Origin: Rhodocyclales bacterium
GTDB taxonomy: Bacteria; Pseudomonadota; Gammaproteobacteria; Burkholderiales; Rhodocyclaceae
Assembly: GCA_016183655.1 (NCBI GenBank)
Contig: JACPEH010000009.1
Coordinates: 62,001 to 126,000, forward strand
Reading direction: 5' to 3'
Length of the DNA: 64,000 nt
The position numbers and the translations under genes are program-made. Positions within the stretch are counted from its first letter, which is position 1. Every line of letters begins with the position of its first letter. Positions 1 through 64,000 of the stretch are shown here, in pieces. The notes beneath the pieces are model-generated. The model did no database searches and was not told the DNA's origin. It saw nothing but the letters and a program-made list of their open reading frames with translations.

Positions 1-2
1 AC

Positions 3-1937
3 GTCAGCCAGAAATGGCTGGAGGTCCTCGGCTATTCGCGCAGCGAGGCGATCGGCCGCAGGTCGATCGAATTCCTGACCGAGGAATCCCGGGCCTACGC
101 GACGGAAAACGTGCTGCCGGAATTCTTCCGCACCGGGCGCTGCGTCGACGTCCCCTATCAGGTGCTGGCGAAGGACGGCCGCGTCCTAGACGTGCTGCTC
201 TCGGCGACCTGCGTGCGCGGCGACGACGGCCAGGTGCTGCGCAGCATCGCCATCATGCAGGACGTCACCGCGCGCAAGCGCGCCGAGCGCAGGCTCGACG
301 CCGCCAAGGCCTATGCCGAGAACCTGCTGTACACCGCCAACGTGCTGGTGGTAGAGCTCGATACGCTGGGTTGCGTCAGCCGCCTGAACCGCGCGGTCGA
401 GCACCTGCTCGGCTACACCACGGCGGAACTGTCCGGGCAGGAATGGTTTCGCCTCGTGTCGCCGCCCGACCACTATCCGCGGGTTCATGAACGGCTGGCC
501 CATCTGGGCTCGACCGGCAGCGACCGCTTCGAAAGCCCGGTCCTGTCGGCGGCTGGTGTCGAGCGCCAGGTGGTGTGGCGCAACAGCCCGGTGATCGACC
601 ACGATCGCGTCGTCGGCCTGCTCTGCGTCGGCGTCGACGTCACCGAGCAGCGCCGCGCCGAGGCCCGCCTCGCGGTCAGCGAGCAGGCCCTGCGCGACGC
701 CCAGAGCATCGCGCAGATCGGCAGCTGGATGCTCGACTACCAGACCGGCGAAGTCCATTGGTCCGAGCAGATGTTCCGCTTCGTCGGGCTCGACCCGGTG
801 CAGACCGAGCCGTCCATGGAGCGCTTCCTGCAGGCGGTCCACCCGGACGACCGGGCCGAGGTCGAAGCCGGCTACCGGCAGGCGCTTGCCAGGCACCGCC
901 CCTACGACCTGCGTCATCGCCTGCTGCTGGACGACGGTTCGGTGCGCTACGTGCATCACTGTTCCCGGCTGGTCCATTCCCGGAACGGGCGGCCGGAGCG
1001 GGTGGTCGGCATCGTCCAGGATGTGACCCTGACGGTGCTGCAGGAACAGGCGCTGCAGCAGAGCGAGGAGCTGTTCCGCACCGTCGCCGACTATACCTGC
1101 GACTGGGAGTACTGGCAGGGCCGGCAGAAGGAGATGCTCTACGTCAGCCCGTCGTGCCTGCGCGTCACCGGCTACTCGCCGATCGAGTTCATCAGCGATC
1201 CCGGGCTGTTCGTGCGCATCGTCCATCCCGACGACCGGGTGCGTTTCGAAGCGCACCTCGACGACTTCGAGTGCGAGCGCGACCTGCAGATCGAGTTCCG
1301 GATCATCACCAAGGACGGCGAGGAACGCTGGATCTCGCACGGTTGCCGGCCGGTGTATACCAAGGACGGCCAGCGCAACGGCCGGCGGGTCAACAACCGC
1401 GACATCACCGAACTCAAGGCGGCGGAGCGGCAGGCGCACCGGCTGGCCTACTACGACGCGCTGACCGAACTGCCCAATCGCCGCCTGCTGATGGACCGGC
1501 TGGGCAAGGCGATCCCGCTCGCCAACCGCCAGCAACGGCCGCTGGCGCTGATGTTCATCGACCTCGACCGCTTCAAGAACGTCAACGACGCCTTCGGCCA
1601 CGATGTCGGCGATTCGCTGCTGATCGAGGTCGGCCGCCGCTTCGCCGGCTGCCTGCGGACGAGTGACACCATCGCCCGCGCCGGTGGCGACGAATTCATC
1701 GTGCTGCTGCCCGAGATCGCCGATGCGGCGCATGCCACGGCCGTCGCCGGGAAGCTGCTGGCGGCGCTGCGGCCGCCGGTCGTCTGCGGCGACGTTTCCT
1801 TCGACGTCTCCGCGTCGATCGGCATCGCCGTGCTCGCCGCCGGCGGCAGCGACGACAGTTCCGGGCTGATGAAGAAGGCCGACATCGCCATGTACGCCGC
1901 GAAGCAGGCCGGGCGCAACCAGTTCCAGGTGTTCTAG
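3..1937 (+). CDS. Multi-PAS diguanylate cyclase, 5' end outside window
   Basis: The gene is open from the window edge (first complete codon at 3), so its N-terminus is missing; 644 residues are visible. The fragment starts inside a PAS domain and continues through about three more PAS/PAC units. It ends in a GGDEF domain with an intact active-site motif (RAGGDEFIVLL) and an upstream RxxD inhibitory site (RTSD, five residues before GGDEF). This predicts a c-di-GMP synthase with product inhibition. No EAL domain follows and no membrane segment is visible in this part. The stop codon TAG (1935-1937) lies inside the CTAG terminus of the palindromic repeat at 1934-2180, so the last residues may have been changed by that insertion. 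The sensed signal is unknown. Confidence 0.9.
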   Translation, partial: VSQKWLEVLGYSRSEAIGRRSIEFLTEESRAYATENVLPEFFRTGRCVDVPYQVLAKDGRVLDVLLSATCVRGDDGQVLRSIAIMQDVTARKRAERRLDAAKAYAENLLYTANVLVVELDTLGCVSRLNRAVEHLLGYTTAELSGQEWFRLVSPPDHYPRVHERLAHLGSTGSDRFESPVLSAAGVERQVVWRNSPVIDHDRVVGLLCVGVDVTEQRRAEARLAVSEQALRDAQSIAQIGSWMLDYQTGEVHWSEQMFRFVGLDPVQTEPSMERFLQAVHPDDRAEVEAGYRQALARHRPYDLRHRLLLDDGSVRYVHHCSRLVHSRNGRPERVVGIVQDVTLTVLQEQALQQSEELFRTVADYTCDWEYWQGRQKEMLYVSPSCLRVTGYSPIEFISDPGLFVRIVHPDDRVRFEAHLDDFECERDLQIEFRIITKDGEERWISHGCRPVYTKDGQRNGRRVNNRDITELKAAERQAHRLAYYDALTELPNRRLLMDRLGKAIPLANRQQRPLALMFIDLDRFKNVNDAFGHDVGDSLLIEVGRRFAGCLRTSDTIARAGGDEFIVLLPEIADAAHATAVAGKLLAALRPPVVCGDVSFDVSASIGIAVLAAGGSDDSSGLMKKADIAMYAAKQAGRNQFQVF

Positions 1938-2180
1938 GGCGTGTTCGCAGTAGATTCATGGGCGCGACGATGTCTGCGTGGGATGTCCCCCAAGGGGATT
2001 TCCTGCGGGCACAGCGCAAGGCGCGGTGGCGCCGCCTGGCTGGTGCCAGGCAAGCCGCCGCAACGCCGCGATGCGCCCACGCAGACATCGTCCCGGAGGG
2101 TTGCTGCGCAAAGGCGGCGTCTGCTTCGTTGCACGGCTTGCCCGCACGCGTTCCACGAATCTACTGTGAACACGCCCTAG
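1934..2180. repeat. Palindromic MITE-like intergenic element (247 bp)
   Basis: Both ends carry the same sequence in inverted orientation: CTAGGGCGTGTTC at 1934-1946 and its complement at 2168-2180. The similarity runs about 28 bp inward with two or three mismatches. A second inner inverted pair (GACGATGTCTGCGTGGG at 1967-1983 and its complement at about 2076-2092) makes the element largely foldable. No transposase is encoded. Overlapping open frames on both strands only reflect the symmetry. The pattern fits a non-autonomous transposable element or an intergenic mosaic repeat. CTAG or TA could be the target duplication. Confidence 0.75.
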
Positions 2181-2246
2181 GGATAGCGACGGCGCGCGCA
2201 TCGCCGCGCGGCGCCGCGGCAGCTACGGCATAATCAGGGAAACCTG

Positions 2247-3335
2247 ATGAAGACTGCCGCCATGGCCCCGACAAGATCCGCCTCGCCCACTCCGCTTCCC
2301 TTTCCTTCCTTCGCCGAGATCAGCCGCAGCTTCGCCCCCGGCTGGTTCGCCGCCGTCATGGGCACCGGCGTCTTCGCGCTGACCACCTATTCGCTGTCCG
2401 GCCGCTGGCCGTGGCTGGCGCCGCTGGCGGTCGGCCTGCACTGGTTCAACGTGCTGCTCTTCTGCCTGCTCGCGGTGCCTTGGCTGACGCGCTGGCTGCG
2501 CTTCCGCGAGGCGGCGCTGGCGACGCTGCGGCATCCGGTGCAGGCCAGCTTCTATCCGACCTTTGCCATCGCCATGCTGGTCATCGCCGCGCAGTGGCTG
2601 GCCATCGACGGCCGCCTCGGCCTGGCGCTCGGTTTCTGGTGGGGCGGCACGGCGCTGGTCTTCCTGTTCAGCTTCGCCGTGCTCTTCCACATGTTCCGCG
2701 GCGAGCACGTCGGCCTCGAACATGTGACGCCGGCCAAGTTCATTCCCGCCGTCGGCCTCGTCGTCATCCCCGTCGCCGGCGGGCCGCTGCTGGAACTGCA
2801 AAGCGGTGCCGCACGCGAGCTGGGCTTGCTGGTGAACGTGCTCGGGCTGGGGGCCGGCACGATGATGTACGTCGGCCTGCTCGGCCTGACGCTGCAGCGC
2901 AAGATACTCGCCAAGCCGGCGGTCGGCCTGCTGACGCCGACGGCGTGGATCCACCTGGCGCCGCTCGGGGTGATCCCGGTCAGCCTGCTCAACGTCCTCG
3001 ACCAGCTGCCCTTCGCCGTGCCGCACGAACCTTTCCTGTTCCTCTCGCTGCTGCTGTGGGGCTTCGGCGTCTGGTGGCTGGTGATGGCCGCGCTGCTGAC
3101 GCTGGCGGCGCGCCGCACTGGACAACTGCCGTTCGCGCTGTCCTGGTGGGGCTTCACCTTCCCGCTCGGCGCCTTCGTCGCCGCCTCGCTGCGCCTGTCG
3201 CCGTTGACCGGCATCGCCGGCGTCGACGCGGTCGGCGTCGCCTGCTGGTTGCTGCTGCTCGGGCTGTGGTCGCTGACGCTGCTGCGCACGTTGCGCGGCG
3301 TCGTCTCCGGCGCGATCTTCCAGCCGCACCCCTAG
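2247..3335 (+). CDS. TDT/SLAC1-family transporter (TehA/malate-channel type)
   Basis: This 362-residue polytopic protein has about ten hydrophobic segments. It belongs to the tellurite-resistance/dicarboxylate transporter (TDT, C4dic_mal_tran) family, which includes TehA, Mae1 and plant SLAC1 anion channels. The N-terminal stretch FAPGWFAAVMGTG is the family's typical first-helix signature. Substrate cannot be read from sequence; small anions, dicarboxylates, sulfite or tellurite-related efflux are all known in the family. The ATG at 2247 has AGGGAAACC upstream. It sits just after the palindromic repeat and 10 bp before dtd, so the two may be cotranscribed. Confidence 0.85.
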   Translation: MKTAAMAPTRSASPTPLPFPSFAEISRSFAPGWFAAVMGTGVFALTTYSLSGRWPWLAPLAVGLHWFNVLLFCLLAVPWLTRWLRFREAALATLRHPVQASFYPTFAIAMLVIAAQWLAIDGRLGLALGFWWGGTALVFLFSFAVLFHMFRGEHVGLEHVTPAKFIPAVGLVVIPVAGGPLLELQSGAARELGLLVNVLGLGAGTMMYVGLLGLTLQRKILAKPAVGLLTPTAWIHLAPLGVIPVSLLNVLDQLPFAVPHEPFLFLSLLLWGFGVWWLVMAALLTLAARRTGQLPFALSWWGFTFPLGAFVAASLRLSPLTGIAGVDAVGVACWLLLLGLWSLTLLRTLRGVVSGAIFQPHP

Positions 3336-3345
3336 GAATTTACCG

Positions 3346-3798
3346 ATGCGCGTGGTCATCCAACGGGTCAGCGAGGCGCAGGTCACCGTCGACGGCGCGC
3401 TCAGCGGCCGCATCGGCCATGGCCTGCTGGTGCTGGCCGGCTTCTCCGCCAACGAAAGCGAGGCCAGCCTCGACTGGATGGCGCGGAAGATCGTCGCGCT
3501 GCGCGTCTTCGCCGACGGCGACGGCGTGATGAACCTCGACGTTCGCCAGGCCGGCGGCCGCATCCTTGCCGTGTCGCAATTCACGCTCTACGCCTCGACC
3601 AAGAAGGGCAATCGCCCGTCGTGGAGCCGCGCCGCCCGCGGCGAAATCTCGCAGCCGCTGTTCGACCGCTTCGTCGGCAAGCTGGCGACGGCGCTCGGCC
3701 AGCCGGTGGCGACCGGCGTTTTCGGCGCCGACATGCAGGTGCAACTGGTCAACGACGGACCGGTCACCGTGTGCATCGACTCGGAGAATCCGGAATGA
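3346..3798 (+). CDS. dtd: D-aminoacyl-tRNA deacylase
   Basis: This 150-residue cytosolic protein has the usual length for DTD. The enzyme hydrolyses the ester bond of D-aminoacyl-tRNAs (and Gly-tRNA-Ala), removing mischarged tRNA. The two catalytic signatures are visible: SQFTLYA near residue 80 and NDGPVTV near residue 138. The start is ATG at 3346. The stop overlaps the start of the following P-type ATPase (ATGA at 3795-3798), which indicates translational coupling. Confidence 0.96.
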   Translation: MRVVIQRVSEAQVTVDGALSGRIGHGLLVLAGFSANESEASLDWMARKIVALRVFADGDGVMNLDVRQAGGRILAVSQFTLYASTKKGNRPSWSRAARGEISQPLFDRFVGKLATALGQPVATGVFGADMQVQLVNDGPVTVCIDSENPE

Positions 3799-6500
3799 GC
3801 CAGGAGGAGCAGGTCGCGCCGGCAGCGCGCGACTGGCATGCGCTCTCCGCCGACGAGGCGGCGGCGCATCTCGACACGCACCCGGCGCACGGCCTGAGCG
3901 AGGCCGCTGCCGCCGAGCGCCTGCTGCGCCACGGCGAGAACCGCCTGCCGGTCCCGCCGGGAAAAAGCGCGCTGCTGCGCTTCGCGGCGCAGCTGGTGCA
4001 GCCGCTGGTGCTGGTGCTGATCGCCGCCGGCGTGGTGACCACCGTGCTCGGTGAGTTCGTCGACGCCGGCGTCATCCTCGGCGTCGTGCTGGTCAACGCG
4101 ATCATCGGCTTCGTCCAGGAAGGCAAGGCGGAAGCCGCGCTGGCGGCGCTGGCGCGGGCGATGGCGGCGGAAGCGGTGGTCGTTCGCGGCGGCAGGAAGC
4201 TGCGCCTCGGCGCGCACGCGCTGGTGCCCGGCGACGTCGTCCTGCTCGCCGCCGGCGACCGCGTGCCGGCCGACCTGCGCCTGGTCGAGGCGCGCAGCCT
4301 GCAGGCGATGGAAGCGCCGCTCACCGGCGAATCGACGGCGGTGCGCAAGGAACCGGCGGCGCTGCCGGCCGACACGCTGCTCGCCGACCGCACGAACATG
4401 GCCTACGCCGGGACGATGGTGGTCAGCGGCCAGGGGGTCGGGCTGGTCGCCGCCACCGGCGGCGCCACCGAGACCGGCCGCATCTCGCGCCTGATCGCCG
4501 AGGCGCCCGATCTGCAGACGCCGCTGACGAAGAAGATGGCGGCCTTCTCCAACTGGCTGCTGCTGGTGATCGGCGGCCTCGCGCTGCTCACCTTCGGCGT
4601 CGGCCTGCTGCGCGGCGAATCCGCCTTCGCCATGTTCATGGCGGCGGTGGCGCTGTCGGTCGGTGCGATTCCCGAGGGGCTGCCGGCGGCGGTGACGATC
4701 ACGCTGGCCATCGGCGTCTCGCGCATGGCCCGGCGGCGCGCGATCATCCGCAAGCTGCCGGCGGTCGAGGCGCTGGGCAGCACGACGGTGATCTGCTCGG
4801 ACAAGACCGGCACGCTGACCGAGAACCAGATGACGGTGCGCGAGCTGTGGGCCGGCGGCGATCGCTACGAGGTCAGCGGCAGCGGCTACGCGCCGGAGGG
4901 GCGGATCGGCGACGACGACTATCCGCCGGCGATCGCCGGCGCGTTGCGCGAGACGCTGGTCGCCGGCGCGCTGTGCAACGATGCCGGCCTGTTCCGGAAG
5001 GACGGGCGCTGGGAGATTGCCGGCGACCCCACCGAAGGCGCGCTGCTGGTGCTGGCGCGCAAGGGCGGGCTCGACGAGGCGACGCTGCAGGCGGTGTTCC
5101 CGCGCCTCGACGTGCTGCCCTTCGAGTCGGCGGTGCAGTACATGGCCACCGCGCACGCCGTGGAGGGCGTGCGCATCGCCTACGTCAAGGGCGCGATCGA
5201 GCGCATCCTGCCGCGCTGCGGCGACATGCTCGATGCCGCCGGCGACCCGGCGCTGCTCGACGTCGCCGCCATCGAGCGCCATGCGCAGGCGATGGCCGGG
5301 CGCGGCTACCGCGTGCTGGCGCTGGCGCGCGTCGCCTGCGGCGACGAAGCCCTGTGCGAGGACGCGCTGGCGGCGCGGCCGTTCACCTTCCTCGGCCTGG
5401 TCGGCATGATCGACCCGCCGCGGCCGCGCGCGATCGGCGCGGTCAAGGCCTGTCACGGCGCCGGCATCACGGTCAAGATGATCACCGGCGACCACGCGCT
5501 GACGGCGCTGGCGATCGCCCGCCAGCTGGGCATCGAAATCGGCGTCGGCGGTGGCGGCGGGGCACTCACCGGCCGCGAGCTGGCGGCGATGGACGACGCG
5601 GCGCTGGCGCGCGCGGCGGTGGCCTGCAACGTCTTCGCCCGCGTCGAGCCGGAGCAGAAGCTGCGGCTGGTGCGTGCGCTGCAGCAACGCGGCGAGGTGG
5701 TGGCGATGACCGGCGACGGGGTGAACGACGCGCCGGCGCTGAAGCAGGCCGACATCGGCGTCGCCATGGGACTCTCCGGCACCGACGTCGCGCGCGAGGC
5801 GGCGGCGATGGTGCTCACCGACGACAACTTCGCCAGCATCGAGGCGGCGGTCGAGGAGGGGCGCGGCGTCTACGACAACCTGGTGAAGTTCATCACGTGG
5901 ACCTTGCCGACCAACTTCGGCGAGGGGCTGGTGATCGTTGCCGCGATCCTCGCCGGCGCCACGCTGCCGATCACGCCGCTGCAGATCCTGTGGATCAACA
6001 TGACCACCGCCGTGCTGCTCGGGCTGATGCTCGCCTTCGAGCCGGTCGAGCGCGGCATCATGCAGCGGCCGCCGCGGCGGCCGGCGGCGGCCATCCTCGA
6101 CCGGCTGCTGATCGCCCGCATCGTGCTGGTCAGCGTGCTGTTGCTGCTCGGCGCCTACGGGCTGTTCCTGCTCGAACTGCATCAGGGCAGCCCGCTCGCC
6201 GAGGCGCGCACCGTCGCGGTCAACGTCTTCGTCGTCGTCGAGACCTTCTACCTGTTCAACTGCCGCTCGCTGACGCGCTCCTTCGTCGCCGTCGGCGTCT
6301 TCTCGAATCCCTGGGTGTGGGTCGGCAGCGGCCTGATGATCGGGCTGCAACTGCTGTTCACCTACCTGCCGTTGATGAACCGCCTGTTCGGCACGGCGCC
6401 GATCGGGCTGGCCGAGTGGCTGGCGATCATCGCCTGCGGCTGGTTGGCCGCGCTGGTGGTCGGCGTCGAGAAGCGGCTGCGGCTGTTCCGGACGCGCTGA
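3795..6500 (+). CDS. P-type cation ATPase, Ca2+/PMR1-like (P2A-type)
   Basis: The 901-residue protein has the full P-type ATPase layout. It begins with an N-terminal cation-ATPase domain (LSADEAAAHLDTHPAHGLSE). The actuator motif APLTGES follows, then the phosphorylation motif DKTGTLT with D336 as acceptor. The hinge motif is TGDGVNDAPALKQADIGVAMG and the C-terminal helices are of the cation_ATPase_C type. The PEGLP motif in helix M4 is typical of P2 ATPases that move Ca2+, Mn2+ or Na+/K+, and differs from the CPx motif of heavy-metal pumps. Ca2+/Mn2+ export is the best guess. The start overlaps the dtd stop by 4 bp. Confidence 0.93.
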   Translation: MSQEEQVAPAARDWHALSADEAAAHLDTHPAHGLSEAAAAERLLRHGENRLPVPPGKSALLRFAAQLVQPLVLVLIAAGVVTTVLGEFVDAGVILGVVLVNAIIGFVQEGKAEAALAALARAMAAEAVVVRGGRKLRLGAHALVPGDVVLLAAGDRVPADLRLVEARSLQAMEAPLTGESTAVRKEPAALPADTLLADRTNMAYAGTMVVSGQGVGLVAATGGATETGRISRLIAEAPDLQTPLTKKMAAFSNWLLLVIGGLALLTFGVGLLRGESAFAMFMAAVALSVGAIPEGLPAAVTITLAIGVSRMARRRAIIRKLPAVEALGSTTVICSDKTGTLTENQMTVRELWAGGDRYEVSGSGYAPEGRIGDDDYPPAIAGALRETLVAGALCNDAGLFRKDGRWEIAGDPTEGALLVLARKGGLDEATLQAVFPRLDVLPFESAVQYMATAHAVEGVRIAYVKGAIERILPRCGDMLDAAGDPALLDVAAIERHAQAMAGRGYRVLALARVACGDEALCEDALAARPFTFLGLVGMIDPPRPRAIGAVKACHGAGITVKMITGDHALTALAIARQLGIEIGVGGGGGALTGRELAAMDDAALARAAVACNVFARVEPEQKLRLVRALQQRGEVVAMTGDGVNDAPALKQADIGVAMGLSGTDVAREAAAMVLTDDNFASIEAAVEEGRGVYDNLVKFITWTLPTNFGEGLVIVAAILAGATLPITPLQILWINMTTAVLLGLMLAFEPVERGIMQRPPRRPAAAILDRLLIARIVLVSVLLLLGAYGLFLLELHQGSPLAEARTVAVNVFVVVETFYLFNCRSLTRSFVAVGVFSNPWVWVGSGLMIGLQLLFTYLPLMNRLFGTAPIGLAEWLAIIACGWLAALVVGVEKRLRLFRTR

Positions 6501-6596
6501 TCGGTCGCGTGCGTGCGCGCGGCCGCCGGCACGCCGGAAGGCAGCGACGCGGCGATGTTAAGATTCGCCCGATACCATCCTGCCGAGGGCTTTCCC

Positions 6597-7010
6597 ATGC
6601 GTTCGCTGTTCGCCGTTTCCCTGTTCCTGCCGGCCCTCGCGCTGGCTGCCGCGTCGCCGCTGGAGTCGGTGACCGCTACCGGGGAGAGCATCCCGCAGCG
6701 CATGGTGTCGCTGTCGGTGAAGGAGGACGTTGCCGCGTCCGATGCGCGCGTGCTGCGCGCCCGCGAGCAGATGGCGCGGGCGATCAGGAATACCGGCGAA
6801 ACCGAACAGGCGGTCGCCGCCGCCTGCACCCGTGCGGCCCGTTTCATCTTCGATTCGACCAAGTCGCCGGCGACCTCGATCGAGGTGCTCGATGCGCTGG
6901 CCGAGAAAGGCGCCGGCCGCGCGATGAGCGACAGCATCGGCCGCTACGTCGAAGCGCGCCGGAACTCGCCGGGGAAAACGCATGCCGAAGCGATCGCGGC
7001 GATGAAGTAA
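6597..7010 (+). CDS. Hypothetical exported protein, 137 aa
   Basis: I do not recognise this family. The protein starts with a clear signal peptide (MRSLFAVSLFLPALALAAA). A soluble alpha-helical region with a single pair of features follows (one Cys in AAACTRAARFIF; a C-terminal KTHAEAIAAMK). The ATG at 6597 is chosen because it places the signal peptide at the N-terminus; the frame is open further upstream. It is probably periplasmic. It follows the P-type ATPase by about 100 bp, with no functional link visible. Confidence 0.65.
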   Translation: MRSLFAVSLFLPALALAAASPLESVTATGESIPQRMVSLSVKEDVAASDARVLRAREQMARAIRNTGETEQAVAAACTRAARFIFDSTKSPATSIEVLDALAEKGAGRAMSDSIGRYVEARRNSPGKTHAEAIAAMK

Positions 7011-7086
7011 GCTGCCCGCAGCGGAATCAGTAGCCGGCAAGAACAACAAGCGGCCGCCGCCGGCGGCCATGATCCGAGGACTCCCC

Positions 7087-7236
7087 ATGCATCCGATGCG
7101 CGCCGTCCGCCGCCCGGAAATCCCGCTGCTCGCCTGCGTCGCCGGGGCCCCGATCGTTGCCGTCATGGCCATCCTGACCACGCTGCTGACGTCCCCTATC
7201 CTTACCGTGCCGCTGCGCAGACAGGAAAACAACTGA
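7087..7236 (+). CDS. Possible small membrane protein, 49 aa
   Basis: A short frame starts with ATG at 7087 behind a Shine-Dalgarno-like GAGGAC and ends with TGA one base before the start of the MFS transporter. It would encode MHPMRAVRRPEIPLLACVAG followed by one hydrophobic segment (VAVMAILTTLLTSPILTV) and a charged tail (RRQENN). Spacing, ribosome site and a single predicted membrane span are consistent with a real small protein, possibly coupled to the transporter. The length alone is not significant at this GC content. Confidence 0.35.
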   Translation: MHPMRAVRRPEIPLLACVAGAPIVAVMAILTTLLTSPILTVPLRRQENN

Positions 7237-7237
7237 C

Positions 7238-8512
7238 ATGACCGATTCCCTTCGCCGCAGTGTCCCGATGCTGGCCGTCGTCGCCGGCGCCTACGTGCTC
7301 TCCTTCTTCCACCGCTTCGCGCCGGCCGGCATCGCGCAGGACCTGGCGGTGGCCTTCCAGACCAGCGCCGCCTCGCTCGGCGTGCTGGCGGCGACCTACT
7401 TCTACGTCTACACGGTGATGCAGGTGCCGACCGGCATCCTCGTCGACACGCTCGGGCCGCGCCGCATCCTCCTTCTCGGCGCCGTCGTCGCCTGCGCCGG
7501 CAGCATCCTGTTCGGGCTGGCGCCGTCGATGGAGATCGCGCTCGTCGGGCGCACGCTGGTCGGGCTGGGCGTCTCGGTGACCTTCATCGCCATGCTGAAG
7601 ATCATCGCCGTCTGGTTCGACGAGAAGCATTTCGCGACGCTGACCGGGCTGTGCATGCTGGTCGGCAACCTAGGTTCGGTGCTGGCCGGCGTGCCGCTGT
7701 CGCTGACCGCGCAGGCGGTCGGCTGGCGCAGCGTGTTCGTCGTCGCCGGCGTCGTTTCGCTGGCGCTCGGCGTCGCCTGCTGGCTGTGGGTGCGCGACCG
7801 CAAGGACAGGGCGAGCGACGCGCACCGGCCGAAATTCGACCGCACGGTGATCCTCGGCGGCCTCGCGCAGGTGCTGAAGAACCGCGCCACCTGGCCGGCG
7901 GCGCTGGCCAACACCGGCATCGCCGGCGCCTTCTTCGCCTTCGCCGGGCTGTGGGCGACGCCCTACCTGGTGCAGGTGCACGGGCTGTCGCGCGACGTCG
8001 CCGCCAGCCACCTGTCGCTGTGGTTCGGCGGTTTCGCCGTCGGCTGCTTCTTCCTCGGCACGCTCTCCGACCGCCTCGGCCGCCGGAAGCCGGTGCTGGT
8101 GGCAACCACCAACCTCTTCGCCCTGCTCTGGCTGGTCTGGCTGTCCGGGGCGGCGATGCCGCTCTGGCTCTCCTACGCGCTGTTCGGCGTGATGGGCCTG
8201 TGCACCGCCGGCTTCAGCCTGACCTGGGCCTGCGCCAAGGAGGTCAATCCGCCGCTGCTGTCCGGGATGTCCACCTCGGTCGCCAACATGGGCGGCTTCG
8301 CCGCCGGCGCGCTGCTGCAGCCGCTCTTCGGCTGGGTGATGGACCTCGGCTGGCAGGGCGGCATGCTCGGCGGCGCCCGCTTCTACGGCATCGAGGCCTG
8401 GCGCGGCGGCATCGCGGTGATCGCCGCCAGTGCCTGCCTCGGCGCCGCGTCGGCGTGGTGGGTCAAGGAAACGCGTTGTCGCAACATCTGGCGCGAAGGC
8501 GGCGGGGCCTGA
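7238..8512 (+). CDS. MFS transporter
   Basis: The 424-residue protein has 12 predicted membrane spans and the major facilitator motifs, such as DTLGPRRILLLG between helices 2 and 3 and SDRLGRRKPVL between helices 8 and 9. The N-terminal sequence (LSFFHRFAPAGIAQDL) resembles the group often annotated as nitrate/nitrite or hexuronate-like permeases, but substrate specificity cannot be assigned. The ATG at 7238 is two bases after the small frame at 7087-7236. Confidence 0.87.
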   Translation: MTDSLRRSVPMLAVVAGAYVLSFFHRFAPAGIAQDLAVAFQTSAASLGVLAATYFYVYTVMQVPTGILVDTLGPRRILLLGAVVACAGSILFGLAPSMEIALVGRTLVGLGVSVTFIAMLKIIAVWFDEKHFATLTGLCMLVGNLGSVLAGVPLSLTAQAVGWRSVFVVAGVVSLALGVACWLWVRDRKDRASDAHRPKFDRTVILGGLAQVLKNRATWPAALANTGIAGAFFAFAGLWATPYLVQVHGLSRDVAASHLSLWFGGFAVGCFFLGTLSDRLGRRKPVLVATTNLFALLWLVWLSGAAMPLWLSYALFGVMGLCTAGFSLTWACAKEVNPPLLSGMSTSVANMGGFAAGALLQPLFGWVMDLGWQGGMLGGARFYGIEAWRGGIAVIAASACLGAASAWWVKETRCRNIWREGGGA

Positions 8513-8582
8513 GCGCTGGCAGGGGATCAAGCATCCGGGGTAACCTTCGGGATCATGGGCGTGAGCGCGACGGAGAGCTGAG

Positions 8583-11504
8583 GTGACAGACGGGGCGGGC
8601 GAAAGGGAGGCGGGCTCCGCAGTCGCGGCGCGGCGATCGCGGCGCGATTGGCTGCTGCCCGGGGCCGTCATCGCCTTCCTGATTGCCGGCCTGCTATCGA
8701 CCGGCATCCTCCTCGTCGTGCAGGAGGTCCGTCGCCAGGAAGCGGAGGCGCGCGCCTGGCAACTGGCGAGCGCCGTCGCGCACGATTTCGCCGAACGCCT
8801 CGACCGCTCGCTGTCCGCGTCCTATGCGCTGGCGACGCTGGTCCGCCAGGGGCAGGGGCGGATCGACAACTTCGACGCGCTGGCGAACGAGATGATCCGC
8901 GTCTACGGCGGCATCAGCGCGCTGCAGCTGGCGCCCGGCGGCACCATCTCGCAGGTGGTGCCGCTCGCCGGCAACGAGATGGTGCTCGGCTTCTCGCCGC
9001 TCAACGATCCGAAGCAGGGGCCGGAAACACGCCGCGTCGTCGCCGAGCGGAAGCTCGGACTGACCGGCCCCTTCGACCTGCGCCAGGGCGGCGTCGGCGT
9101 CGTCGGCCGGCATCCGATCTTCCTGCCCGACGCCGAAGGGCGCGAGCAGTTCTGGGGGCTGACCCAGGTACTCGTCCGCATTCCCGACCTGCTCGCGGCG
9201 ACGCGCATCAATGCGCTGGTCGAGAGCGGCTATGCCTACGAGTTGTGGCGGCTCACCCCGGACCGCGGCGAGCGCCACGTCTTCGCCAGCGGCGGCGGCG
9301 CGCTGTCGGGGCGGCCGGTCGAGGTGCAGATTCCCGTCCCCAACGGCCACTGGACGCTGAGCATCGCGCCCGTGCGCGGCTGGCTGGCGCCGCTCGATAT
9401 CGTCGTCGGCAGCTTGTCGGTCCTCGTTTTCAGCTCGCTGGTTTCCTTTGCCGTCTATCTGCTGCTGCGCCAGCCGCGCCAGCTGCGCCTGGAAGTGGAG
9501 CGTCGCACCGAGGCGCTGCGGGCAAGCGAGGCCCAGTATCGGGCGCTGTTCGACAACAACCCGTTGCCGATGGTCGTCTACGAGCCGCGCCGGCAGTTCA
9601 TCCTCGACGCCAACCACGCCTTCCTCGCCGGCTACGGCTTCGAACGCAAGGTGCTGACGGCGATGCGGCTGCCCGACCTCTACCCCGAGGACGAGCGCAG
9701 TCGCCTGGCCGATTATTTCGCGGACCTGTCGCCGGGGCTGCAGCGTTGCGGCGAATGGCATCTGCGCTGCAAGGATGGGCGGGTCGTCGATGCCGAGGTG
9801 ACCGTCCTCGATGTCGTCTACGAGGGACGCGCGGCGCGGCTGATGTTGGCCGAGGACGTCACCGAACGGAAGCGCGCGGAGGAGGCGCTGCGGCTGCAGA
9901 ACTCGCGGCTGAACTCGGTGCTGGCGCATTTCCCCGGCGGCGTGTCGGTGGTCGACAAGGATCTGCGCATCGTCGAATGGAACGAGGAGTTCCGCCGCCT
10001 GCTCGATTTCCCGCGCGAGCTGTTCTCCGGCGAGCCGTGCGCGATCGCCGATTTCCTGCGCTACAACGCGCTGCGCGGCGAGTACGGCGACGTCGATCCC
10101 GACGCCTACGTGGCGGCGGCGATGGATCGCGTCAACCAGCACGTGCCGCACCATTTCGAGCGCACGCGGCCGGATGGCACCGTCCTCGAAGTGCGCGGCA
10201 CGCCCTTGCCCGACGGCGGCTTCGTCACCTCCTACACCGACATCACCGAGCGCAAGCGTGCCGAGGCGCGGCTGCTCGCCGCCAACCAGCGCTACGAGGA
10301 ACTCAACGCAGCACTCGAGGCGCGCGTCGCCGAGCGCACGCAGCGCCTGGCCTCGGAAGTCGAGGAGCGGCGCCTGGCCGAGGCGGCGGTACGGCAGTCG
10401 GCGGAATGGCTGCGCGAGATCATCGATACGATGTCCAGCGGCATCCTGCTGTGGGACCGCGAGCAGCGGCTGGCGGCGTGGAACGAGGCGTTCAGGCGCC
10501 TCTACCCGTCGTCCGTCGACCTGCTGCGCGTCGGTATCCACCGCGACGAGCTGCGCCGGGAGATGGAGGCGCGCGGCGACTTCCCGCGCGCCGACGACGA
10601 CGCCACCGCTTGGGGTGGTCTCGGCCAGTGGGAAGGCGTGCTCCCCGACGGCCGCATCGTCAGCATCGAGCGGCTGGCCACTTCCGAAGGCGGCCGCCTG
10701 GTGCTGCAGACCGACATCACCGACCTGCGCCGGACCAAGGAACTCCTCGCCCGCAACGAGCGCATGGCCTCGCTCGGCAACCTCGTCGCCGGCATCGCGC
10801 ACGAGATCAACACGCCGATCGGCAACGCGCTGATGGTGGCCTCGGCGATGGGGCACCGCATCGCCGAATTCGACGCGGCGCTGGCCACCGGGCCGCTGCG
10901 CCGCTCGGTGCTGGAGAGCTTCGTCAGCAGCGTGCGCGAGTCGGACGACTTGCTCGAACGCAACCTGCTGCGCGCCGCCAACCTGATCCAGAACTTCAAG
11001 CAGGTGGCGGTCGACCAGACCAGCGACCGCCGCCGGGTCTTCGACCTGGCAACGGTGCTCGAGGAAGTGCGCATGACGCTGCTGCCGCGCTTCAAGCACA
11101 GCCCGCACCGGCTGGACGTGGATGCCGAGGTCGGCTTGCGCCTCGACAGCTATCCCGGCGCCCTCGGCCAGATCGTCAGCAACCTCGTCGAAAACGCGCT
11201 GCTGCATGCGTTCGAGGGGCGCGACAACGGCGTGATCAGCGTGCACGCGCACGCGCTGCCGGACGCGCGCGTGGAGATCGTTTTCGCCGACAACGGCATC
11301 GGCATCGCCGCCGAACTGCTGCCGCGCATCTTCGACCCGTTCTTCACCACCCGCCTCGGCAAGGGCGGCAGCGGGCTCGGCCTGTCGATCGTCCTCAACC
11401 TGGCGCGCGACCTGCTCGGTGGCGACATCGCGGTCGACAGCAAGCTCGGCGAAGGGACCCGCTTCGTCGTCACGCTGCCGCTGACGGCTCCCGTGCAAGC
11501 ATAA
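8583..11504 (+). CDS. Membrane-bound PAS sensor histidine kinase
   Basis: The protein has 973 residues from a GTG start at 8583. Order of parts: a membrane helix (about 23-45); a periplasmic CHASE-like sensor region; a second helix (about 280-300); three PAS-type domains; a short coiled coil (RVAERTQRLASEVEER); then the HisKA and HATPase_c domains. The phosphoacceptor is H740 in GIAHEINTPIGN. The ATP-binding N, G1 and G2 boxes are present (LVENALLHA, DNGIGI, GKGGSGLGLSIV). The HEINTPIGN H-box places it with the HEIN/NtrB-like PAS kinases. No receiver domain or adjacent response regulator gene is present, so its partner is elsewhere. Confidence 0.93.
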   Translation: MTDGAGEREAGSAVAARRSRRDWLLPGAVIAFLIAGLLSTGILLVVQEVRRQEAEARAWQLASAVAHDFAERLDRSLSASYALATLVRQGQGRIDNFDALANEMIRVYGGISALQLAPGGTISQVVPLAGNEMVLGFSPLNDPKQGPETRRVVAERKLGLTGPFDLRQGGVGVVGRHPIFLPDAEGREQFWGLTQVLVRIPDLLAATRINALVESGYAYELWRLTPDRGERHVFASGGGALSGRPVEVQIPVPNGHWTLSIAPVRGWLAPLDIVVGSLSVLVFSSLVSFAVYLLLRQPRQLRLEVERRTEALRASEAQYRALFDNNPLPMVVYEPRRQFILDANHAFLAGYGFERKVLTAMRLPDLYPEDERSRLADYFADLSPGLQRCGEWHLRCKDGRVVDAEVTVLDVVYEGRAARLMLAEDVTERKRAEEALRLQNSRLNSVLAHFPGGVSVVDKDLRIVEWNEEFRRLLDFPRELFSGEPCAIADFLRYNALRGEYGDVDPDAYVAAAMDRVNQHVPHHFERTRPDGTVLEVRGTPLPDGGFVTSYTDITERKRAEARLLAANQRYEELNAALEARVAERTQRLASEVEERRLAEAAVRQSAEWLREIIDTMSSGILLWDREQRLAAWNEAFRRLYPSSVDLLRVGIHRDELRREMEARGDFPRADDDATAWGGLGQWEGVLPDGRIVSIERLATSEGGRLVLQTDITDLRRTKELLARNERMASLGNLVAGIAHEINTPIGNALMVASAMGHRIAEFDAALATGPLRRSVLESFVSSVRESDDLLERNLLRAANLIQNFKQVAVDQTSDRRRVFDLATVLEEVRMTLLPRFKHSPHRLDVDAEVGLRLDSYPGALGQIVSNLVENALLHAFEGRDNGVISVHAHALPDARVEIVFADNGIGIAAELLPRIFDPFFTTRLGKGGSGLGLSIVLNLARDLLGGDIAVDSKLGEGTRFVVTLPLTAPVQA

Positions 11505-11547
11505 AACCGGGTTGCGCATTCATCTCAACGTGATGTATTCTTGACTC

Positions 11548-11671
11548 GAATCCGGAGTGCGGACCCTTCATCGCCGCACGCCGGTATTTCCTCTCCACCT
11601 CCACCCAACCCCCCGGGTGGATGGTTGGCTTCTACCCGCGGGCGCCCTGGGCAACCGCGGGTTTTCTTTTT
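11548..11671 (+). ncRNA. Candidate structured small RNA or leader
   Basis: The 250-bp gap before the MarR gene folds into three hairpins. The first is CCGG-A-GTGCGG (11552-11562) pairing with CCGCAC-G-CCGG (11574-11584). The second is CCACCC (11601-11606) with GGGTGG (11615-11620), following a pyrimidine-rich CTCTCCACCTCC stretch that could pair with Shine-Dalgarno sequences. The third is a terminator hairpin at 11634-11662 with a T-run. A possible sigma70 promoter (TTGCGC at 11512, TATTCT at 11536, spacer 18) would start a transcript near 11548. It could be a trans-acting sRNA or an attenuator for the MarR-garR genes. No known Rfam family is recognised. Confidence 0.4.
11634..11671 (+). terminator. 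Rho-independent terminator upstream of the MarR gene
   Basis: ACCCGCGG at 11634-11641 pairs perfectly with CCGCGGGT at 11655-11662, followed by TTTTCTTTTT. It ends either the histidine kinase transcript (130 bp upstream) or the small RNA candidate. Confidence 0.7.
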
Positions 11672-11754
11672 CGGCCGGCCCGCCCCTCGCGTTTGCCGGT
11701 AAAATCGGGGCCGTCACGCGTGTCGCAGACAAAACAAGAGACGGAGTTTCCCCG

Positions 11755-12180
11755 ATGACCGACAAGCAGCTGCCGCCGCTCGAAAAGCAGGACTTCGAGC
11801 TTCTCGCCGATTTTCGTTACCAGATCCGCAAGTTCCTCCGTTTCTCCGAGAACGTGACCCGCAAGGCCGGCATCACGCCGCTGCAGTACCTGATGCTGCT
11901 GAATATCAAAGGCTATCCCGGCCGCGAGTGGGCGACCATCGGCGAGCTTGCCGAGCGCCTGCAGGCGCAGCACCACGGTGTCGTCGCGCTGGTCTCGCGC
12001 TGCGAGAAGCAGGGTTTCGTCGAGCGCCGCCGCTCGACCGAGGATCGCCGCCGCATCGAGGTCCGCCTGTTGCCCAAGGGCGAGGACTATGTCGCGCAGC
12101 TGGCCGGCGAACACCGCAAGCAGCTGATCACGCTCAACGGCCGTTTCAGCGTGCCGACCGCCGCCTCGTTTGTGCGCTGA
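11755..12180 (+). CDS. MarR-family transcriptional regulator
   Basis: A 141-residue winged-helix protein of typical MarR size. The recognition region reads TIGELAERLQAQHHGVVALVSR and the wing is RRRSTEDRRRIEVRLLPKG, with the conserved D-R pair of MarR proteins. The ATG at 11755 is preceded by GGAG; the frame is open upstream but that part is low-complexity leader. It lies 24 bp before the garR-like gene on the same strand, so it may be the first gene of that operon and regulate it, but no ligand can be inferred. Confidence 0.88.
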   Translation: MTDKQLPPLEKQDFELLADFRYQIRKFLRFSENVTRKAGITPLQYLMLLNIKGYPGREWATIGELAERLQAQHHGVVALVSRCEKQGFVERRRSTEDRRRIEVRLLPKGEDYVAQLAGEHRKQLITLNGRFSVPTAASFVR

Positions 12181-12204
12181 GCGCCGCCGCGGGAGACCTG
12201 GGCG

Positions 12205-13089
12205 ATGAAAGTCGGCTTCCTCGGGCTGGGCATCATGGGCCGGCCGATGGCCCGCAACCTGCTCAAGGGCGGACACGACGTCGTCGTCTGGGCGCGCCGC
12301 GCCGAGTCGATGGCGCCGCTGGCCGAGGCCGGCGCGACCACCGCGGCGAGTGCTGCCGACGTGGCGCGGCAGGTCGAGGTGGTGATCTCGATGGTTGCCG
12401 ATGCGCCCGATGTCGAACAGGTGATGCTCGGCGAGCATGGCGTCGCCGGCGGCGCGAGCGCCAACCCGGCAGGCCTGGTGGCGGTGGACATGAGCACCAT
12501 TGCGCCGGCAGCGGCCAGGGACATCGCCGCGAAGATGCAGGCGAAGGGCATCGACTTCCTCGACGCGCCGGTCTCCGGCGGCGAGGTCGGCGCCATCGCC
12601 GGCACGCTGTCGATCATGGCCGGGGGCAGCGCCGCGGCCTTCGCCAAGGCCAGGCCGGCCTTCGACTGCCTCGGCAAGAACGTCGTGCACGTCGGCGATT
12701 CCGGTGCCGGGCAGGTGGCCAAGGCCTGCAACCAGATCGTCACCGGCATGGGCGTGCTGGCCGTCGCCGAGGCCATGTGCTTCGCGCAGCAGGCCGGTGC
12801 CGATCCGGCGAAGGTGCGCGAGGCGCTGCTTGGCGGCTTCGCCTACTCGAAGATCCTGGAAAACCACGGCCAGCGCATGCTCGACCGCAACTTCAAGCCG
12901 GGCTTCAAGAGCTGGATGCACCAGAAGGACCTGAACATCGTCATGCACAGCGCCCACGCGCTCGGGCTGATGCTGCCCGGCGCGGCGGCGACGGCGCAGA
13001 TGTTCAACGCGATGGTCGGCTCCGGCCTCGGCGAGGAGGACTCGATTGCCGTGCTGAAGCTGCTCGAAAAGCTCTCCGGACAGCAATGA
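12205..13089 (+). CDS. 2-hydroxy-3-oxopropionate (tartronate semialdehyde) reductase-like dehydrogenase
   Basis: The protein has 294 residues and belongs to the beta-hydroxyacid dehydrogenase family (GarR/GlxR/HIBADH). The N-terminal Rossmann motif is FLGLGIMGRPMARNLL. The substrate-binding motif is DAPVSGGEVGA and the catalytic Lys lies in GAGQVAKACNQ. Members reduce tartronate semialdehyde to D-glycerate or oxidise 3-hydroxyisobutyrate. The first is suggested here by GarR-like sequence and by the glycolate oxidase and hydroxypyruvate isomerase genes elsewhere in the window. The stop overlaps the start of a paralogue (ATGA at 13086-13089). Confidence 0.85.
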   Translation: MKVGFLGLGIMGRPMARNLLKGGHDVVVWARRAESMAPLAEAGATTAASAADVARQVEVVISMVADAPDVEQVMLGEHGVAGGASANPAGLVAVDMSTIAPAAARDIAAKMQAKGIDFLDAPVSGGEVGAIAGTLSIMAGGSAAAFAKARPAFDCLGKNVVHVGDSGAGQVAKACNQIVTGMGVLAVAEAMCFAQQAGADPAKVREALLGGFAYSKILENHGQRMLDRNFKPGFKSWMHQKDLNIVMHSAHALGLMLPGAAATAQMFNAMVGSGLGEEDSIAVLKLLEKLSGQQ

Positions 13090-13958
13090 AGCTCGGTTTC
13101 ATCGGTCTCGGCGTGATGGGCTGCCCGATGGCCAGCCGGCTCCTGCGTGCCGGCCACGAAGTCTCGGTCTGGGCGCGCCGGCCGGAGGTGGCGGCCCCGC
13201 TGGTCGAGGCCGGCGCCGTCTTCCGCGCCTCGCCGGCCGAAGTTGCCCGCCACGCCGAGGTCGTGTTCACCATCGTCACCTACGGCAGCGACGTCGAGTC
13301 GGTCGTCTTCGGCGAGAACGGCCTGGCCGGAGGCTTCGCGCCCGGCGCGGTGCTGGTCGACATGAGCACGATCGCACCGGGGCTGGCGCGCGACCTCGCC
13401 GCGCGGCTTGCCGCGCGCGGCGTGCATATGCTTGATGCGCCGGTTTCCGGCGGCGGCGGCGGCGCCGAGGCCGGCACGCTGGCGATCATGGCCGGCGGCG
13501 ACGCCGAGGTGCTCGAACGCGTCCGGCCGCTGTTCGAAGTGCTCGGCAAGACGCTGGTGCACGTCGGCGGCAACGGCGCCGGGCAGGTGGCCAAGGCCTG
13601 CAACCAGATGGTCATGGTGGCGGCGATCGAGGCCGCGGCCGAGGCGATGCGTCTGGCGCGGGCGGCCGGCGTCGATCCGGAGAAGGTGCGCCAGGCGTTG
13701 CTCGGCGGTTCCGCCGGCAGCCGCGTGCTGGAAGTGTTCGGCGAGCGCATGACGCGCCGCGACTTCGCCGCCGGCGTCGAGGCGCGGCTGCACCACAAGG
13801 ATTTCGGCATCGTGCTGCAGGAGGCCCATGCCCTGGGCGTGCCGCTGCCGCTGACGGCGAGCGTCGGCCAGCAGCTCAATGCGCTGATGGCGCAAGGCTG
13901 GGGCGGTTGCGACACCGCCTCGCTGCTGCGCGTGCTGGAGCGCAGCGGGCGGGATTAG
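13086..13958 (+). CDS. Second beta-hydroxyacid dehydrogenase, tandem paralogue
   Basis: The protein has 290 residues with the same architecture as its upstream neighbour: FIGLGVMGCPMASRLL, DAPVSGGGGGAEAG and GAGQVAKACNQ with the catalytic Lys. Sequence similarity along the full length and the 4-bp overlap point to an old tandem duplication. Divergence in the C-terminal substrate-binding half (HHKDFGIVLQEAHALGVPLP versus HQKDLNIVMHSAHALGLMLP) suggests a different substrate, for example 3-hydroxyisobutyrate or another short hydroxyacid. The function is not assigned beyond the family. Confidence 0.85.
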   Translation: MKLGFIGLGVMGCPMASRLLRAGHEVSVWARRPEVAAPLVEAGAVFRASPAEVARHAEVVFTIVTYGSDVESVVFGENGLAGGFAPGAVLVDMSTIAPGLARDLAARLAARGVHMLDAPVSGGGGGAEAGTLAIMAGGDAEVLERVRPLFEVLGKTLVHVGGNGAGQVAKACNQMVMVAAIEAAAEAMRLARAAGVDPEKVRQALLGGSAGSRVLEVFGERMTRRDFAAGVEARLHHKDFGIVLQEAHALGVPLPLTASVGQQLNALMAQGWGGCDTASLLRVLERSGRD

Positions 13959-13978
13959 GGACTCGGGGCTTAACCCCC

Positions 13979-14134
13979 GTCATTCCGGGCTTGACCCGGA
14001 ATCCAGGTGGTAGGCCCGTACGTCGGCAGGGCAAGTTTTTGCGGGTTTTTCCTGGATTCCGGCGCGGGCGCAGCCCGGCCTGCCCTGAGCTTGCCGAAGC
14101 CTGCCCTGAGCTTGTCGAAGGGGGCCGGAATGAC
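13979..14134. repeat. Intergenic composite repeat with inverted ends
   Basis: The 156-bp element is bounded by GTCATTCCGG (13979-13988) and its exact complement CCGGAATGAC (14125-14134). Inside, GGAATCCAGG and CCTGGATTCC form a second inverted pair. Two tandem 21-bp units containing CCCTGAGCTTG(C/T)CGAAG lie at 14078-14119. These are common dispersed bacterial repeats seen here as a mosaic. No coding potential. Confidence 0.8.
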
Positions 14135-14309
14135 GAACCTATCGATCCGTTCCAACATGACTGACTACCAGGGCGCCGTACACGGCGGGGCCGGCCGCTC
14201 CGCCGTGAATGCCCCGCGCATTTTTGGCGCTGGTATCATCGTTGCCGGATGGCGGTCCCCTGACCGACCGAGGCCCCGCAGAGGGCTTGCCGAGCCATAG
14301 GAGGAGACA

Positions 14310-16850
14310 ATGAACCGGATGCTGGCGATGCCGGAGCTCTTGGCGATCTTCGACCACGCCCCGGTCGGCATCGTGCTCGTCCGCGACGGCATGCTCCAGC
14401 ACTGCAACCGGCGCTTCTGCGACCTGCTCGGCTACGCCGCCGACGAGGTCTTCGGCCAGCCGGCGCGCGTGCTCTATGCCAGCGAGGAGGAATATCTCCG
14501 CCTGCGCCGCTGGGCGCGGCGCTCGCTGCTCGCCGGCGATCCCTTCGACGTCGAGGTGCCGCTGCGCCGCCGCGACGGCCGCCTGATCTACTGCCGCCTC
14601 TACGCGGCGGCGATCCACCGCGAAACGCCGCGCGAAGGCACCATCTGGATCGTCGAGGACCTCGAAGAGCAGACCCGCATCAAGGACGAGCTGTGGGACA
14701 CCCAGCGCGACCTGGAAGCCACCTTCGCCGCCGCCCAGGTTGGCATCATGCTGCTGCGCGACCGCTGCATCATCCGCAACAACCCGCGCATGGAAGAGAT
14801 GTTCGGTTATCCGCCGGGCGGCATGATCGGCGCCTCGTCGCGCATCCTCTACATCTCCGACGCCGAGTTCGAGGCGGCCGGTGCGATCTACCCGGCGATC
14901 TCCGCCGGCGGCACGCACCGGCGCGAGCAATGGCTGCGCCGCCGTGACGGCAGTACCTTCTGGGCGCAGCTCAGCGGCCGCTTCGTCGACGTGCATCAGC
15001 CGGAACTCGGCTCGGTGTGGATCGTCGAGGACATGACCGAAAGGAAGCGCCAGGACGAGCGCCTGCAGGGCGCGCTGACCGAGCAGCGGATGATCTTCGA
15101 CAACGCCGCCTTCGGCATCACCTACGTCAACGGCGACCACCTGCAGCGCTGCAACCACCGCTTCGCCGGCATGCTCGGCGACACGCCGGAGGAGCTCGCC
15201 GGCCGGCGGGTGCAGGAGATCTTTCCCGACGATGACGCCTACCGCGAATTCACCGCGCAGGCGGAAAACGAGCTGCGCCGGCACGGCGCCTTCGTCGGCG
15301 AGACGCGGCTGCGGCGCCGCGACGGCAGCCTGTTCTGGGTGCGCGGCACGGCGCAGCGCGTGTCGTGGGAACAGGGCGGTGGCGCCATCTGGATCACCGA
15401 GGACATCACCGACCGCCGCCAGGCGCAGGAAGCGCTGCTGCGCGCGCACGAGGAGCTGGAGGTGCGCGTTGCCGAGCGCACCGCCGAGCTGGAGACGGCC
15501 AACGTCCAGCTGCAGTCGGAAATCTTCGAGCGCATGCAGGCCGAGGAACGTGTCTGGCACATCGCCCACCACGACGCGCTGACCGGGCTACCCAACCGCA
15601 GCCTGCTGCAGGACCGCCTGGCGCAGGCGCTGGCCGGCGCCGAGCGCGCCGGCAACCTGGTCGCCGTGCTCTTCCTCGACCTCGACCGTTTCAAGAGCGT
15701 CAACGATTCGCTCGGCCATGACGTCGGCGACGCGCTGCTGAAAGTGGTGGCGAGCCGCCTGTGCGGCGCCGTGCGCGACGTCGATACCGTCTGCCGGCTG
15801 GGCGGCGACGAGTTCGTCGTCGTCCTCGGCGCGGTCGGCGGCACCGACGACGCGGTGATGGTCGCCGAGCGCATCGTCGACGAACTGGCACGGCCGGCCG
15901 ACGTGATGGGCTATGCGCTGCGCGCCTCGACCTCGATCGGCATCAGCCTCTACCCGGACGACGGCCGCGACGCGCAGACGCTGATGAAGAACGCCGATAC
16001 CGCGATGTACACGGCGAAGAACCGCGGCCGCAACAATTTCCAGTTCTTCTCGCCGGCGATGAACGACGTCGCCACGCGCTTCTTCCGGCTGGAGCAGCGC
16101 CTGCGCCGCGCCGTCGAGCAGCACGAATTCGTGCTGCACTTCCAGCCGCAGGTCGATGTCGCGCAGCACCGCGTCTGCGGGCTGGAGGCGCTGGTGCGCT
16201 GGCAGGACCCGGAGGCCGGGCTGATCCCGCCCGGCGAGTTCATCCCGGTCGCCGAGGAGACCGGCCTCATCCTCGAACTCGGCGAATGGGTGCTGCGCGA
16301 AGCCTGTCGCCAGCTGCGTGCCTGGCACGATGCCGGCTGGCCGCAGGTGCCGATGGCGGTGAACCTGTCGCCGCGGCAGTTCCAGCAGGCCGACCTGGTC
16401 GCGCGCGTGCGCGCCATCCTCGACGAGACCGGCGTGCCGCCGGCGATGCTCGAACTGGAGATCACCGAATCGAGCCTGATGCACAGCGTCGAGGAAGCGC
16501 TGGCGCAGGTGCAGGCGCTCGCCGACATGGGCGTGCGCCTGGCCATCGACGACTTCGGCACCGGCTACTCCAGCCTCGCCTACCTCAAGCGCTTCCCGGT
16601 CAGCCGGCTGAAGATCGACCGCTCCTTCGTGCGCGACCTGTGCGACGACCGCGACGACGCGGCGATCGTCGCCTCGATCATCGGCCTGGCGAAAAGCCTG
16701 GCCCTCGAAGTCGTCGCCGAAGGCGTCGAGGCCGCGCCGCAACTGGACGCATTGCGCGACGAAGGCTGCCTGCTCTGCCAGGGCTACCTGTTCTCCCGGC
16801 CGCGGCCGGCGGAGGAGGTGGCCGCGATTTTTGCGGCGGGGGCGATTTGA
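14310..16850 (+). CDS. PAS-PAS-PAS-GGDEF-EAL c-di-GMP protein
   Basis: The 846-residue protein has no membrane helix. It carries three PAS domains (about 10-120, 130-245 and 250-370), a coiled-coil linker ([18 protein letters not shown]), a GGDEF domain and an EAL domain. The GGDEF motif is intact ([13 protein letters not shown]), with an RxxD I-site (RDVD) five residues upstream. The EAL catalytic motifs are also present: [36 protein letters not shown] and QGYLFSRP. The protein could therefore both make and break c-di-GMP, with direction set by the PAS inputs. The start is ATG 14310 behind AGGAGGAGACA. The 150-bp leader contains a hairpin (CACGGCGG at 14181 with CCGCCGTG at 14200). Confidence 0.94.
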
Positions 16851-16925
16851 GGCGGCCGACCGCAGACGCACCAGCGTGCCAAGTGTATGCTCATGCCGTA
16901 GATGTCACCCACTCGGAAAAGGCCA

Positions 16926-17756
16926 ATGACGATGCCGTTTATCCGTACCGTGCTCGGAGGCTGCGCCGTCGTGTTCGCTTCGGTCGCGTTGTCCGGGGAG
17001 CCGGGCCCGTCGAATGCGGCGGCATTGAACCGGCCGGTCCTCGAATTCCATCAAGGGCAGTATTTCCGCTGGTCCGCGCCCCGAGGCTGGACCATGAACG
17101 AAACGACCAACGGCGTCGATCTTTTCGCGCCGGGCCGCGCCACCTTCGTTTCGAGCGCCCTCCTCGCCGGTGCTTTCGGCGACATGTCGCCGCAGCAGTT
17201 CCTGGCGATGACCCTGCGCCAGGTGAATCCGTCGGCGCGCGTGACGCAGACGCGGCGGCTCAAGGATCAGCCCGGAATCCTCGCTCCGTGGCGTGTCGAA
17301 GAGTACGAGATCGCCGCGACCCATCAGGGCATCCCGGTACGCATGAGTGCCACGGTCGGCGTCAGCTCGGCCTATGGCCGCTATTACGCGACGATGACCC
17401 TTTACCAGTCGCCCGCCAGCACTTGGGCGCAGGTCCGAACCTGGCTGCCGGCGGTGGCGCACAGCATCGTCGTCACCAATCCGCGTCAGGTCGCCGGGGC
17501 CGACCGCGTCATGCTTCCGCGCAACAATCCCCTCGATAACTCGGGCCTGATCGAGTCGTGGCGTCAGAAGGGGCTATCGGAAGATCGCATCTCGCAGGCG
17601 CGGCGGGAGGCGACGATGGGTTATGAACGCATGCAGGATCCGCAGACGGGGCGCAATTACAACATGCCCTACGAGACCTACGATGCGGGTGCGGGCGGCT
17701 ATCGGAACCCGATGCGGCGGAACGAGTTGTTGCACAAGGCCGGCCCCGGGGAGTAG
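16926..17756 (+). CDS. Hypothetical exported protein, 276 aa
   Basis: The family is not recognised. An N-terminal signal peptide (TMPFIRTVLGGCAVVFASVALSG) is followed by a soluble domain. Hydrophobic-strand patterns such as FRWSAPRGWTMNETTNGVDL and RMSATVGVSSAYGRYYATMTLY resemble the beta-rich PsbP/DUF1795-type fold. The C-terminal third is hydrophilic with Asn- and Arg-rich stretches. ATG 16926 is chosen for its upstream GGAAAAGG and position before the signal peptide; ATG 16932 is an alternative. It converges with the His-rich gene on the other strand. Confidence 0.6.
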   Translation: MTMPFIRTVLGGCAVVFASVALSGEPGPSNAAALNRPVLEFHQGQYFRWSAPRGWTMNETTNGVDLFAPGRATFVSSALLAGAFGDMSPQQFLAMTLRQVNPSARVTQTRRLKDQPGILAPWRVEEYEIAATHQGIPVRMSATVGVSSAYGRYYATMTLYQSPASTWAQVRTWLPAVAHSIVVTNPRQVAGADRVMLPRNNPLDNSGLIESWRQKGLSEDRISQARREATMGYERMQDPQTGRNYNMPYETYDAGAGGYRNPMRRNELLHKAGPGE

Positions 17757-17838
17757 CGGGGCCGGCATCGCCACCGTCGCTGGTGACGCCCCCCATGGGC
17801 GGATCAGTCCCTGCCTCTAGTGCTTCCCCGGCGTCGGC

Positions 17839-18273
17839 TTAATGATCCCGCCCATGATGACGCCCTCGGTCGTCGTCCCCCCGCCGATGGCGGTCGCCAC
17901 CGCGATGGTCGCGGTCGTACCGATCATAGTGGCCGTGCCGTTCGCGGTAGCTCGGCACATAGACGCGGTCATACCAACTGTTCTGCACGAAATAGACGCG
18001 CTCGCCGCAGGCGCCGTACTTGTGGCAGTGCTTGCCCCAGTGCTTGGCGTGTCCCGGAGGAACATGCAGGTAGATCGGCGGGCGATAGTAGGGGACGCGC
18101 TCGATCAGGACCGGTTGCGGATAAAGCAGGACCGGCCGCGGATAGCCGCCGATGTCGATCTGCCCGTAGAAGCCCGGTTGTCCGATGCTGATCGAGAGGC
18201 CGACGTCGGTGGCCTGCGCAGTGGTGCCCAGTGCGCCACCCAGTAGCAATAGCGTAAGCAGAATGCGTTTCAT
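17839..18273 (-). CDS. His-rich exported protein, 144 aa
   Basis: A signal peptide (MKRILLTLLLLGGALGTTAQA) precedes a domain with Tyr/Pro-rich motifs (PPIYLHVPPGHAKHWGKHC), a Cys pair (C-x-K-Y-G-A-C) and a C-terminal tail of about 35 residues rich in His, Asp and Arg. Similar short exported proteins are common in betaproteobacteria and lack a known function. Periplasmic metal binding is suggested by composition only. It lies 209 bp downstream of the NOD-like gene on the same strand, so readthrough from that gene is possible. Confidence 0.65.
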   Translation of the reverse strand: MKRILLTLLLLGGALGTTAQATDVGLSISIGQPGFYGQIDIGGYPRPVLLYPQPVLIERVPYYRPPIYLHVPPGHAKHWGKHCHKYGACGERVYFVQNSWYDRVYVPSYRERHGHYDRYDRDHRGGDRHRRGDDDRGRHHGRDH

Positions 18274-18482
18274 GATTCATGACTCCTGTTGCTGGTGTGT
18301 AGTTGGACAACGCCACAACGGGAATCTTGCCGACCACCAGGTGTAACAGTCTGTAAAACGCGTTACGAATCAAGCGGGGAGGGGTTCCGGCGGAAGCCGG
18401 TCGGCGGGGCCGTGCCGCGGCCCGGAGGGCGGGGAGCGTCGCCGCTGCCCGACACCTTCGTTACGGCGCCGCTCAAGCGCGC

Positions 18483-20828
18483 CTAGCCGCGGGTGGCCTG
18501 GCTGGCCCGGATGTCCTCGCACGACGAGCGCTCGTCCGTTTCCTGTACGGACTCGGGCAGCAGGCTCCCGGCTCTCGACAGCACGAACCACAGCAGCGGC
18601 AGCAGGCCGCCGAGCACGAACACCGCGCCGCCCAGCGAGCGGAAGGCGGTGAGCGTCCGGAACACGGTTCCTTCGACGATCTCCGCCGAGCGGGCGTACC
18701 AGAACCCTTTCTCGAACACGGCCAGCAGCTGGTAGACGCCGACCGGAAAGAGATCCAGGAACATCATCATCGCCAAGCCGATGTTGAGGGCCCAGAACGA
18801 CGTTCGCACCAGCTTCGCATTCCAGCGGGCCCGCGGGAAAAGGTGCTGGCAGCAGAACAGCATGCCGCCCAGCGCGATGTTGCCCTTCACCCCGAACATG
18901 GCGGCGTGGGCATGGTTGTTGGTGAGATAGGTCGCGTGCTCGAAGTAATTCACGATCGGCAGATTGATCAGCGAGCCGAGGACCCCGGCCCCGAACACGT
19001 TCCAGAAGTTCACGGCGAGGATGAACAGCCAGACCTCTCCCATCAGCACTTCCTGTTTGCCGCTGCGCAGGAAGGCCCGTGCCTCTCCCCCCTTCTGCCG
19101 CATCCCCCAGGCATCGAGGGTCAGGAGCAGCAAGGGCAGCACCTGGAGCGTGGAAAACACGCTGCCGAGCGCGATGATCCCGGTCGGCTTGCCGATCCAG
19201 TAGAAATTGTGGCCGACGCCGATGGTGGCCGTGAACAGGAACATCATCACGGCGAGAAAGATGGTGCGCTCGGCCATCACGCGCGGGATGAAGTTCATCT
19301 GCACCAGCATGTAGGCGACGATGACCGTGGTGAACACCTCGAAGGTCACTTCCACCCACATATGCACGACCATCCAGCGCCAGAAGTCGGCGACCGCGAA
19401 ATTGGTCTCGGGCGCCACGAAGAGGCCGAAGAAAAGGAAGAAGACCATGATGCCGCTGCCGTAGAGCAGCCAGGCCGGCACCGACCACAGGTTCCTGCGC
19501 GTCAGCCAGGGTTTCACGGCCCGGTAGATGATGAAGATCCAGAGGGCGAAGGCCGCCAGCAGAAGGATCTGGAAAGCGCGTCCGAACTCCATGAACTCCC
19601 AGCCCTGGCTGCCCAGCCAATAGGCCGCCTCGCCCGTGAGCAGCCCCTTCTGGCCGAGATAGATGCCGGCCAGCGAACCGACGCCGACGACCAGGCACAG
19701 GCTGAACAGGAGATCGATCAGGAAGCGCTGGCCGCGGGGAACCGGGGAGAAACGCGGCAGGAAGAAGAGGGTGTAGCCCACCCAGCACATGAAGAACCAG
19801 AAGATCTGGAACAGCGTGTGGTAGCTCCGCGCCACCGAGAACGGAACGAGGTCGCCGAGATAAAGACCGTAGGGGCGGACGAAATCGGTGGCGCAGAGGA
19901 TGCCCGCGACGATCTGCAGCCCGAACGACACCATGGCCAGCGCAAAGAATTTGTAGGTCGCCTGCTGCGTGCTGCGCACGATCCCGCGCTCGAGGTCCGG
20001 CGTCGTCAGCAAGCCGCCCTCGGCGCCGGCGTCGGTGAACGGCTCGGGGAAGATGACCTTCATCTGGCCATAGACGTAGAGGATCAGGCCGATGCCCAGG
20101 AACAGCACGAGGATCGACAGGATGCTCCAGATGTAGGTGTCCGCGGTCGGGGTGTTGCCGACGGCGGGATCGTAGGGCCAGTTGTGGGTGTAGCTGTAGT
20201 TCTCGCCGGGCCGCGCGGCCACCGCCACCCAGGCCCCCCAGAACAGGAAGGCCGACAGGCTGCGGATATCCTCCGCGCCCAGCGTATGGCCGAGCCGGAT
20301 ATGGCCCGGATACGCAGGATCGCCGAACACCCTCGCATAGTGCGTCTGCAGGCTCCGGTAGGCGTGAATCCGGGCCTCGTCGATCCTGACGTGGCCGGCG
20401 CCTTCGTCCCAGCCGTTGGCGCGGAGTTCGCGGGTCACGCGGGAGGCGATCGCGTCCTTCCCGTATTCGGTGAGCGCCCCGTCTGCCCGGGCTTCGTGGA
20501 AGGCCTGCATGGCCAGCATGTTCTGGCGCAGCGCGTCGGCCGTGAAATCCGGCCCCCGCTCGGCGCCATCGCCCCAGAACGATCCATAGGCCATCAAGCC
20601 GCGACGAAGGAAGACCTCCTGCCCGCGCTGGATTTCCTCCCGGGCAACGACCACCTCGCCGGCCGGCGAGACGAAGTCGGCCAGCGGCGGCGCGTGCGTG
20701 TAGGTGGTCCGGCCAAGGTAGAGCAGCCCCGCGATGCTGATGCCGGTGACGAACAGGAAGTAGAGCATCCAGTACTTCCTGTTCAGCAGCAGGCGCGCCA
20801 GGGCGGGTTGTCGTTCGGGGTGATTCAC
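18483..20828 (-). CDS. nod: qNOR-family protein with nitric oxide dismutase (NOD) active-site signature
   Basis: The 781-residue heme-copper-superfamily membrane protein has about 14 helices and an N-terminal periplasmic domain, like quinol-dependent NO reductases. The FeB-site region aligns with Geobacillus qNOR at a constant offset of 19 residues. H489 (H508), E493 (E512), E497 and H540 (H559) are kept. The third FeB ligand H560 is Asn (N541, in GVGHNFYWIG) and the second-shell Glu E581 is Gln (Q562, in FSTLQVLPL). The heme ligand motif NHAHAAMFG is intact. In the quinol site the H-x3-E-x3-F pattern reads H337-x3-Q-x3-F, and the Asp of the C-terminal RxPGD motif appears as Gly (FRSLGGAVF). 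The segment YTHNWPYDP has His where ordinary qNORs usually have Asn. The His-to-Asn change is the hallmark reported for NODs of Methylomirabilis and strain HdN1, proposed to turn 2 NO into N2 + O2. The GTG start at 20828 has GGAG eight bases upstream. Activity is not proven by sequence. Confidence 0.82.
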   Translation of the reverse strand: MNHPERQPALARLLLNRKYWMLYFLFVTGISIAGLLYLGRTTYTHAPPLADFVSPAGEVVVAREEIQRGQEVFLRRGLMAYGSFWGDGAERGPDFTADALRQNMLAMQAFHEARADGALTEYGKDAIASRVTRELRANGWDEGAGHVRIDEARIHAYRSLQTHYARVFGDPAYPGHIRLGHTLGAEDIRSLSAFLFWGAWVAVAARPGENYSYTHNWPYDPAVGNTPTADTYIWSILSILVLFLGIGLILYVYGQMKVIFPEPFTDAGAEGGLLTTPDLERGIVRSTQQATYKFFALAMVSFGLQIVAGILCATDFVRPYGLYLGDLVPFSVARSYHTLFQIFWFFMCWVGYTLFFLPRFSPVPRGQRFLIDLLFSLCLVVGVGSLAGIYLGQKGLLTGEAAYWLGSQGWEFMEFGRAFQILLLAAFALWIFIIYRAVKPWLTRRNLWSVPAWLLYGSGIMVFFLFFGLFVAPETNFAVADFWRWMVVHMWVEVTFEVFTTVIVAYMLVQMNFIPRVMAERTIFLAVMMFLFTATIGVGHNFYWIGKPTGIIALGSVFSTLQVLPLLLLTLDAWGMRQKGGEARAFLRSGKQEVLMGEVWLFILAVNFWNVFGAGVLGSLINLPIVNYFEHATYLTNNHAHAAMFGVKGNIALGGMLFCCQHLFPRARWNAKLVRTSFWALNIGLAMMMFLDLFPVGVYQLLAVFEKGFWYARSAEIVEGTVFRTLTAFRSLGGAVFVLGGLLPLLWFVLSRAGSLLPESVQETDERSSCEDIRASQATRG

Positions 20829-20850
20829 GGGGGAGACTCCATGGTCATGG

Positions 20851-20884
20851 GGGAGCGCCCGTATCGCAAGGCAAGGGCGCTCCC
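20851..20884 (-). other. Perfect hairpin in the leader of the NOD-like gene
   Basis: GGGAGCGCCC (20851-20860) pairs exactly with GGGCGCTCCC (20875-20884) around a 14-base loop, ending 23 bp before the GTG start. No T-run follows on either strand, so it may be a 5'-UTR structure or a weak terminator for the aldolase gene upstream. The rest of the 242-bp gap (20829-21070) has no clear FNR or NorR site; GATGTTCGG and TTTGATGTC near 20980-21000 are the only hints of a regulator site. Confidence 0.5.
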
Positions 20885-21070
20885 GCAGGCTTGGTTGGCA
20901 TGGTCGCGGCGCTGCTGGCCGGCGGCCAGGCGAGCGCGGGGAGGGTACCGGAGAACAGGCTGCCGGTCGATGGCGGACATCAAATTCCGAACATCTGCCT
21001 GCGACGTGCCGGCGAGGCGGTCCCGATGGTCTGCGCGATCGCGAGCGAGCTTGCTCGCCCCGGCGCCGGT

Positions 21071-21746
21071 TCAGGCCTGCTGCTGCCCGTAGCCGGCGAA
21101 TTTCTCCAGCACCGTCTGCATCTCGGCGGCGTCGAGCAGCACCGGTTGGCCCAGCTGGCAGGCGCGCCAGTATTGCTCGCAGAGCGCTTCCAGCTCGACG
21201 CCGAGGTCGAGCGCCTGCCGCAGGTCGCGGCCGAAGAGCAACATGCCGTGGTTGGCCAGCAGGCAGGCCGAGCGGCCGGCGAGCGCGGCCAGCGCGGCGT
21301 CGGAGAGTTCCTGCGTGCCGAAGGTGGCGTAGTTGGCGCAGCGGACGGTATCGCCGCCGAAGCGGGCGATCATGTAGTGGAAGGGCGGAATCTCGCGGCG
21401 CAGGCAGGCGAGGCTGGTGGCGAACGGCGAATGCGCGTGCAGCACGGCGCCGGCTTCCGGCCGCGCGGCGTAGAGGTCGCGGTGGAAGCGCCACTCCGAG
21501 GAGGGCTTGCGCGAATTCCCGTGCACTCCTTGGTGGCTGCCGTCGAGGCGCATGAAGACGATGTCGGACGGCGTCAGCGTCTCGTAATCCATGCCGGTCG
21601 GCGTGATCAGGAAGCCGTGCTCGCCGCCCTGGTCGACGCGCACCGAGAGGTTGCCGGCGGTGCCCTTGTTCAGGCCGGCAGTCGCCATGCGGCGGGCGGT
21701 GGCGATCAGTTCGGCGCGCGCTTCTGCGTGCATTCCTGCGTACCTC

Positions 21747-21754
<8 letters not shown>
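21071..21754 (-). CDS. Class II aldolase of the methylthioribose DHAP shunt
   Basis: The 227-residue protein belongs to the class II aldolase/adducin family. Zn-binding motifs are visible (LHAHSPF and NHGMLLFG) with GTAGNLSVR near the N-terminus. Because the coupled upstream gene is mtnA, the substrate is probably 5-methylthioribulose-1-phosphate or 5-deoxyribulose-1-phosphate. That gives either dehydration (MtnB) or cleavage to DHAP plus an aldehyde (the DHAP shunt). The sequence looks closer to fuculose-phosphate-aldolase-type members than to MtnB, and no mtnC or mtnD is nearby, so I favour the shunt. The start overlaps the mtnA stop by 8 bp. Confidence 0.78.
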
Positions 21755-22835
<1,081 letters not shown>

Positions 22836-22882
22836 GCCCGCCATTTTACAGTGACGGCTTCCTCTTTCCGTGCAGGTTCTCC

Positions 22883-24037
22883 ATGCTCCCGTCGCCCGTC
22901 GCCGTCGATTCCAAGCTGCCGTGGGTCGGCACCACGATCTTCACCGTGATGTCCAAGCTCGCCGCCGACTGCGGCGCGATCAACCTGTCGCAGGGTTTCC
23001 CCGACTTCCAGGCCGAGCCGGCGCTGTTCGACGCGGTGCACCGGGCGATGCTCGCGGGGCGCAACCAGTACGCGCCGATGGCCGGCATGCCCGAGCTGCG
23101 CCAGGGCATCGCCGACAAGGTGGCGGCGCTGTACGGCACGCGCTACGACGTTGATGCCGAGATCACGGTGACTGCCGGCGCGACGCAGGCGATCTACACG
23201 GCGATCGCCGCCTTCGTCCGCCCCGGCGACGAGGTGATCGTCTTCGAGCCGGTGTACGACAGCTACGTGCCGGCGATCGAGACCGTCGGCGGCCGCGCCG
23301 TCTATTCGCGGCTGACCTTCCCCGACTACCGGCCGGACTGGAACCACGTCAAGTCGCTGATCGGGCCGCGCACGCGGATGATCATCGTGAACACGCCGAA
23401 CAACCCGAGCTGCAGCCTGTTCACGGCGGAGGACATGGCGGCGCTCGCCGAACTCACCCGCGACACCGACATCGTGGTGCTCGGCGACGAGGTCTACGAG
23501 CACATCTGCTACGAGGGGGAACACCAGAGCCTGTGCCGGCATCCGGAGCTGGCCGCGCGCAGCCTCGTCGTCTCGTCGTTCGGCAAGACCTATCACATCA
23601 CCGGCTGGAAGATCGGCTACGTCGTCGGCCCGCAGCCGCTGATGAGCGAGTTCCGCAAGGTGCACCAGTTCAACGTGTTCACGGTGAACACGCCGGGGCA
23701 GCTCGGCATCGCCGAGTACATGCGGGACGCCGCGCGCCACCTCGGGCTGGCCGACTTCTACCGGCACAAGCGCGACTTCTTCCGCGAGCAATTGCAGGGC
23801 TCGCGCTTCGAGCTGCTGCCCTGCCGCGGCACCTATTTCCAGCTGGCGCGCTACGGCGCCATTGCCGACCAGCCGGACCGCGCCTTCGCCGAGTGGATGA
23901 CGCGCGAGGTCGGCGTCGCGGTGATCCCGGTCTCGGCCTTCTACCACGACGGCCACGACGACCGCGTCGTGCGCTTCTGCTTCGCCAAGAAGGAGGAGAC
24001 GCTGGCGGCGGCGGGGGAGAAGCTGCGGCGGGTGTGA
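22883..24037 (+). CDS. Methionine aminotransferase (YbdL/MtnE-like)
   Basis: The 384-residue protein is a PLP-dependent class I/II aminotransferase. The Schiff-base Lys is K235 in SSFGKTYHITGWKIG, and NLSQGFPDF near the N-terminus is typical of the YbdL/kynurenine-aminotransferase group. Such enzymes transaminate methionine or its keto acid KMTB, the last step of methionine salvage. The head-to-head arrangement with mtnA (48 bp between starts) supports that role. Confidence 0.87.
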   Translation: MLPSPVAVDSKLPWVGTTIFTVMSKLAADCGAINLSQGFPDFQAEPALFDAVHRAMLAGRNQYAPMAGMPELRQGIADKVAALYGTRYDVDAEITVTAGATQAIYTAIAAFVRPGDEVIVFEPVYDSYVPAIETVGGRAVYSRLTFPDYRPDWNHVKSLIGPRTRMIIVNTPNNPSCSLFTAEDMAALAELTRDTDIVVLGDEVYEHICYEGEHQSLCRHPELAARSLVVSSFGKTYHITGWKIGYVVGPQPLMSEFRKVHQFNVFTVNTPGQLGIAEYMRDAARHLGLADFYRHKRDFFREQLQGSRFELLPCRGTYFQLARYGAIADQPDRAFAEWMTREVGVAVIPVSAFYHDGHDDRVVRFCFAKKEETLAAAGEKLRRV

Positions 24038-24050
24038 CGAACGTTCGAGT

Positions 24051-24605
24051 TCAGGGGGCTGGCGCGGTTTTATGCGCCTGGTTCCCTGCGGCGAAAGGTT
24101 GGGCGTCTTGGAAACACCAATGCCACGGCTCATATTGATAGCCCAGGTGATTGCCAATGGGATAAGAGAGATGGTAGCCGAATTCGGCAGCGTGCTCAGT
24201 GAGCCAGGCATAGGCTGGGGTTTGGTCGAACTCGACTTCAAGCGCGCGGCTGCCGGAAGTTGAAAGGTCAATGGCACGCCCGGTGTGGTGTTCGCTAAAG
24301 CCTGGAGGCGCACAGACGGCGAGGATGCTTTCAACTGCTGCCCCGGCTTCAATCTTTCGGCGAACTATCTCGGCTTGCCGGGCAATACTGCGAAAAGCGG
24401 AAACGATGAATAGATCGATGCCGTCAGCGAGCGCGGCTGCCCTGAGGCTACGCCATGCTTCGGCGGCCAAGGGGTCGAGCAAGTGATCTCGGCCATCCGC
24501 TCCAACCTCGGCCACTTCAAGCGCCGTAGCCTCCTCGCACTCGCTTAGGCCGCGAGCCGTTATCATTTCGCTGGAAATGCCAAGTGCGGTGAGGTGTGGA
24601 TTCAT
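24051..24605 (-). CDS. VanY-type D-alanyl-D-alanine carboxypeptidase (M15B)
   Basis: The 184-residue protein carries the zinc-site motifs of the VanY family: SAFRS, SEHHTGRAIDL (first His and Asp) and EPWHW (last His). It would trim D-Ala-D-Ala peptides. No signal peptide is visible from the chosen start (ATG 24605), so export or a cytoplasmic role is unclear. The start overlaps the stop of the LysE-type gene (ATGA), indicating a two-gene operon. Base composition is lower in GC than the flanking genes. Confidence 0.85.
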   Translation of the reverse strand: MNPHLTALGISSEMITARGLSECEEATALEVAEVGADGRDHLLDPLAAEAWRSLRAAALADGIDLFIVSAFRSIARQAEIVRRKIEAGAAVESILAVCAPPGFSEHHTGRAIDLSTSGSRALEVEFDQTPAYAWLTEHAAEFGYHLSYPIGNHLGYQYEPWHWCFQDAQPFAAGNQAHKTAPAP

Positions 24606-25228
24606 GCTGGACGACGAGCAAGCAATGCCCATACGCCCGCAACCGAAAGCAGCGAACCACCGGCAATGTTGAAGCCGCGCTGAGAGTTCGGCGAGGAAAG
24701 CACCCTGCGCGCTGACGCAGCGAACACCGTGTAAAACGTGGCATTGAAAATTGCCAGGACCACGAACGTGACCGCCAGCACCCAAAGCTGTTGGGCGACG
24801 CTGGCGCTTGGGTTGATGAACTGCGGCAGGAATGCCACGAAGAACACCATGCCTTTGGGATTCAGGGCAGTAACCAGATAGGTGTTTGCGAACAGGCGCA
24901 ACCGTGAGCCAGGCGCTTCAGGCAAGGGCAATTCGCTGGATACGATACCGGTGCACAAGAGCTTGGCACCGAGATAAAGCAGATACAGGCCGCCAACCAA
25001 CTTGACGCCAGCAAACCATAGCGCCGAAGTCGCCAAGAGGGCACCAAGACCCAATACAGATAGAGCAAGTGCAGTTGAATCGCCGAGTGCGACGGCAGCA
25101 ACCAGCGGCACGTTCGCGCGCCGGCCATGAGCCACGGAGTAGCTGATAACGGTGAGAATGGTCGGGCCGGGAATGACGAGCAGCACCGCCGACGACGCGG
25201 CAAATGCAAACCAAAGTTCGAGGGACAC
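24602..25228 (-). CDS. LysE/RhtB-family amino-acid exporter
   Basis: The 208-residue protein has about six membrane spans and the family signature PGPTILTVISYSVAHGRR near residue 20. It probably exports an amino acid or derivative. The frame is open far upstream through group II intron sequence. The GTG at 25228 is the true start because AGGAG lies eight bases before it and the family N-terminus begins there. The intron 3' end is only 24 bp upstream, so the native promoter may be separated or replaced. Confidence 0.88.
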   Translation of the reverse strand: MSLELWFAFAASSAVLLVIPGPTILTVISYSVAHGRRANVPLVAAVALGDSTALALSVLGLGALLATSALWFAGVKLVGGLYLLYLGAKLLCTGIVSSELPLPEAPGSRLRLFANTYLVTALNPKGMVFFVAFLPQFINPSASVAQQLWVLAVTFVVLAIFNATFYTVFAASARRVLSSPNSQRGFNIAGGSLLSVAGVWALLARRPA

Positions 25229-25251
25229 GATACGTACTCCTGAGACGGCTG

Positions 25252-25357
25252 ATCGGGATAGGAAAGAGCCTCGCGGCCCCTCCCTCCCACGCCACCGGAC
25301 GTACGGGTCACGTATCCGGCGGTTCGATGAACTGAATTCCTTCCGTGGCGCAAGGCT
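25252..25357 (-). mobile_element. Group II intron 3' end (domains V-VI), copy 1
   Basis: On the minus strand a domain V-like helix (25292-25322; CCGCCGG pairs with CCGGTGG, two-base bulge before TCC) is followed by a domain VI-like stem. The terminal CCTATCCCGAT ends at 25252, matching the AY end of group II introns. It is about 85% identical to the copy at 28085-28190. It follows the decayed maturase fragment at 25340-25602, so it is the remnant of an intron that lost its 5' part. Confidence 0.75.
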
Positions 25358-25602
25358 GGGTAGTCCCATGGTTTGGAAGTAACGCCATGGTAGCGCAATC
25401 GCCAATGCCGCTGTCTTCGACAGCCGCCACGGGCCATGCGCCGACTTGCTGGTGTTCCACGCTTCGCGCACGCCGACGCCGCGCTTGCGCAGTTGCCGAT
25501 AGCCGGATTGTCCCCATTCTCCGCGACGAGCGTGCCTATGCCGGTGCCTCGTGTCCGACGGGTCGGTTCCCGCACGCGGTCCTTCAACTTCTCGGGCGTC
25601 AC
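25340..25602 (-). pseudogene. Group II intron maturase (LtrA) C-terminal fragment, frameshifted
   Basis: The minus strand encodes TPEKLKDRVREPTRRTRG in one frame. After a frame change and apparent deletion of about 40 residues it encodes GQSGYRQLRKRGVG and SAHGPWRLSKTAALAIALP in another. These match the C-terminal maturase/thumb and DNA-binding region of group II intron proteins (xxHGPWRLxxxxALxIALP). The reverse transcriptase catalytic domain is absent. The fragment starts exactly at the stop of the adjacent hypothetical gene, marking a deletion junction. Confidence 0.8.
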
Positions 25603-26240
25603 GCCACCGGGTTGTTCTGCAAGAACTGGATCAGCGCCTGAAATTTGGACTGGGCCTCTCCGGTTGGGTCGACGATGCTGTGACTGAAGTACTTCGCTAC
25701 GTTGGCTGCGGATATTTCCGTGTTGAGCGGGTCGTACGTCGTGCCGTTGGCGCCGCCTGCCGTGTGTCCCATCATTCGAACAAGCGCAATCTGGCTGATG
25801 CCTGCGGCAGCCTCGGTATTTCCACTGGCCACGGCCTTGTCATACAGCGCCTTTTCCGCCGAACTGAGGTTTGCGAACGTATTGACGAAACCAGTGGCTT
25901 TTTGCACGTAGTCAAGTTCTTCGGCGGTGAGTTTTTCGGGAGGCTTGCCTTGGGCAGTGATTTCAGCAAGCCTCTTGTCGTTGGCGAACAGAAAATCGTG
26001 GTCTTCTTGGCTTCTGTTCACCGGGCCTCTCGCCCTGATCTCGGCAAGCCGTGCTTCGACCGACTTATCGTTGTTCGCAGCGGAGGAAGAGGATGAGGCG
26101 GCGAGTGCCTCTCGCGCAGCCTGGGAAATGCGGACGGTATCGGCAATATTTGCCGGTGGTTCGGCCGGGGTTTGTCGGGCCGATGGTAAACGTGCCGCTG
26201 CGTTAGCGTAGAGAAGAGCAGAAGTGGATTGAACGATCAT
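25599..26240 (-). CDS. Hypothetical protein, 213 aa
   Basis: The protein is not recognised. It has no signal peptide or membrane span. The N-terminal part carries a Pro/Ala-rich region and a DTVRISQAAREALAASSSSS segment of the kind seen at the start of flagellum-associated or FlgM-like hypothetical proteins. The remainder is helical (KLTAEELDYVQKATGFVNTF, SSAEKALYDKAVASGN). ATG 26240 follows GGAGG at a six-base distance. The stop overlaps the truncated intron maturase, so the natural C-terminus may be altered. Confidence 0.6.
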   Translation of the reverse strand: MIVQSTSALLYANAAARLPSARQTPAEPPANIADTVRISQAAREALAASSSSSAANNDKSVEARLAEIRARGPVNRSQEDHDFLFANDKRLAEITAQGKPPEKLTAEELDYVQKATGFVNTFANLSSAEKALYDKAVASGNTEAAAGISQIALVRMMGHTAGGANGTTYDPLNTEISAANVAKYFSHSIVDPTGEAQSKFQALIQFLQNNPVA

Positions 26241-26417
26241 GGCACGCCTCCGTTTCAGATGCCACAAACCAATGCAATGAGCATGCCAACAAGAGGTCGG
26301 AAAGCCGCGATGGCGATGCCTGACGAAAACCGTCGCGGTGCTTGCGTTTTGGGGAAGCCCTTGTAGAAGGTCAGCAGGAGGCCCGATAGGGCCGATCTGC
26401 CGGACTGGAATGTTGCG

Positions 26418-27053
26418 TCACCATTTGCACCCACCGTCCGACACGACATCCCTGATCAGGAATGGAATGGCAAACAGCCCGGCACCGGCATAGGCGGTTC
26501 GACAGTCGGACGTGGAAGACCTGGCGATACTTCGCTCCAGCGCAGTCTCATGTTCGGTGCTCAACGGCTCCTGTCGGGGAACGGCTGGATTCCCGGGCCG
26601 TGCGCGAGCCATTGTTCTCGCCATGTCGCGCGCGGCCTCGACATCCACAAGAGGTGATGAGTCTTGCCTGGTCGCAAGGTCGCCAGCTTCCTGAACGGGG
26701 GAGGGCGATTGAGATCGGGGCGGACTCGAATCGCCAGACGAGTCGATATCGCCATTGAAACGTTTCGGATGACGCGGCACATCGAACCGCGCCTGACTCC
26801 TGCCGACGATACTTGGGGCTGGCTCCACATCGGAGGATGCCGGCGCGTGCAACGTTACACTGAAACGTCGCGCCGATGCCTCTGACGATAGGTCAAAGTC
26901 CCGCCTGTACGGGCCATCCAAGGTCAGCCACAGCCCGTGCAAGATGAGGGAAACGCATCCGGCAGCAAGCAAACGTCGATTGCAGGCGGCAAGCGCAATG
27001 CCCTCTGCCGGCTGCGACAGGTGAGCCGGTGTCTGGCGATATGCGCAATTCAT
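26418..27053 (-). CDS. Hypothetical TonB-like anchored protein, 211 aa
   Basis: There is one hydrophobic segment near residue 30 (LLAAGCVSLILHGLWLTL). A long Pro/Ser-rich, charged periplasmic linker follows, then a conserved-looking C-terminal block ending in a short domain with two Cys (SDCRTAYAGAGLFAIP and SDGGCKW). That layout is seen in betaproteobacterial TonB-like hypothetical proteins, but the canonical TonB C-terminal domain is not present. Start ATG 27053; a GTG at 27059 is possible. About 180 bp before its downstream neighbour hold nothing recognisable. Confidence 0.55.
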   Translation of the reverse strand: MNCAYRQTPAHLSQPAEGIALAACNRRLLAAGCVSLILHGLWLTLDGPYRRDFDLSSEASARRFSVTLHAPASSDVEPAPSIVGRSQARFDVPRHPKRFNGDIDSSGDSSPPRSQSPSPVQEAGDLATRQDSSPLVDVEAARDMARTMARARPGNPAVPRQEPLSTEHETALERSIARSSTSDCRTAYAGAGLFAIPFLIRDVVSDGGCKW

Positions 27054-27087
27054 GAGCACGGAGCAATGACCATTTCAGCGCGCCAAC

Positions 27088-28059
27088 TTACCGCAAAAGC
27101 CGCACCGCCTGCAGCCCATTCTGCATAGCCGCAGTGTGCTGCGTCGCCTGCAATAGGCGGCTCAACTCCGAGAAAAACTCGCTGCGATGAGAAATGCCAT
27201 TGCCGTTCAAGCGGTGATCCGCACCTGGATAGACCTTGAGAATGAGGTTGCTTTTGCCGGCCTCTTTGAGTTGCGATGCCAGAAAACGTGCAGACTCAAC
27301 GGGCACACTCTCGTCTTGCTCGCCGATGCCGACAACGACGGGAATATTCAACCTGAGAAAGTCAGGGAGAGGCTCGATATCCATGATGTCTGACCACCAG
27401 CGATAGGGGTTGCCGTACCAATCCTTTTCGATGCTGCGAGGATCGGTGGCAATTTTCTTCCAGCCCGAGTCGACATCGAAACCAATGGCACCCCTCTGCT
27501 TGAGTGTGGCGAGTGATTTGCGCATTGAGTAACCGCCGCTGCCGATGATTGCAAGGTGAGTAACTTCCGGGAGTAGCCCGGCGATTTTTGCTGCGGGCAA
27601 TGCACCTTCAGAGACGCCAACCAACACGATATTTTTTGGTTTTGGCGTGATGGAGCTTATTTGCGCGGCGATGAATTCCGAATAGTCAGCGACCCACTGA
27701 TCGGGATTGTTTGCGAGATGAAAGTCTTGGCCGCAGTCGAACAGCCCGGTAGAACGGTCAGGCACAAATCGTTTGTTGAGTGCAAAGATTCGAGCAGTGG
27801 CCGTGAAGCCGTTGACGTAACTGGGCATGACTGATTTCCAACTGGGGCAGCCTGTTGCGCCGTAGAAAAAGACTGCAGTATCCGGCTGTGCCGCACCTCC
27901 GACGGTGAACGAGTAGTAAATGCCAGAACCGCCATCCTTGTATTGAAACGTTCGGGGCGGAGGCGCTTCACTGCTGTACATGCGCGCTGTGCGCTCAATT
28001 GTGGTGCAACCAGCCATGACGAAGGCAAGCAACAGAACAAAGAGGCGGAGTAGGCGCAT
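27088..28059 (-). CDS. Lipoprotein alpha/beta hydrolase
   Basis: The 323-residue protein begins with a lipoprotein signal (MRLLRLFVLLLAFVMAGC, lipobox AGC, Cys18). The mature part is an alpha/beta hydrolase with nucleophile elbow GVSEG (LVGVSEGALPAAKIAG) and a likely catalytic His in DHRLNGNG. An esterase or peptidase anchored to the envelope is likely; the substrate is unknown. An alternative in-frame ATG at 28083 lies directly against the intron 3' end; ATG 28059 is preferred because it puts the signal peptide first. Confidence 0.78.
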   Translation of the reverse strand: MRLLRLFVLLLAFVMAGCTTIERTARMYSSEAPPPRTFQYKDGGSGIYYSFTVGGAAQPDTAVFFYGATGCPSWKSVMPSYVNGFTATARIFALNKRFVPDRSTGLFDCGQDFHLANNPDQWVADYSEFIAAQISSITPKPKNIVLVGVSEGALPAAKIAGLLPEVTHLAIIGSGGYSMRKSLATLKQRGAIGFDVDSGWKKIATDPRSIEKDWYGNPYRWWSDIMDIEPLPDFLRLNIPVVVGIGEQDESVPVESARFLASQLKEAGKSNLILKVYPGADHRLNGNGISHRSEFFSELSRLLQATQHTAAMQNGLQAVRLLR

Positions 28060-28084
28060 AGGTTCAGTGATTGTGAGACGCATA

Positions 28085-28190
28085 GTCGGGATAGGAGAAG
28101 CCCTCGCGGGCTCCCCCTCCCACACCACCGGACGTGCGGGTCACGCATCCGGCGGTTCGATGAATTGAATTCCTGCCGTGGCGCAAGGCT
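28085..28190 (-). mobile_element. Group II intron 3' end (domains V-VI), copy 2
   Basis: This 106-bp stretch matches copy 1 (25252-25357) in the same orientation, including domain V (ACCGGACGTGCGGGTC region), domain VI and the terminal CCTATCCCGAC ending at 28085. Only about a dozen maturase codons remain upstream. It lies between the stop of the EF-hand gene and the start of the lipoprotein gene. The two copies form a direct repeat bracketing 2.7 kb. Confidence 0.75.
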
Positions 28191-28214
28191 TTCAAAAATC
28201 CAGAAAGTATCGGC

Positions 28215-30332
28215 CTACACCCCGCCGCTCTTCGTCGCCCAGACGAGCAGGATCAGCGCAAGGAAGACCGCGGCGACGTACAGCTTCCACGGCGTCTTCT
28301 TCTCGGCGTACGGGTCGGCGAGCGCCCGCTCGGCCCCCTCCGGCAGCTTCGCCAGTTGCGTCAGCGAAGTGCCGAACGGGATGTTGATCTTCGCCCGGGC
28401 GTTCACCGCCCAGCCGTTGGCGTCGAGCAGCGGGCCGAGGTTGCGGTTCCTGAGCTTGAACCAGGCGAGCGCCACCGCCGGGCCGGAGACGAGCAGGATC
28501 AGCCCGCCCAGCGCCAGCGGCATCTGCCACCAGCGCAGCCCGAGGAAGCCGGTGACGACCGCGGCCAGCGCCGTGCCGAGGGCGCCCAGCGCGAGCCCGA
28601 TCGCGGCGAAGATGCCGGCGAACTTGGCGACGTCGAAGGGGATCGGCGTCGCCTTGGCCGTTTCGGCGTGCTTCTGCGCACTGGCGACGCCGCCGGCGAC
28701 CAGGTCGTCGGCAGCCTTGGCCTTGGCCGCCGCCAGTTTGTGCACCTGCTCGGCGAGCAGCTTGACGAGTTTCTTGTACGGCGACCAGAAGGCCTGGCGG
28801 ATGCTGATCGGGTGTTCGACGATCTTCGTGATCGTCGCATCCCAGTCCTTGCCCGCGCGGTCGTAGAAGACGCCGTTGCGGCCGACCATCAGCTGGTCGG
28901 CGTCGCCGGCGGTGAAGGCGGCGGCGACGGTCTTCTTCTCCGCGCCGCGGGTGCAGTCGCAGTAGGCGAGGTAGATGCCGGACAGCCCGGCGAGCGTCGC
29001 GTGCCTGGCGGCGTCGAGCACCGGCACCACCAGTTCGCAGCTGCGGCCGTCGAGGTAGAGCGTGCCGGCCTGGAAGACGGCCTGGCCGTGGCCGGTGTAG
29101 AAGTCGCGGAAGGAGACGAAGTTGTTGCACAGCCGGCCGAGGTCTCGCACGTAGCAGACCAGGCGGTCGACGGCGGCGATCGCGTCGGCCTCGGCTGCGA
29201 GCGCGAGGTCGCGGGCGATCAGCTCGGCCAGCGCGGCGCGCGGCGCCAGTGCGGCGAGGGCGCGGATGCGTTCCTCGCCGAGCGCTTCCAGGCGCGTCGC
29301 CGGACGCGCCGCCTGCCAGTCGGCGTGCGCCGCGAAGCGCGCGCACAGCGCCTGCCAGTCGTCCTCGGCGAGCTCCTCGCGGGCGCCAAAGAGCGGCGTC
29401 ACCGCCAGCTCGCGCAGCGCGGCGACTGCGTCGCGCCATGCCGGGTTGAGGCCGTCGGCCAGCGGCAGCGGGCGGCCGCCCTCGATCCGCGCCAGCGGCA
29501 ATGTCGCCATGCCTGCGCTGCCCGGGCTCAGCGTCTGCAGCGCGAGCGCACGGAAATCCTCGGCGCTGCCGTTCATCGCCTCGCCGGCGCGCGGGTCGTA
29601 GGCGGCCAGCCGGCAGCGGGCGAAATAGTCGTCGACCTTTTCGCGCAGCGCCGCGATCGCTGCCCAGGCGGCGCCGCTGGCGGCACCGAGCGGCACGACT
29701 TCGGGCCGCTCGTCGGGGATCGTCAGCCAGGCGACCTGGGCGTCGAGGTCGCTGAAGAAGGCCTCGCATTCCTCGGCGCCGATGCCCGCTTCGCCGCTGC
29801 GGTCGGGGCGGCTGCCGCAGGTGGCGATGACGTCGGCGATCACCGCCTTCAATGCGTCGTCGTCGGTCGAGCCGGCGATGACGATGCCGTCGCCGTTGAA
29901 GCGCGTTGCGGCGAAGATGCGCGCGCTGTCGGCGGTGTCCTCGGCGCTGATCGCGTCGCCGGTCTTGCCGAGGTTCTTCAGGATCTCTCGTGCCGAGGCG
30001 AGCAGCCTGCGGCCTTCGTCGCCGCTGTCGTCGATCGCGGCCAGCGGCAGCGGGTGGCTGCCGGCGGCCAGCAGGTCCTTGTCGCGGAGCAGGGCGCCAG
30101 CCCACTGGCAGGCGGCGATCACGTCGCTGGCACGGACGTGGCCGTCGCCGTCGGCGTCGAGCAGGGCCAGCGTATGCGCGTCGAATTCCAGCCCGGCGAC
30201 CGGGCAGGAGAGCGCGACCCACAGTTTCTGGTCGAGCTGGTCGAGATGGATCAGGTCCTCGCCGCGGTCGAGGCGGACCTGGTCGAAACCGCCCGCGCTG
30301 AAGAAGCGCCACTGATGGCCGGGGGATGTCAT
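28215..30332 (-). CDS. EF-hand membrane protein, 705 aa, unknown function
   Basis: The N-terminal half contains a canonical EF-hand Ca2+-binding loop, D59-A-D61-G-D63-G-H-V-R-A-S-D70 (Asp instead of Glu at position 12). A second looser one (NGDGIVIAGSTDDD) lies near residue 145. A long helical soluble region follows. The C-terminal 190 residues contain three membrane helices (FAGIFAAIGLALGALGTALA, MPLALGGLILLVSGPAVAL and LYVAAVFLALILLVW). Similar large proteins occur scattered in Proteobacteria and Bacteroidetes without assigned function. ATG 30332 has GGAG at eight bases. It follows the terminator of the secreted protein gene, so it is transcribed separately. Confidence 0.75.
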   Translation of the reverse strand: MTSPGHQWRFFSAGGFDQVRLDRGEDLIHLDQLDQKLWVALSCPVAGLEFDAHTLALLDADGDGHVRASDVIAACQWAGALLRDKDLLAAGSHPLPLAAIDDSGDEGRRLLASAREILKNLGKTGDAISAEDTADSARIFAATRFNGDGIVIAGSTDDDALKAVIADVIATCGSRPDRSGEAGIGAEECEAFFSDLDAQVAWLTIPDERPEVVPLGAASGAAWAAIAALREKVDDYFARCRLAAYDPRAGEAMNGSAEDFRALALQTLSPGSAGMATLPLARIEGGRPLPLADGLNPAWRDAVAALRELAVTPLFGAREELAEDDWQALCARFAAHADWQAARPATRLEALGEERIRALAALAPRAALAELIARDLALAAEADAIAAVDRLVCYVRDLGRLCNNFVSFRDFYTGHGQAVFQAGTLYLDGRSCELVVPVLDAARHATLAGLSGIYLAYCDCTRGAEKKTVAAAFTAGDADQLMVGRNGVFYDRAGKDWDATITKIVEHPISIRQAFWSPYKKLVKLLAEQVHKLAAAKAKAADDLVAGGVASAQKHAETAKATPIPFDVAKFAGIFAAIGLALGALGTALAAVVTGFLGLRWWQMPLALGGLILLVSGPAVALAWFKLRNRNLGPLLDANGWAVNARAKINIPFGTSLTQLAKLPEGAERALADPYAEKKTPWKLYVAAVFLALILLVWATKSGGV

Positions 30333-30346
30333 GCCTGTTTCTCCGG

Positions 30347-30371
30347 AAAAAAGGCCGCCTCGTGGCGGCCT
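30347..30371 (-). terminator. Rho-independent terminator
   Basis: On the minus strand the stem AGGCCGCC/GGCGGCCT (8 bp, loop ACGA) is followed by six T. It lies 22 bp after the stop of the exported protein gene (30393-30947). Confidence 0.85.
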
Positions 30372-30392
30372 GTCGTAGGGTATTGCCGCTGC

Positions 30393-30947
30393 TTACTGTG
30401 CTTTTTCGCAGCCCAGCGCCTTGGCGCCGAAGAAGTAGCTGGTGCCCTGCGGGCAGGCGAGTTCCTTCTCCGGCCTGGCGGCGCCCTTCTTCTTCGGCGT
30501 GCAGGAGAAGCTGCCGTCCCTGGCGACCTTGCCCTTCAGCGCCCAGTCCGCCGGGCAGGCGGTGGCGGCCGGACCAGCCGTCCTGGCGGGGGCGGCGGCG
30601 TCGACGGTGTGCATGTATTTCACCTTGCCCATGCAGGGCAGATAGGTCTCGGCGCGCGCGCCGTCGGCCTTGATCTCGTAGGTGCCGGGCTTCTGGTAGG
30701 TGTGTTGCAGCGTGAGCGGGAAGTTCTTGTGGTTGCCGCCGACCTTCTTCGGCGGCAGGCGGTTGCCCTCGCCCCAGTTCAGGGACATTCCGCACATGCC
30801 GTTCTCGGCTTCGCTGGCCTCGATGGTGATGGTGACGGGCTCGCCGGCCTTGCCGGGCGACGGCGTGGCGGTGATCTTGTCGATGGTGGGGCTGGCGAAG
30901 GCGGGCAAGGCGGCGGCAAACAGCGTGGCAAGTGCGAGGCGTTTCAT
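30393..30947 (-). CDS. Exported Ig/PKD-like protein, 184 aa
   Basis: A signal peptide (MKRLALATLFAAALPAFA) precedes a domain with PKD/Ig-fold character: PSPGKAGEPVTITIEASE, LNWGEGNRLP, and HTYQKPGTYEIKADG, where the HTY-x-PGTY pattern is typical of PKD domains. Two Cys-containing C-terminal repeats (ACPADWALKGKVARDGSFSC and ACPQGTSYFFGAKALGC) follow. It is probably periplasmic or secreted; the role is unknown. It is followed by its own terminator. Confidence 0.68.
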   Translation of the reverse strand: MKRLALATLFAAALPAFASPTIDKITATPSPGKAGEPVTITIEASEAENGMCGMSLNWGEGNRLPPKKVGGNHKNFPLTLQHTYQKPGTYEIKADGARAETYLPCMGKVKYMHTVDAAAPARTAGPAATACPADWALKGKVARDGSFSCTPKKKGAARPEKELACPQGTSYFFGAKALGCEKAQ

Positions 30948-31023
30948 GGCGGATCTCCTTGGGGAAATGCGGCGGTGCTTGCGGGATGCTGCGGGAATGC
31001 CATGGCGGTCGAGTATAGCCGGC

Positions 31024-33750
31024 TCACCCCTGTTCGAAAACCGCCTGCCACAGCGCGCGCACGGCGGCGATCCGGCGCAGCACGGCGGCGCGCTCGACGC
31101 GCGCCTTGCCGCTGCCGTTGAGGCGCTCCGCGTGCTGCATGCGGCGGTATTCGCGGTAGGCGTTGCGTACCGGATCGGCGAGTTCGGCCGGGATCAGGCC
31201 GAGGCCGGCGGCCATGCCGAGCAGCGCGATGTTGCCGAGGTTCTGCGTCAGCTCGGGGTGGCCGTGCGCGTGCGCGAGGATCAGGTACTGGACGATGAAC
31301 TCGACGTCGATGATGCCGCCGGGGTCCTGCTTCAGGTCGAAGAACTCCTCGCTGTTCGAGGCGTGCGCATCGAGCATGCGCCGGCGCATCGTCAGCACCT
31401 CCTCCTTCAGCTTCGCCGGGTCGCGCGGCAGCGTCAGGATCTCCTGGCGGATCGCCTCGAAGCGCGCGCCGACCGCCGGGTCGCCGGCGACGAAGCGGGC
31501 GCGCGTCAGCGCCTGGTGTTCCCAGACCCAGGCATGCTTCAACTGGTAGTCGCGGAACGAATCGACGGTGATCGCGATCAGGCCGGAATCGCCGTTCGGG
31601 CGCAGCCGCAGGTCGGTCTCGAAGAGCAGGCCGGCCGAGGTCTGCGACGACAGCCAGGTGTTCACGCGCTGCGCCAGCCGCGCGTAGTTTTCCTGCGCGT
31701 CCGGGTGCTCGTCGTCGTAGAGGAAGACCAGGTCGAGGTCGGAGGCGTAGCCGAGCTCCTTGCCGCCGAGCTTGCCGTAGCCGATCACCGCGAACTTCGG
31801 CGCGTCGCAGTGGCGCTGGCGGATCTTCGGCCAGACCAGCGTCAGCGTCTTCTGCACGATGATGTCGGCGAGCTCGGAGAGGTGGTCGGAGATCCGCTCC
31901 AGCGTCTGCAGCCCGGCCAGGTCCTGCGCCAGCACGCGGAACACCTGCGCATGGTGCGCCTCGCGCAGGATGTCCATTTCGCGCTCGGCGTCGCCGGCGT
32001 GCTCGGCGAGCTGGCTGTCGAGGATCTCGCGGAACGCCGGCCAGTCGGTGGCGACATCGTAGAGGCGCGGGTCGAGCACCTCGTCGAGCAGCACCGGGTG
32101 CTTGTTCAGGTATTCGGCGGCCCAGTTGGCGCTGCCGACCAGCTCGGCGACCTTCGACAGCGCTTGCGGGTACTGCTGCAGCAGCGCGAGGTAGGCGCCG
32201 CGGCGGCTGATCGTTTCGAGGAAGGCGAGCGCGCGGCCGAAGGTCACGTCCGGCTGCGGCGTCGCCGCCGCCGCCTGGATCAGCCGCGGGCCGACGGCGT
32301 CGATGCGCTCGCGGTTCGACGCCGGCAGCTGCAGGTAGCGGGCGGTGCTGCGGAAGCGTTCGAGCTGTTCGAGGATCGCCGCCGGGCTGGCGAAGCCGAG
32401 TTCGCCGAGCTGCTCGGCGCAGTCCTCGGCGCCGCACTGGCCGAGCCAGAGGCCGGCGAGCGGGTGGGTGCCGGCCTCCGGGTCGGAGAAGACCTGTTCG
32501 AAGTGGCGGGCGACCCGCGTGCGGTGGTCGTCGAGCGTCGCCAGCAGCGCCGGCCAGTCGGCGAAGCCCAGGCTGGCGGCGATCTGCGTGCGCGCCTCGT
32601 CGGCGGTCGGCAGCAGATGCGTCTGCGCGTCGTCGACGTATTGAAGGCGGTGCTCCAGCCGGCGCAGGAAGTCGTAGGCCGCCGCCAGCTCGGCGCGCGC
32701 CTCCTCGGGCAGCAGGCGGCGAGCAGCGAGCAGCGCCAGCACCTGCAGCGTCGGCCGCACCTGCAGTGCGCTGTCGCGGCCGCCGCGGATCAGCTGGAAG
32801 ACCTGGGCGATGAACTCGATCTCGCGGATGCCGCCGGGGCCGAGCTTGATGTGGTCGGCCATGTCCTTCCTCGCCACCTCGCGGCGGATCTGCGCGTGCA
32901 GGTCGCGCATCGCGTTGATCGCGCCGAAGTCGAGGTACTTGCGGAAGACGAAGGGGCGGGCGACCTTCTCCAGCGCGGTTTTCCAGCCCGGCTGCAGGTT
33001 GTCGCCGTCGTTCATCACGCGCGCCTTGATCCAGGCGTAGCGCTCCCATTCGCGGCCCTGCGTGATGAAGTAGTTCTCCAGCGAGTCGAGCGAGCAGACC
33101 AGCGGCCCGGAATCGCCGTTCGGGCGCAGCCGCATGTCGACGCGGAACACCTGGCCGTCGGCGGTGGCCTCGCCGAGGGCGGCGATCAGCCGCTTGCCGA
33201 GCCGGGTGAAGAAGTCGTAGTTGTCGATCTTTCCCCTGCCGGTGGCGTCGCCGGCAGTCTGTCCTTCCTCCGGGTAGACGAAGATGTAGTCGACGTCGGA
33301 GGACACGTTCAGCTCGCGGCCGCCGAGCTTGCCCATGCCGACCACCAGCAGGCGCTGCGCGGCACCGTTGCCGTCCAGCGGCTCGCCGTACTGGGCGGCG
33401 AGCTGGCGGTGCACGACGTCGAGGGCGAGGTTGGTGGTGACGTCGGCGAGCGCCGTCATCGTTTCCATCACCTCCGCCAGCGGCGCCGCGCCGCCGAGGT
33501 CGCGCACGATCAGCGCCGCCATTACGCGCTGGCGCAGGCCGCGCAGCAGGCTCTTCAACGCGGCCTCGTCGGTCGCGGGGGCGGCGGCGAGAAAGTCGCG
33601 CATCGCCGCGGCGGACACCGGCGCGCCGGCGTTGGCGGCCAGCCAGTCGGCGACCGCCGGCCGGGCGGCGAGCAGCTGGCGCAGGAAGCGGCTGTGGGCG
33701 AGGGCGGGTTGCCAGGCGGCGGGAAAGGATGCAGGGGTGTCGGCGCTCAT
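31024..33750 (-). CDS. glnE: Bifunctional glutamine synthetase adenylyltransferase/deadenylase
   Basis: The 908-residue protein has the two-headed layout of GlnE. The N-terminal nucleotidyltransferase motif is GMGKLGGRELNVSSDVDYIF (deadenylase half) and the C-terminal one is GYGKLGGKELGYASDLDLVF (adenylylase half), with GlnD-like regulatory segments between. It adds or removes AMP on glutamine synthetase in response to PII and glutamine. Start ATG 33750. It is divergent from yhdP across a 158-bp gap with a possible -10 (TACAAT at 33835) for yhdP. Confidence 0.96.
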   Translation of the reverse strand: MSADTPASFPAAWQPALAHSRFLRQLLAARPAVADWLAANAGAPVSAAAMRDFLAAAPATDEAALKSLLRGLRQRVMAALIVRDLGGAAPLAEVMETMTALADVTTNLALDVVHRQLAAQYGEPLDGNGAAQRLLVVGMGKLGGRELNVSSDVDYIFVYPEEGQTAGDATGRGKIDNYDFFTRLGKRLIAALGEATADGQVFRVDMRLRPNGDSGPLVCSLDSLENYFITQGREWERYAWIKARVMNDGDNLQPGWKTALEKVARPFVFRKYLDFGAINAMRDLHAQIRREVARKDMADHIKLGPGGIREIEFIAQVFQLIRGGRDSALQVRPTLQVLALLAARRLLPEEARAELAAAYDFLRRLEHRLQYVDDAQTHLLPTADEARTQIAASLGFADWPALLATLDDHRTRVARHFEQVFSDPEAGTHPLAGLWLGQCGAEDCAEQLGELGFASPAAILEQLERFRSTARYLQLPASNRERIDAVGPRLIQAAAATPQPDVTFGRALAFLETISRRGAYLALLQQYPQALSKVAELVGSANWAAEYLNKHPVLLDEVLDPRLYDVATDWPAFREILDSQLAEHAGDAEREMDILREAHHAQVFRVLAQDLAGLQTLERISDHLSELADIIVQKTLTLVWPKIRQRHCDAPKFAVIGYGKLGGKELGYASDLDLVFLYDDEHPDAQENYARLAQRVNTWLSSQTSAGLLFETDLRLRPNGDSGLIAITVDSFRDYQLKHAWVWEHQALTRARFVAGDPAVGARFEAIRQEILTLPRDPAKLKEEVLTMRRRMLDAHASNSEEFFDLKQDPGGIIDVEFIVQYLILAHAHGHPELTQNLGNIALLGMAAGLGLIPAELADPVRNAYREYRRMQHAERLNGSGKARVERAAVLRRIAAVRALWQAVFEQG

Positions 33751-33908
33751 GGCAGTCTCGTTTTCCGGTGTGTGGCTGCTCGGGCGGCTCGGCGACGGCC
33801 GCGCCGGCTTACCAAGGCGGCGGCATAAAGCCGGTACAATTGGGGCTGGACTATCTACAGCGCCATTCTAGTGACCCTTTTCAGCATTTGGCAAAACCGT
33901 CGCGGACG

Positions 33909-36900
33909 ATGAGCGCGCACGACCATGATCGCGTCGATCCGCGTGCGGCGGCGCGTGCGCTGCGGCCGGCGCTCTATCACCGCCTGCATGCGTTCCTGCC
34001 GCTGTTCGCGCACCCGCTTGCCCGCCGCCTGTGGCGCGTGCTCGGCTGGGGGCTGCTGGCCGCCTATTTCGCCTTCGCCGGGCTGATCCTGACGCTGCGC
34101 TATTCGGTGCTGCCGAACATCGAGCACTACCGCGGCGACATCGAGCGGATGGCGAGCAAGGCGCTCGACCTGCCGGTGCGCATCGACGGCATCGCCGCCG
34201 GCTGGGCCGGCCTCAACCCGGACCTGACGCTGTACGGGGTGACCGTGGCCGACGCCGGCGGCCGTCCGGCGCTGGCCTTCTCCCGCGTCGAGGCGATCCT
34301 CGACTGGTCGTCGCTGCTGCGCCGGCAGCTACGCCTGTCGCTGCTGGCGATCGACGAACCGGTGCTGCACATCCGCCGCGACGCGGCCGGCAAGCTGTTC
34401 GTCGCCGGCATCCCGGTCAGCGAGGGCGAATCCGATTTCCCCGACTGGGTGCTGGCGCAGAAGCGCATCCGCATCAACGGCGCGACGCTGGTCTGGGAGG
34501 ACGGCCTGCGCGGCGCGCCGCCGCTGATCCTCGAAGACCTCAGCCTGGCCCTCGACAACAGCGGCCGCCATCACCGTTTTGGCCTGACCGCGTTGCCGCC
34601 CGTCGAGCTGGCGGCGCGCATCGACATCCGCGGCAAGCTCGACGGCGACGACCTGACGGCGCTTGATACCTGGAAGGGCGAGCTGTTCGCCGAGCTCGAC
34701 TACGTCGACCTCGCCGGCTGGCGGCACTGGGTGGACTATCCGGTGGCCTTGCCGCAGGGGCGCGGCGCGATGCGCGCCTGGCTGTCGATGGCGGAAGGCC
34801 GTCTGCTCAACCTGACCACCGACCTGGCGCTGCGCGACGTCCGCCTGCGGCTGGCCCGGCAGTTACCCGAGATGCACCTCGACGAGCTCTCCGGACGCCT
34901 CGGCGGCCGCCTGCGCCAGGGCGGCTTTGCGGCGTTCGGCAAGGGCCTGGCGCTGGCGCTGGAGGACGGCACGAAGCTGCCGCCGACCGACTTCAGCGTC
35001 GACTGGCAGGCCACGGAGCAGGGCGACGCCGTACAGGGCAGCGCCACCGCCAGCCGGCTCGACCTGCCGCTGCTGGCGCGCCTGTCGACCTACCTGCCGC
35101 TGGACGCGGGGACGCGCAAGCTGCTCGGTGACTATGCCCCGGGCGGCGAGATCTCGGACCTGCGCCTGTCCTTCTCGGGCAACGCCGAGCGTCTGCAGGC
35201 CTACGCGCTGCGTGCCAATTTCGCCGGGCTTGGCCTGCGCGCGCAGGGCTATTTCCCCGGCTTTTCCGGAATGTCGGGCAGCGTCGATGCCAACGAGCGC
35301 GGCGGCAGCGTTAACCTGCGCTCGCAGAACGCCGGACTCGACCTGCCCAGCGTCTTTCCCGAATCGCAGCTGGCCTTCGACACGCTCGCCGCGTCGGCGC
35401 GCTGGCAGATCGACGGCGGCACCATCGACGTCGACCTGTCCAAGGTGGAATTCGCCGGCAACCACGCCGCCGGCTCGGCGAAAGGAACTTACCGCTACAA
35501 CGGACAAGGGCCGGGCAGCATCGACCTCAGCGCCAACCTGACGCGGGCGCGCGGCGACGCGGTCTGGCGCTACATGCCGCATGTCGTCGATGCCGAGGCG
35601 CGCAGCTGGCTGCGCCAAGGCATCACCGCCGGCACCGCCAGCGACGCCAGGCTGACGCTGCAGGGCGACCTCGCCCGCTTCCCCTTCCTCGACGGCTCCG
35701 GCATCTTCCTCGTCACCGCCAAGGCGCACGACGTGACCATCGACTACGCGCCCGGCTGGCCGAAGCTGGAGCACGTCGATGGCGACCTGCGCTTCGCCGG
35801 CGCCGGCATGCGCGTCGAGGCGCAGCGCGGCACGCTGTTCGGCACGCGCATCAGCGCCACCGTCGCCGAGATTCCCGATTTCGACGCCGCCAGCCCGCAG
35901 CTGCGCGTGCGTGGCCGCGTCGACGGGCCGACCGCCGATTTCTTCCGCTTCATCGAGGCCAGCCCGGTCGGCGAGGCGCTCGACCATGCGACGTCCGACA
36001 TGCAGGCGCAGGGCGAGGGCCGACTCGACCTGACGCTCGACATCCCCTTGTCCCACACCGAGAACACGCGGGTGAAGGGCGATTTCCGCTTCATCGACAA
36101 CCAGGTCACGGTCGAGCCGCTGCTGCCGCCGCTGACCAACGTGAACGGCACGCTGCATTTCACCGACGGCTCGATCTCCGTGCGCGACATCAACGGCCTC
36201 TTCCTCGGCGGGCCGGTCAAGGTGCGCGCGGAGACGACGCGCGACGGCCGCGTCGATGTCGTCGCCGGCGGCAACCTGTCGGTGGCCCAGGCCCGCCGCC
36301 AGTACGACCTGCCGCTGTTCGACGGCCTCTCCGGCGGCGCCGCCTGGCGGGCGGACATCAAGGTGAAGAAGAGCAGCGCCGACATCGTCGTCGAATCGAA
36401 CCTGGTCGGTCTTTCCTCGTCGTTGCCGCCGCCGTTCAACAAGACGGCGAGCGACGCGTTGCCGTTGCGCTTCGAGAAGGGGATGACGGCCGCGGCCGGA
36501 CCGCGCAAGGACGGGCCGTTCGATCGCATCCAGCTCAGCCTCGGCAAGCTTGCCGGCGGCGAGCTGCTGCGCCGGCGCGACGGCAACGGCCGCTGGCTGC
36601 CGGCGCGCGGCGCGCTGGCCGTCGGGGCGCCGCTGGCGCTGCCGGAGAAAGGGTTGTCGGTGCTGCTCGTGGCGCCGCAGGTCGATGCCGATTTCTGGCG
36701 CGCGGCGCTGAGTCCGGGGCGCAATGGCAGCAATGGCAGCAATGGCAACGGCGCCGGCCAGGGGACGGCGGCGGCCTACCTGCCGGACCGCGTCGAGTTG
36801 CGCAGCGAGTCGCTGGAGATCTTCGGCCGCCGCTTCCGCGACGTCCGCCTCGTCGCCAACGCGTCCGGGCGCATCTGGCAGGCGTCGGTGGCGTCGCGCG

Positions 36901-37874
36901 AGGCGAACGGCGAGGTGCAATTCGATTCCTTCGGCCGCGGCGCGCTGCGCGCCCGCCTGAAGAACTTCGCCGCCGAGCCGTCGGCGGCCGGCGAGACGCG
37001 TGAATCCACTTCGACGCCGACGCTGGAAGACCTGCCGGCGCTCGACGTGATCGCCGACAGTTTCTCGGTCGGCGCAAAGAAACTGGGTCGCCTCGAATTG
37101 CAGGCGCGCAACGAGGCGACGAACTGGCGCATCGAAAAGCTGTCCATCAGTAACCCGGACGGTCGGCTCAGCGGCAATGCGGTGTGGCGGATGCAGGAGC
37201 CGCAGCGCTTCGACCTTGACTTCACGCTGGCGGCGGACGATGCCGGCGGCCTGCTGGAGCGTCTCGGTTATGCCGGCGCCCTCCGGCGCGGGTCGGCGAC
37301 GCTGGCCGGCAAGCTGAGCTGGGCCGGCGTGCCGGTGCGCATCGACTATCCGACGCTGGCTGGCGAGATGCGCGTCGATGCGTCGCGCGGGCAGTTCGCC
37401 AAGCTCGACCCCGGGGCGGCCGGCAAGCTGCTCGGGCTGATCAGCCTGCAGTCGCTGCCGCGGCGGATCACGCTGGATTTCCGCGACGTCTTTTCGGAAG
37501 GTTTCGCCTTCGATTCGATCAGCGGCAAGATGGAGGTGAAGGCGGGGGTGATGCGCACCGACCGCCTGCAGATCGACGGCCCGGCGGCGCGGGTGCTGAT
37601 GCGCGGCGAGGTCGACCTGGAGCATGAAACGCAGAAGCTGGTGGTCAACGTGCAGCCGGAGCTGGGCGGTACCGCGGCGCTCGGCGTGGCGCTGGTCAAT
37701 CCGCTTGCCGGGGCGGCGGCGCTGCTGGCGCACAAGGTGTTGCAGAACCCGCTCAACCAGATTTTCTCGTTCGATTATTCCGTGACCGGAAAATGGGACG
37801 ACCCGAAGGTGGAGAAACTGTCGATGCAGCGGCTGGAGGTCCAGTCGGGCGAGACCGGAGAACGACGTGAGTGA
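33909..37874 (+). CDS. yhdP: YhdP-family AsmA-like envelope lipid transfer protein
   Basis: The 1321-residue protein has one N-terminal membrane helix (VLGWGLLAAYFAFAGLILTL) and a very long beta-rich periplasmic part. It ends with the conserved AsmA-like C-terminal region (LGGTAALGVALVNPLAGAAALLAHKVLQNP). YhdP, with TamB and YdbH, bridges inner and outer membrane and moves phospholipids. The start is ATG 33909; upstream codons in frame lie in the promoter. A 9-bp minisatellite inside the gene encodes a Gly-Ser-Asn linker. The last 8 bp overlap the nitrilase gene. Confidence 0.9.
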   Translation: MSAHDHDRVDPRAAARALRPALYHRLHAFLPLFAHPLARRLWRVLGWGLLAAYFAFAGLILTLRYSVLPNIEHYRGDIERMASKALDLPVRIDGIAAGWAGLNPDLTLYGVTVADAGGRPALAFSRVEAILDWSSLLRRQLRLSLLAIDEPVLHIRRDAAGKLFVAGIPVSEGESDFPDWVLAQKRIRINGATLVWEDGLRGAPPLILEDLSLALDNSGRHHRFGLTALPPVELAARIDIRGKLDGDDLTALDTWKGELFAELDYVDLAGWRHWVDYPVALPQGRGAMRAWLSMAEGRLLNLTTDLALRDVRLRLARQLPEMHLDELSGRLGGRLRQGGFAAFGKGLALALEDGTKLPPTDFSVDWQATEQGDAVQGSATASRLDLPLLARLSTYLPLDAGTRKLLGDYAPGGEISDLRLSFSGNAERLQAYALRANFAGLGLRAQGYFPGFSGMSGSVDANERGGSVNLRSQNAGLDLPSVFPESQLAFDTLAASARWQIDGGTIDVDLSKVEFAGNHAAGSAKGTYRYNGQGPGSIDLSANLTRARGDAVWRYMPHVVDAEARSWLRQGITAGTASDARLTLQGDLARFPFLDGSGIFLVTAKAHDVTIDYAPGWPKLEHVDGDLRFAGAGMRVEAQRGTLFGTRISATVAEIPDFDAASPQLRVRGRVDGPTADFFRFIEASPVGEALDHATSDMQAQGEGRLDLTLDIPLSHTENTRVKGDFRFIDNQVTVEPLLPPLTNVNGTLHFTDGSISVRDINGLFLGGPVKVRAETTRDGRVDVVAGGNLSVAQARRQYDLPLFDGLSGGAAWRADIKVKKSSADIVVESNLVGLSSSLPPPFNKTASDALPLRFEKGMTAAAGPRKDGPFDRIQLSLGKLAGGELLRRRDGNGRWLPARGALAVGAPLALPEKGLSVLLVAPQVDADFWRAALSPGRNGSNGSNGNGAGQGTAAAYLPDRVELRSESLEIFGRRFRDVRLVANASGRIWQASVASREANGEVQFDSFGRGALRARLKNFAAEPSAAGETRESTSTPTLEDLPALDVIADSFSVGAKKLGRLELQARNEATNWRIEKLSISNPDGRLSGNAVWRMQEPQRFDLDFTLAADDAGGLLERLGYAGALRRGSATLAGKLSWAGVPVRIDYPTLAGEMRVDASRGQFAKLDPGAAGKLLGLISLQSLPRRITLDFRDVFSEGFAFDSISGKMEVKAGVMRTDRLQIDGPAARVLMRGEVDLEHETQKLVVNVQPELGGTAALGVALVNPLAGAAALLAHKVLQNPLNQIFSFDYSVTGKWDDPKVEKLSMQRLEVQSGETGERRE
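36722..36748 (+). repeat. In-frame 9-bp minisatellite in yhdP
   Basis: Three tandem copies of CAATGGCAG (the last ends in A) encode Asn-Gly-Ser triplets as a flexible linker. Slippage here would change length without a frameshift. Confidence 0.85.
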
Positions 37875-38703
37875 ACGCAAGGACGGTGCGGCGGAGGTTC
37901 GCCGCGTGCGCGTGGCGGCGGCGCAGATGAACTCGACGCCGCGCGTCGCCGACAATCTGGCGACCGCCGGCGCGCTGGTCGCCGAAGCGGTGGCGCAGGG
38001 CGCGGCGCTGGTGGCGCTGCCCGAGTATTTCCCGATCATGGGCCTGAGCGACGGCGACAAGGTGCGGGTGCGCGAGCGCGACGGCGCGGGACCGATTCAG
38101 GACTGGCTGGCGGAAACCGCCGCCCGCCACGGCATCTGGCTGATCGGCGGCTCGATCCCCTTGGCCGCCGACCATCCGGAGAAGGTGATGAACTCCTGCG
38201 TCGCCTACGGCCCGGACGGCCAGCGCGTCGCGCGCTACGACAAGATCCACCTGTTCGGCTTCGAGCAGGGCACCGAGCGCTACAACGAGAGCGCGACGAT
38301 CGCCGCCGGCTGCGAGCCGGTGGCCTTCGACACGCCGTTTGCCCGCATCGGCCTGTCGATCTGCTACGACCTGCGCTTCCCCGAGCTTTACCGCGGCCTC
38401 GGCGAGCCGGACCTGATCGTCGTCCCGGCGGCGTTCACCGAAACCACCGGCCGCGCGCACTGGGAAATCCTGCTGCGCGCCCGCGCCATCGAGAACCAGT
38501 GCTACGTGCTGGCGATCGGCCAGGGCGGCCGCCACGAGAACGGCCGCGAGACGCACGGCAACAGCATGCTGGTCGACCCGTGGGGGACCATTGTCGACCG
38601 CAAGCTGAAGGGGCCGGGCATCGTCATCGGCGAGCTCGACCGCGACTTCATCGCCGAAACCCGCGCCAGCCTGCCGGCGCTGCGGCACCGAACCCTCAAA
38701 TAA
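37867..38703 (+). CDS. Nitrilase-superfamily amidase (Nit1/omega-amidase type)
   Basis: The 278-residue protein has the Glu-Lys-Cys triad of the nitrilase superfamily: E53 (LPEYFP), K126 (YDKIHLF) and C166 (ICYDLRFPE). The [14 protein letters not shown] start and the DLRFPELYR motif fit the Nit1/NitFhit group, now known as deaminated-glutathione amidases. The GTG at 37867 is used because it overlaps the yhdP end by 8 bp. The yhdP-nitrilase-tldD order is typical of betaproteobacteria. Confidence 0.9.
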
Positions 38704-38717
38704 CCGGCCACCCGATC

Positions 38718-40178
38718 ATGACCTCCGCCATCCTCTCCGCCAGCGACTCCCCCCTTGCCCGCGCCGAGCAGCTGCTGCTCGCCCCGTACGGGCTCGGCAC
38801 CCGCGACCTCTCCGCCGTCTTCGGCACCATCTTCCGCCACGGCGTCGACTACGCCGACCTCTACTTCCAGTACAGCCGTTCCGAGGCCTGGAGCCTGGAG
38901 GAGGGGATCGTCAAGTCGGGCAGCTTCTCGATCGACGAAGGTGTCGGCGTGCGTGCCTGCGCCGGCGAGAAGACCGCCTTCGCCTACTCCGACGACATCA
39001 GTGCCGCCGCGCTCGGCGACGCCGCCAAGGCGGTGCGCGCGATCGCCAACGCCGGCCAGTCGCGGCTGGTGCCGGTGCTGATGCGTCGCGGCGGCGTGGC
39101 GCTGTATCGCGGCGACGACCCGCTCGCCTCGCTGCCGGCGGCCGCCAAGGTGGCGCTGCTGGAACGTCTGGAGGGCTTCGCCCGGGCGCTCGACCCGCGC
39201 GTGCAGCAGGTGATGGCGCACATCGCCGGCGAGTACGAGGTGATCCTCGTCGCCGGCAGCGACGGCCGGCTGGCGGCCGACACGCGGCCGCTGGTGCGCG
39301 TCTCGATCACCGTCATCGTCGAGGAGAACGGCAAGCGCGAGCAGGGCTCGGCCGGCGGCGGCGGCCGCTTCGACTACGGCTATTTCGACGACGAGATGCT
39401 GCAGCGCTACGCCAGGGAGGCGGTGCACCAGGCGGTGACCAACCTCGACGCGCGCCCGGCGCCGGCCGGCACGATGACCGTCGTGCTTGGCTCCGGCTGG
39501 CCCGGCATCCTGCTGCACGAGGCGGTCGGCCACGGGCTGGAGGGCGACTTCAACCGCAAGGGTAGCTCGGCCTTCTCCGGCCGCATCGGCACGCGCGTCG
39601 CGGCGAAGGGCGTGACCGTCGTCGACGACGGAACGATCCCCGATCGGCGCGGTTCGCTGAACATGGACGACGAAGGCAACCCGACGCAGCGCACGGTGCT
39701 GATTGAGGACGGCATCTTGAAGGGCTACATGCAGGACAGCCTGAATGCCCGGCTGATGGGCGTTCAGCCTACCGGCAACGGCCGCCGCGAATCGTTCGCC
39801 CACCTGCCGCTGCCGCGCATGACCAACACCACGATGCTGGCCGGCCAGCACGACCCCGAGGAAATCATCCGCTCGGTGAAGAAGGGGCTCTACGCCGCCA
39901 ACTTCGGCGGCGGCCAGGTCGACATCACCAGCGGCAAGTTCGTCTTCTCGATGAGCGAGGCCTACCTGATCGAGGACGGCAAGATCGGCCCGGCGGTGAA
40001 GGGCGCGACGCTGATCGGCAACGGCCCGGATGCGCTCACCAGGGTGAAGATGATCGGCAACGACATGCGCCTCGACCCGGGCGTCGGCACCTGCGGCAAG
40101 GAGGGGCAGAGCGTGCCGGTCGGCGTCGGCCAGCCGACGCTGCGCATCGACGGGCTGACCGTCGGCGGTACCCATTGA
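38718..40178 (+). CDS. tldD: Metalloprotease TldD
   Basis: The 486-residue protein is the normal size. The zinc motif [11 protein letters not shown] starts at H267, and the C-terminal zinc-binding region has [21 protein letters not shown]. TldD pairs with TldE/PmbA (not in this window) to process peptides such as microcin B17 and to degrade CcdA. The ATG at 38718 follows the nitrilase stop by 15 bp, so they are probably cotranscribed. Confidence 0.96.
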
Positions 40179-40192
40179 ATGAGTATGGGTAT

Positions 40193-40206
40193 TTGACCTA
40201 GGTCAT
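40193..40206 (+). promoter_or_regulatory. FNR/ANR-type operator, near consensus
   Basis: TTGACCTAGGTCAT matches TTGAY-N4-RTCAA at 9 of 10 positions and contains the palindrome TGACCTAGGTCA. It is 83 bp upstream of the PilJ-domain gene start. A possible -10 is TAAAAT at 40243-40248, so the position is not the standard -41.5. Confidence 0.6.
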
Positions 40207-40288
40207 GGTTGGAAATATTCGTGGTCAATAGACTCGATGCCTTAAAATCCCAAGCAATTGGAATAACAAGCCCGTCGAGGAGGAGTTC

Positions 40289-41083
40289 ATGAAGTTTTCA
40301 ATCGGTCGCATCGTCCGTGCCGCAGCCATCGGCAGCCTGCTGCTGGCAGGCCTGGCCCAGGCGCAGATCACGGACATCAACGCCGCGATCAACAAGGCCG
40401 GCCGCGAGCGGATGCTCTCGCAGCGCATGGCCAAGGCCTACTTCCAGCTGGGCCTCGGCGTCGACGCCGACCGCTCGAAGAAGGTGCTCGACGGCTCGAT
40501 CTCGTTCTTCGACCGCCAGCTGGTGGAGCTGAAGAACTTCGCGCCGACGCCGGAAATCAAGGATACCTACCAGAAGCTGGAAACCGCCTGGATCGCCTAC
40601 AAGGATTCGCTGGTCGGCGCGCCGCCCAACCCGGAAGGCGGCAAGAAGGTGCTGGCGCTCTCCGAGCAGGTGCTGGCGCTGGCGCACCAGGGCACGGTGC
40701 AGCTGGAGAAGCATTCCGGCAGCAATGCCGGCCGGCTGGTGAACATCTCCGGCCGCCAGCGCATGCTGTCGCAGCGCATGGCCAAGTTCTACCAGGCGCT
40801 GGCCTGGGGCGTCGCCGACGCCAACAGCGCCGCCGAACTGGACAAGGCGCGCAAGGATTTCGCCGCCGCCCACAAGGAACTCGCCGCGGCGCCGGCGAAC
40901 ACGCAGCAGGTCAAGGACGGGCTGGAGCTGGTCAACCAGCAGTGGTTCTTCTTCGAGAACTCGCTCAACCACAAGGCCAGCGGCGACAAGAAGCTGTCGA
41001 CCGCCGTCGCCACCACCAGCGAGCGCATCCTCGAAGAGATGGAGGTCGTCGTTGGCCTCTACGAACGCCTGCCGTCCCGCTAG
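40289..41083 (+). CDS. Exported protein with two PilJ-type (NIT-like) sensor domains
   Basis: A signal peptide (MKFSIGRIVRAAAIGSLLLAG) is followed by two tandem copies of the PilJ N-terminal domain. Each carries the RMLSQRMAK signature (NKAGRERMLSQRMAKAYFQL and SGRQRMLSQRMAKFYQAL). The same fold senses signals in NarX/NarQ and PilJ, but this 264-residue protein lacks any output domain and is probably a periplasmic sensor or binding protein. An AGGAGGAG ribosome site lies before ATG 40289. The upstream FNR-like box suggests anaerobic expression. Confidence 0.85.
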   Translation: MKFSIGRIVRAAAIGSLLLAGLAQAQITDINAAINKAGRERMLSQRMAKAYFQLGLGVDADRSKKVLDGSISFFDRQLVELKNFAPTPEIKDTYQKLETAWIAYKDSLVGAPPNPEGGKKVLALSEQVLALAHQGTVQLEKHSGSNAGRLVNISGRQRMLSQRMAKFYQALAWGVADANSAAELDKARKDFAAAHKELAAAPANTQQVKDGLELVNQQWFFFENSLNHKASGDKKLSTAVATTSERILEEMEVVVGLYERLPSR

Positions 41084-41146
41084 TCCCGAACCGGCAACGG
41101 GGCGGCGCCGCCTCGTTAACGTGAAAGACGCGAAGCGTCTCGCGAA

Positions 41147-41190
41147 CCTCCCCTCGCCCGCGAAGCGGGAGAGGGGCCGGGGGTGAGGGA
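41147..41190 (+). repeat. Dispersed intergenic palindrome
   Basis: CCCTCGCCCGCGAAGCGGGAGAGGG with flanking GGCCGGGGGTGAGGG is a widespread bacterial extragenic repeat; the arms CCCGC/GCGGG pair around GAA. A smaller hairpin GACGCGAAGCGTC lies just upstream (41128-41140). Confidence 0.75.
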
Positions 41191-41212
41191 AACGGGCATG
41201 GGCAAGGTTTTC

Positions 41213-41737
41213 ATGATTCGGGGCGGTCTCAATCCATGCCCGTTCGCCTCGTCCTCCCTTCCCGCGGCGCTGCTGCTGGCGCTGCTTGCCGGCTGTGCCG
41301 CCGCCCCGCCCGCGCCGCCGCGCATCGACCGCCTCCCCGCCGAACCGGCCGCCGGCATGCCGTCGGCGAGGGCACTCTCCCTCGATGAAATCGTCGCCAT
41401 GGTCCGCGCCGGCGCCCCGCCGGAGGCCGTCGTGCGACGCTGGCGCGAGGACGGCGCGCGCCTGAAGCCGGGCGCCGCCAGCCTGCTCGAACTGCATGCC
41501 CGTGGTGTCCCGCCGGCGGTGCTCGACGCGCTGGTCGAGGCGCGCGAGGCCGCCCTGCGTACCGACCTCGATTCGCTGCACGCCTCCCGTCTTGCCCGCC
41601 TGGAGGCGGAGCTCGCCGCCGAGCGGGCGCGGCCGCGCACCTGCCCGGCGCCGGCCTGGAGCCCCTATCCGATCTATCCGTATGGTGTCTGGGGCCGCCC
41701 CGGCGGTTGGGGCGGCGGTGCCTACTGGGGCTGGTAG
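41213..41737 (+). CDS. Small lipoprotein with Ala/Arg-rich helical region
   Basis: A lipoprotein signal (AALLLALLAGC, Cys28 from this start) is followed by a region of about 110 residues with a helix-turn-helix-like repetitive pattern (LDEIVAMVRAGAPPEAVVRR). The tail is Gly/Trp/Tyr/Pro-rich (WSPYPIYPYGVWGRPG). The family is not recognised. ATG 41213 is preferred; ATG 41198 is possible. The long hydrophobic N-terminus supports outer-membrane anchoring. Confidence 0.6.
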   Translation: MIRGGLNPCPFASSSLPAALLLALLAGCAAAPPAPPRIDRLPAEPAAGMPSARALSLDEIVAMVRAGAPPEAVVRRWREDGARLKPGAASLLELHARGVPPAVLDALVEAREAALRTDLDSLHASRLARLEAELAAERARPRTCPAPAWSPYPIYPYGVWGRPGGWGGGAYWGW

Positions 41738-41773
41738 GGTTACGCTGAACAATCCTGTTGCTGCGGGGCGGGG

Positions 41774-42886
41774 TCAGAACAGGTCGAGCTGGCCGCTGTT
41801 TGTCGTGCGCCGCACCGGCGCCACGAAGCGGCTGCAGTCGAGCGCCGGCAGGCCGGGGAAGCCGAGCCGCCGCTGGTGCAGCGCGAAGCGCTGCGCGAGC
41901 AGGTCGGCGAAGTGGCCGAGGCCGTGCATGCGGTGCGTGAAGCGTGGGTCGTTGGCCTTGCCGCCGCGCATGTCGTAGAGGATGGCCATCACCCGTGTCG
42001 CCTTCTCCGGGGCGTGCCAGGCCAGCCAGCGCTCGAACAGGTCGTGCAGCTCGTGCGGCAGGCGCAGCAGGCTGTAGCTGGCGCCGGCGGCACCGGCCTC
42101 GCGGGCGGTGGCGAGGATGCGTTCGAGTTCGTGGTCGGTGAGGCCGGGGATCACCGGCGAGACCATCACCGTCACTGGTACGCCGGCTTCCGCCAGCTTG
42201 CGTATCGTTTCCACGCGGGCATGCGGCGCCGCGGCGCGCGGCTCCAGCCGGCGCGCCAGTTCGCCGTCGAGCGTGGTCAGCGAGACCGCGGCGTGCACCA
42301 GGTTTTCGCTCGCCATCGCCGCGAGCAGGTCGAGGTCGCGTTCGACCAGCGCCGACTTGGTGATCAGCATCGCCGGGTGCTTCAGTTCGAGCAGTACCTG
42401 CAGCACCGTGCGCGTCGTGCGCAGCCGTCGCTCGATCGGCTGCCAGGCGTCGGTGTTGGTGCCGATGGCGAGCGGCCGGCAGACGTAGCCCGGCTTCGCC
42501 AGTTCGCGGCGCAGGAGCTTCGCGGCCTCCGGCTTGTGGTAGAGCTTGCTCTCGAAATCGAGGCCCGGCGAGTGGCCGAGGTAGGCGTGGCTGGGGCGCG
42601 CGTAGCAGTAGATGCAGCCGTGCTCGCAGCCGCGGTAGGGGTTCAGCGAGCGGTCGAAGGGCAGGTCCGGGGAGTCGTTGCGGCTGACGATGGTCTTCGC
42701 GCTGTCGACGAAGACCTCGGTGGCCGGGGCCGTGCCCGCGTCGCGCAGCCAGCCGTCGTCGACCGCGTCGCGCGTCCAGGCGGCAAAGCGCAGGTCGGGG
42801 TTGGCCGGCGCGCCGCGGCCCTTGTGCGGTGGCGCAGCCGGGGGCTCGGGCTCGGGCGGCGGAAAGAGGTCGGGGTCGGAATTCAT
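41774..42886 (-). CDS. PA0069-family radical SAM protein
   Basis: The 370-residue protein binds a 4Fe-4S cluster through CEHGCIYC (C-x3-C-x2-C). It belongs to the spore photoproduct lyase-like group known as the PA0069 family (SPL/Rv2578c), of unknown reaction. The N-terminal region (NPYRGCEHGCIYCYARPSHAYLG) is the family hallmark. A DNA-repair or RNA-modification role has been suggested for relatives. Start ATG 42886 is chosen because upstream in-frame codons are non-conserved. Confidence 0.9.
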   Translation of the reverse strand: MNSDPDLFPPPEPEPPAAPPHKGRGAPANPDLRFAAWTRDAVDDGWLRDAGTAPATEVFVDSAKTIVSRNDSPDLPFDRSLNPYRGCEHGCIYCYARPSHAYLGHSPGLDFESKLYHKPEAAKLLRRELAKPGYVCRPLAIGTNTDAWQPIERRLRTTRTVLQVLLELKHPAMLITKSALVERDLDLLAAMASENLVHAAVSLTTLDGELARRLEPRAAAPHARVETIRKLAEAGVPVTVMVSPVIPGLTDHELERILATAREAGAAGASYSLLRLPHELHDLFERWLAWHAPEKATRVMAILYDMRGGKANDPRFTHRMHGLGHFADLLAQRFALHQRRLGFPGLPALDCSRFVAPVRRTTNSGQLDLF

Positions 42887-43057
42887 CGGGGAACGGAATG
42901 CGCAGTCGTGCGCACCAATGCCGGAAGCGGCCATTTTACGCCTGTCCGCAGCGCCCCGCGTTTCCGTCGGGGGCGGGGTTTCGAGTAGAATCGAAGGCTT
43001 TCCGGAGGGGCCGCCCGGCCGCCGCCGACGCTCAACATTCATTCAGGGTTTTCTGTC

Positions 43058-44137
43058 ATGACGCCGCAAACGAAGCCGAATACGGACGATGTCCGCATCA
43101 AGGAAATCAAGGAACTGGTGCCGCCGGCGCACGTGTTCCGCGAGTATCCGGTGTCCAGCCGCGCGGCGCAGACCACCTACAACGCCCGCCAGGCGATCCA
43201 CCGCGTGCTGCACGGCGCCGACGACCGCCTGCTGGTCGTCATCGGTCCCTGTTCGATCCACGACTTCGAGGCGGCGATGGAGTACGCGAAGCGCCTGGAA
43301 AAGGAAATGGCGCGCTACGCCGACGACCTGATCATCGTCATGCGCGTCTATTTCGAGAAGCCGCGCACCACCGTCGGCTGGAAGGGCCTGATCAACGACC
43401 CGCGGCTGGACGGCTCGTTCCGCATCAACGAGGGCGTGCGCCTGGCGCGCAAGCTGCTGCTGGAGATCAACGAGCTCGGCCTGCCTTGCGCCACCGAGTT
43501 CCTCGATACGATCACGCCGCAATACACCGCCGACCTGATCGCCTGGGGGGCGATCGGCGCGCGCACCACCGAGTCGCAGGTGCACCGCGAGCTAGCTTCG
43601 GGCCTGTCGTGCCCGGTCGGCTTCAAGAACGGCACCGACGGCAACGTGCGCATCGCGGTGGATGCGATCCGCGCCGCCAGCGCGCCGCATCATTTCCTGT
43701 CGGTGACCAAGGGCGGCCACTCGGCGATCGTGTCGACCACCGGCAACGAGGACTGCCACGTCATCCTGCGCGGCGGCAAGGAGCCGAACTACGACGCCGC
43801 CAGCGTCGACAAGTGCTGCCAGGACATCGCCGCCGCCGGTCTGGCGGCGCGGGTGATGGTCGACTTCTCGCATGCCAACAGCAGCAAGAAATACGAGCGC
43901 CAGGTCGTGGTGGCCAAGGACGTCGGCGCGCAGATCGGCGGCGGCGACGAGCGCATCATCGGCGTCATGGTCGAGTCGCACCTGGTCGAGGGCCGCCAGG
44001 ACCTGTCGCCGGGCAAGCCGCTCGAATACGGCAAGAGCATCACCGATGCCTGCATCGGCTGGGACGACACGCTACTCGTGCTGGAGACGCTGGCGCAGGG
44101 CGTGCGCCAGCGCCGGCTGGTCGAAGCCACCTTCTGA
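43058..44137 (+). CDS. aroG: 3-deoxy-7-phosphoheptulonate synthase (DAHP synthase, class I)
   Basis: The 359-residue protein is a class I DAHP synthase, the first enzyme of the shikimate pathway (PEP + erythrose-4-phosphate). Motifs seen: VIGPCSIHDFEAAMEYA, EKPRTTVGWKGLINDP, GARTTESQVHRELASGLSCP, and the metal-site stretch VMVDFSHANSSKKYERQ. The Phe-sensitive AroG type is favoured by overall sequence, but feedback specificity is not proven. It precedes the glycosyltransferase gene by 4 bp. Confidence 0.95.
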   Translation: MTPQTKPNTDDVRIKEIKELVPPAHVFREYPVSSRAAQTTYNARQAIHRVLHGADDRLLVVIGPCSIHDFEAAMEYAKRLEKEMARYADDLIIVMRVYFEKPRTTVGWKGLINDPRLDGSFRINEGVRLARKLLLEINELGLPCATEFLDTITPQYTADLIAWGAIGARTTESQVHRELASGLSCPVGFKNGTDGNVRIAVDAIRAASAPHHFLSVTKGGHSAIVSTTGNEDCHVILRGGKEPNYDAASVDKCCQDIAAAGLAARVMVDFSHANSSKKYERQVVVAKDVGAQIGGGDERIIGVMVESHLVEGRQDLSPGKPLEYGKSITDACIGWDDTLLVLETLAQGVRQRRLVEATF

Positions 44138-44141
44138 CCCG

Positions 44142-45683
44142 ATGAGGCTGCCTGCCTCGCGTGCCGGCCGCTGGCTGGCGGGCACGCTCGTCGCGCTTCT
44201 TCTTTTCCGCTTCTGGTTCGCCGCGGCCTTGCCGATCACCGGCGACGAGGCCTATTTCCTCGTCTGGGGAGCGCGGCCGGCCGGCGGCTACTACGACCAC
44301 CCGCCGATGGTCGGCTGGTGGCTGGCCGGGCTGCTGCCGTTCGGGCACGCGGCGTGGTGGCTGCGCCTGCCGTCGCTGCTGATGCCCTTCTTCCTCGCCT
44401 GGGGGGCGTGGTCGCTGCTGCGGCCGCAGGGCGAGGAGCGGGCGCGCTTCGCCGCACTGCTGACGCTGCTGCAGCCGGTCGACGTCTGGAACGTGCTGGT
44501 CACCACCGATACGCCGGTGGTCTTCTTCTCGCTGCTCGCCGTCCTCGCCTATGTGCAGGGGATGCGGCGCGCCGGCCTCGCGTCCGTCGCCTGGCACGCG
44601 GCGGCCGGCCTGCTGCTCGGGCTGGCCTTCCTCGGCAAGTATTTCGCGGCGCTGCTCGGCATCGCCTTCGCCGTGCACCTGCTGTGCGTCCGCCGCGACC
44701 GAAACCGTTTCGCCCTGCTGCTCCTGCTGACCGCCTGTGCGCTGCTCGGGCCGGCCTGGAACCTGTGGTGGAACAGCAGCCACTGCTGGTCGAACGTCGT
44801 CTTCAACTTCTTCAACCGCACCGGCAAGGCCGGCTTCGCCTGGGAGAACCCGCTGCTGTTCCTCGCCTCGCTCGCCTACCTGGCGACGCCGTGGCTGCTG
44901 TGGGCGCTGTGGCGGGGCCGGCGCGAGCTTGCCGCGGCGGTCGCCGGCGACGCCGCGGTGCGCGCCGTGCTGTGGCTGGCGGCGGTGCCGCTGCTGTGCT
45001 TCTTCGCCCTGTCCTTCGTCAAGTCGGTCGGCCTGCACTGGCTGCTCGCCTTCATGCCGCTGCTGGCGGTGCTTGCCGCGGCGGCGTTGCCGCTCGACCG
45101 CCTGCGCCGCCTGTGCCGCTGGTCGGCCGGTTTCGCCATCGTGCATGTCGTGGTGGCGGCGGTTTTCCTCAATCTGCCGCTGTCGCTGTGGAAGGATTCG
45201 GCGCTGCACGCCGGCGCCGTGCTGACCTGGAACGGCGACGCCATCGCGCGGCAGTTGCGCGAACCGCTGGCGCGCTGCGGCGAGGGCTGCGTGATGGCGA
45301 TGGAAAGCTACTCGTCGGCGGCGACGCTGGCCTATGCGCTGCAGCGGCCGGTGGCGGTGTTCGGCGACGGCTCGTTCCACGGCCGCCAGGACGATTTCGA
45401 TACCGACTTCCGGGCGCTCGACGGCCGCGATTTCCTGCTGTTGCGCAAGGAGACGGTGCGCCCCGAGACGTATGCGCCGTACTTCGCGCAGCTCGACGTC
45501 AGCTCGTTCGCGATCGACGGCATCGACTTCCACGTGGTGCACGGGCGGGGCTTCCGCTACGCCGTGTATCATGACCGCGTACTGAGCCGCGTGCGCGACC
45601 GCTTCTACCGGATTCCGGCGTGGCTGCCGCAACGGGGCTGCCCGTTTACCGATCGCTACTTCCCCGGGGAGGGGGGCCAGTGA
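44142..45683 (+). CDS. GT39/ArnT-like membrane glycosyltransferase
   Basis: The 513-residue polytopic protein (about 11-12 helices) has the dolichyl/undecaprenyl-phosphate-mannosyltransferase (PMT_2) signature, with acidic residues after the first helix (PITGDEAYFLVWGARP) and YYDHPPMVGWW. It should move a sugar from a polyprenyl phosphate to lipid or protein at the outer face of the inner membrane. ATG 44142 is four bases after aroG. Its stop overlaps the next start (GTGA), coupling it to the UbiA-like gene. Confidence 0.86.
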   Translation: MRLPASRAGRWLAGTLVALLLFRFWFAAALPITGDEAYFLVWGARPAGGYYDHPPMVGWWLAGLLPFGHAAWWLRLPSLLMPFFLAWGAWSLLRPQGEERARFAALLTLLQPVDVWNVLVTTDTPVVFFSLLAVLAYVQGMRRAGLASVAWHAAAGLLLGLAFLGKYFAALLGIAFAVHLLCVRRDRNRFALLLLLTACALLGPAWNLWWNSSHCWSNVVFNFFNRTGKAGFAWENPLLFLASLAYLATPWLLWALWRGRRELAAAVAGDAAVRAVLWLAAVPLLCFFALSFVKSVGLHWLLAFMPLLAVLAAAALPLDRLRRLCRWSAGFAIVHVVVAAVFLNLPLSLWKDSALHAGAVLTWNGDAIARQLREPLARCGEGCVMAMESYSSAATLAYALQRPVAVFGDGSFHGRQDDFDTDFRALDGRDFLLLRKETVRPETYAPYFAQLDVSSFAIDGIDFHVVHGRGFRYAVYHDRVLSRVRDRFYRIPAWLPQRGCPFTDRYFPGEGGQ

Positions 45684-46546
45684 AAGCCTGGATCAAGCTG
45701 CTGCGTCCGCACCAATGGCTGAAGAGCGGCTTTGTCTTCGTCGGCCTGCTCTTCGGCCACGCCTGGAACGATGCGCAATTGGTCGGGCAGGTGCTGCTCG
45801 CCGCCGCCGCCTTCTCGCTGGCGGCCTCCGCCGTCTATGTCGGCAACGACCTGGTCGATCGCGAGCGCGACCGGCAGCATCCGAAGAAAAGCCGGCGACC
45901 GCTGGCTTCGGGGGCGATCACGGTGAGCGCCGCGCTCGCCCTCGGCGGGCTTTGCCTCGCCGTCGCCGGCCTGCTCGCCTGGCTGGCGTCGCCGTCGGTG
46001 CTGGCGATCATCGCCGCCTACCTGCTGCTCAACGTCGGCTATACGCTGGGCCTCAAGCACGTCGTGCTGCTCGACGTCTTCATCATCTCCGCCGGTTTCA
46101 TGCTGCGCATCCTCGCCGGCACGCTCGGCGTCGGCATCGCCCCGTCGCACTGGCTGCTGCTGTGCGGCCTGATGGTCACGCTGTTCCTCGGCTTTGCCAA
46201 GCGGCATGCCGAGCTGAAGGCGCTCGACGGCCATGCCGGCGGCCATCGGCAGGTGCTGGACGAGTACGATCCGGCGTTGCTCGACAAGCTGATCGGCATC
46301 TGCGCTGCAGCCACCATCGTCAGCTACAGCCTCTACACCGTCAGCGCTGACACGCTGGCGCTGCATGGCACGTCCGGGCTGATGGCGACGGTGCCGTTCG
46401 TCGTATATGGAATGTTCCGCTACCTCTACCGCCTGCACCGCCACGCCGGCGGCGGCGACCCGGCGGTCGACCTGCTCACCGACCGCCACCTGCTGGTCGC
46501 CGGTGGCGGCTGGCTGCTCGCGGTCGTCTGGATCCTGGCCGGCTAG
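45680..46546 (+). CDS. UbiA-family prenyltransferase (polyprenyl-phosphate phosphoribosyltransferase-like)
   Basis: The 288-residue protein has about eight helices and the UbiA NDxxDxxxD motif (NDLVDRERDRQHPKKSRRPLASG). The KSRRPLASG extension is typical of the decaprenyl-phosphate phosphoribosyltransferase (DprE pathway, Rv3806c-like) branch, different from UbiA of ubiquinone synthesis. Such an enzyme makes a polyprenyl-phosphoryl-ribose used to build polyprenyl-P-arabinose, which would suit the coupled GT39 enzyme. No DprE1/E2 epimerase gene is in the window. Start is GTG 45680. Confidence 0.82.
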   Translation: MKAWIKLLRPHQWLKSGFVFVGLLFGHAWNDAQLVGQVLLAAAAFSLAASAVYVGNDLVDRERDRQHPKKSRRPLASGAITVSAALALGGLCLAVAGLLAWLASPSVLAIIAAYLLLNVGYTLGLKHVVLLDVFIISAGFMLRILAGTLGVGIAPSHWLLLCGLMVTLFLGFAKRHAELKALDGHAGGHRQVLDEYDPALLDKLIGICAAATIVSYSLYTVSADTLALHGTSGLMATVPFVVYGMFRYLYRLHRHAGGGDPAVDLLTDRHLLVAGGGWLLAVVWILAG

Positions 46547-46675
46547 CCGCGGCGGCGCGCCCGCGACCAGCACCGCGCGCGGGCACTACAATGGCGGCAG
46601 GCGCGGGCAAGCACAATATTTCCGACGGCGGCCGCGATGGCTGCGTTCGCCGCCGATGCGATACCAGGGGGGCGG

Positions 46676-48334
46676 ATGGCACCAGAGGGCGATGACTCGG
46701 TCGGAACGGAGCAGACGGCACGCCTGTTCCATTGCAGCCTGCTCTGGCCGCTGCAGCTCGAACCGCTGGCCACCGACGAAATCGGCGGGCGCCACTGGGA
46801 GGTGCTGGCGGCCCGGCAGGACCACCCGTGGCGGCGCATCGACGACGAATTCACCGCCGACCCGGCGCAGTTCCGCGAGCGCCACTACCGCGAGTTCGTC
46901 TCCTTCCTGCCCTACGTCCAGCGTTTCCTCTACGGCGAAGGGCGCTCCCGCCAGCAGCGTCCGGGCGACCCGGCCGGCGATTCGCCGGTGTATGTGTTCC
47001 GCCGCAAGGACGTCACGGGGCTGCGCCTGACGCTGCGTCCCGGCGCCGCGCCGGTCGAGTTGCGCATCGTGCACCTCGACCTCTACTTCTTCCACGACCT
47101 CGACGTCGTCGTCCTCAATCTGGAGTTCGCCGCCGAGGATCTGCCGCTGGCGACGGCGCGCGACATCCTCTTCCGCTTCGGCCGCGCCTATCCGTCGGGC
47201 TGGGACGAGCAGGGCCTGGGCATGCACAACGCCCACCTCGCCGAATGGATCGGCGCCGACGGCGAGGTGCTGGCGGCTTCCGATTCGGAGCGGCGCACGA
47301 AATTCCTCGAATACGTCTGCGAGCATCGCAGCCCCTGCATCACCGGACACTGGGCCTGGCTGCTGCAGCCGCTGGTGCTGGCGCATTCCGACGCCGCCGG
47401 CGAGTTGCGCTACCGCCTGATCGAGTACCACCGCATGCCGGCGATGGCCTATCTGGCGGTCGACGACCCGCGCGCCCTGGGCCGCGACGACTGGGTGTGC
47501 ATCGGCCTGGCGACGGTGCTGCACCCGGACGAGGCGCTGCCGGCGAACGATCCGCAGGTGCGCGAGTTCATGGCGCGCTACTGCCAGGACCGCTACTGGC
47601 TGGACTCGGCGGAGGGACCGAACACCCGCTTCATCTGCACCGGCAGCTTCCTCGCCGTGGTCGGCGACGCCCGCGACCCCTACTTCGTCGACACCGAGCG
47701 CGGCGTCCTTGCGCAGTTCCGCCACCAGCACTTCGTCGTCTTCCTCGTCGCCCACCTGCACCGGGCGTCGCTGCTGGTCTTTTCCGAAATCCTCGTCGAC
47801 GCGGTCAATGACCTCGACATCCGCGACGACAGCTCGGTGCGCCGTTTCAAGCGCCGCATCCGCGCCAATTTCGAGACCTTCCTGCGCTTCACGCATCGCT
47901 ACTGGTTCCACGAGCTGTCCGAGCGGCCGCAACTGCAGGGCATGTTCCGCCTGTGCGCCAACCACCTGCGCAACGACGAACTCTACGACGAAGTCCGCGA
48001 CGAGATCCGCGAGATGAGCCTCTATCTCGACAGCGACTCGCAGCGCCGGCAGTCGAACATGGTCATCCGCCTCACCGTGATCACCATTTTCGGCCTGATC
48101 GCCACCGTCACCACTGGCTATTTCGGCATGAACATCATCCCCTTCATCGAGGGGGCGCCGCTCAGCCGCGTGTTCCACGGCGTCGCCGCGACGCTGGTCT
48201 TCGTCGGCCTGATCATGTTCGCGGTGGCCAAGTCGAAGCGCCTGTCCGACTTCCTCGAAGTGCTGGCCGACGAGCGGGTCGGCCTGTTCGGCAAGCTCGC
48301 CGCCTTCGCCCGCGTCTTCGGCGGCGGCCGCTGA
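46676..48334 (+). CDS. CorA-family divalent cation transporter with long N-terminus
   Basis: The 552-residue protein ends with two membrane helices separated by the CorA gate motif GMN (TGYFGMNIIPF). A CorA-like helical cytoplasmic domain precedes them. Ordinary CorA is about 316 residues; here about 230 extra N-terminal residues are present. They include a region (PYVQRFLYGEGRSRQQ; VELRIVHLDLYFFHDLDVVV) seen in CorA-like proteins of related bacteria. Transport of Mg2+, Co2+ or Zn2+ cannot be distinguished. Start ATG 46676 behind a G-rich ribosome site. Confidence 0.85.
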   Translation: MAPEGDDSVGTEQTARLFHCSLLWPLQLEPLATDEIGGRHWEVLAARQDHPWRRIDDEFTADPAQFRERHYREFVSFLPYVQRFLYGEGRSRQQRPGDPAGDSPVYVFRRKDVTGLRLTLRPGAAPVELRIVHLDLYFFHDLDVVVLNLEFAAEDLPLATARDILFRFGRAYPSGWDEQGLGMHNAHLAEWIGADGEVLAASDSERRTKFLEYVCEHRSPCITGHWAWLLQPLVLAHSDAAGELRYRLIEYHRMPAMAYLAVDDPRALGRDDWVCIGLATVLHPDEALPANDPQVREFMARYCQDRYWLDSAEGPNTRFICTGSFLAVVGDARDPYFVDTERGVLAQFRHQHFVVFLVAHLHRASLLVFSEILVDAVNDLDIRDDSSVRRFKRRIRANFETFLRFTHRYWFHELSERPQLQGMFRLCANHLRNDELYDEVRDEIREMSLYLDSDSQRRQSNMVIRLTVITIFGLIATVTTGYFGMNIIPFIEGAPLSRVFHGVAATLVFVGLIMFAVAKSKRLSDFLEVLADERVGLFGKLAAFARVFGGGR

Positions 48335-48388
48335 ACGTTACGCGAATGCCGCGACGCGGCTCGCGCAGCGGATTTGCCCAGAAAGCGC

Positions 48389-51190
48389 TCAGGCCGGAAC
48401 GGCCCGCGGCTTGATGACCGCGTCGTAGTAGCGAAAGGCGTCCCTGATCTGCTCGCGCAGCTGATCCTCTTCCCATGGTTTGGTCAGGAACTTGTACAGC
48501 GCGCCCTCGTTGACCGCGTTCGTGACCGTTTCGAGATCGGTATAGCCGGAGAAGATGATGCGTACCGTGTCCGGGTGAAGCTCCTTGACCCGGCGCAGGA
48601 AGTCGGTGCCATTCATTTCCGGCATGCGCTGGTCGGAAAGGATGACCTGGACGGCATTCGTGGCCAGCAACTCCAGCCCCTCGCCGGCGCTGCCGGCGGT
48701 GATAACGCGATACGCCTCGCGGCGCAGCAGGCGCTTGACCGAAGACAGGATGCTGGGCTCGTCGTCGACCACCAGCAGCGTATGCGCGCCCGATAGCCCG
48801 GCAAGTTCGTTGCTGCCGGGAAGCGATTTTCCTTCGCGCAGCAGCTCGGAAAGGGCATCGGCGGCAAGTGGCCGGCTGAAGTAGTAGCCCTGCATCTCGT
48901 CGCAACCGTTCTGCCGCAGATAACCCAGTTGCGCCGCGTTTTCCACCCCTTCCGCCACCACCTTGAGCCGCATGCGGTGCCCGAGCATGATGATCGAGTT
49001 GGCGATGGAAGCGGCGTTCGGTTCGCTGACGAGGTCGGCGACAAAGGCACGGTCGATCTTCACGGTATCGATCGGAAAACGGCTCAGGTAGCCGAGGCTT
49101 GAGTAGCCGGTGCCGAAATCGTCGAGCGAGAGCTTGACGCCGAGCTGCTTCAGGTCGCGCAATTGCATCACGGCATCGTCCGGACTCTCCATCAGCATGC
49201 TCTCGGTCAGTTCGAGCTCCAGATGTTGCGCCGCGACGCCGTGCCGTTGCAGCGCCTGGGCGACGACCGACTTGAGGTCGCCCGCCCGCAGCTGGTGCGC
49301 CGACACGTTGACGGCGACGCGAATGTCGGAAAAGCCCTGCTGCAGCCAGTCCCGGATCTGGCGGCAGGCGCTGTCGATGACCCAGGCGCCGATGCCGACG
49401 ATGAGGCCGGTTTTTTCCGCCAGCGGAATGAAGTCCAGCGGGGCGACCAAAGCGTGCCCCGACCGCTGCCAGCGCAGCAAGGCCTCCACCCCGCTGACCC
49501 GGCCGCTCTGCAGATCGACCTTGGGCTGGTAGTGGAGGACCAGCTCGTTGCGCTCGACCGCTTGCCGCAACGCCGCTTCCAATTCGATCCGTGCGAGCGC
49601 GCCGGCATTGAGGTCCTCGGTGTAGAAGCGGAACTGGCTGTAGCCCTGTTGTTTGGCGCGATTCACCGCCGTGGCGGCGTTCTTGAGCAGCGCCTCGGCC
49701 GTCGTTCCGCCGCTCGGATGGACCGCCACCCCGAGGCTTGCCGTCAGCCCGATCTCGCGGCCGTCGATCGTGAACGGCTCGGTGAAAGCGGCCTGGACCT
49801 TGCACAACAGCAGGTCGATGTCCTCGTCGCAGCCGAGGGCGGCGGCGGCCAGCGCGAAGCGATCGCCGTCCAGGCGGGCCACCGTGTCGCCGGCGCCGGC
49901 GCAGGCGAGCAGGCGCCGGCCGACGTCGCCGAGCAGTTGGTCGCCGGCCAGATGGCCGAGCGATTCGTTAACCGCGGCGAATCGGTCGACGTCGACGACG
50001 AGCACCGCCAGCCGTCGCTGCGCCTGCTCGCTCAGGGCGATCACCTGGCCCAGCCGGTTGCTCAGCAGGTGGCGGTTGGCCAGGTGGGTTACCGCATCGT
50101 AGTCGGCCAGATAATCGAGCTGGGCCTGGGCCTTGCGCCGTGCCTCCTCGCGCCTCAAGGCGACCATGCCGTAGGCGAGGTCGGCCGCCAGTTCTTCAAG
50201 GAGCTGCATTTCCTCGGTGTCGAAGGCATTCTCGACCGGAGCGTAGATCGAGAGGGCGCCGAGCACCGTCTCGCCGTCCCGCAGCGGCAGGGCGATCGAC
50301 GAGGCATAGCCGTTGGCGAGCGCCGCGTCCCGCCACGGCGCGAACTGCGGGTCGGTGAGCAGCCGGCGGCAGACCACCGTTCGCCGTTCGCGGATGGCGG
50401 TCCCGGTCGGTCCGTGCCCCAGTTCCGTGTCGGCCCAGACAATGCGGATCCGGGCGAGGTAATCGCCGTCGCCGCCGGCATGGGCCACCGGCCGCACGGT
50501 TTTCGCCGCGTCGTGCTCGGCGTAGCCGACCCACGCCAGCCGGTAGCCGCCGTGCTCGACCAGCTTGGCGCAGATGTCGGTCAGCAACTCCGGCTCGCTG
50601 CTCGCACGGACCAGGGCCTGGTTGCATGCGGACAGCACTTTCAGCGTGCGGTTGAGGCGCTGCAGTTCGGTTTCGACCCGGCGCCGCTCGGAGATGTCGC
50701 GCACGATGCTGGTGATCAGGCGCTCGCCGGCCGCTTCGACCGGGCTCAGGCTGATATCGACGGCGAGCTCCGAGCCGTCCTTGCGGCGCAACTGGATTTG
50801 CGACAGCTCGCCCATCATGCACGAACGGCCTGCTGCATAAAGTGCTTGGCAGCGCGCTGCGTGGCCGTGGCGATGGGGCTCCGGGACCAGAGCCTCGATC
50901 TGCTGCCCGAGCAGTTCCTCGCGGCCGTAACCGGAGATCGCTTCGGCCTGACGATTCATCATCACGATGCGCCCTTCGGCATCCGAAACGACGATGCCGT
51001 CGGCGGCGGATTCGAAAATGGCGCGCAATTTCTTTTCGCTGTCGCGCAGCAGCGCATCGATCCGGCGCACTGCCTCGTCGCCGCTGCCGGCGATTCCCAG
51101 CACTTCGACCCCGAGCGCCCGCATGCGCTCCTGAAGATCGCTGGCGGCGGCAGCGTCATCATCGAGGATCAGCACTCTTGCGTGGCTCAT
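48389..51190 (-). CDS. PAS-GAF-GGDEF(degenerate)-EAL-REC c-di-GMP phosphodiesterase
   Basis: The 933-residue protein begins with a truncated receiver: VLILDDD and the first helix-strand pair (about residues 1-46) run straight into a PAS domain (DALLRDSEKKLRAIFE), so the phosphoacceptor region is missing. GAF follows. The GGDEF motif is degenerate (RLDGDRF), predicting no cyclase activity. The EAL domain is intact ([46 protein letters not shown]). A complete C-terminal receiver (LLVVDDEPS, acceptor Asp in VILSDQRMPEMNG, SGYTD, LTKPW) ends it. It is a likely phosphodiesterase controlled by phosphorylation at its C-terminal REC. Start ATG 51190 with GGGAG upstream; frame codons before it are non-conserved. 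Confidence 0.9.
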   Translation of the reverse strand: MSHARVLILDDDAAAASDLQERMRALGVEVLGIAGSGDEAVRRIDALLRDSEKKLRAIFESAADGIVVSDAEGRIVMMNRQAEAISGYGREELLGQQIEALVPEPHRHGHAARCQALYAAGRSCMMGELSQIQLRRKDGSELAVDISLSPVEAAGERLITSIVRDISERRRVETELQRLNRTLKVLSACNQALVRASSEPELLTDICAKLVEHGGYRLAWVGYAEHDAAKTVRPVAHAGGDGDYLARIRIVWADTELGHGPTGTAIRERRTVVCRRLLTDPQFAPWRDAALANGYASSIALPLRDGETVLGALSIYAPVENAFDTEEMQLLEELAADLAYGMVALRREEARRKAQAQLDYLADYDAVTHLANRHLLSNRLGQVIALSEQAQRRLAVLVVDVDRFAAVNESLGHLAGDQLLGDVGRRLLACAGAGDTVARLDGDRFALAAAALGCDEDIDLLLCKVQAAFTEPFTIDGREIGLTASLGVAVHPSGGTTAEALLKNAATAVNRAKQQGYSQFRFYTEDLNAGALARIELEAALRQAVERNELVLHYQPKVDLQSGRVSGVEALLRWQRSGHALVAPLDFIPLAEKTGLIVGIGAWVIDSACRQIRDWLQQGFSDIRVAVNVSAHQLRAGDLKSVVAQALQRHGVAAQHLELELTESMLMESPDDAVMQLRDLKQLGVKLSLDDFGTGYSSLGYLSRFPIDTVKIDRAFVADLVSEPNAASIANSIIMLGHRMRLKVVAEGVENAAQLGYLRQNGCDEMQGYYFSRPLAADALSELLREGKSLPGSNELAGLSGAHTLLVVDDEPSILSSVKRLLRREAYRVITAGSAGEGLELLATNAVQVILSDQRMPEMNGTDFLRRVKELHPDTVRIIFSGYTDLETVTNAVNEGALYKFLTKPWEEDQLREQIRDAFRYYDAVIKPRAVPA

Positions 51191-51564
51191 GATTGGTCTC
51201 CCTGTCTCCCCGCCGCTCGTGTGGCAGTTCATGCCGCCATTTTTCTGCGGATTGTTGCCTATGTCATCGTAGCAGCCGCGTGGAGCAGGTGAAAGCTCTG
51301 CGTTCCGGCAAGCCAGGGAGCCCCGTCGATGTCGCCCGTTGGCACGACGAGCTTGAGCGCTTGCCGCGCAGGCATGCGGCAGATGATGTTTTCACCGGGG
51401 TCTCGGCGACCGGCCGATGCCGCCTGTCGGTCGCAGCCGCCGAATCCAACGCAAGCCGCCAGTCCGATGGGCACCTGCTGAATTCCGGCAAGCTGCCCGA
51501 GGGCGCGCTGGTTACTCAGGCGCCCCCCAAGAGTACTTGTTCGTGAAGGGCTCACGCCCTTCAC
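51191..51564. other. 374-bp intergenic region without recognised gene
   Basis: The stretch holds short open frames on both strands, but none resembles a known family. A perfect 9-bp hairpin (GTGAAGGGC/GCCCTTCAC, 51543-51564, loop TCAC) sits directly after the adenosyltransferase stop. It lacks a T-run but may act as its terminator. The remainder looks like decayed coding DNA. Confidence 0.4.
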
Positions 51565-52116
51565 TCAGGCGTTCTTGCGCTGGATCCAGAGGACGTCGCC
51601 GCGGCCGCCGGCGACGTTGAGGTAGCGGCCGAGGATGAAGAGAAGGTCGGAGAGGCGGTTGAGGTAGCGGCGGATGTTGTCGGCCACCGTTTCCTGCGCG
51701 GCGAGCGCGACGACGCTGCGTTCGGCGCGGCGGGCGACGGTGCGCGCGAGGTGCGCCAGCGCCGCCGGGCGGGTGCCGCCGGGGAGGATGAATTCCTTCA
51801 GGCGCGGCAGGTTTTCGTTGAAGTCCTCGACCTGCTGCTCCAGGCGTAGCACCTGCGCCTCGCTGACCAGCGTCATGCCCGGGCAGCACAGCTCGCCGCC
51901 GAGGTCGAACAGGTCGTTCTGGATGCCGAGCAGCGCGTCGCGCACGTCGTCCGGCAGTTCCTCGGCGAGCAGCACGCCGAGGGTCGAGTTCAGTTCGTCG
52001 ACTTCGCCCAGCGCGTCGATGCGCGGGCTGTCCTTGCCGATGCGGCTGCCGTCGCCGAGGCCGGTGGTGCCGGCGTCGCCGGTGCGGGTGACGATTTTCG
52101 AGAGGCGGTTGCCCAT
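51565..52116 (-). CDS. pduO: PduO-type ATP:cob(I)alamin adenosyltransferase
   Basis: The 183-residue protein has the family motifs TRTGDAGTTGLGDGSR at the N-terminus, RRAERSVVAL and NRLSDLLFILGRY near the C-terminus. It forms adenosylcobalamin for B12-dependent mutases or eliminases. Start ATG 52116 with AGGAAACG upstream. No cobalamin riboswitch was found upstream. It is divergent from the hydroxypyruvate isomerase gene. Confidence 0.93.
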   Translation of the reverse strand: MGNRLSKIVTRTGDAGTTGLGDGSRIGKDSPRIDALGEVDELNSTLGVLLAEELPDDVRDALLGIQNDLFDLGGELCCPGMTLVSEAQVLRLEQQVEDFNENLPRLKEFILPGGTRPAALAHLARTVARRAERSVVALAAQETVADNIRRYLNRLSDLLFILGRYLNVAGGRGDVLWIQRKNA

Positions 52117-52211
52117 TTTTCGTTTCCTGTCAGAATGCGGAGGGCTGCCGGAAACAGACAAAATGCGGGCCGGCAGATTCGAAGCTGCGAATTATATCGG
52201 AGGGATTCGCG

Positions 52212-53036
52212 ATGCCCCGTTTTTGCGCCAACCTTGGTTTCCTGTTCACCGAAGCTGCTTTCCCGGATCGTTTCGAACGCGCCGCCCGCGCCGGGTTTCA
52301 GGGAGTCGAATACATGTCCCCGTACGACTACCCGGCCGCCGAGCTGGCGCGGCTGCTGCGGGAGAATGGCCTGCAGCAGGTGCTGTTCAACCTGCCGGCC
52401 GGCGACTGGGCGGCGGGGGAGCGCGGGCTGGCGGCGCTGCCGGGGCGCGAGGCGGAGTTCCGCGCCGGGGTCGAGCTGGCGATCGACTACGCCCGCCAGC
52501 TCGGCTGCACGCAGGTGAATGCGCTGGCCGGCATTCCGCTGGCGGGCAGCGACAGGAACGAGGTGCGCACGACGCTGATCGCCAACCTGCGTGACGCCGC
52601 GCCGCGGCTGGCGGCGGCCGGCATCCGGCTGCTCGTCGAGCCGATCAACAGCCGCATCGACATGCCGGGTTTCTGGCTCGACACGCCGAAGAAGGCGCTG
52701 TCGCTGATCGAATCCGTCGGCGAGCCGAACCTCTGGCTGCAATACGACGTCTATCACGCGCAGGTCATGGAAGGCGACCTGGCGCGCACGATCGCGGCCA
52801 ACATCGACCGCATCGCGCACGTGCAGATCGCCGACAACCCGGGGCGGAACGAGCCGGGAACGGGGGAGGTCAACTACCCCTATCTGTTCGCCCTGCTCGA
52901 CCGCATCGGCTATGCCGGCTGGGTCGGTTGCGAATACCGCCCGCTGGCGGGCAGCGAGGCCGGGTTGGGCTGGCTGAAGGGGGTGGCGGCGGCGCCCCCG
53001 GCAGCGGCCCGCGAGGCGGCGCTGGCGACGGGCTGA
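52212..53036 (+). CDS. hyi: Hydroxypyruvate isomerase-like TIM-barrel protein
   Basis: The 274-residue protein is a sugar isomerase/AP-endonuclease-2-type TIM barrel of the Hyi/OtnI family. Metal-binding Glu and His residues are seen in LLVEPINSRIDMPGFWL, LQYDVYHAQVMEGDL and HVQIADNPGRNEPGTGE. Hyi interconverts hydroxypyruvate and tartronate semialdehyde, which links it with the two GarR-like reductases (12205-13958) and glycolate oxidase (54521-58320). Its C-terminal 20 residues are Ala-rich. Confidence 0.86.
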   Translation: MPRFCANLGFLFTEAAFPDRFERAARAGFQGVEYMSPYDYPAAELARLLRENGLQQVLFNLPAGDWAAGERGLAALPGREAEFRAGVELAIDYARQLGCTQVNALAGIPLAGSDRNEVRTTLIANLRDAAPRLAAAGIRLLVEPINSRIDMPGFWLDTPKKALSLIESVGEPNLWLQYDVYHAQVMEGDLARTIAANIDRIAHVQIADNPGRNEPGTGEVNYPYLFALLDRIGYAGWVGCEYRPLAGSEAGLGWLKGVAAAPPAAAREAALATG

Positions 53037-53040
53037 GCGC

Positions 53041-53526
53041 CTACCAGAACTTCCACCACCACTTCTTTTTCTTCATCGTCGCGTCCACTTCCTCGGTCCA
53101 CGCCGTGTATTTCTGCAGGCCGGCCTTCTGGAAGTGGGCGCCGAAGCGCTTGTCGCTGTCGTTGATGTGCTGCGTCAGCCAGGTCTTCAGGAAGTGCAGC
53201 AGCTCGAAGGTGATCGTCGCGTTTTCGTTGTCGAGCTTGTCCTGCAGGGCGACGACCTGGGCGATCAGTTCCTCGTGCTGCGCCTTGTGGATCTCGAAGC
53301 CGGGGTAGTGCGTCAGGCGCATCAGGCTTTCTTCGAGCAGGAAGTGCGTGCGGGTGTATTCGGCGAGGCGGTCGAGGATCTCGCGCGAGGTGGCCTTGCC
53401 GCGGTGCCCGCGGATGGCCTCGTGCAGCTGGTTGAGCAGGTCGACCAGGACCCGGTGCTGCTCGTCGATTTCCTGGATGTTGATGCTGAAGTCGTCGGAC
53501 CAGTGAAACAGATCGGTGGTGCTCAT
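53041..53526 (-). CDS. Bacteriohemerythrin
   Basis: The 161-residue cytosolic four-helix protein has the seven diiron ligands: EIDEQH, THFLLEES (His and Glu), HKAQHEEL (two His) and QHINDSDKRF (His and Asp). It reversibly binds O2 and in relatives delivers O2 to methane monooxygenase or protects oxygen-sensitive enzymes. The C-terminus is a Lys/Trp tail (KKKKWWWKFW). A perfect FNR box 67 bp upstream (53593-53606) predicts expression at low oxygen. Start ATG 53526 with GGGAG before it. Confidence 0.94.
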   Translation of the reverse strand: MSTTDLFHWSDDFSINIQEIDEQHRVLVDLLNQLHEAIRGHRGKATSREILDRLAEYTRTHFLLEESLMRLTHYPGFEIHKAQHEELIAQVVALQDKLDNENATITFELLHFLKTWLTQHINDSDKRFGAHFQKAGLQKYTAWTEEVDATMKKKKWWWKFW

Positions 53527-53565
53527 GCTGGAACGCTCCCTGAGTGCTTTTGCTGTTTGCGCAAA

Positions 53566-53606
53566 AGGGTACGGCTTTGTGCGATCCCGTTTTTGATGTG
53601 GATCAA
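53566..53606 (-). promoter_or_regulatory. FNR-dependent promoter of the bacteriohemerythrin
   Basis: TTGATGTGGATCAA at 53593-53606 is an exact match to TTGAT-N4-ATCAA. Its centre is about 41 bp from the start point predicted by a -10 (TACCCT on the minus strand, 53566-53571), the position of a class II FNR activator site. A hairpin-forming CTTTTGC/GCAAAAG pair lies in the leader. Confidence 0.75.
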
Positions 53607-53734
53607 GAATCGCCGACCTCCAGCCATATCTGTGTCCGGCCGCGCCCGGTACACTTTGTGCTCAGGCAGTAAATGCACTTGATACTGCACTGTCGCTTCA
53701 CATCCCCGATGTGTCGGCGTATGATCGTAGTCTA

Positions 53735-53745
53735 TTGTCTGACAA
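53735..53745 (+). promoter_or_regulatory. Operator for the GntR/FadR-type regulator
   Basis: TTGTCTGACAA is a perfect 11-bp palindrome of the kind bound by FadR/LldR/GlcC-type GntR regulators. It ends 10 bp before the regulator's ATG, so binding would block the promoter or the start site. Autoregulation is inferred. Confidence 0.6.
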
Positions 53746-53755
53746 CCTGATCTAT

Positions 53756-54493
53756 ATGCCACTCGAGACCCTCAGCCGCATTCATCGACCGCCGCGCCTC
53801 AGCGAGGAAGTGTCGGCCGAACTCGAAGCCCGCATCCAGCGTGGCGACTACGCGCCCGGCGCACAGCTGCCCACCGAGAAGGTGCTGGCCGAGACCTTCG
53901 GCGTCAGTCGCGCCGTCGTCCGCGAAGCGATCGCCCGCCTCAAGGCGGATGGCCTGATCGAAACCCGCCAGGGTTCCGGCGCCTTCGTTGCGGCCAATCC
54001 GAAAAGCCTCAACTTCCGCCTTGCGCCCAGCGGCGAGGACGGCCTGCTGCACATCTTCGAACTGCGCACGATGATCGAAGCGACGGTCGCCGAACTGGCC
54101 GCGCGCCGACGCAACGACGACGACATCGCCGCCATGCGCGATGCGCTGCAGCGCATGGATGCGGCGCTGGCGGGCGAGATCGACGGCTCCGAAGCGGACG
54201 ACGATTTCCACCTGGCGATCGCCGCCGCGACGCACAACCAGTACGTGCTGCGCCTGGCCGAGTTCCTCGGCCGCCAGTTCTCCGAGTCGCGGCGCATCGC
54301 CTGGGTCGACAATCCGCGCGGCATGGAGTCGCCGCGCGAGGCGCAGCGCGAACACTATGCGCTGCTCGACGCGATCGCCGCCGGCAATCCGGCGGCGGCG
54401 CGCCAGGCGGCCCATGTGCACCTGCGCGGCGCCGCCGAGCGCGTCGGCATCGATCTGCCGACCGACCTCGGCGGCAATTCCGTCGGCAAGTAA
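53756..54493 (+). CDS. glcC: FadR/GntR-family regulator of the glycolate operon
   Basis: The 245-residue protein has an N-terminal winged helix (LPTEKVLAETFGVSRAVVREAIARLKADGLIE) and a C-terminal FCD ligand domain. The FCD domain has the metal-binding Asp/His pattern (FELRTMIEATVAELAARRR, DDDFHLAIAAATHNQ, EHYALLDAIAAGN). Its position directly before glcDEF and its similarity to LldR/GlcC make it the likely glycolate-responsive regulator. Start ATG 53756. Confidence 0.85.
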   Translation: MPLETLSRIHRPPRLSEEVSAELEARIQRGDYAPGAQLPTEKVLAETFGVSRAVVREAIARLKADGLIETRQGSGAFVAANPKSLNFRLAPSGEDGLLHIFELRTMIEATVAELAARRRNDDDIAAMRDALQRMDAALAGEIDGSEADDDFHLAIAAATHNQYVLRLAEFLGRQFSESRRIAWVDNPRGMESPREAQREHYALLDAIAAGNPAAARQAAHVHLRGAAERVGIDLPTDLGGNSVGK

Positions 54494-54520
54494 CCCGCAA
54501 CCCCAACCGGGAGTCCGGCC

Positions 54521-56005
54521 ATGGCATTTGCCAACGATGTCCGCTTCACGGTGGACCAACGCTCCATCCTCGCCCGCCTGCAGGCCGTGCTGCCGCCCGA
54601 CGCGCTGCTCTCGGCCGAGGAGGACATGCGCCCCTACGAGTGCGACGGCCTCACCGCCTACCGCGCGCTGCCGCTGCTGGTGGCGCTGCCGCAGACGGAA
54701 GCCCAGGTGCAGGCCGTGCTGCGCGCCTGCCATGAGCTGAAGGTGCCGGTGGTGCCGCGCGGCGCCGCCACCGGCCTGTCCGGCGGCGCCATGCCGCACG
54801 AGGACGGCGTCGTGCTGTCGCTGGCGCGCTTCAAGAAGATCCTCAAGATCGACCCGCTGTCGCGCACCGCGCTGGTCCAGCCGGGCGTGCGCAACCTCGC
54901 CGTGTCGGAGGCGGCAGCGCCCTACGGGCTCTACTACGCGCCCGATCCGTCGTCGCAGATCGCCTGCACCATCGGCGGCAACGTCGCCGAAAACTCGGGC
55001 GGCGTGCATTGCCTGAAGTACGGGCTGACCGTGCATAACGTGCTCAAGGTGCGCGGCTTCACGGTCGAGGGCGAGGCCGTCGAATTCGGCGCCGACGCGC
55101 TCGATGCGCCCGGTCTCGACCTGCTCGCGCTGATCAACGGCTCCGAGGGGCTGCTTGCGGTGATCACCGAGGTGACGGTGAAGCTGACGCCGAAGCCGGA
55201 GCTGGCGCAGGTGGTGCTGGCCTATTTCGACGACGTGCAGAAGGCCGGCAACGCGGTCGCCGACGTCATCGCCGCCGGCATCATCCCGGGCGGCCTGGAA
55301 ATGATGGACAAGGCGGCGACGCACGCCGTCGAACCCTACGTCAAGGCCGGCTACGACCTCGATGCCGAGGCCGTGCTGCTGTGCGAATCGGACGGCACGC
55401 CGGCTGAAGTCGCCGAGGAAATCGAGCGCATGAAGATGGTGCTGGAGAAGAGCGGCGCCACCTCGCTGGTCGTCTCGCAGAGCGAGGCGGAGCGACTGCG
55501 CTTCTGGGCCGGGCGCAAGGCGGCGTTCCCGGCGGTCGGCCGCATCACGCCGGACTACCTGTGCATGGACGGCACCATTCCGCGGAAGCGCCTGGCCGAG
55601 ATGCTGGAAGCGATCGGCGACCTCTCGGTGAAGTACGGGCTGCGCTGCGCCAACGTCTTCCACGCCGGCGACGGCAACCTGCACCCGCTGATCATGTACG
55701 ACGCCAACCAGCCGGGCGAGGTCGAGCGCGCCACCGCCTTCGGCGCCGAGATCCTCGAACTGTCGGTGCAGCTGGGCGGCACCATCACCGGCGAGCACGG
55801 CGTCGGCGTCGAGAAGATCGACGTCATGGCGGCGCAGTTCACGCCGGCCGAGATCTCCGCCTTCCATCGGCTGAAGGCGGCCTTCGACGAGAAGGGGCTG
55901 CTCAATCCGGGCAAGGGCATCCCGACCTTGGCCCGCTGCCGCGAATACACCCTGACGCGCGCCCAGACCGGTTCTGCGGCCGCAATCACGCCGCCGAGGT
56001 TCTGA
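54521..56005 (+). CDS. glcD: Glycolate oxidase subunit GlcD (FAD-linked)
   Basis: The 494-residue protein has an FAD-binding type 4 domain (PVVPRGAATGLSGGAMP; CTIGGNVAENSGGVHCLKYG) and a C-terminal FAD oxidase domain (FHAGDGNLHP, GEHGVGVEKID). It oxidises glycolate to glyoxylate together with GlcE and GlcF at the membrane, passing electrons to quinone. It shares one base with glcE (TGATG). The D-lactate dehydrogenase family is the main alternative; the D-E-F order decides for glycolate. Confidence 0.95.
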   Translation: MAFANDVRFTVDQRSILARLQAVLPPDALLSAEEDMRPYECDGLTAYRALPLLVALPQTEAQVQAVLRACHELKVPVVPRGAATGLSGGAMPHEDGVVLSLARFKKILKIDPLSRTALVQPGVRNLAVSEAAAPYGLYYAPDPSSQIACTIGGNVAENSGGVHCLKYGLTVHNVLKVRGFTVEGEAVEFGADALDAPGLDLLALINGSEGLLAVITEVTVKLTPKPELAQVVLAYFDDVQKAGNAVADVIAAGIIPGGLEMMDKAATHAVEPYVKAGYDLDAEAVLLCESDGTPAEVAEEIERMKMVLEKSGATSLVVSQSEAERLRFWAGRKAAFPAVGRITPDYLCMDGTIPRKRLAEMLEAIGDLSVKYGLRCANVFHAGDGNLHPLIMYDANQPGEVERATAFGAEILELSVQLGGTITGEHGVGVEKIDVMAAQFTPAEISAFHRLKAAFDEKGLLNPGKGIPTLARCREYTLTRAQTGSAAAITPPRF

Positions 56006-57075
56006 TGGATACCGTGCTCAAGGAATGGATCGGACGCGTGCACGACGCCGTCGAGACGCAGCAGACGCTGTGCATCCGCGGCGGCGGCAGCAAGGATTTC
56101 TACGGCGGCAACCCGGCCGGGCCGGTGCTCGACACCACCGCCTACCGCGGCATCGTCGCCTACGAGCCGACCGAGCTGGTGGTCGTCGCCCGCGCCGGCA
56201 CGCCGCTCGCCGAACTGGAGGCGCTGCTCGCCGAAAAAGGCCAGTGCCTGCCCTTCGAGCCGCCGCATTTCGGCGCTGGTCGTGCGACCGTCGGCGGCAT
56301 GGTCGCCGCCGGTCTTTCCGGCCCGCGCCGGGCGGCGGTCGGCGCCGTGCGCGACTACGTGCTCGGCGTCAAGCTGATCGACGGCAAGGGGGAGTGGTTG
56401 TCCTTCGGCGGCCAGGTGATGAAGAACGTCGCCGGCTACGACGTGCCGCGCCTGATGGCCGGCAGCCTCGGCACCCTCGGCGTGGTTGCCGAGGTGGCGC
56501 TGAAGGTGCTGCCGGTGCCGGTCGCCGAGCGCACGCTGCGCTTCGCGCTGGGCGAGGCCGAGGCGCTGAAGAAGCTCAATGCCTGGGGCGGCCAGCCGCT
56601 GCCGATCGCCGCCTCGGCCTGGCACGACGGCGCGCTGACGGTCCGCCTGATGGGCGCCCGCGCCGCCGTCGACGCCGCACAGGCGGCGCTGGGCGGCGAG
56701 CCGGTCGCCGACGCGGCCGCGTTCTGGCAGGGCGTGCGCGACCAGACGCACGCCTTCTTCGCCGGTGACGGGCCGCTGTGGCGCCTGTCGGTGGCGTCGG
56801 TGACGCCGCCGCTCGGCATTCCCGGCCCGACGCTGATCGAATGGGGCGGCGCGCTGCGCTGGCTGCGCGGCGACCAGGGCGCCGAGCAGGTCCGCTCGGC
56901 GGCGGCGCGCGCCGGCGGGCATGCCACGCTGTTCCGCGGCGGCGATGCGATCAAGGCCTCGGCCGGGGTCTTCCATCCGCTGTCGCCGGCGCTGCTGCGC
57001 ATCCACGCCAACCTGAAGCGGGCCTTCGACCCGCACGGCGTGTTCAACCGCGGCCGCATGTACCCCGATTTTTAA
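56005..57075 (+). CDS. glcE: Glycolate oxidase subunit GlcE (FAD-binding)
   Basis: The 356-residue protein has the same FAD-binding fold as GlcD but shorter and without the full oxidase domain (CIRGGGSKDFYGG; RATVGGMVAAGLSGPRR; AGSLGTLGVVAEVALKVLP). It is the second flavin-type subunit of glycolate oxidase. ATG 56005 overlaps the glcD stop. Confidence 0.94.
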   Translation: MDTVLKEWIGRVHDAVETQQTLCIRGGGSKDFYGGNPAGPVLDTTAYRGIVAYEPTELVVVARAGTPLAELEALLAEKGQCLPFEPPHFGAGRATVGGMVAAGLSGPRRAAVGAVRDYVLGVKLIDGKGEWLSFGGQVMKNVAGYDVPRLMAGSLGTLGVVAEVALKVLPVPVAERTLRFALGEAEALKKLNAWGGQPLPIAASAWHDGALTVRLMGARAAVDAAQAALGGEPVADAAAFWQGVRDQTHAFFAGDGPLWRLSVASVTPPLGIPGPTLIEWGGALRWLRGDQGAEQVRSAAARAGGHATLFRGGDAIKASAGVFHPLSPALLRIHANLKRAFDPHGVFNRGRMYPDF

Positions 57076-57087
57076 GAAGCCCCGACC

Positions 57088-58320
57088 ATGCAAACGAATC
57101 TGATCGATTCCTTCAAGGACACGCCGGAGGGCCGCGAGGCCGATGCCATCCTGCGCACCTGCGTGCATTGCGGTTTCTGCACCGCGACCTGTCCCACCTA
57201 CCAGTTGCTCGGCGACGAGCTGGACGGGCCGCGCGGCCGCATCTACCTGATCAAGCAGATGCTCGAAGGCCAGCCGGTGACCGGGAAGACGCAGCTGCAT
57301 CTCGACCGCTGCCTGACCTGCCGCTCGTGCGAGACGACCTGCCCGTCGGGGGTGAAGTATCACCGCCTGCTCGATATCGGACGCCAGTTCCTGAACCAGC
57401 GCGTCGGCCGGTCGTTCGCGCAGAAGGTGGTGCGCAGCCTGCTCAAGGAGGCGTTGCCGCGCCCGTGGATCTTCCGGCCGGCGGTCGCTGCCGGCCAGCT
57501 GGTGCGGCCGCTGCTGCCGCAGGTCCTCGCCGACAAGGTGCCGACCGCGGCGGCCGGGCAGTCGCGCGGCTGGCCGCAATCGAATCATCCGCGCCGCATG
57601 CTGGCGCTCGCCGGCTGCGTGCAGCCGGGGTTGGCGCCGAACACCAATGCGGCGACGGCGCGCCTGCTCGACAAGCTCGGCATCACGCTGTTCGAGGCGC
57701 GCGAGGCCGGCTGCTGCGGCGCGCTGCGCTTCCATCTCGATGCGCAGGAAGCGGCGCAGGATGACATGCGCCGCAACATCGACGCCTGGTGGCCGCACGT
57801 CGAGCAGGGGGTCGAGGCGATCGTCATGACCGCCTCCGGCTGCGGCGCGCACGTCAAGGAATACGGCCTGCTGCTCAAGCACGATCCGGCCTACGCGGCG
57901 AAGGCGGAGCGCATCGCCGCGCTGACCCGGGATGTCTCGGAAATCGTCGCCGCCGAAGCGGAGCGCCTGAAGCCGCTGCTCGCGGCCAAGCCGCAGGCGC
58001 CGCTGAAGCTCGCCTTCCACTCGCCGTGCACGCTGCAGCACGGGCAGAAGATCAAGGGCGTGGTCGAGGAACTGCTGCAGGCGGCCGGCTGCGAACTGAC
58101 GCCGGTGGCCGATCCGCACCTGTGCTGCGGTTCGGCGGGGACCTATTCGATCCTGCAGCCGGAACTGTCGAAGCAACTGCGCGACGCCAAGCTGGCGGCG
58201 CTCTCGGCGGGCGCCCCGAAGCTGATCGTTACTGCTAATATTGGCTGCCAGACCCACCTGCAGAGCGGCAGCGCGACGCCGGTGCGGCACTGGGTCGAGA
58301 TCATAGAAGAACGAATCTAG
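57088..58320 (+). CDS. glcF: Glycolate oxidase iron-sulfur subunit GlcF
   Basis: The 410-residue protein has two 4Fe-4S ferredoxin motifs (CVHCGFCTATCP and CLTCRSCETTCP). Two CCG domains follow (AGCVQPGLAPN, CCGALRFH, CCGSAGTYS) and bind further clusters or cofactors. It passes electrons from GlcD/E towards quinone. It is 12 bp after glcE and closes the operon. Confidence 0.95.
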   Translation: MQTNLIDSFKDTPEGREADAILRTCVHCGFCTATCPTYQLLGDELDGPRGRIYLIKQMLEGQPVTGKTQLHLDRCLTCRSCETTCPSGVKYHRLLDIGRQFLNQRVGRSFAQKVVRSLLKEALPRPWIFRPAVAAGQLVRPLLPQVLADKVPTAAAGQSRGWPQSNHPRRMLALAGCVQPGLAPNTNAATARLLDKLGITLFEAREAGCCGALRFHLDAQEAAQDDMRRNIDAWWPHVEQGVEAIVMTASGCGAHVKEYGLLLKHDPAYAAKAERIAALTRDVSEIVAAEAERLKPLLAAKPQAPLKLAFHSPCTLQHGQKIKGVVEELLQAAGCELTPVADPHLCCGSAGTYSILQPELSKQLRDAKLAALSAGAPKLIVTANIGCQTHLQSGSATPVRHWVEIIEERI

Positions 58321-58404
58321 AAGCGTTCGCGGGTTGCTCCAGTCGTTGGCCACGGGCCTTGGGCTTGCCGCGCTTCTGCTTGAGAACGCATCCCGGGGGA
58401 CGTG

Positions 58405-59283
58405 ATGGCCATCGACCAGGCCTTGCTGACAACGCTTTCCGACGACGAGAGCAAGAGCATCAAGCGCCTCGTCGACAAGGGCATCAAGCTGCCGCTGCAG
58501 CCGCACGTGCTGGAAGAGATGCGGCACCTGCTCAGCCGCGGCGTCACCGACCTGCGCGTCATCGCGCGCAGCATCAGCCAGGATGCCGGCATCGTCGCCG
58601 CGCTGTTCCGCGTCGTGCAGAGCGCCGCCTACCGACGCATGCAACCCTTCGAGTCGGTCGAGCAGATCCTGCAGGCGATCGGCACCCGGCAGACCTTCAA
58701 TATCGTCCAGGCGGTGGCGCTCGCCGCTGCCATGCCGTCGAAGCACAACGCGCAGGCCTTCGGAGCCTTCTGGGCGCGCTCGCAGGCGGTGGCGCAGATC
58801 GCCATGCTGATCGCTGAGGACCGCGTCTCGGTGTGCAACATCTTTCCCGACCAGGCCTATCTCGCCGGCATCTTCCACGACTGCGGCGTGCCGGTGCTGA
58901 TGCAGCGCTTCTCCACCTACTGCAAGGCCATGCACGCTGACGAGCAGGGCGCCTGGCTCGATCTCGCCGAGGAGGACAAGCGTTTCAACGCCGACCATTG
59001 CGTGGTCGGCTACCTGGTCGGCAAGCACTGGAAGCTGCCGGACTTCATCTGCGACGCGATCCGCTTTCACCACGACATGGCCGGCCTCGGCAACCACGCC
59101 GCGCGGACCATGGTCGGCATCCTGCAGCTGGCGATCCACCTCTATTATCTCGACCTGCACATCGAGAACCCGGAGTGGCCGCGGGTCGAGGCGGCGGTAG
59201 CCGACGAGCTGGGCCTGCGCAGCGACGCCCTGCCGGAATTCATCGACGATATCTTCGAGCGTTACCACAGCGAGCAGCGATAA
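58405..59283 (+). CDS. HDOD-domain signalling protein
   Basis: The 292-residue protein has an HDOD domain (residues about 30-230; LPLQPHVLEEMRHLLSRG, ISQDAGIVAALFRVVQSAAYRRM, AGIFHDCGVPVLMQRF, HCVVGYLVGKHWKLPDFICDAIRFHH). HDOD is a non-catalytic HD-like fold used in regulatory proteins of two-component and c-di-GMP networks. No output domain follows. Start ATG 58405 behind GGGGGA. Confidence 0.88.
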   Translation: MAIDQALLTTLSDDESKSIKRLVDKGIKLPLQPHVLEEMRHLLSRGVTDLRVIARSISQDAGIVAALFRVVQSAAYRRMQPFESVEQILQAIGTRQTFNIVQAVALAAAMPSKHNAQAFGAFWARSQAVAQIAMLIAEDRVSVCNIFPDQAYLAGIFHDCGVPVLMQRFSTYCKAMHADEQGAWLDLAEEDKRFNADHCVVGYLVGKHWKLPDFICDAIRFHHDMAGLGNHAARTMVGILQLAIHLYYLDLHIENPEWPRVEAAVADELGLRSDALPEFIDDIFERYHSEQR

Positions 59284-59285
59284 CC

Positions 59286-60980
59286 ATGGTCATGCATCTC
59301 GACGCCGCTTCGGCCGACTACCAGGCGATCCACGACAATTTCCGCTGGCAGGTGCCGGCGCGCTACAACATCGGCGTCGACATCTGCGGCCGCTGGGCCG
59401 CCGACCGCACGCGCTTCGCGCTGTACTACGAGGACGACGCCGGCAACACCTCGGCGTGGACCTTCTGGGACCTCCAGCGCGCGGCCAACCGCCTGTCCAA
59501 CGTGCTCGGCGCGCTCGGCTCGCTGACCGGCGACCGCGTCGCGATCATGATGCCGCAGCGCCCGCACACCGGCATCGCCCACGTCGCCGTCTACCAGATG
59601 GGCGCCGTCGCCTTGCCGCTGTCCCACCTGTTCGGTCCGGACGCGCTCGAATATCGTCTTGCCGACGCCGGCGCGCACGTCGCCATCGTCGACGAGACGA
59701 CGCTGCCGAAACTGCTGGAGATCCGCGACCGGCTGCCGGGGTTAAAGCACATCATCGGCGTCGACATCGACCCGGCGACCGCCGCTGCGGCCGGCGTCAA
59801 ACCCTGGGACGCGGTGCTGGAGCACGCTTCGCCGCGCTACGTACCGGTCGATACCGCCGCCGACGACCCGGCGATGATCATCTACACCAGCGGCACCACC
59901 GGCAACCCGAAGGGCGCGCTGATGGCGCACCGCACGCTGATCGGCAACCTCTCCGGTTTCGTCTGCTCGCACGACTATTTTCCGCAGCCCGGCGACCTGT
60001 TCTGGTCGCCGGCCGATTGGGCATGGACCGGCGGCCTCTTCGACGTGCTCCTGCCGGTGTGGCGCTTCGGCATGCCGCTCCTGGCCTACAAGGGGCGCTT
60101 CGACGCCGAGAAGGCGTTCTATCTGATCGAGAAGTACGGCGTCAGGAACACCTTCCTCTTCCCGACCGCACTGAAGATGATGATGAAGGCGGTGCCCGAG
60201 CCGAAGGCGCGCTACGACCTCGATCTGCGCACCATCATGAGCGCCGGCGAGCCGGTCGGCGAGGCGGTCTTCCACTGGGCGCAGGAGAAGCTTGGCGTCA
60301 CCATCAACGAGATGTTCGGGCAGACCGAGATGAATTACGTGATCGGCAACTGCAATGCCGCCTGGCCGGCGCGGCCGGGAGCGATGGGCCGCGCCTATCC
60401 GGGACACCGCGTCGGCATCATCGACGAACTCGGCAACCCGCTGCCGCCGGGCGAAACCGGCGAGGTCGCCGTGCACCGCGTCTGCAACGGCCAGCCCGAC
60501 CCGGTGATCCTGCTCGAATACTGGAAGAAGCCGGCGGCGACCGCCGAGAAGTTCATCGGGCCGGAGGGAGATGCGGGCTGGGGACGCACCGGCGACCTGG
60601 CGCGCCTCGATGCGGACGGCTACTTCTGGTACCAGGGCCGCGCCGACGACGTGTTCAAGAGCGGCGGCTACCGCATCGGCCCGTCCGAGATCGAGAACTG
60701 CCTGTTGAAGCATGCCGCGGTCGCCAACGCGGCGGTGATCGGCGTTCCCGACGAGACGCGCGGCACCGTGGTCAAGGCCTTCATCGTGCTGCAGCCGGGC
60801 GTCGCCGGCAGCGAGGCACTGGTCGGCGAATTGCAGGCGCACGTGCGGAAGACGCTGGCGCCGTACGAGACGCCGAAGGCGATCGAGTTCGTCGACGCCT
60901 TGCCGATGACCACGACCGGAAAAATCCAGCGACGCGTGCTGCGTCAGCGAGAAATCGAGAGAACGGGGAATCAGTCATGA
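59286..60980 (+). CDS. Acyl-CoA synthetase (AMP-forming)
   Basis: The 564-residue protein belongs to the adenylate-forming family. The P-loop motif is IIYTSGTTGNPKGAL, the hinge is GRADDVFKSGGYRIGPSEIEN, and the catalytic Lys lies in TTTGKIQRRVLR. The N-terminus (NFRWQVPARYNIGVDICGRW) matches the medium-chain/benzoate-type MACS group, so a short- or medium-chain or aromatic acid is the likely substrate. ATG 59286 is chosen from the family N-terminus; its frame is open further upstream. Its stop overlaps the next gene (ATGA). Confidence 0.9.
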   Translation: MVMHLDAASADYQAIHDNFRWQVPARYNIGVDICGRWAADRTRFALYYEDDAGNTSAWTFWDLQRAANRLSNVLGALGSLTGDRVAIMMPQRPHTGIAHVAVYQMGAVALPLSHLFGPDALEYRLADAGAHVAIVDETTLPKLLEIRDRLPGLKHIIGVDIDPATAAAAGVKPWDAVLEHASPRYVPVDTAADDPAMIIYTSGTTGNPKGALMAHRTLIGNLSGFVCSHDYFPQPGDLFWSPADWAWTGGLFDVLLPVWRFGMPLLAYKGRFDAEKAFYLIEKYGVRNTFLFPTALKMMMKAVPEPKARYDLDLRTIMSAGEPVGEAVFHWAQEKLGVTINEMFGQTEMNYVIGNCNAAWPARPGAMGRAYPGHRVGIIDELGNPLPPGETGEVAVHRVCNGQPDPVILLEYWKKPAATAEKFIGPEGDAGWGRTGDLARLDADGYFWYQGRADDVFKSGGYRIGPSEIENCLLKHAAVANAAVIGVPDETRGTVVKAFIVLQPGVAGSEALVGELQAHVRKTLAPYETPKAIEFVDALPMTTTGKIQRRVLRQREIERTGNQS

Positions 60981-61279
60981 GCGAAAACGAGCAAGGCGTC
61001 GGCACGGGCGCCGTCGAGCGGCGAAGCAACGACAAGCTGCGGGCGCTGTTCGATACGGCCTACGCGATGATCGAGCCTTTCTTCGATCCGGATCAGGGCT
61101 GGGCCGGGCATTCGCTCGAACACCTCGCCTTCCGCGTGCTGCGCGAGAACTTCCCCGACCTTTCCGGCGAGGAGGTCCATACCATCGTCGTCGTCGCCCA
61201 CCGCGTCTACATCGAGCACAATCCCGCGCGCAGCGGGCATCTGCGCCGCCCCGAAGAAATCCGGCCTCCCTGCCTGTGA
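60977..61279 (+). CDS. Small hypothetical protein coupled to acyl-CoA synthetase
   Basis: The protein has 100 residues and is not recognised. It has no signal peptide or membrane helix. The core is helical (DKLRALFDTAYAMIEPFF, SLEHLAFRVLRENFPDLS, VHTIVVVAHRVYIEHN). It starts in the ATGA overlap with the synthetase stop, so the two are probably translated together. A role as an accessory or regulatory subunit of the synthetase is only a guess. Confidence 0.55.
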   Translation: MSENEQGVGTGAVERRSNDKLRALFDTAYAMIEPFFDPDQGWAGHSLEHLAFRVLRENFPDLSGEEVHTIVVVAHRVYIEHNPARSGHLRRPEEIRPPCL

Positions 61280-61317
61280 GCGGCGATGTTATGCTTTCGT
61301 CCGCCTGAGGAGGAGGA

Positions 61318-62079
61318 ATGCCACTAACAATAGACGCCTGCGTCGCACAGCACATCGGCGACCGCAAGGAACAGCAGGACCGCGCCGGAATCTTTCCGCA
61401 TCCGAAGAAGAGGGGCGTGGTGCTCGCCGTCGTCGCCGACGGCATGGGCGGCCATGCCGGCGGCGCCGTCGCTGCCGAGCAGGTGCTGTACACCGCGAAA
61501 AGCAACCTGGAGCACTATGCGGTCGGCGACGAGACGCCGCGCTCGCTGCTGGAGGCGAGCGTCAACGAAGCGCATACGATGATCAAGGCGATGCGCATGG
61601 TGAACGAGAAGGACCCGCACAGCACGACGGTGATGTTGCTGCTGCAGCCGGGGAAGGTCAGCTGGGCGCATTGCGGCGACAGCCGCCTGTACCGTTTTCG
61701 CGGCGACAGCACGCTGTTCCACACCACCGACCATTCCTACGTCGAGCATCTGGTGGCGCAGGGCAAGATCACGCCCGAACAGGCGCTGGTGCATCCCAAC
61801 CGCAACATCCTGCTGACCTCGATGGGCGGCGGCGAGCCGCCCAAGGTCGACTTCGGCGAGGCCGCCGACCTGCAGGCCGGCGACTGCTTCCTGCTCTGCT
61901 CGGACGGCCTCTGGGGCTATTTCAGCGATGCCGAACTGGCCGGCGTGGTGGCCGCGTTTTCCGCCCGCGAGGCGGCCGGCTTGCTGGTCGAGCGGGCGCG
62001 GGAGCGGGCCAGCGGCGAGGGCGACAACATTTCGCTGGCCATCCTGAAACTGATCGAGGTGCCGGCCAAGGCGTCCTGA
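61318..62079 (+). CDS. PP2C-type Ser/Thr protein phosphatase
   Basis: The 253-residue protein has PP2C metal-site motifs (VVADGMGGHAGGAVAAEQV; WAHCGDSRLYRFRG; LLCSDGLWGYFSD; GEGDNISLAIL). Such phosphatases reverse Hanks-type kinases or act in partner-switch signalling; no kinase is next to it. ATG 61318 follows GGAGGAGG. It converges with rhlE across a bidirectional terminator. Confidence 0.93.
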   Translation: MPLTIDACVAQHIGDRKEQQDRAGIFPHPKKRGVVLAVVADGMGGHAGGAVAAEQVLYTAKSNLEHYAVGDETPRSLLEASVNEAHTMIKAMRMVNEKDPHSTTVMLLLQPGKVSWAHCGDSRLYRFRGDSTLFHTTDHSYVEHLVAQGKITPEQALVHPNRNILLTSMGGGEPPKVDFGEAADLQAGDCFLLCSDGLWGYFSDAELAGVVAAFSAREAAGLLVERARERASGEGDNISLAILKLIEVPAKAS

Positions 62080-62112
62080 CCACGCGTCGAGCACTTACCG
62101 ATCGCGCAAACA

Positions 62113-62146
62113 AAAACGGCGCCTGACAGACTGCAGGCGCCGTTTT
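62113..62146. terminator. Bidirectional rho-independent terminator
   Basis: AAAACGGCGCCTG (62113-62125) pairs with CAGGCGCCGTTTT (62134-62146) around an 8-base loop, giving A/T runs on both sides. It serves the converging PP2C and rhlE genes. Confidence 0.93.
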
Positions 62147-62164
62147 CTTTCGGGTGCGACCGTT

Positions 62165-63610
62165 TCAGCTGCGTTTGCCGAGGCCGCCGAGCAGCGCCGC
62201 GACCGGGCGCTTCGGCTTGTGCGGGTCGGGCTTGGCGTGCGGCTTGTCGTCCAGCGGCACTTCGCCGCGCGGCTCCAGTTCCTTGGACTCGTAGGGGGCG
62301 CTGAAGTCGAAACCGTCCGCGGCGATGTGGCGCTTCGCATGGCGCGGTTCGCGCTCGCGCTCGCGCGCCGCATAGGGCTCGCGACGCGGCGCGACGGCCG
62401 GCGGCGGCGCCTCCGGGCGGCGGTGATGCTTCTTCTTGCCGGTCGGCGGGTACTCGTAGTCGTATTCCGGGGCGAAGCCCGGGATCACCACCTGCTCGAC
62501 GCTGATCTTGATCAGCTTCTCGATGTCGACCAGATACTGCACCTCGTCGGCCGAGACCAGCGAGACCGCCGTCCCTTTCTTGCCGGCGCGGCCGGTACGG
62601 CCGATGCGGTGTACGTAGTCTTCCGGCGTGTGCGGCAGCTCGAAGTTGATCACGTGCGGCAGCTCGTCGATGTCCAGCCCGCGCGCGGCGACGTCGGTGG
62701 CGACCAGCACCTTGACCGAGCCGTCCTTGAACGCTTCCAGCGCCTTCAGCCGTTCCGATTGCGACTTGTCGCCGTGGATCGCGTCGGCGGCGATGCCGGC
62801 CTTCGCCAGTTCGCGGGCGAGCTTGCCGGTCTCCTGCTTGGTGCGGGTGAATACCAGCACCTGGTCGTATTCGTCGGACTTCAGCAGCTTGGTCAGCAGC
62901 GCGCGCTTGGCTTCGGCGGACACCGGATGCACGCGGTGCGTGATCGTCTCCGACACCGTGTTGCGCTTCGCCACCTCGACCAGCTCCGGCGACTTGAGCA
63001 TGGTGTCGGCGAGCTTCTTGATCTCGTTCGAGAAGGTCGCCGAGAACAGCAGGCTCTGCCGCGTGTCCTTCGGCAGCAGGTTGATGATGCGCGTGACGTC
63101 GGGGATGAAGCCCATGTCCAGCATGCGGTCGGCCTCGTCGAGGACCAGCGCCTGCACGCTCTGGAAGTTCAGGCATTTCTGCTCGACCAGGTCGAGCAGC
63201 CGGCCCGGCGTGGCGACGAGGAACTCGACGCCCTTCCTGATGGCCTCGATCTGCGGCTTGATGTCGACGCCGCCGTAGACGCACAGCGTGCGGAACGGCG
63301 TGTACTTGGCGTAGGTCGCCAGGTTCTCGTGCACCTGGATCGCCAGCTCGCGCGTCGGCGCCAGGATCAGCGCGCGCACCGGGTGGCGCGCCGGCGACGG
63401 GCTCGGGCTGGCGTGCGGCAGCAGGCGTTGCAGGAGCGGCAGCGTGAAGGCGGCCGTCTTGCCGGTGCCGGTCTGGGCGCCGCCCATGATGTCCTTGCCG
63501 GCCATGACCAGCGGAATGGCCTTCTGCTGGATCGGTGTGGGCTCGGTGTAGCCCTGGTCGGCAACGGCACGGAGAATTTCGGGCGCAAGGCCGAGCTCGT
63601 CAAAACGCAT
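62165..63610 (-). CDS. rhlE: DEAD-box RNA helicase RhlE
   Basis: The 481-residue protein has all DEAD-box motifs in order: Q motif ([26 protein letters not shown]), [43 protein letters not shown] and HRIGRTGR. A basic, Lys/Arg/His-rich C-terminal tail of about 110 residues is usual for RhlE. It remodels RNA in ribosome assembly and cold response. ATG 63610 is preferred over the upstream in-frame TTG and GTG because the GAGGG site lies eight bases before it. A possible promoter (TATAAT on the minus strand, 63657-63662) gives a leader of about 45 bases. Confidence 0.94.
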
Positions 63611-63656
63611 CGGCGACACCCTCAAACAAATTTGTAATCAATGGCATAGGCCCGCG

Positions 63657-63662
63657 ATTATA
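63657..63662 (-). promoter_or_regulatory. Possible -10 box for rhlE
   Basis: The minus strand reads TATAAT, an exact -10 hexamer, 47 bp upstream of the rhlE start; no good -35 is visible at the expected distance. Confidence 0.4.
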
Positions 63663-63694
63663 CACGGATACACGGCGCGCAGCGCGGCTGCCGG

Positions 63695-64000
63695 TCAATC
63701 CTCGCTGTGCGTGGCGATCCGGCTGCTGCCCTGGTGCCTGGCCGCGGCCAGGGCCATGTCCGCCTTGCGCAGCAGCGTCGGCGTGTCCTGCCCGTGGTCC
63801 GGGTAGAAGGCGATGCCGATGCTCGCCGCCACCGTGCAGGCTCGGCCATTCACTTCCAGCGCTTCGCCGATCACCTGCTGGATATCCCGTGCGAGGCAGA
63901 GGGCAGCGTCGGCATCGTCGATCTCTTCGAGGACCAGCACGAATTCGTCGTCGCCGAGGCGGCCGACGGTGTCGGTCGCGCGCAGCCGGATGCTCAGGCG
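63695..64000 (-). CDS. GGDEF-domain protein, N-terminus outside window
   Basis: The gene runs off the window edge; 101 C-terminal residues are visible. They form the second half of a GGDEF domain. The RxxD I-site is present (RATD), but the active motif reads GRLGDDEFVLVLEE: the second Gly of GGDEF is Asp. That residue is part of the nucleotide-binding turn, so cyclase activity may be weak or absent. The C-terminal SIGIAFYPDHGQD and KADMALAAARHQG motifs are normal. Other domains cannot be seen. Confidence 0.85.
   Translation of the reverse strand, partial: RLSIRLRATDTVGRLGDDEFVLVLEEIDDADAALCLARDIQQVIGEALEVNGRACTVAASIGIAFYPDHGQDTPTLLRKADMALAAARHQGSSRIATHSED

Follow-up and report, generated by a model that had tools for sequence, protein, structure and literature searches.

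A gene on the minus strand of the window (the whole stretch of 64,000 nucleotides analysed here) encodes a member of the nitric oxide dismutase (NOD) family, a homologue of the NO reductases of the qNOR type in which the third FeB ligand is an Asn, a nearby conserved Glu is a Gln and the quinol-binding residues are lost. We put at roughly 0.55 the probability that this gene was laterally acquired, is functionally maintained and specifies a protein that dismutates NO derived from cytochrome cd1 nitrite reductase (NirS) to N2 and O2, a reading that draws on sequence comparison. NODs are leading candidates for enzymes forming O2 from NO and, if the proposal is true, ordinary-looking denitrifiers could do without N2O as an intermediate and respire O2 of their own making. 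In the portions of Ettwig et al. (2012; PMC3413370) used here, NO dismutation is proposed for proteins with H560N, E581Q and loss of the quinol site, and putative NODs are described from 'Ca. Methylomirabilis oxyfera' (DAMO_2434, DAMO_2437), strain HdN1 and Muricauda ruestringensis. His560 is consistently Asn in nod according to an extract of PMC10286720, and passages of PMC13386854 describe the NOD enzyme as so far neither isolated nor characterised, with results both for and against dismutation.

The gene and its product

The reading frame (Table 1) runs without internal stop from a GTG codon preceded, 8 bases 5', by GGAG. Its product matches the Pfam COX1 (E 7e-50) and NorB cytochrome c-like (E 8e-45) domains, both far over the cut-off, and the closest solved structures by sequence are qNORs, with Geobacillus 3ayf first, so that the full-length qNOR homologue announced by the initial annotation was confirmed. 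Searches of the protein against the NCBIfam models and PHROGs gave no matches. An AlphaFold2 model built from 38 aligned sequences (this alignment alone excludes L047 and L061) reached a mean pLDDT of 82.9 and a pTM of 0.85, and a Foldseek search with this predicted model returned qNORs as the best PDB matches, with a TM score of 0.86 to 3ayf at 34% identity. The window protein thus has the fold, as predicted, and the cytochrome c-like domain of a canonical qNOR.

The window nod is under purifying selection: over the aligned length, dN/dS is 0.24 against L003 and 0.18 against L008, its two closest relatives, synonymous sites being saturated in the comparisons with L004 and L010. Ratios this low suggest that the gene is maintained for a functional product. 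Upstream of it the search for FNR-type sites was negative, and a loose match occurs in five of the 82 loci compared. A perfect FNR-type site, TTGATGTGGATCAA, lies elsewhere in the window at 53593-53606, between a hemerythrin-like gene and a GntR-regulator-like gene.

Table 1. Coordinates of the NOD-family gene, its diagnostic codons and its surroundings in the window
Feature	Position	Strand	Basis
NOD-family gene	18483..20828	minus	GTG at 20828, stop at 18483, 781 aa; domains, alignment, tree, model
Codon of Asn541, replacing FeB ligand His560	19206..19208	minus	alignment to 3ayf, residue number converted to coordinates
Codon of Gln562, replacing Glu581	19143..19145	minus	alignment to 3ayf
Codon of Gly734, replacing quinol-site Asp746	18627..18629	minus	alignment to 3ayf
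Codons 314-318 (Thr314 to Arg318), replacing quinol-site His328 to Glu332	19875..19889	minus	alignment to 3ayf
Stretch missing from the corresponding site of congener G053, which has 60 bp instead	18297..21063		blastn flanks 17837-18296 and 21064-21175
Class II aldolase (MtnB-like), adjoins the site in congeners	21071..21910	minus	domain scan, congener comparison
IF-2B family gene (MtnA-like), adjoins the site in congeners	21747..22844	minus	domain scan, congener comparison
PAS-GGDEF-EAL gene, also on this side of the site in both congeners (G053, G142)	14310..16850	plus	domain scan, congener comparison
Small unknown gene, opposite flank of the insertion; G053 has it at the site, G142 does not	17839..18249	minus	congener comparison

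Active-site and quinol-site residues

Alignment to Geobacillus qNOR (3ayf) placed H489, E493, H540, N541 and Q562 of the window protein opposite H508, E512, H559, H560 and E581 at a constant offset of 19, as the initial annotation had it; the third FeB ligand His560 is therefore replaced by N541, and Glu581 by Q562. The C-terminal motif does read RSLGG, with Gly734 in place of the quinol-site Asp746, and the YTHN motif has His where Geobacillus qNOR has Asn and the qNOR of the same genome has Ser. One earlier assignment proved wrong: the quinol-site Glu332 is replaced by Arg318 and not by Gln. Since His328 is replaced by Thr314 as well, the loss of quinol-binding residues that characterizes NODs is represented here by H328T, E332R and D746G, and the canonical set of three His FeB ligands, Glu581 and the quinol site is absent from the protein. 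Besides the position of His560, five histidines are common to NODs and qNORs (H337, H489, H540, H639 and H641, window numbering).

Twenty-two alignment columns separate 87 NODs from 28 qNORs, a separating column being one in which one residue is found in at least 95% of the NODs and in at most one qNOR. These include N541, Q562, D87, K547, T560, N607, N627, Y634 and N650 (window numbering), and D87 corresponds to a His in 27 of the 28 qNORs. The separating columns are candidates for mutagenesis, with no mechanism attached to them.

A clade apart from the canonical qNORs

Genome contigs supplied 80 homologous loci, selected from 223 relatives, and further homologues came from 297 same-family genomes and from five plasmid qNORs; rows identical to the window gene or to the canonical qNOR of the host, L002 (L001, L115, L116), and rows of other than the qNOR/NOD type (L112-L114, L117) were dropped. 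The final alignment comprises 117 proteins, with Asn at residue 560 in 89 and His in 28. The Asn loci comprise 87 distinct sequences (L083 equals L003, and L084 equals L008), and one of them, L090, is a partial sequence that lacks the C-terminal site, leaving 88 readable at position 746. Residue 581 follows residue 560 strictly, being Gln in 89 of 89 Asn560 proteins and Glu in 28 of 28 His560 proteins. Residue 746 is Gly in 83 Asn560 proteins, Ala in five and a gap in one, and Asp in none of the 88 readable; all 28 His560 proteins have Asp746 and His328. His328 is no marker of the NOD family, since it is retained in 26 of the 89 NODs (19 of them Bacteroidetes by title). At residue 332 the NODs show no Glu, one Asp and nine gaps, and the qNORs 21 Glu and seven Asp. 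Across NODs, then, the quinol site varies more than the metal site.

The 89 Asn560 proteins form a single clade apart from the 28 His560 proteins (support 1.0, stem 0.53). The initial annotation had envisaged isolated changes inside the canonical qNORs as the contrary outcome, and the phylogeny gave the opposite of this. Active site, quinol site and tree agree on membership of the NOD family, and the changes seen in the window protein are family-wide and beyond chance. Within the clade, the window NOD groups with two Rhodocyclales/Rhodocyclaceae copies (support 1.0), to which it is 82% and 80% identical, and next come L004 and L010, whose MAGs bear the titles Oligoflexia and Bdellovibrionales (support 1.0); identity falls to about 43% for the lowest NODs and to 32-36% for the 28 qNORs. 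The tree takes in the Cecembia loci L062 and L073, M. oxyfera and HdN1 being left out, and Cecembia is named as a nod-containing genus in the text of PMC13386854 used here. The clade is tied to the named NODs through these loci and through the residues given in PMC3413370, so that the comparison with M. oxyfera and HdN1 is one by published description.

One of the six peptide patterns used for the contig search held the HN motif, which enriched the set for Asn. A motif-free search of the same-family genomes returned nine genomes matching at 45% identity or above, all of them Asn560, and among the matches at or below 38% identity the 21 loci read (L091-L111), together with the qNOR of the host genome, were all His560. 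The Asn/His split recurs, then, among the loci read in the motif-free search. In the same-family sample nine of 297 genomes have a NOD, and those of six genomes (L085-L090) belong to a second type with about 43-46% identity to the window NOD. Five of these six have common neighbour genes, one reading like MauG/cytochrome c peroxidase. Two different NOD genes (L029 and L030) occur in one Acidobacteria MAG (RIFCSPLOWO2_02_FULL_67_21). The NOD family is far wider than M. oxyfera and HdN1.

The insertion site and probable lateral transfer

In G053, a congener genome on a single contig of 3.98 Mb in which the NOD search found no match above 37% identity, the ten window genes flanking nod are kept in order at 78-97% identity and nod is missing. 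The predicted gene at 17094-17756 had no counterpart in this region of G053. In a second congener, G142, the corresponding region is without nod and without the small neighbour gene, and a nod is located on another contig (C26). The window nod thus sits by itself in an insertion about 2.8 kb long. Repeats at the insertion are short and mostly imperfect, the longest direct repeat being 31 nt at 74%, and insertion-sequence-like ends were not recognised. No plasmid-borne NOD was seen: all 317 of the 317 plasmid records matched below 60% identity, the 25 listed at or below 36%.

Identity of the window NOD is 82% to its counterpart in G095, a genome of another genus, and 80% to that of the congener G142. 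The reverse holds for a control helicase gene of the window, which is 63% identical to G095 (where the best match only was compared) and 94% identical to G142. As the NOD is slightly nearer to the other genus's copy, lateral transfer is likely; this comparison of 82% with 80%, set against one control gene, suggests that the window nod was acquired laterally, and we infer the direction of transfer.

No shared neighbours accompany the gene in the loci compared: to the 40 largest gene clusters listed, the window contributed only nod itself and two other-frame artefacts lying over it, and of 48 window proteins compared by tblastn with L003, L008 and L139 the NOD alone matched. In a Pfam scan of 20 flanking frames none was tied to O2 use, and neither a partner cytochrome nor a methane monooxygenase was found among them.

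NO, N2O and O2 genes of the host

The host genome is 88% complete, and its description as a betaproteobacterium is supported by the placement of the same-genus genome G142 in the Rhodocyclaceae. The nitrite reductase genes that the initial annotation had suggested seeking are present as two distinct cytochrome cd1 enzymes, L118 (C16) and L119 (C5:169380), along with NirF- and NirN-like proteins named from sequence. The host also encodes a canonical qNOR (L002), 36% identical to the window NOD and with all canonical residues present, and a Sec-type NosZ (927.7 bits against a cut-off of 625; TIGR04244 and TIGR04246 profiles) that we take to be of clade II; PF18793, used as a NosZ probe, matched neither the host nor the control. 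Terminal oxidases of the aa3 and cbb3 kind are present, their types being read from sequence.

Of the O2-dependent oxygenases that the initial annotation had also suggested seeking, three families were without match in the host, PF00848 (Rieske ring-hydroxylating dioxygenases; control positive in 4 of 14), PF00067 (P450; 7 of 14) and PF00487 (FA_desaturase/AlkB; 5 of 14), and PF02332 (soluble diiron monooxygenases) matched neither host nor control. The three unmatched families make a role in hydrocarbon activation, as proposed for HdN1, less likely.

Contig C1 of the host encodes a 496-aa haem-copper oxidase-like protein (L117:1450-2940) with GHVFIN in place of the GHPIVY of ba3 oxidase; the gene after it resembles SCO1/SenC. 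The protein presumably resembles the sNOR type and may be a third NO-handling enzyme of the host.

Proposed function and alternatives

These comparisons have led us to propose a model in which the window NOD would be a membrane-bound enzyme of qNOR fold, with an Asn as third FeB ligand, a Gln for the nearby Glu and no quinol site. NO would be supplied by the cytochrome cd1 nitrite reductases of the host and would bind at a site formed by haem b3 and a non-haem metal; as electrons from a quinol would be lacking, the two bound NO molecules would be rearranged to N2 and O2, and the O2 would most plausibly be used by the host's own terminal oxidases rather than by hydrocarbon oxygenases. We infer the haem and metal content, NO as the substrate and the dismutation step itself. 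Dismutation is the likeliest chemistry since the quinol site is lost and the metal site changed, as in the whole NOD family. Production of O2 by the host is possible on this reading, and use of any such O2 by its oxidases would be simpler than hydrocarbon activation. NOD would be needless for N2 production in this host, as a canonical qNOR and NosZ are present. The further proposal that a single laterally transferred nod, in a host with NirS, qNOR and NosZ but unmatched by the oxygenase families searched, feeds O2 from nitrite-derived NO directly to the host's terminal oxidases and so forms a one-gene module adding aerobic respiration under anoxia is a speculative one, which we consider rather doubtful.

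A less probable but serious alternative is that the protein is a divergent NO reductase, converting NO to N2O with electrons from a non-quinol donor such as a cytochrome and mainly removing toxic NO. The qNOR fold, E493 (Glu512) and the other histidines are all kept, as such an enzyme would have them, and the parts of PMC5723336 used here argue that nod-type genes are not all dismutases, tie them to N2O and report nosZ in some such genomes, as in our host. An Rrf2/NsrR-like regulator near nod in 22 of the 89 loci (L005, L007, L009, L025 and 18 Bacteroidetes) would fit a response to NO stress, though it is absent from the window. Against a reductase stand the loss of Asp746 in all 88 readable NODs and the replacement of Glu581 in all 89, residues that PMC3413370 connects with the binding of quinol and with catalysis, as well as the lack of a partner cytochrome among the flanking frames scanned.

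It is improbable that the protein serves only to sense, carry or buffer NO, or that it survives from the transfer as a relic with weak catalytic activity. Insertion of a single gene without partner genes would agree with this, as would the occurrence of a NOD in two of the seven genomes of the genus, where two of the five genomes without one are only 65% and 74% complete; the unbroken frame and the low dN/dS speak against it. A canonical qNOR whose active site differs by chance mutation or by sequencing error, a reading for which qNOR homology alone could be cited, has a negligible probability: the tree and the tabulated residues rule out isolated substitutions, the same changes are found clade-wide and the genome has a separate canonical qNOR. 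For the proposed one-gene respiratory module, the congener without nod at the same site (G053) provides a natural control; the stand-alone gene and this congener together allow a straightforward comparison, and the gene supplies a betaproteobacterial NOD for expression.

Comparison with known systems

In extracts of PMC13386854, nod is reported from 66 of 1,362 lake-sediment MAGs, almost two-thirds of the nod genes belonging to Pseudomonadota, the phylum of the window host, and including Burkholderiales. The Burkholderiales nods described there adjoin cytochrome c peroxidases and mau genes, a layout that recalls the L085-L090 type, whereas the window nod stands alone. Among the titles and abstract beginnings of literature on nitric oxide dismutase with Rhodocyclaceae or horizontal gene transfer, we found no nod insertion in Rhodocyclaceae. 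As the presence of nod in Pseudomonadota, including Burkholderiales, is already published (PMC13386854), what is added here is a well-marked nod insertion in Rhodocyclaceae.

Canonical qNORs (Geobacillus 3ayf and L002) share with the window NOD the fold, the cytochrome c-like domain, E493/E512 and five of the six histidines, but H560, E581, H328, E332 and D746 are all replaced in the window protein. The NODs of M. oxyfera, HdN1 and Muricauda, compared through the descriptions in the source text used, resemble it in H560N, E581Q, quinol-site loss, the qNOR fold and the remaining histidines. On the side of the differences, the window host is a Rhodocyclaceae denitrifier with a canonical qNOR and NosZ, and no methane monooxygenase was seen among the 20 frames scanned around its nod.
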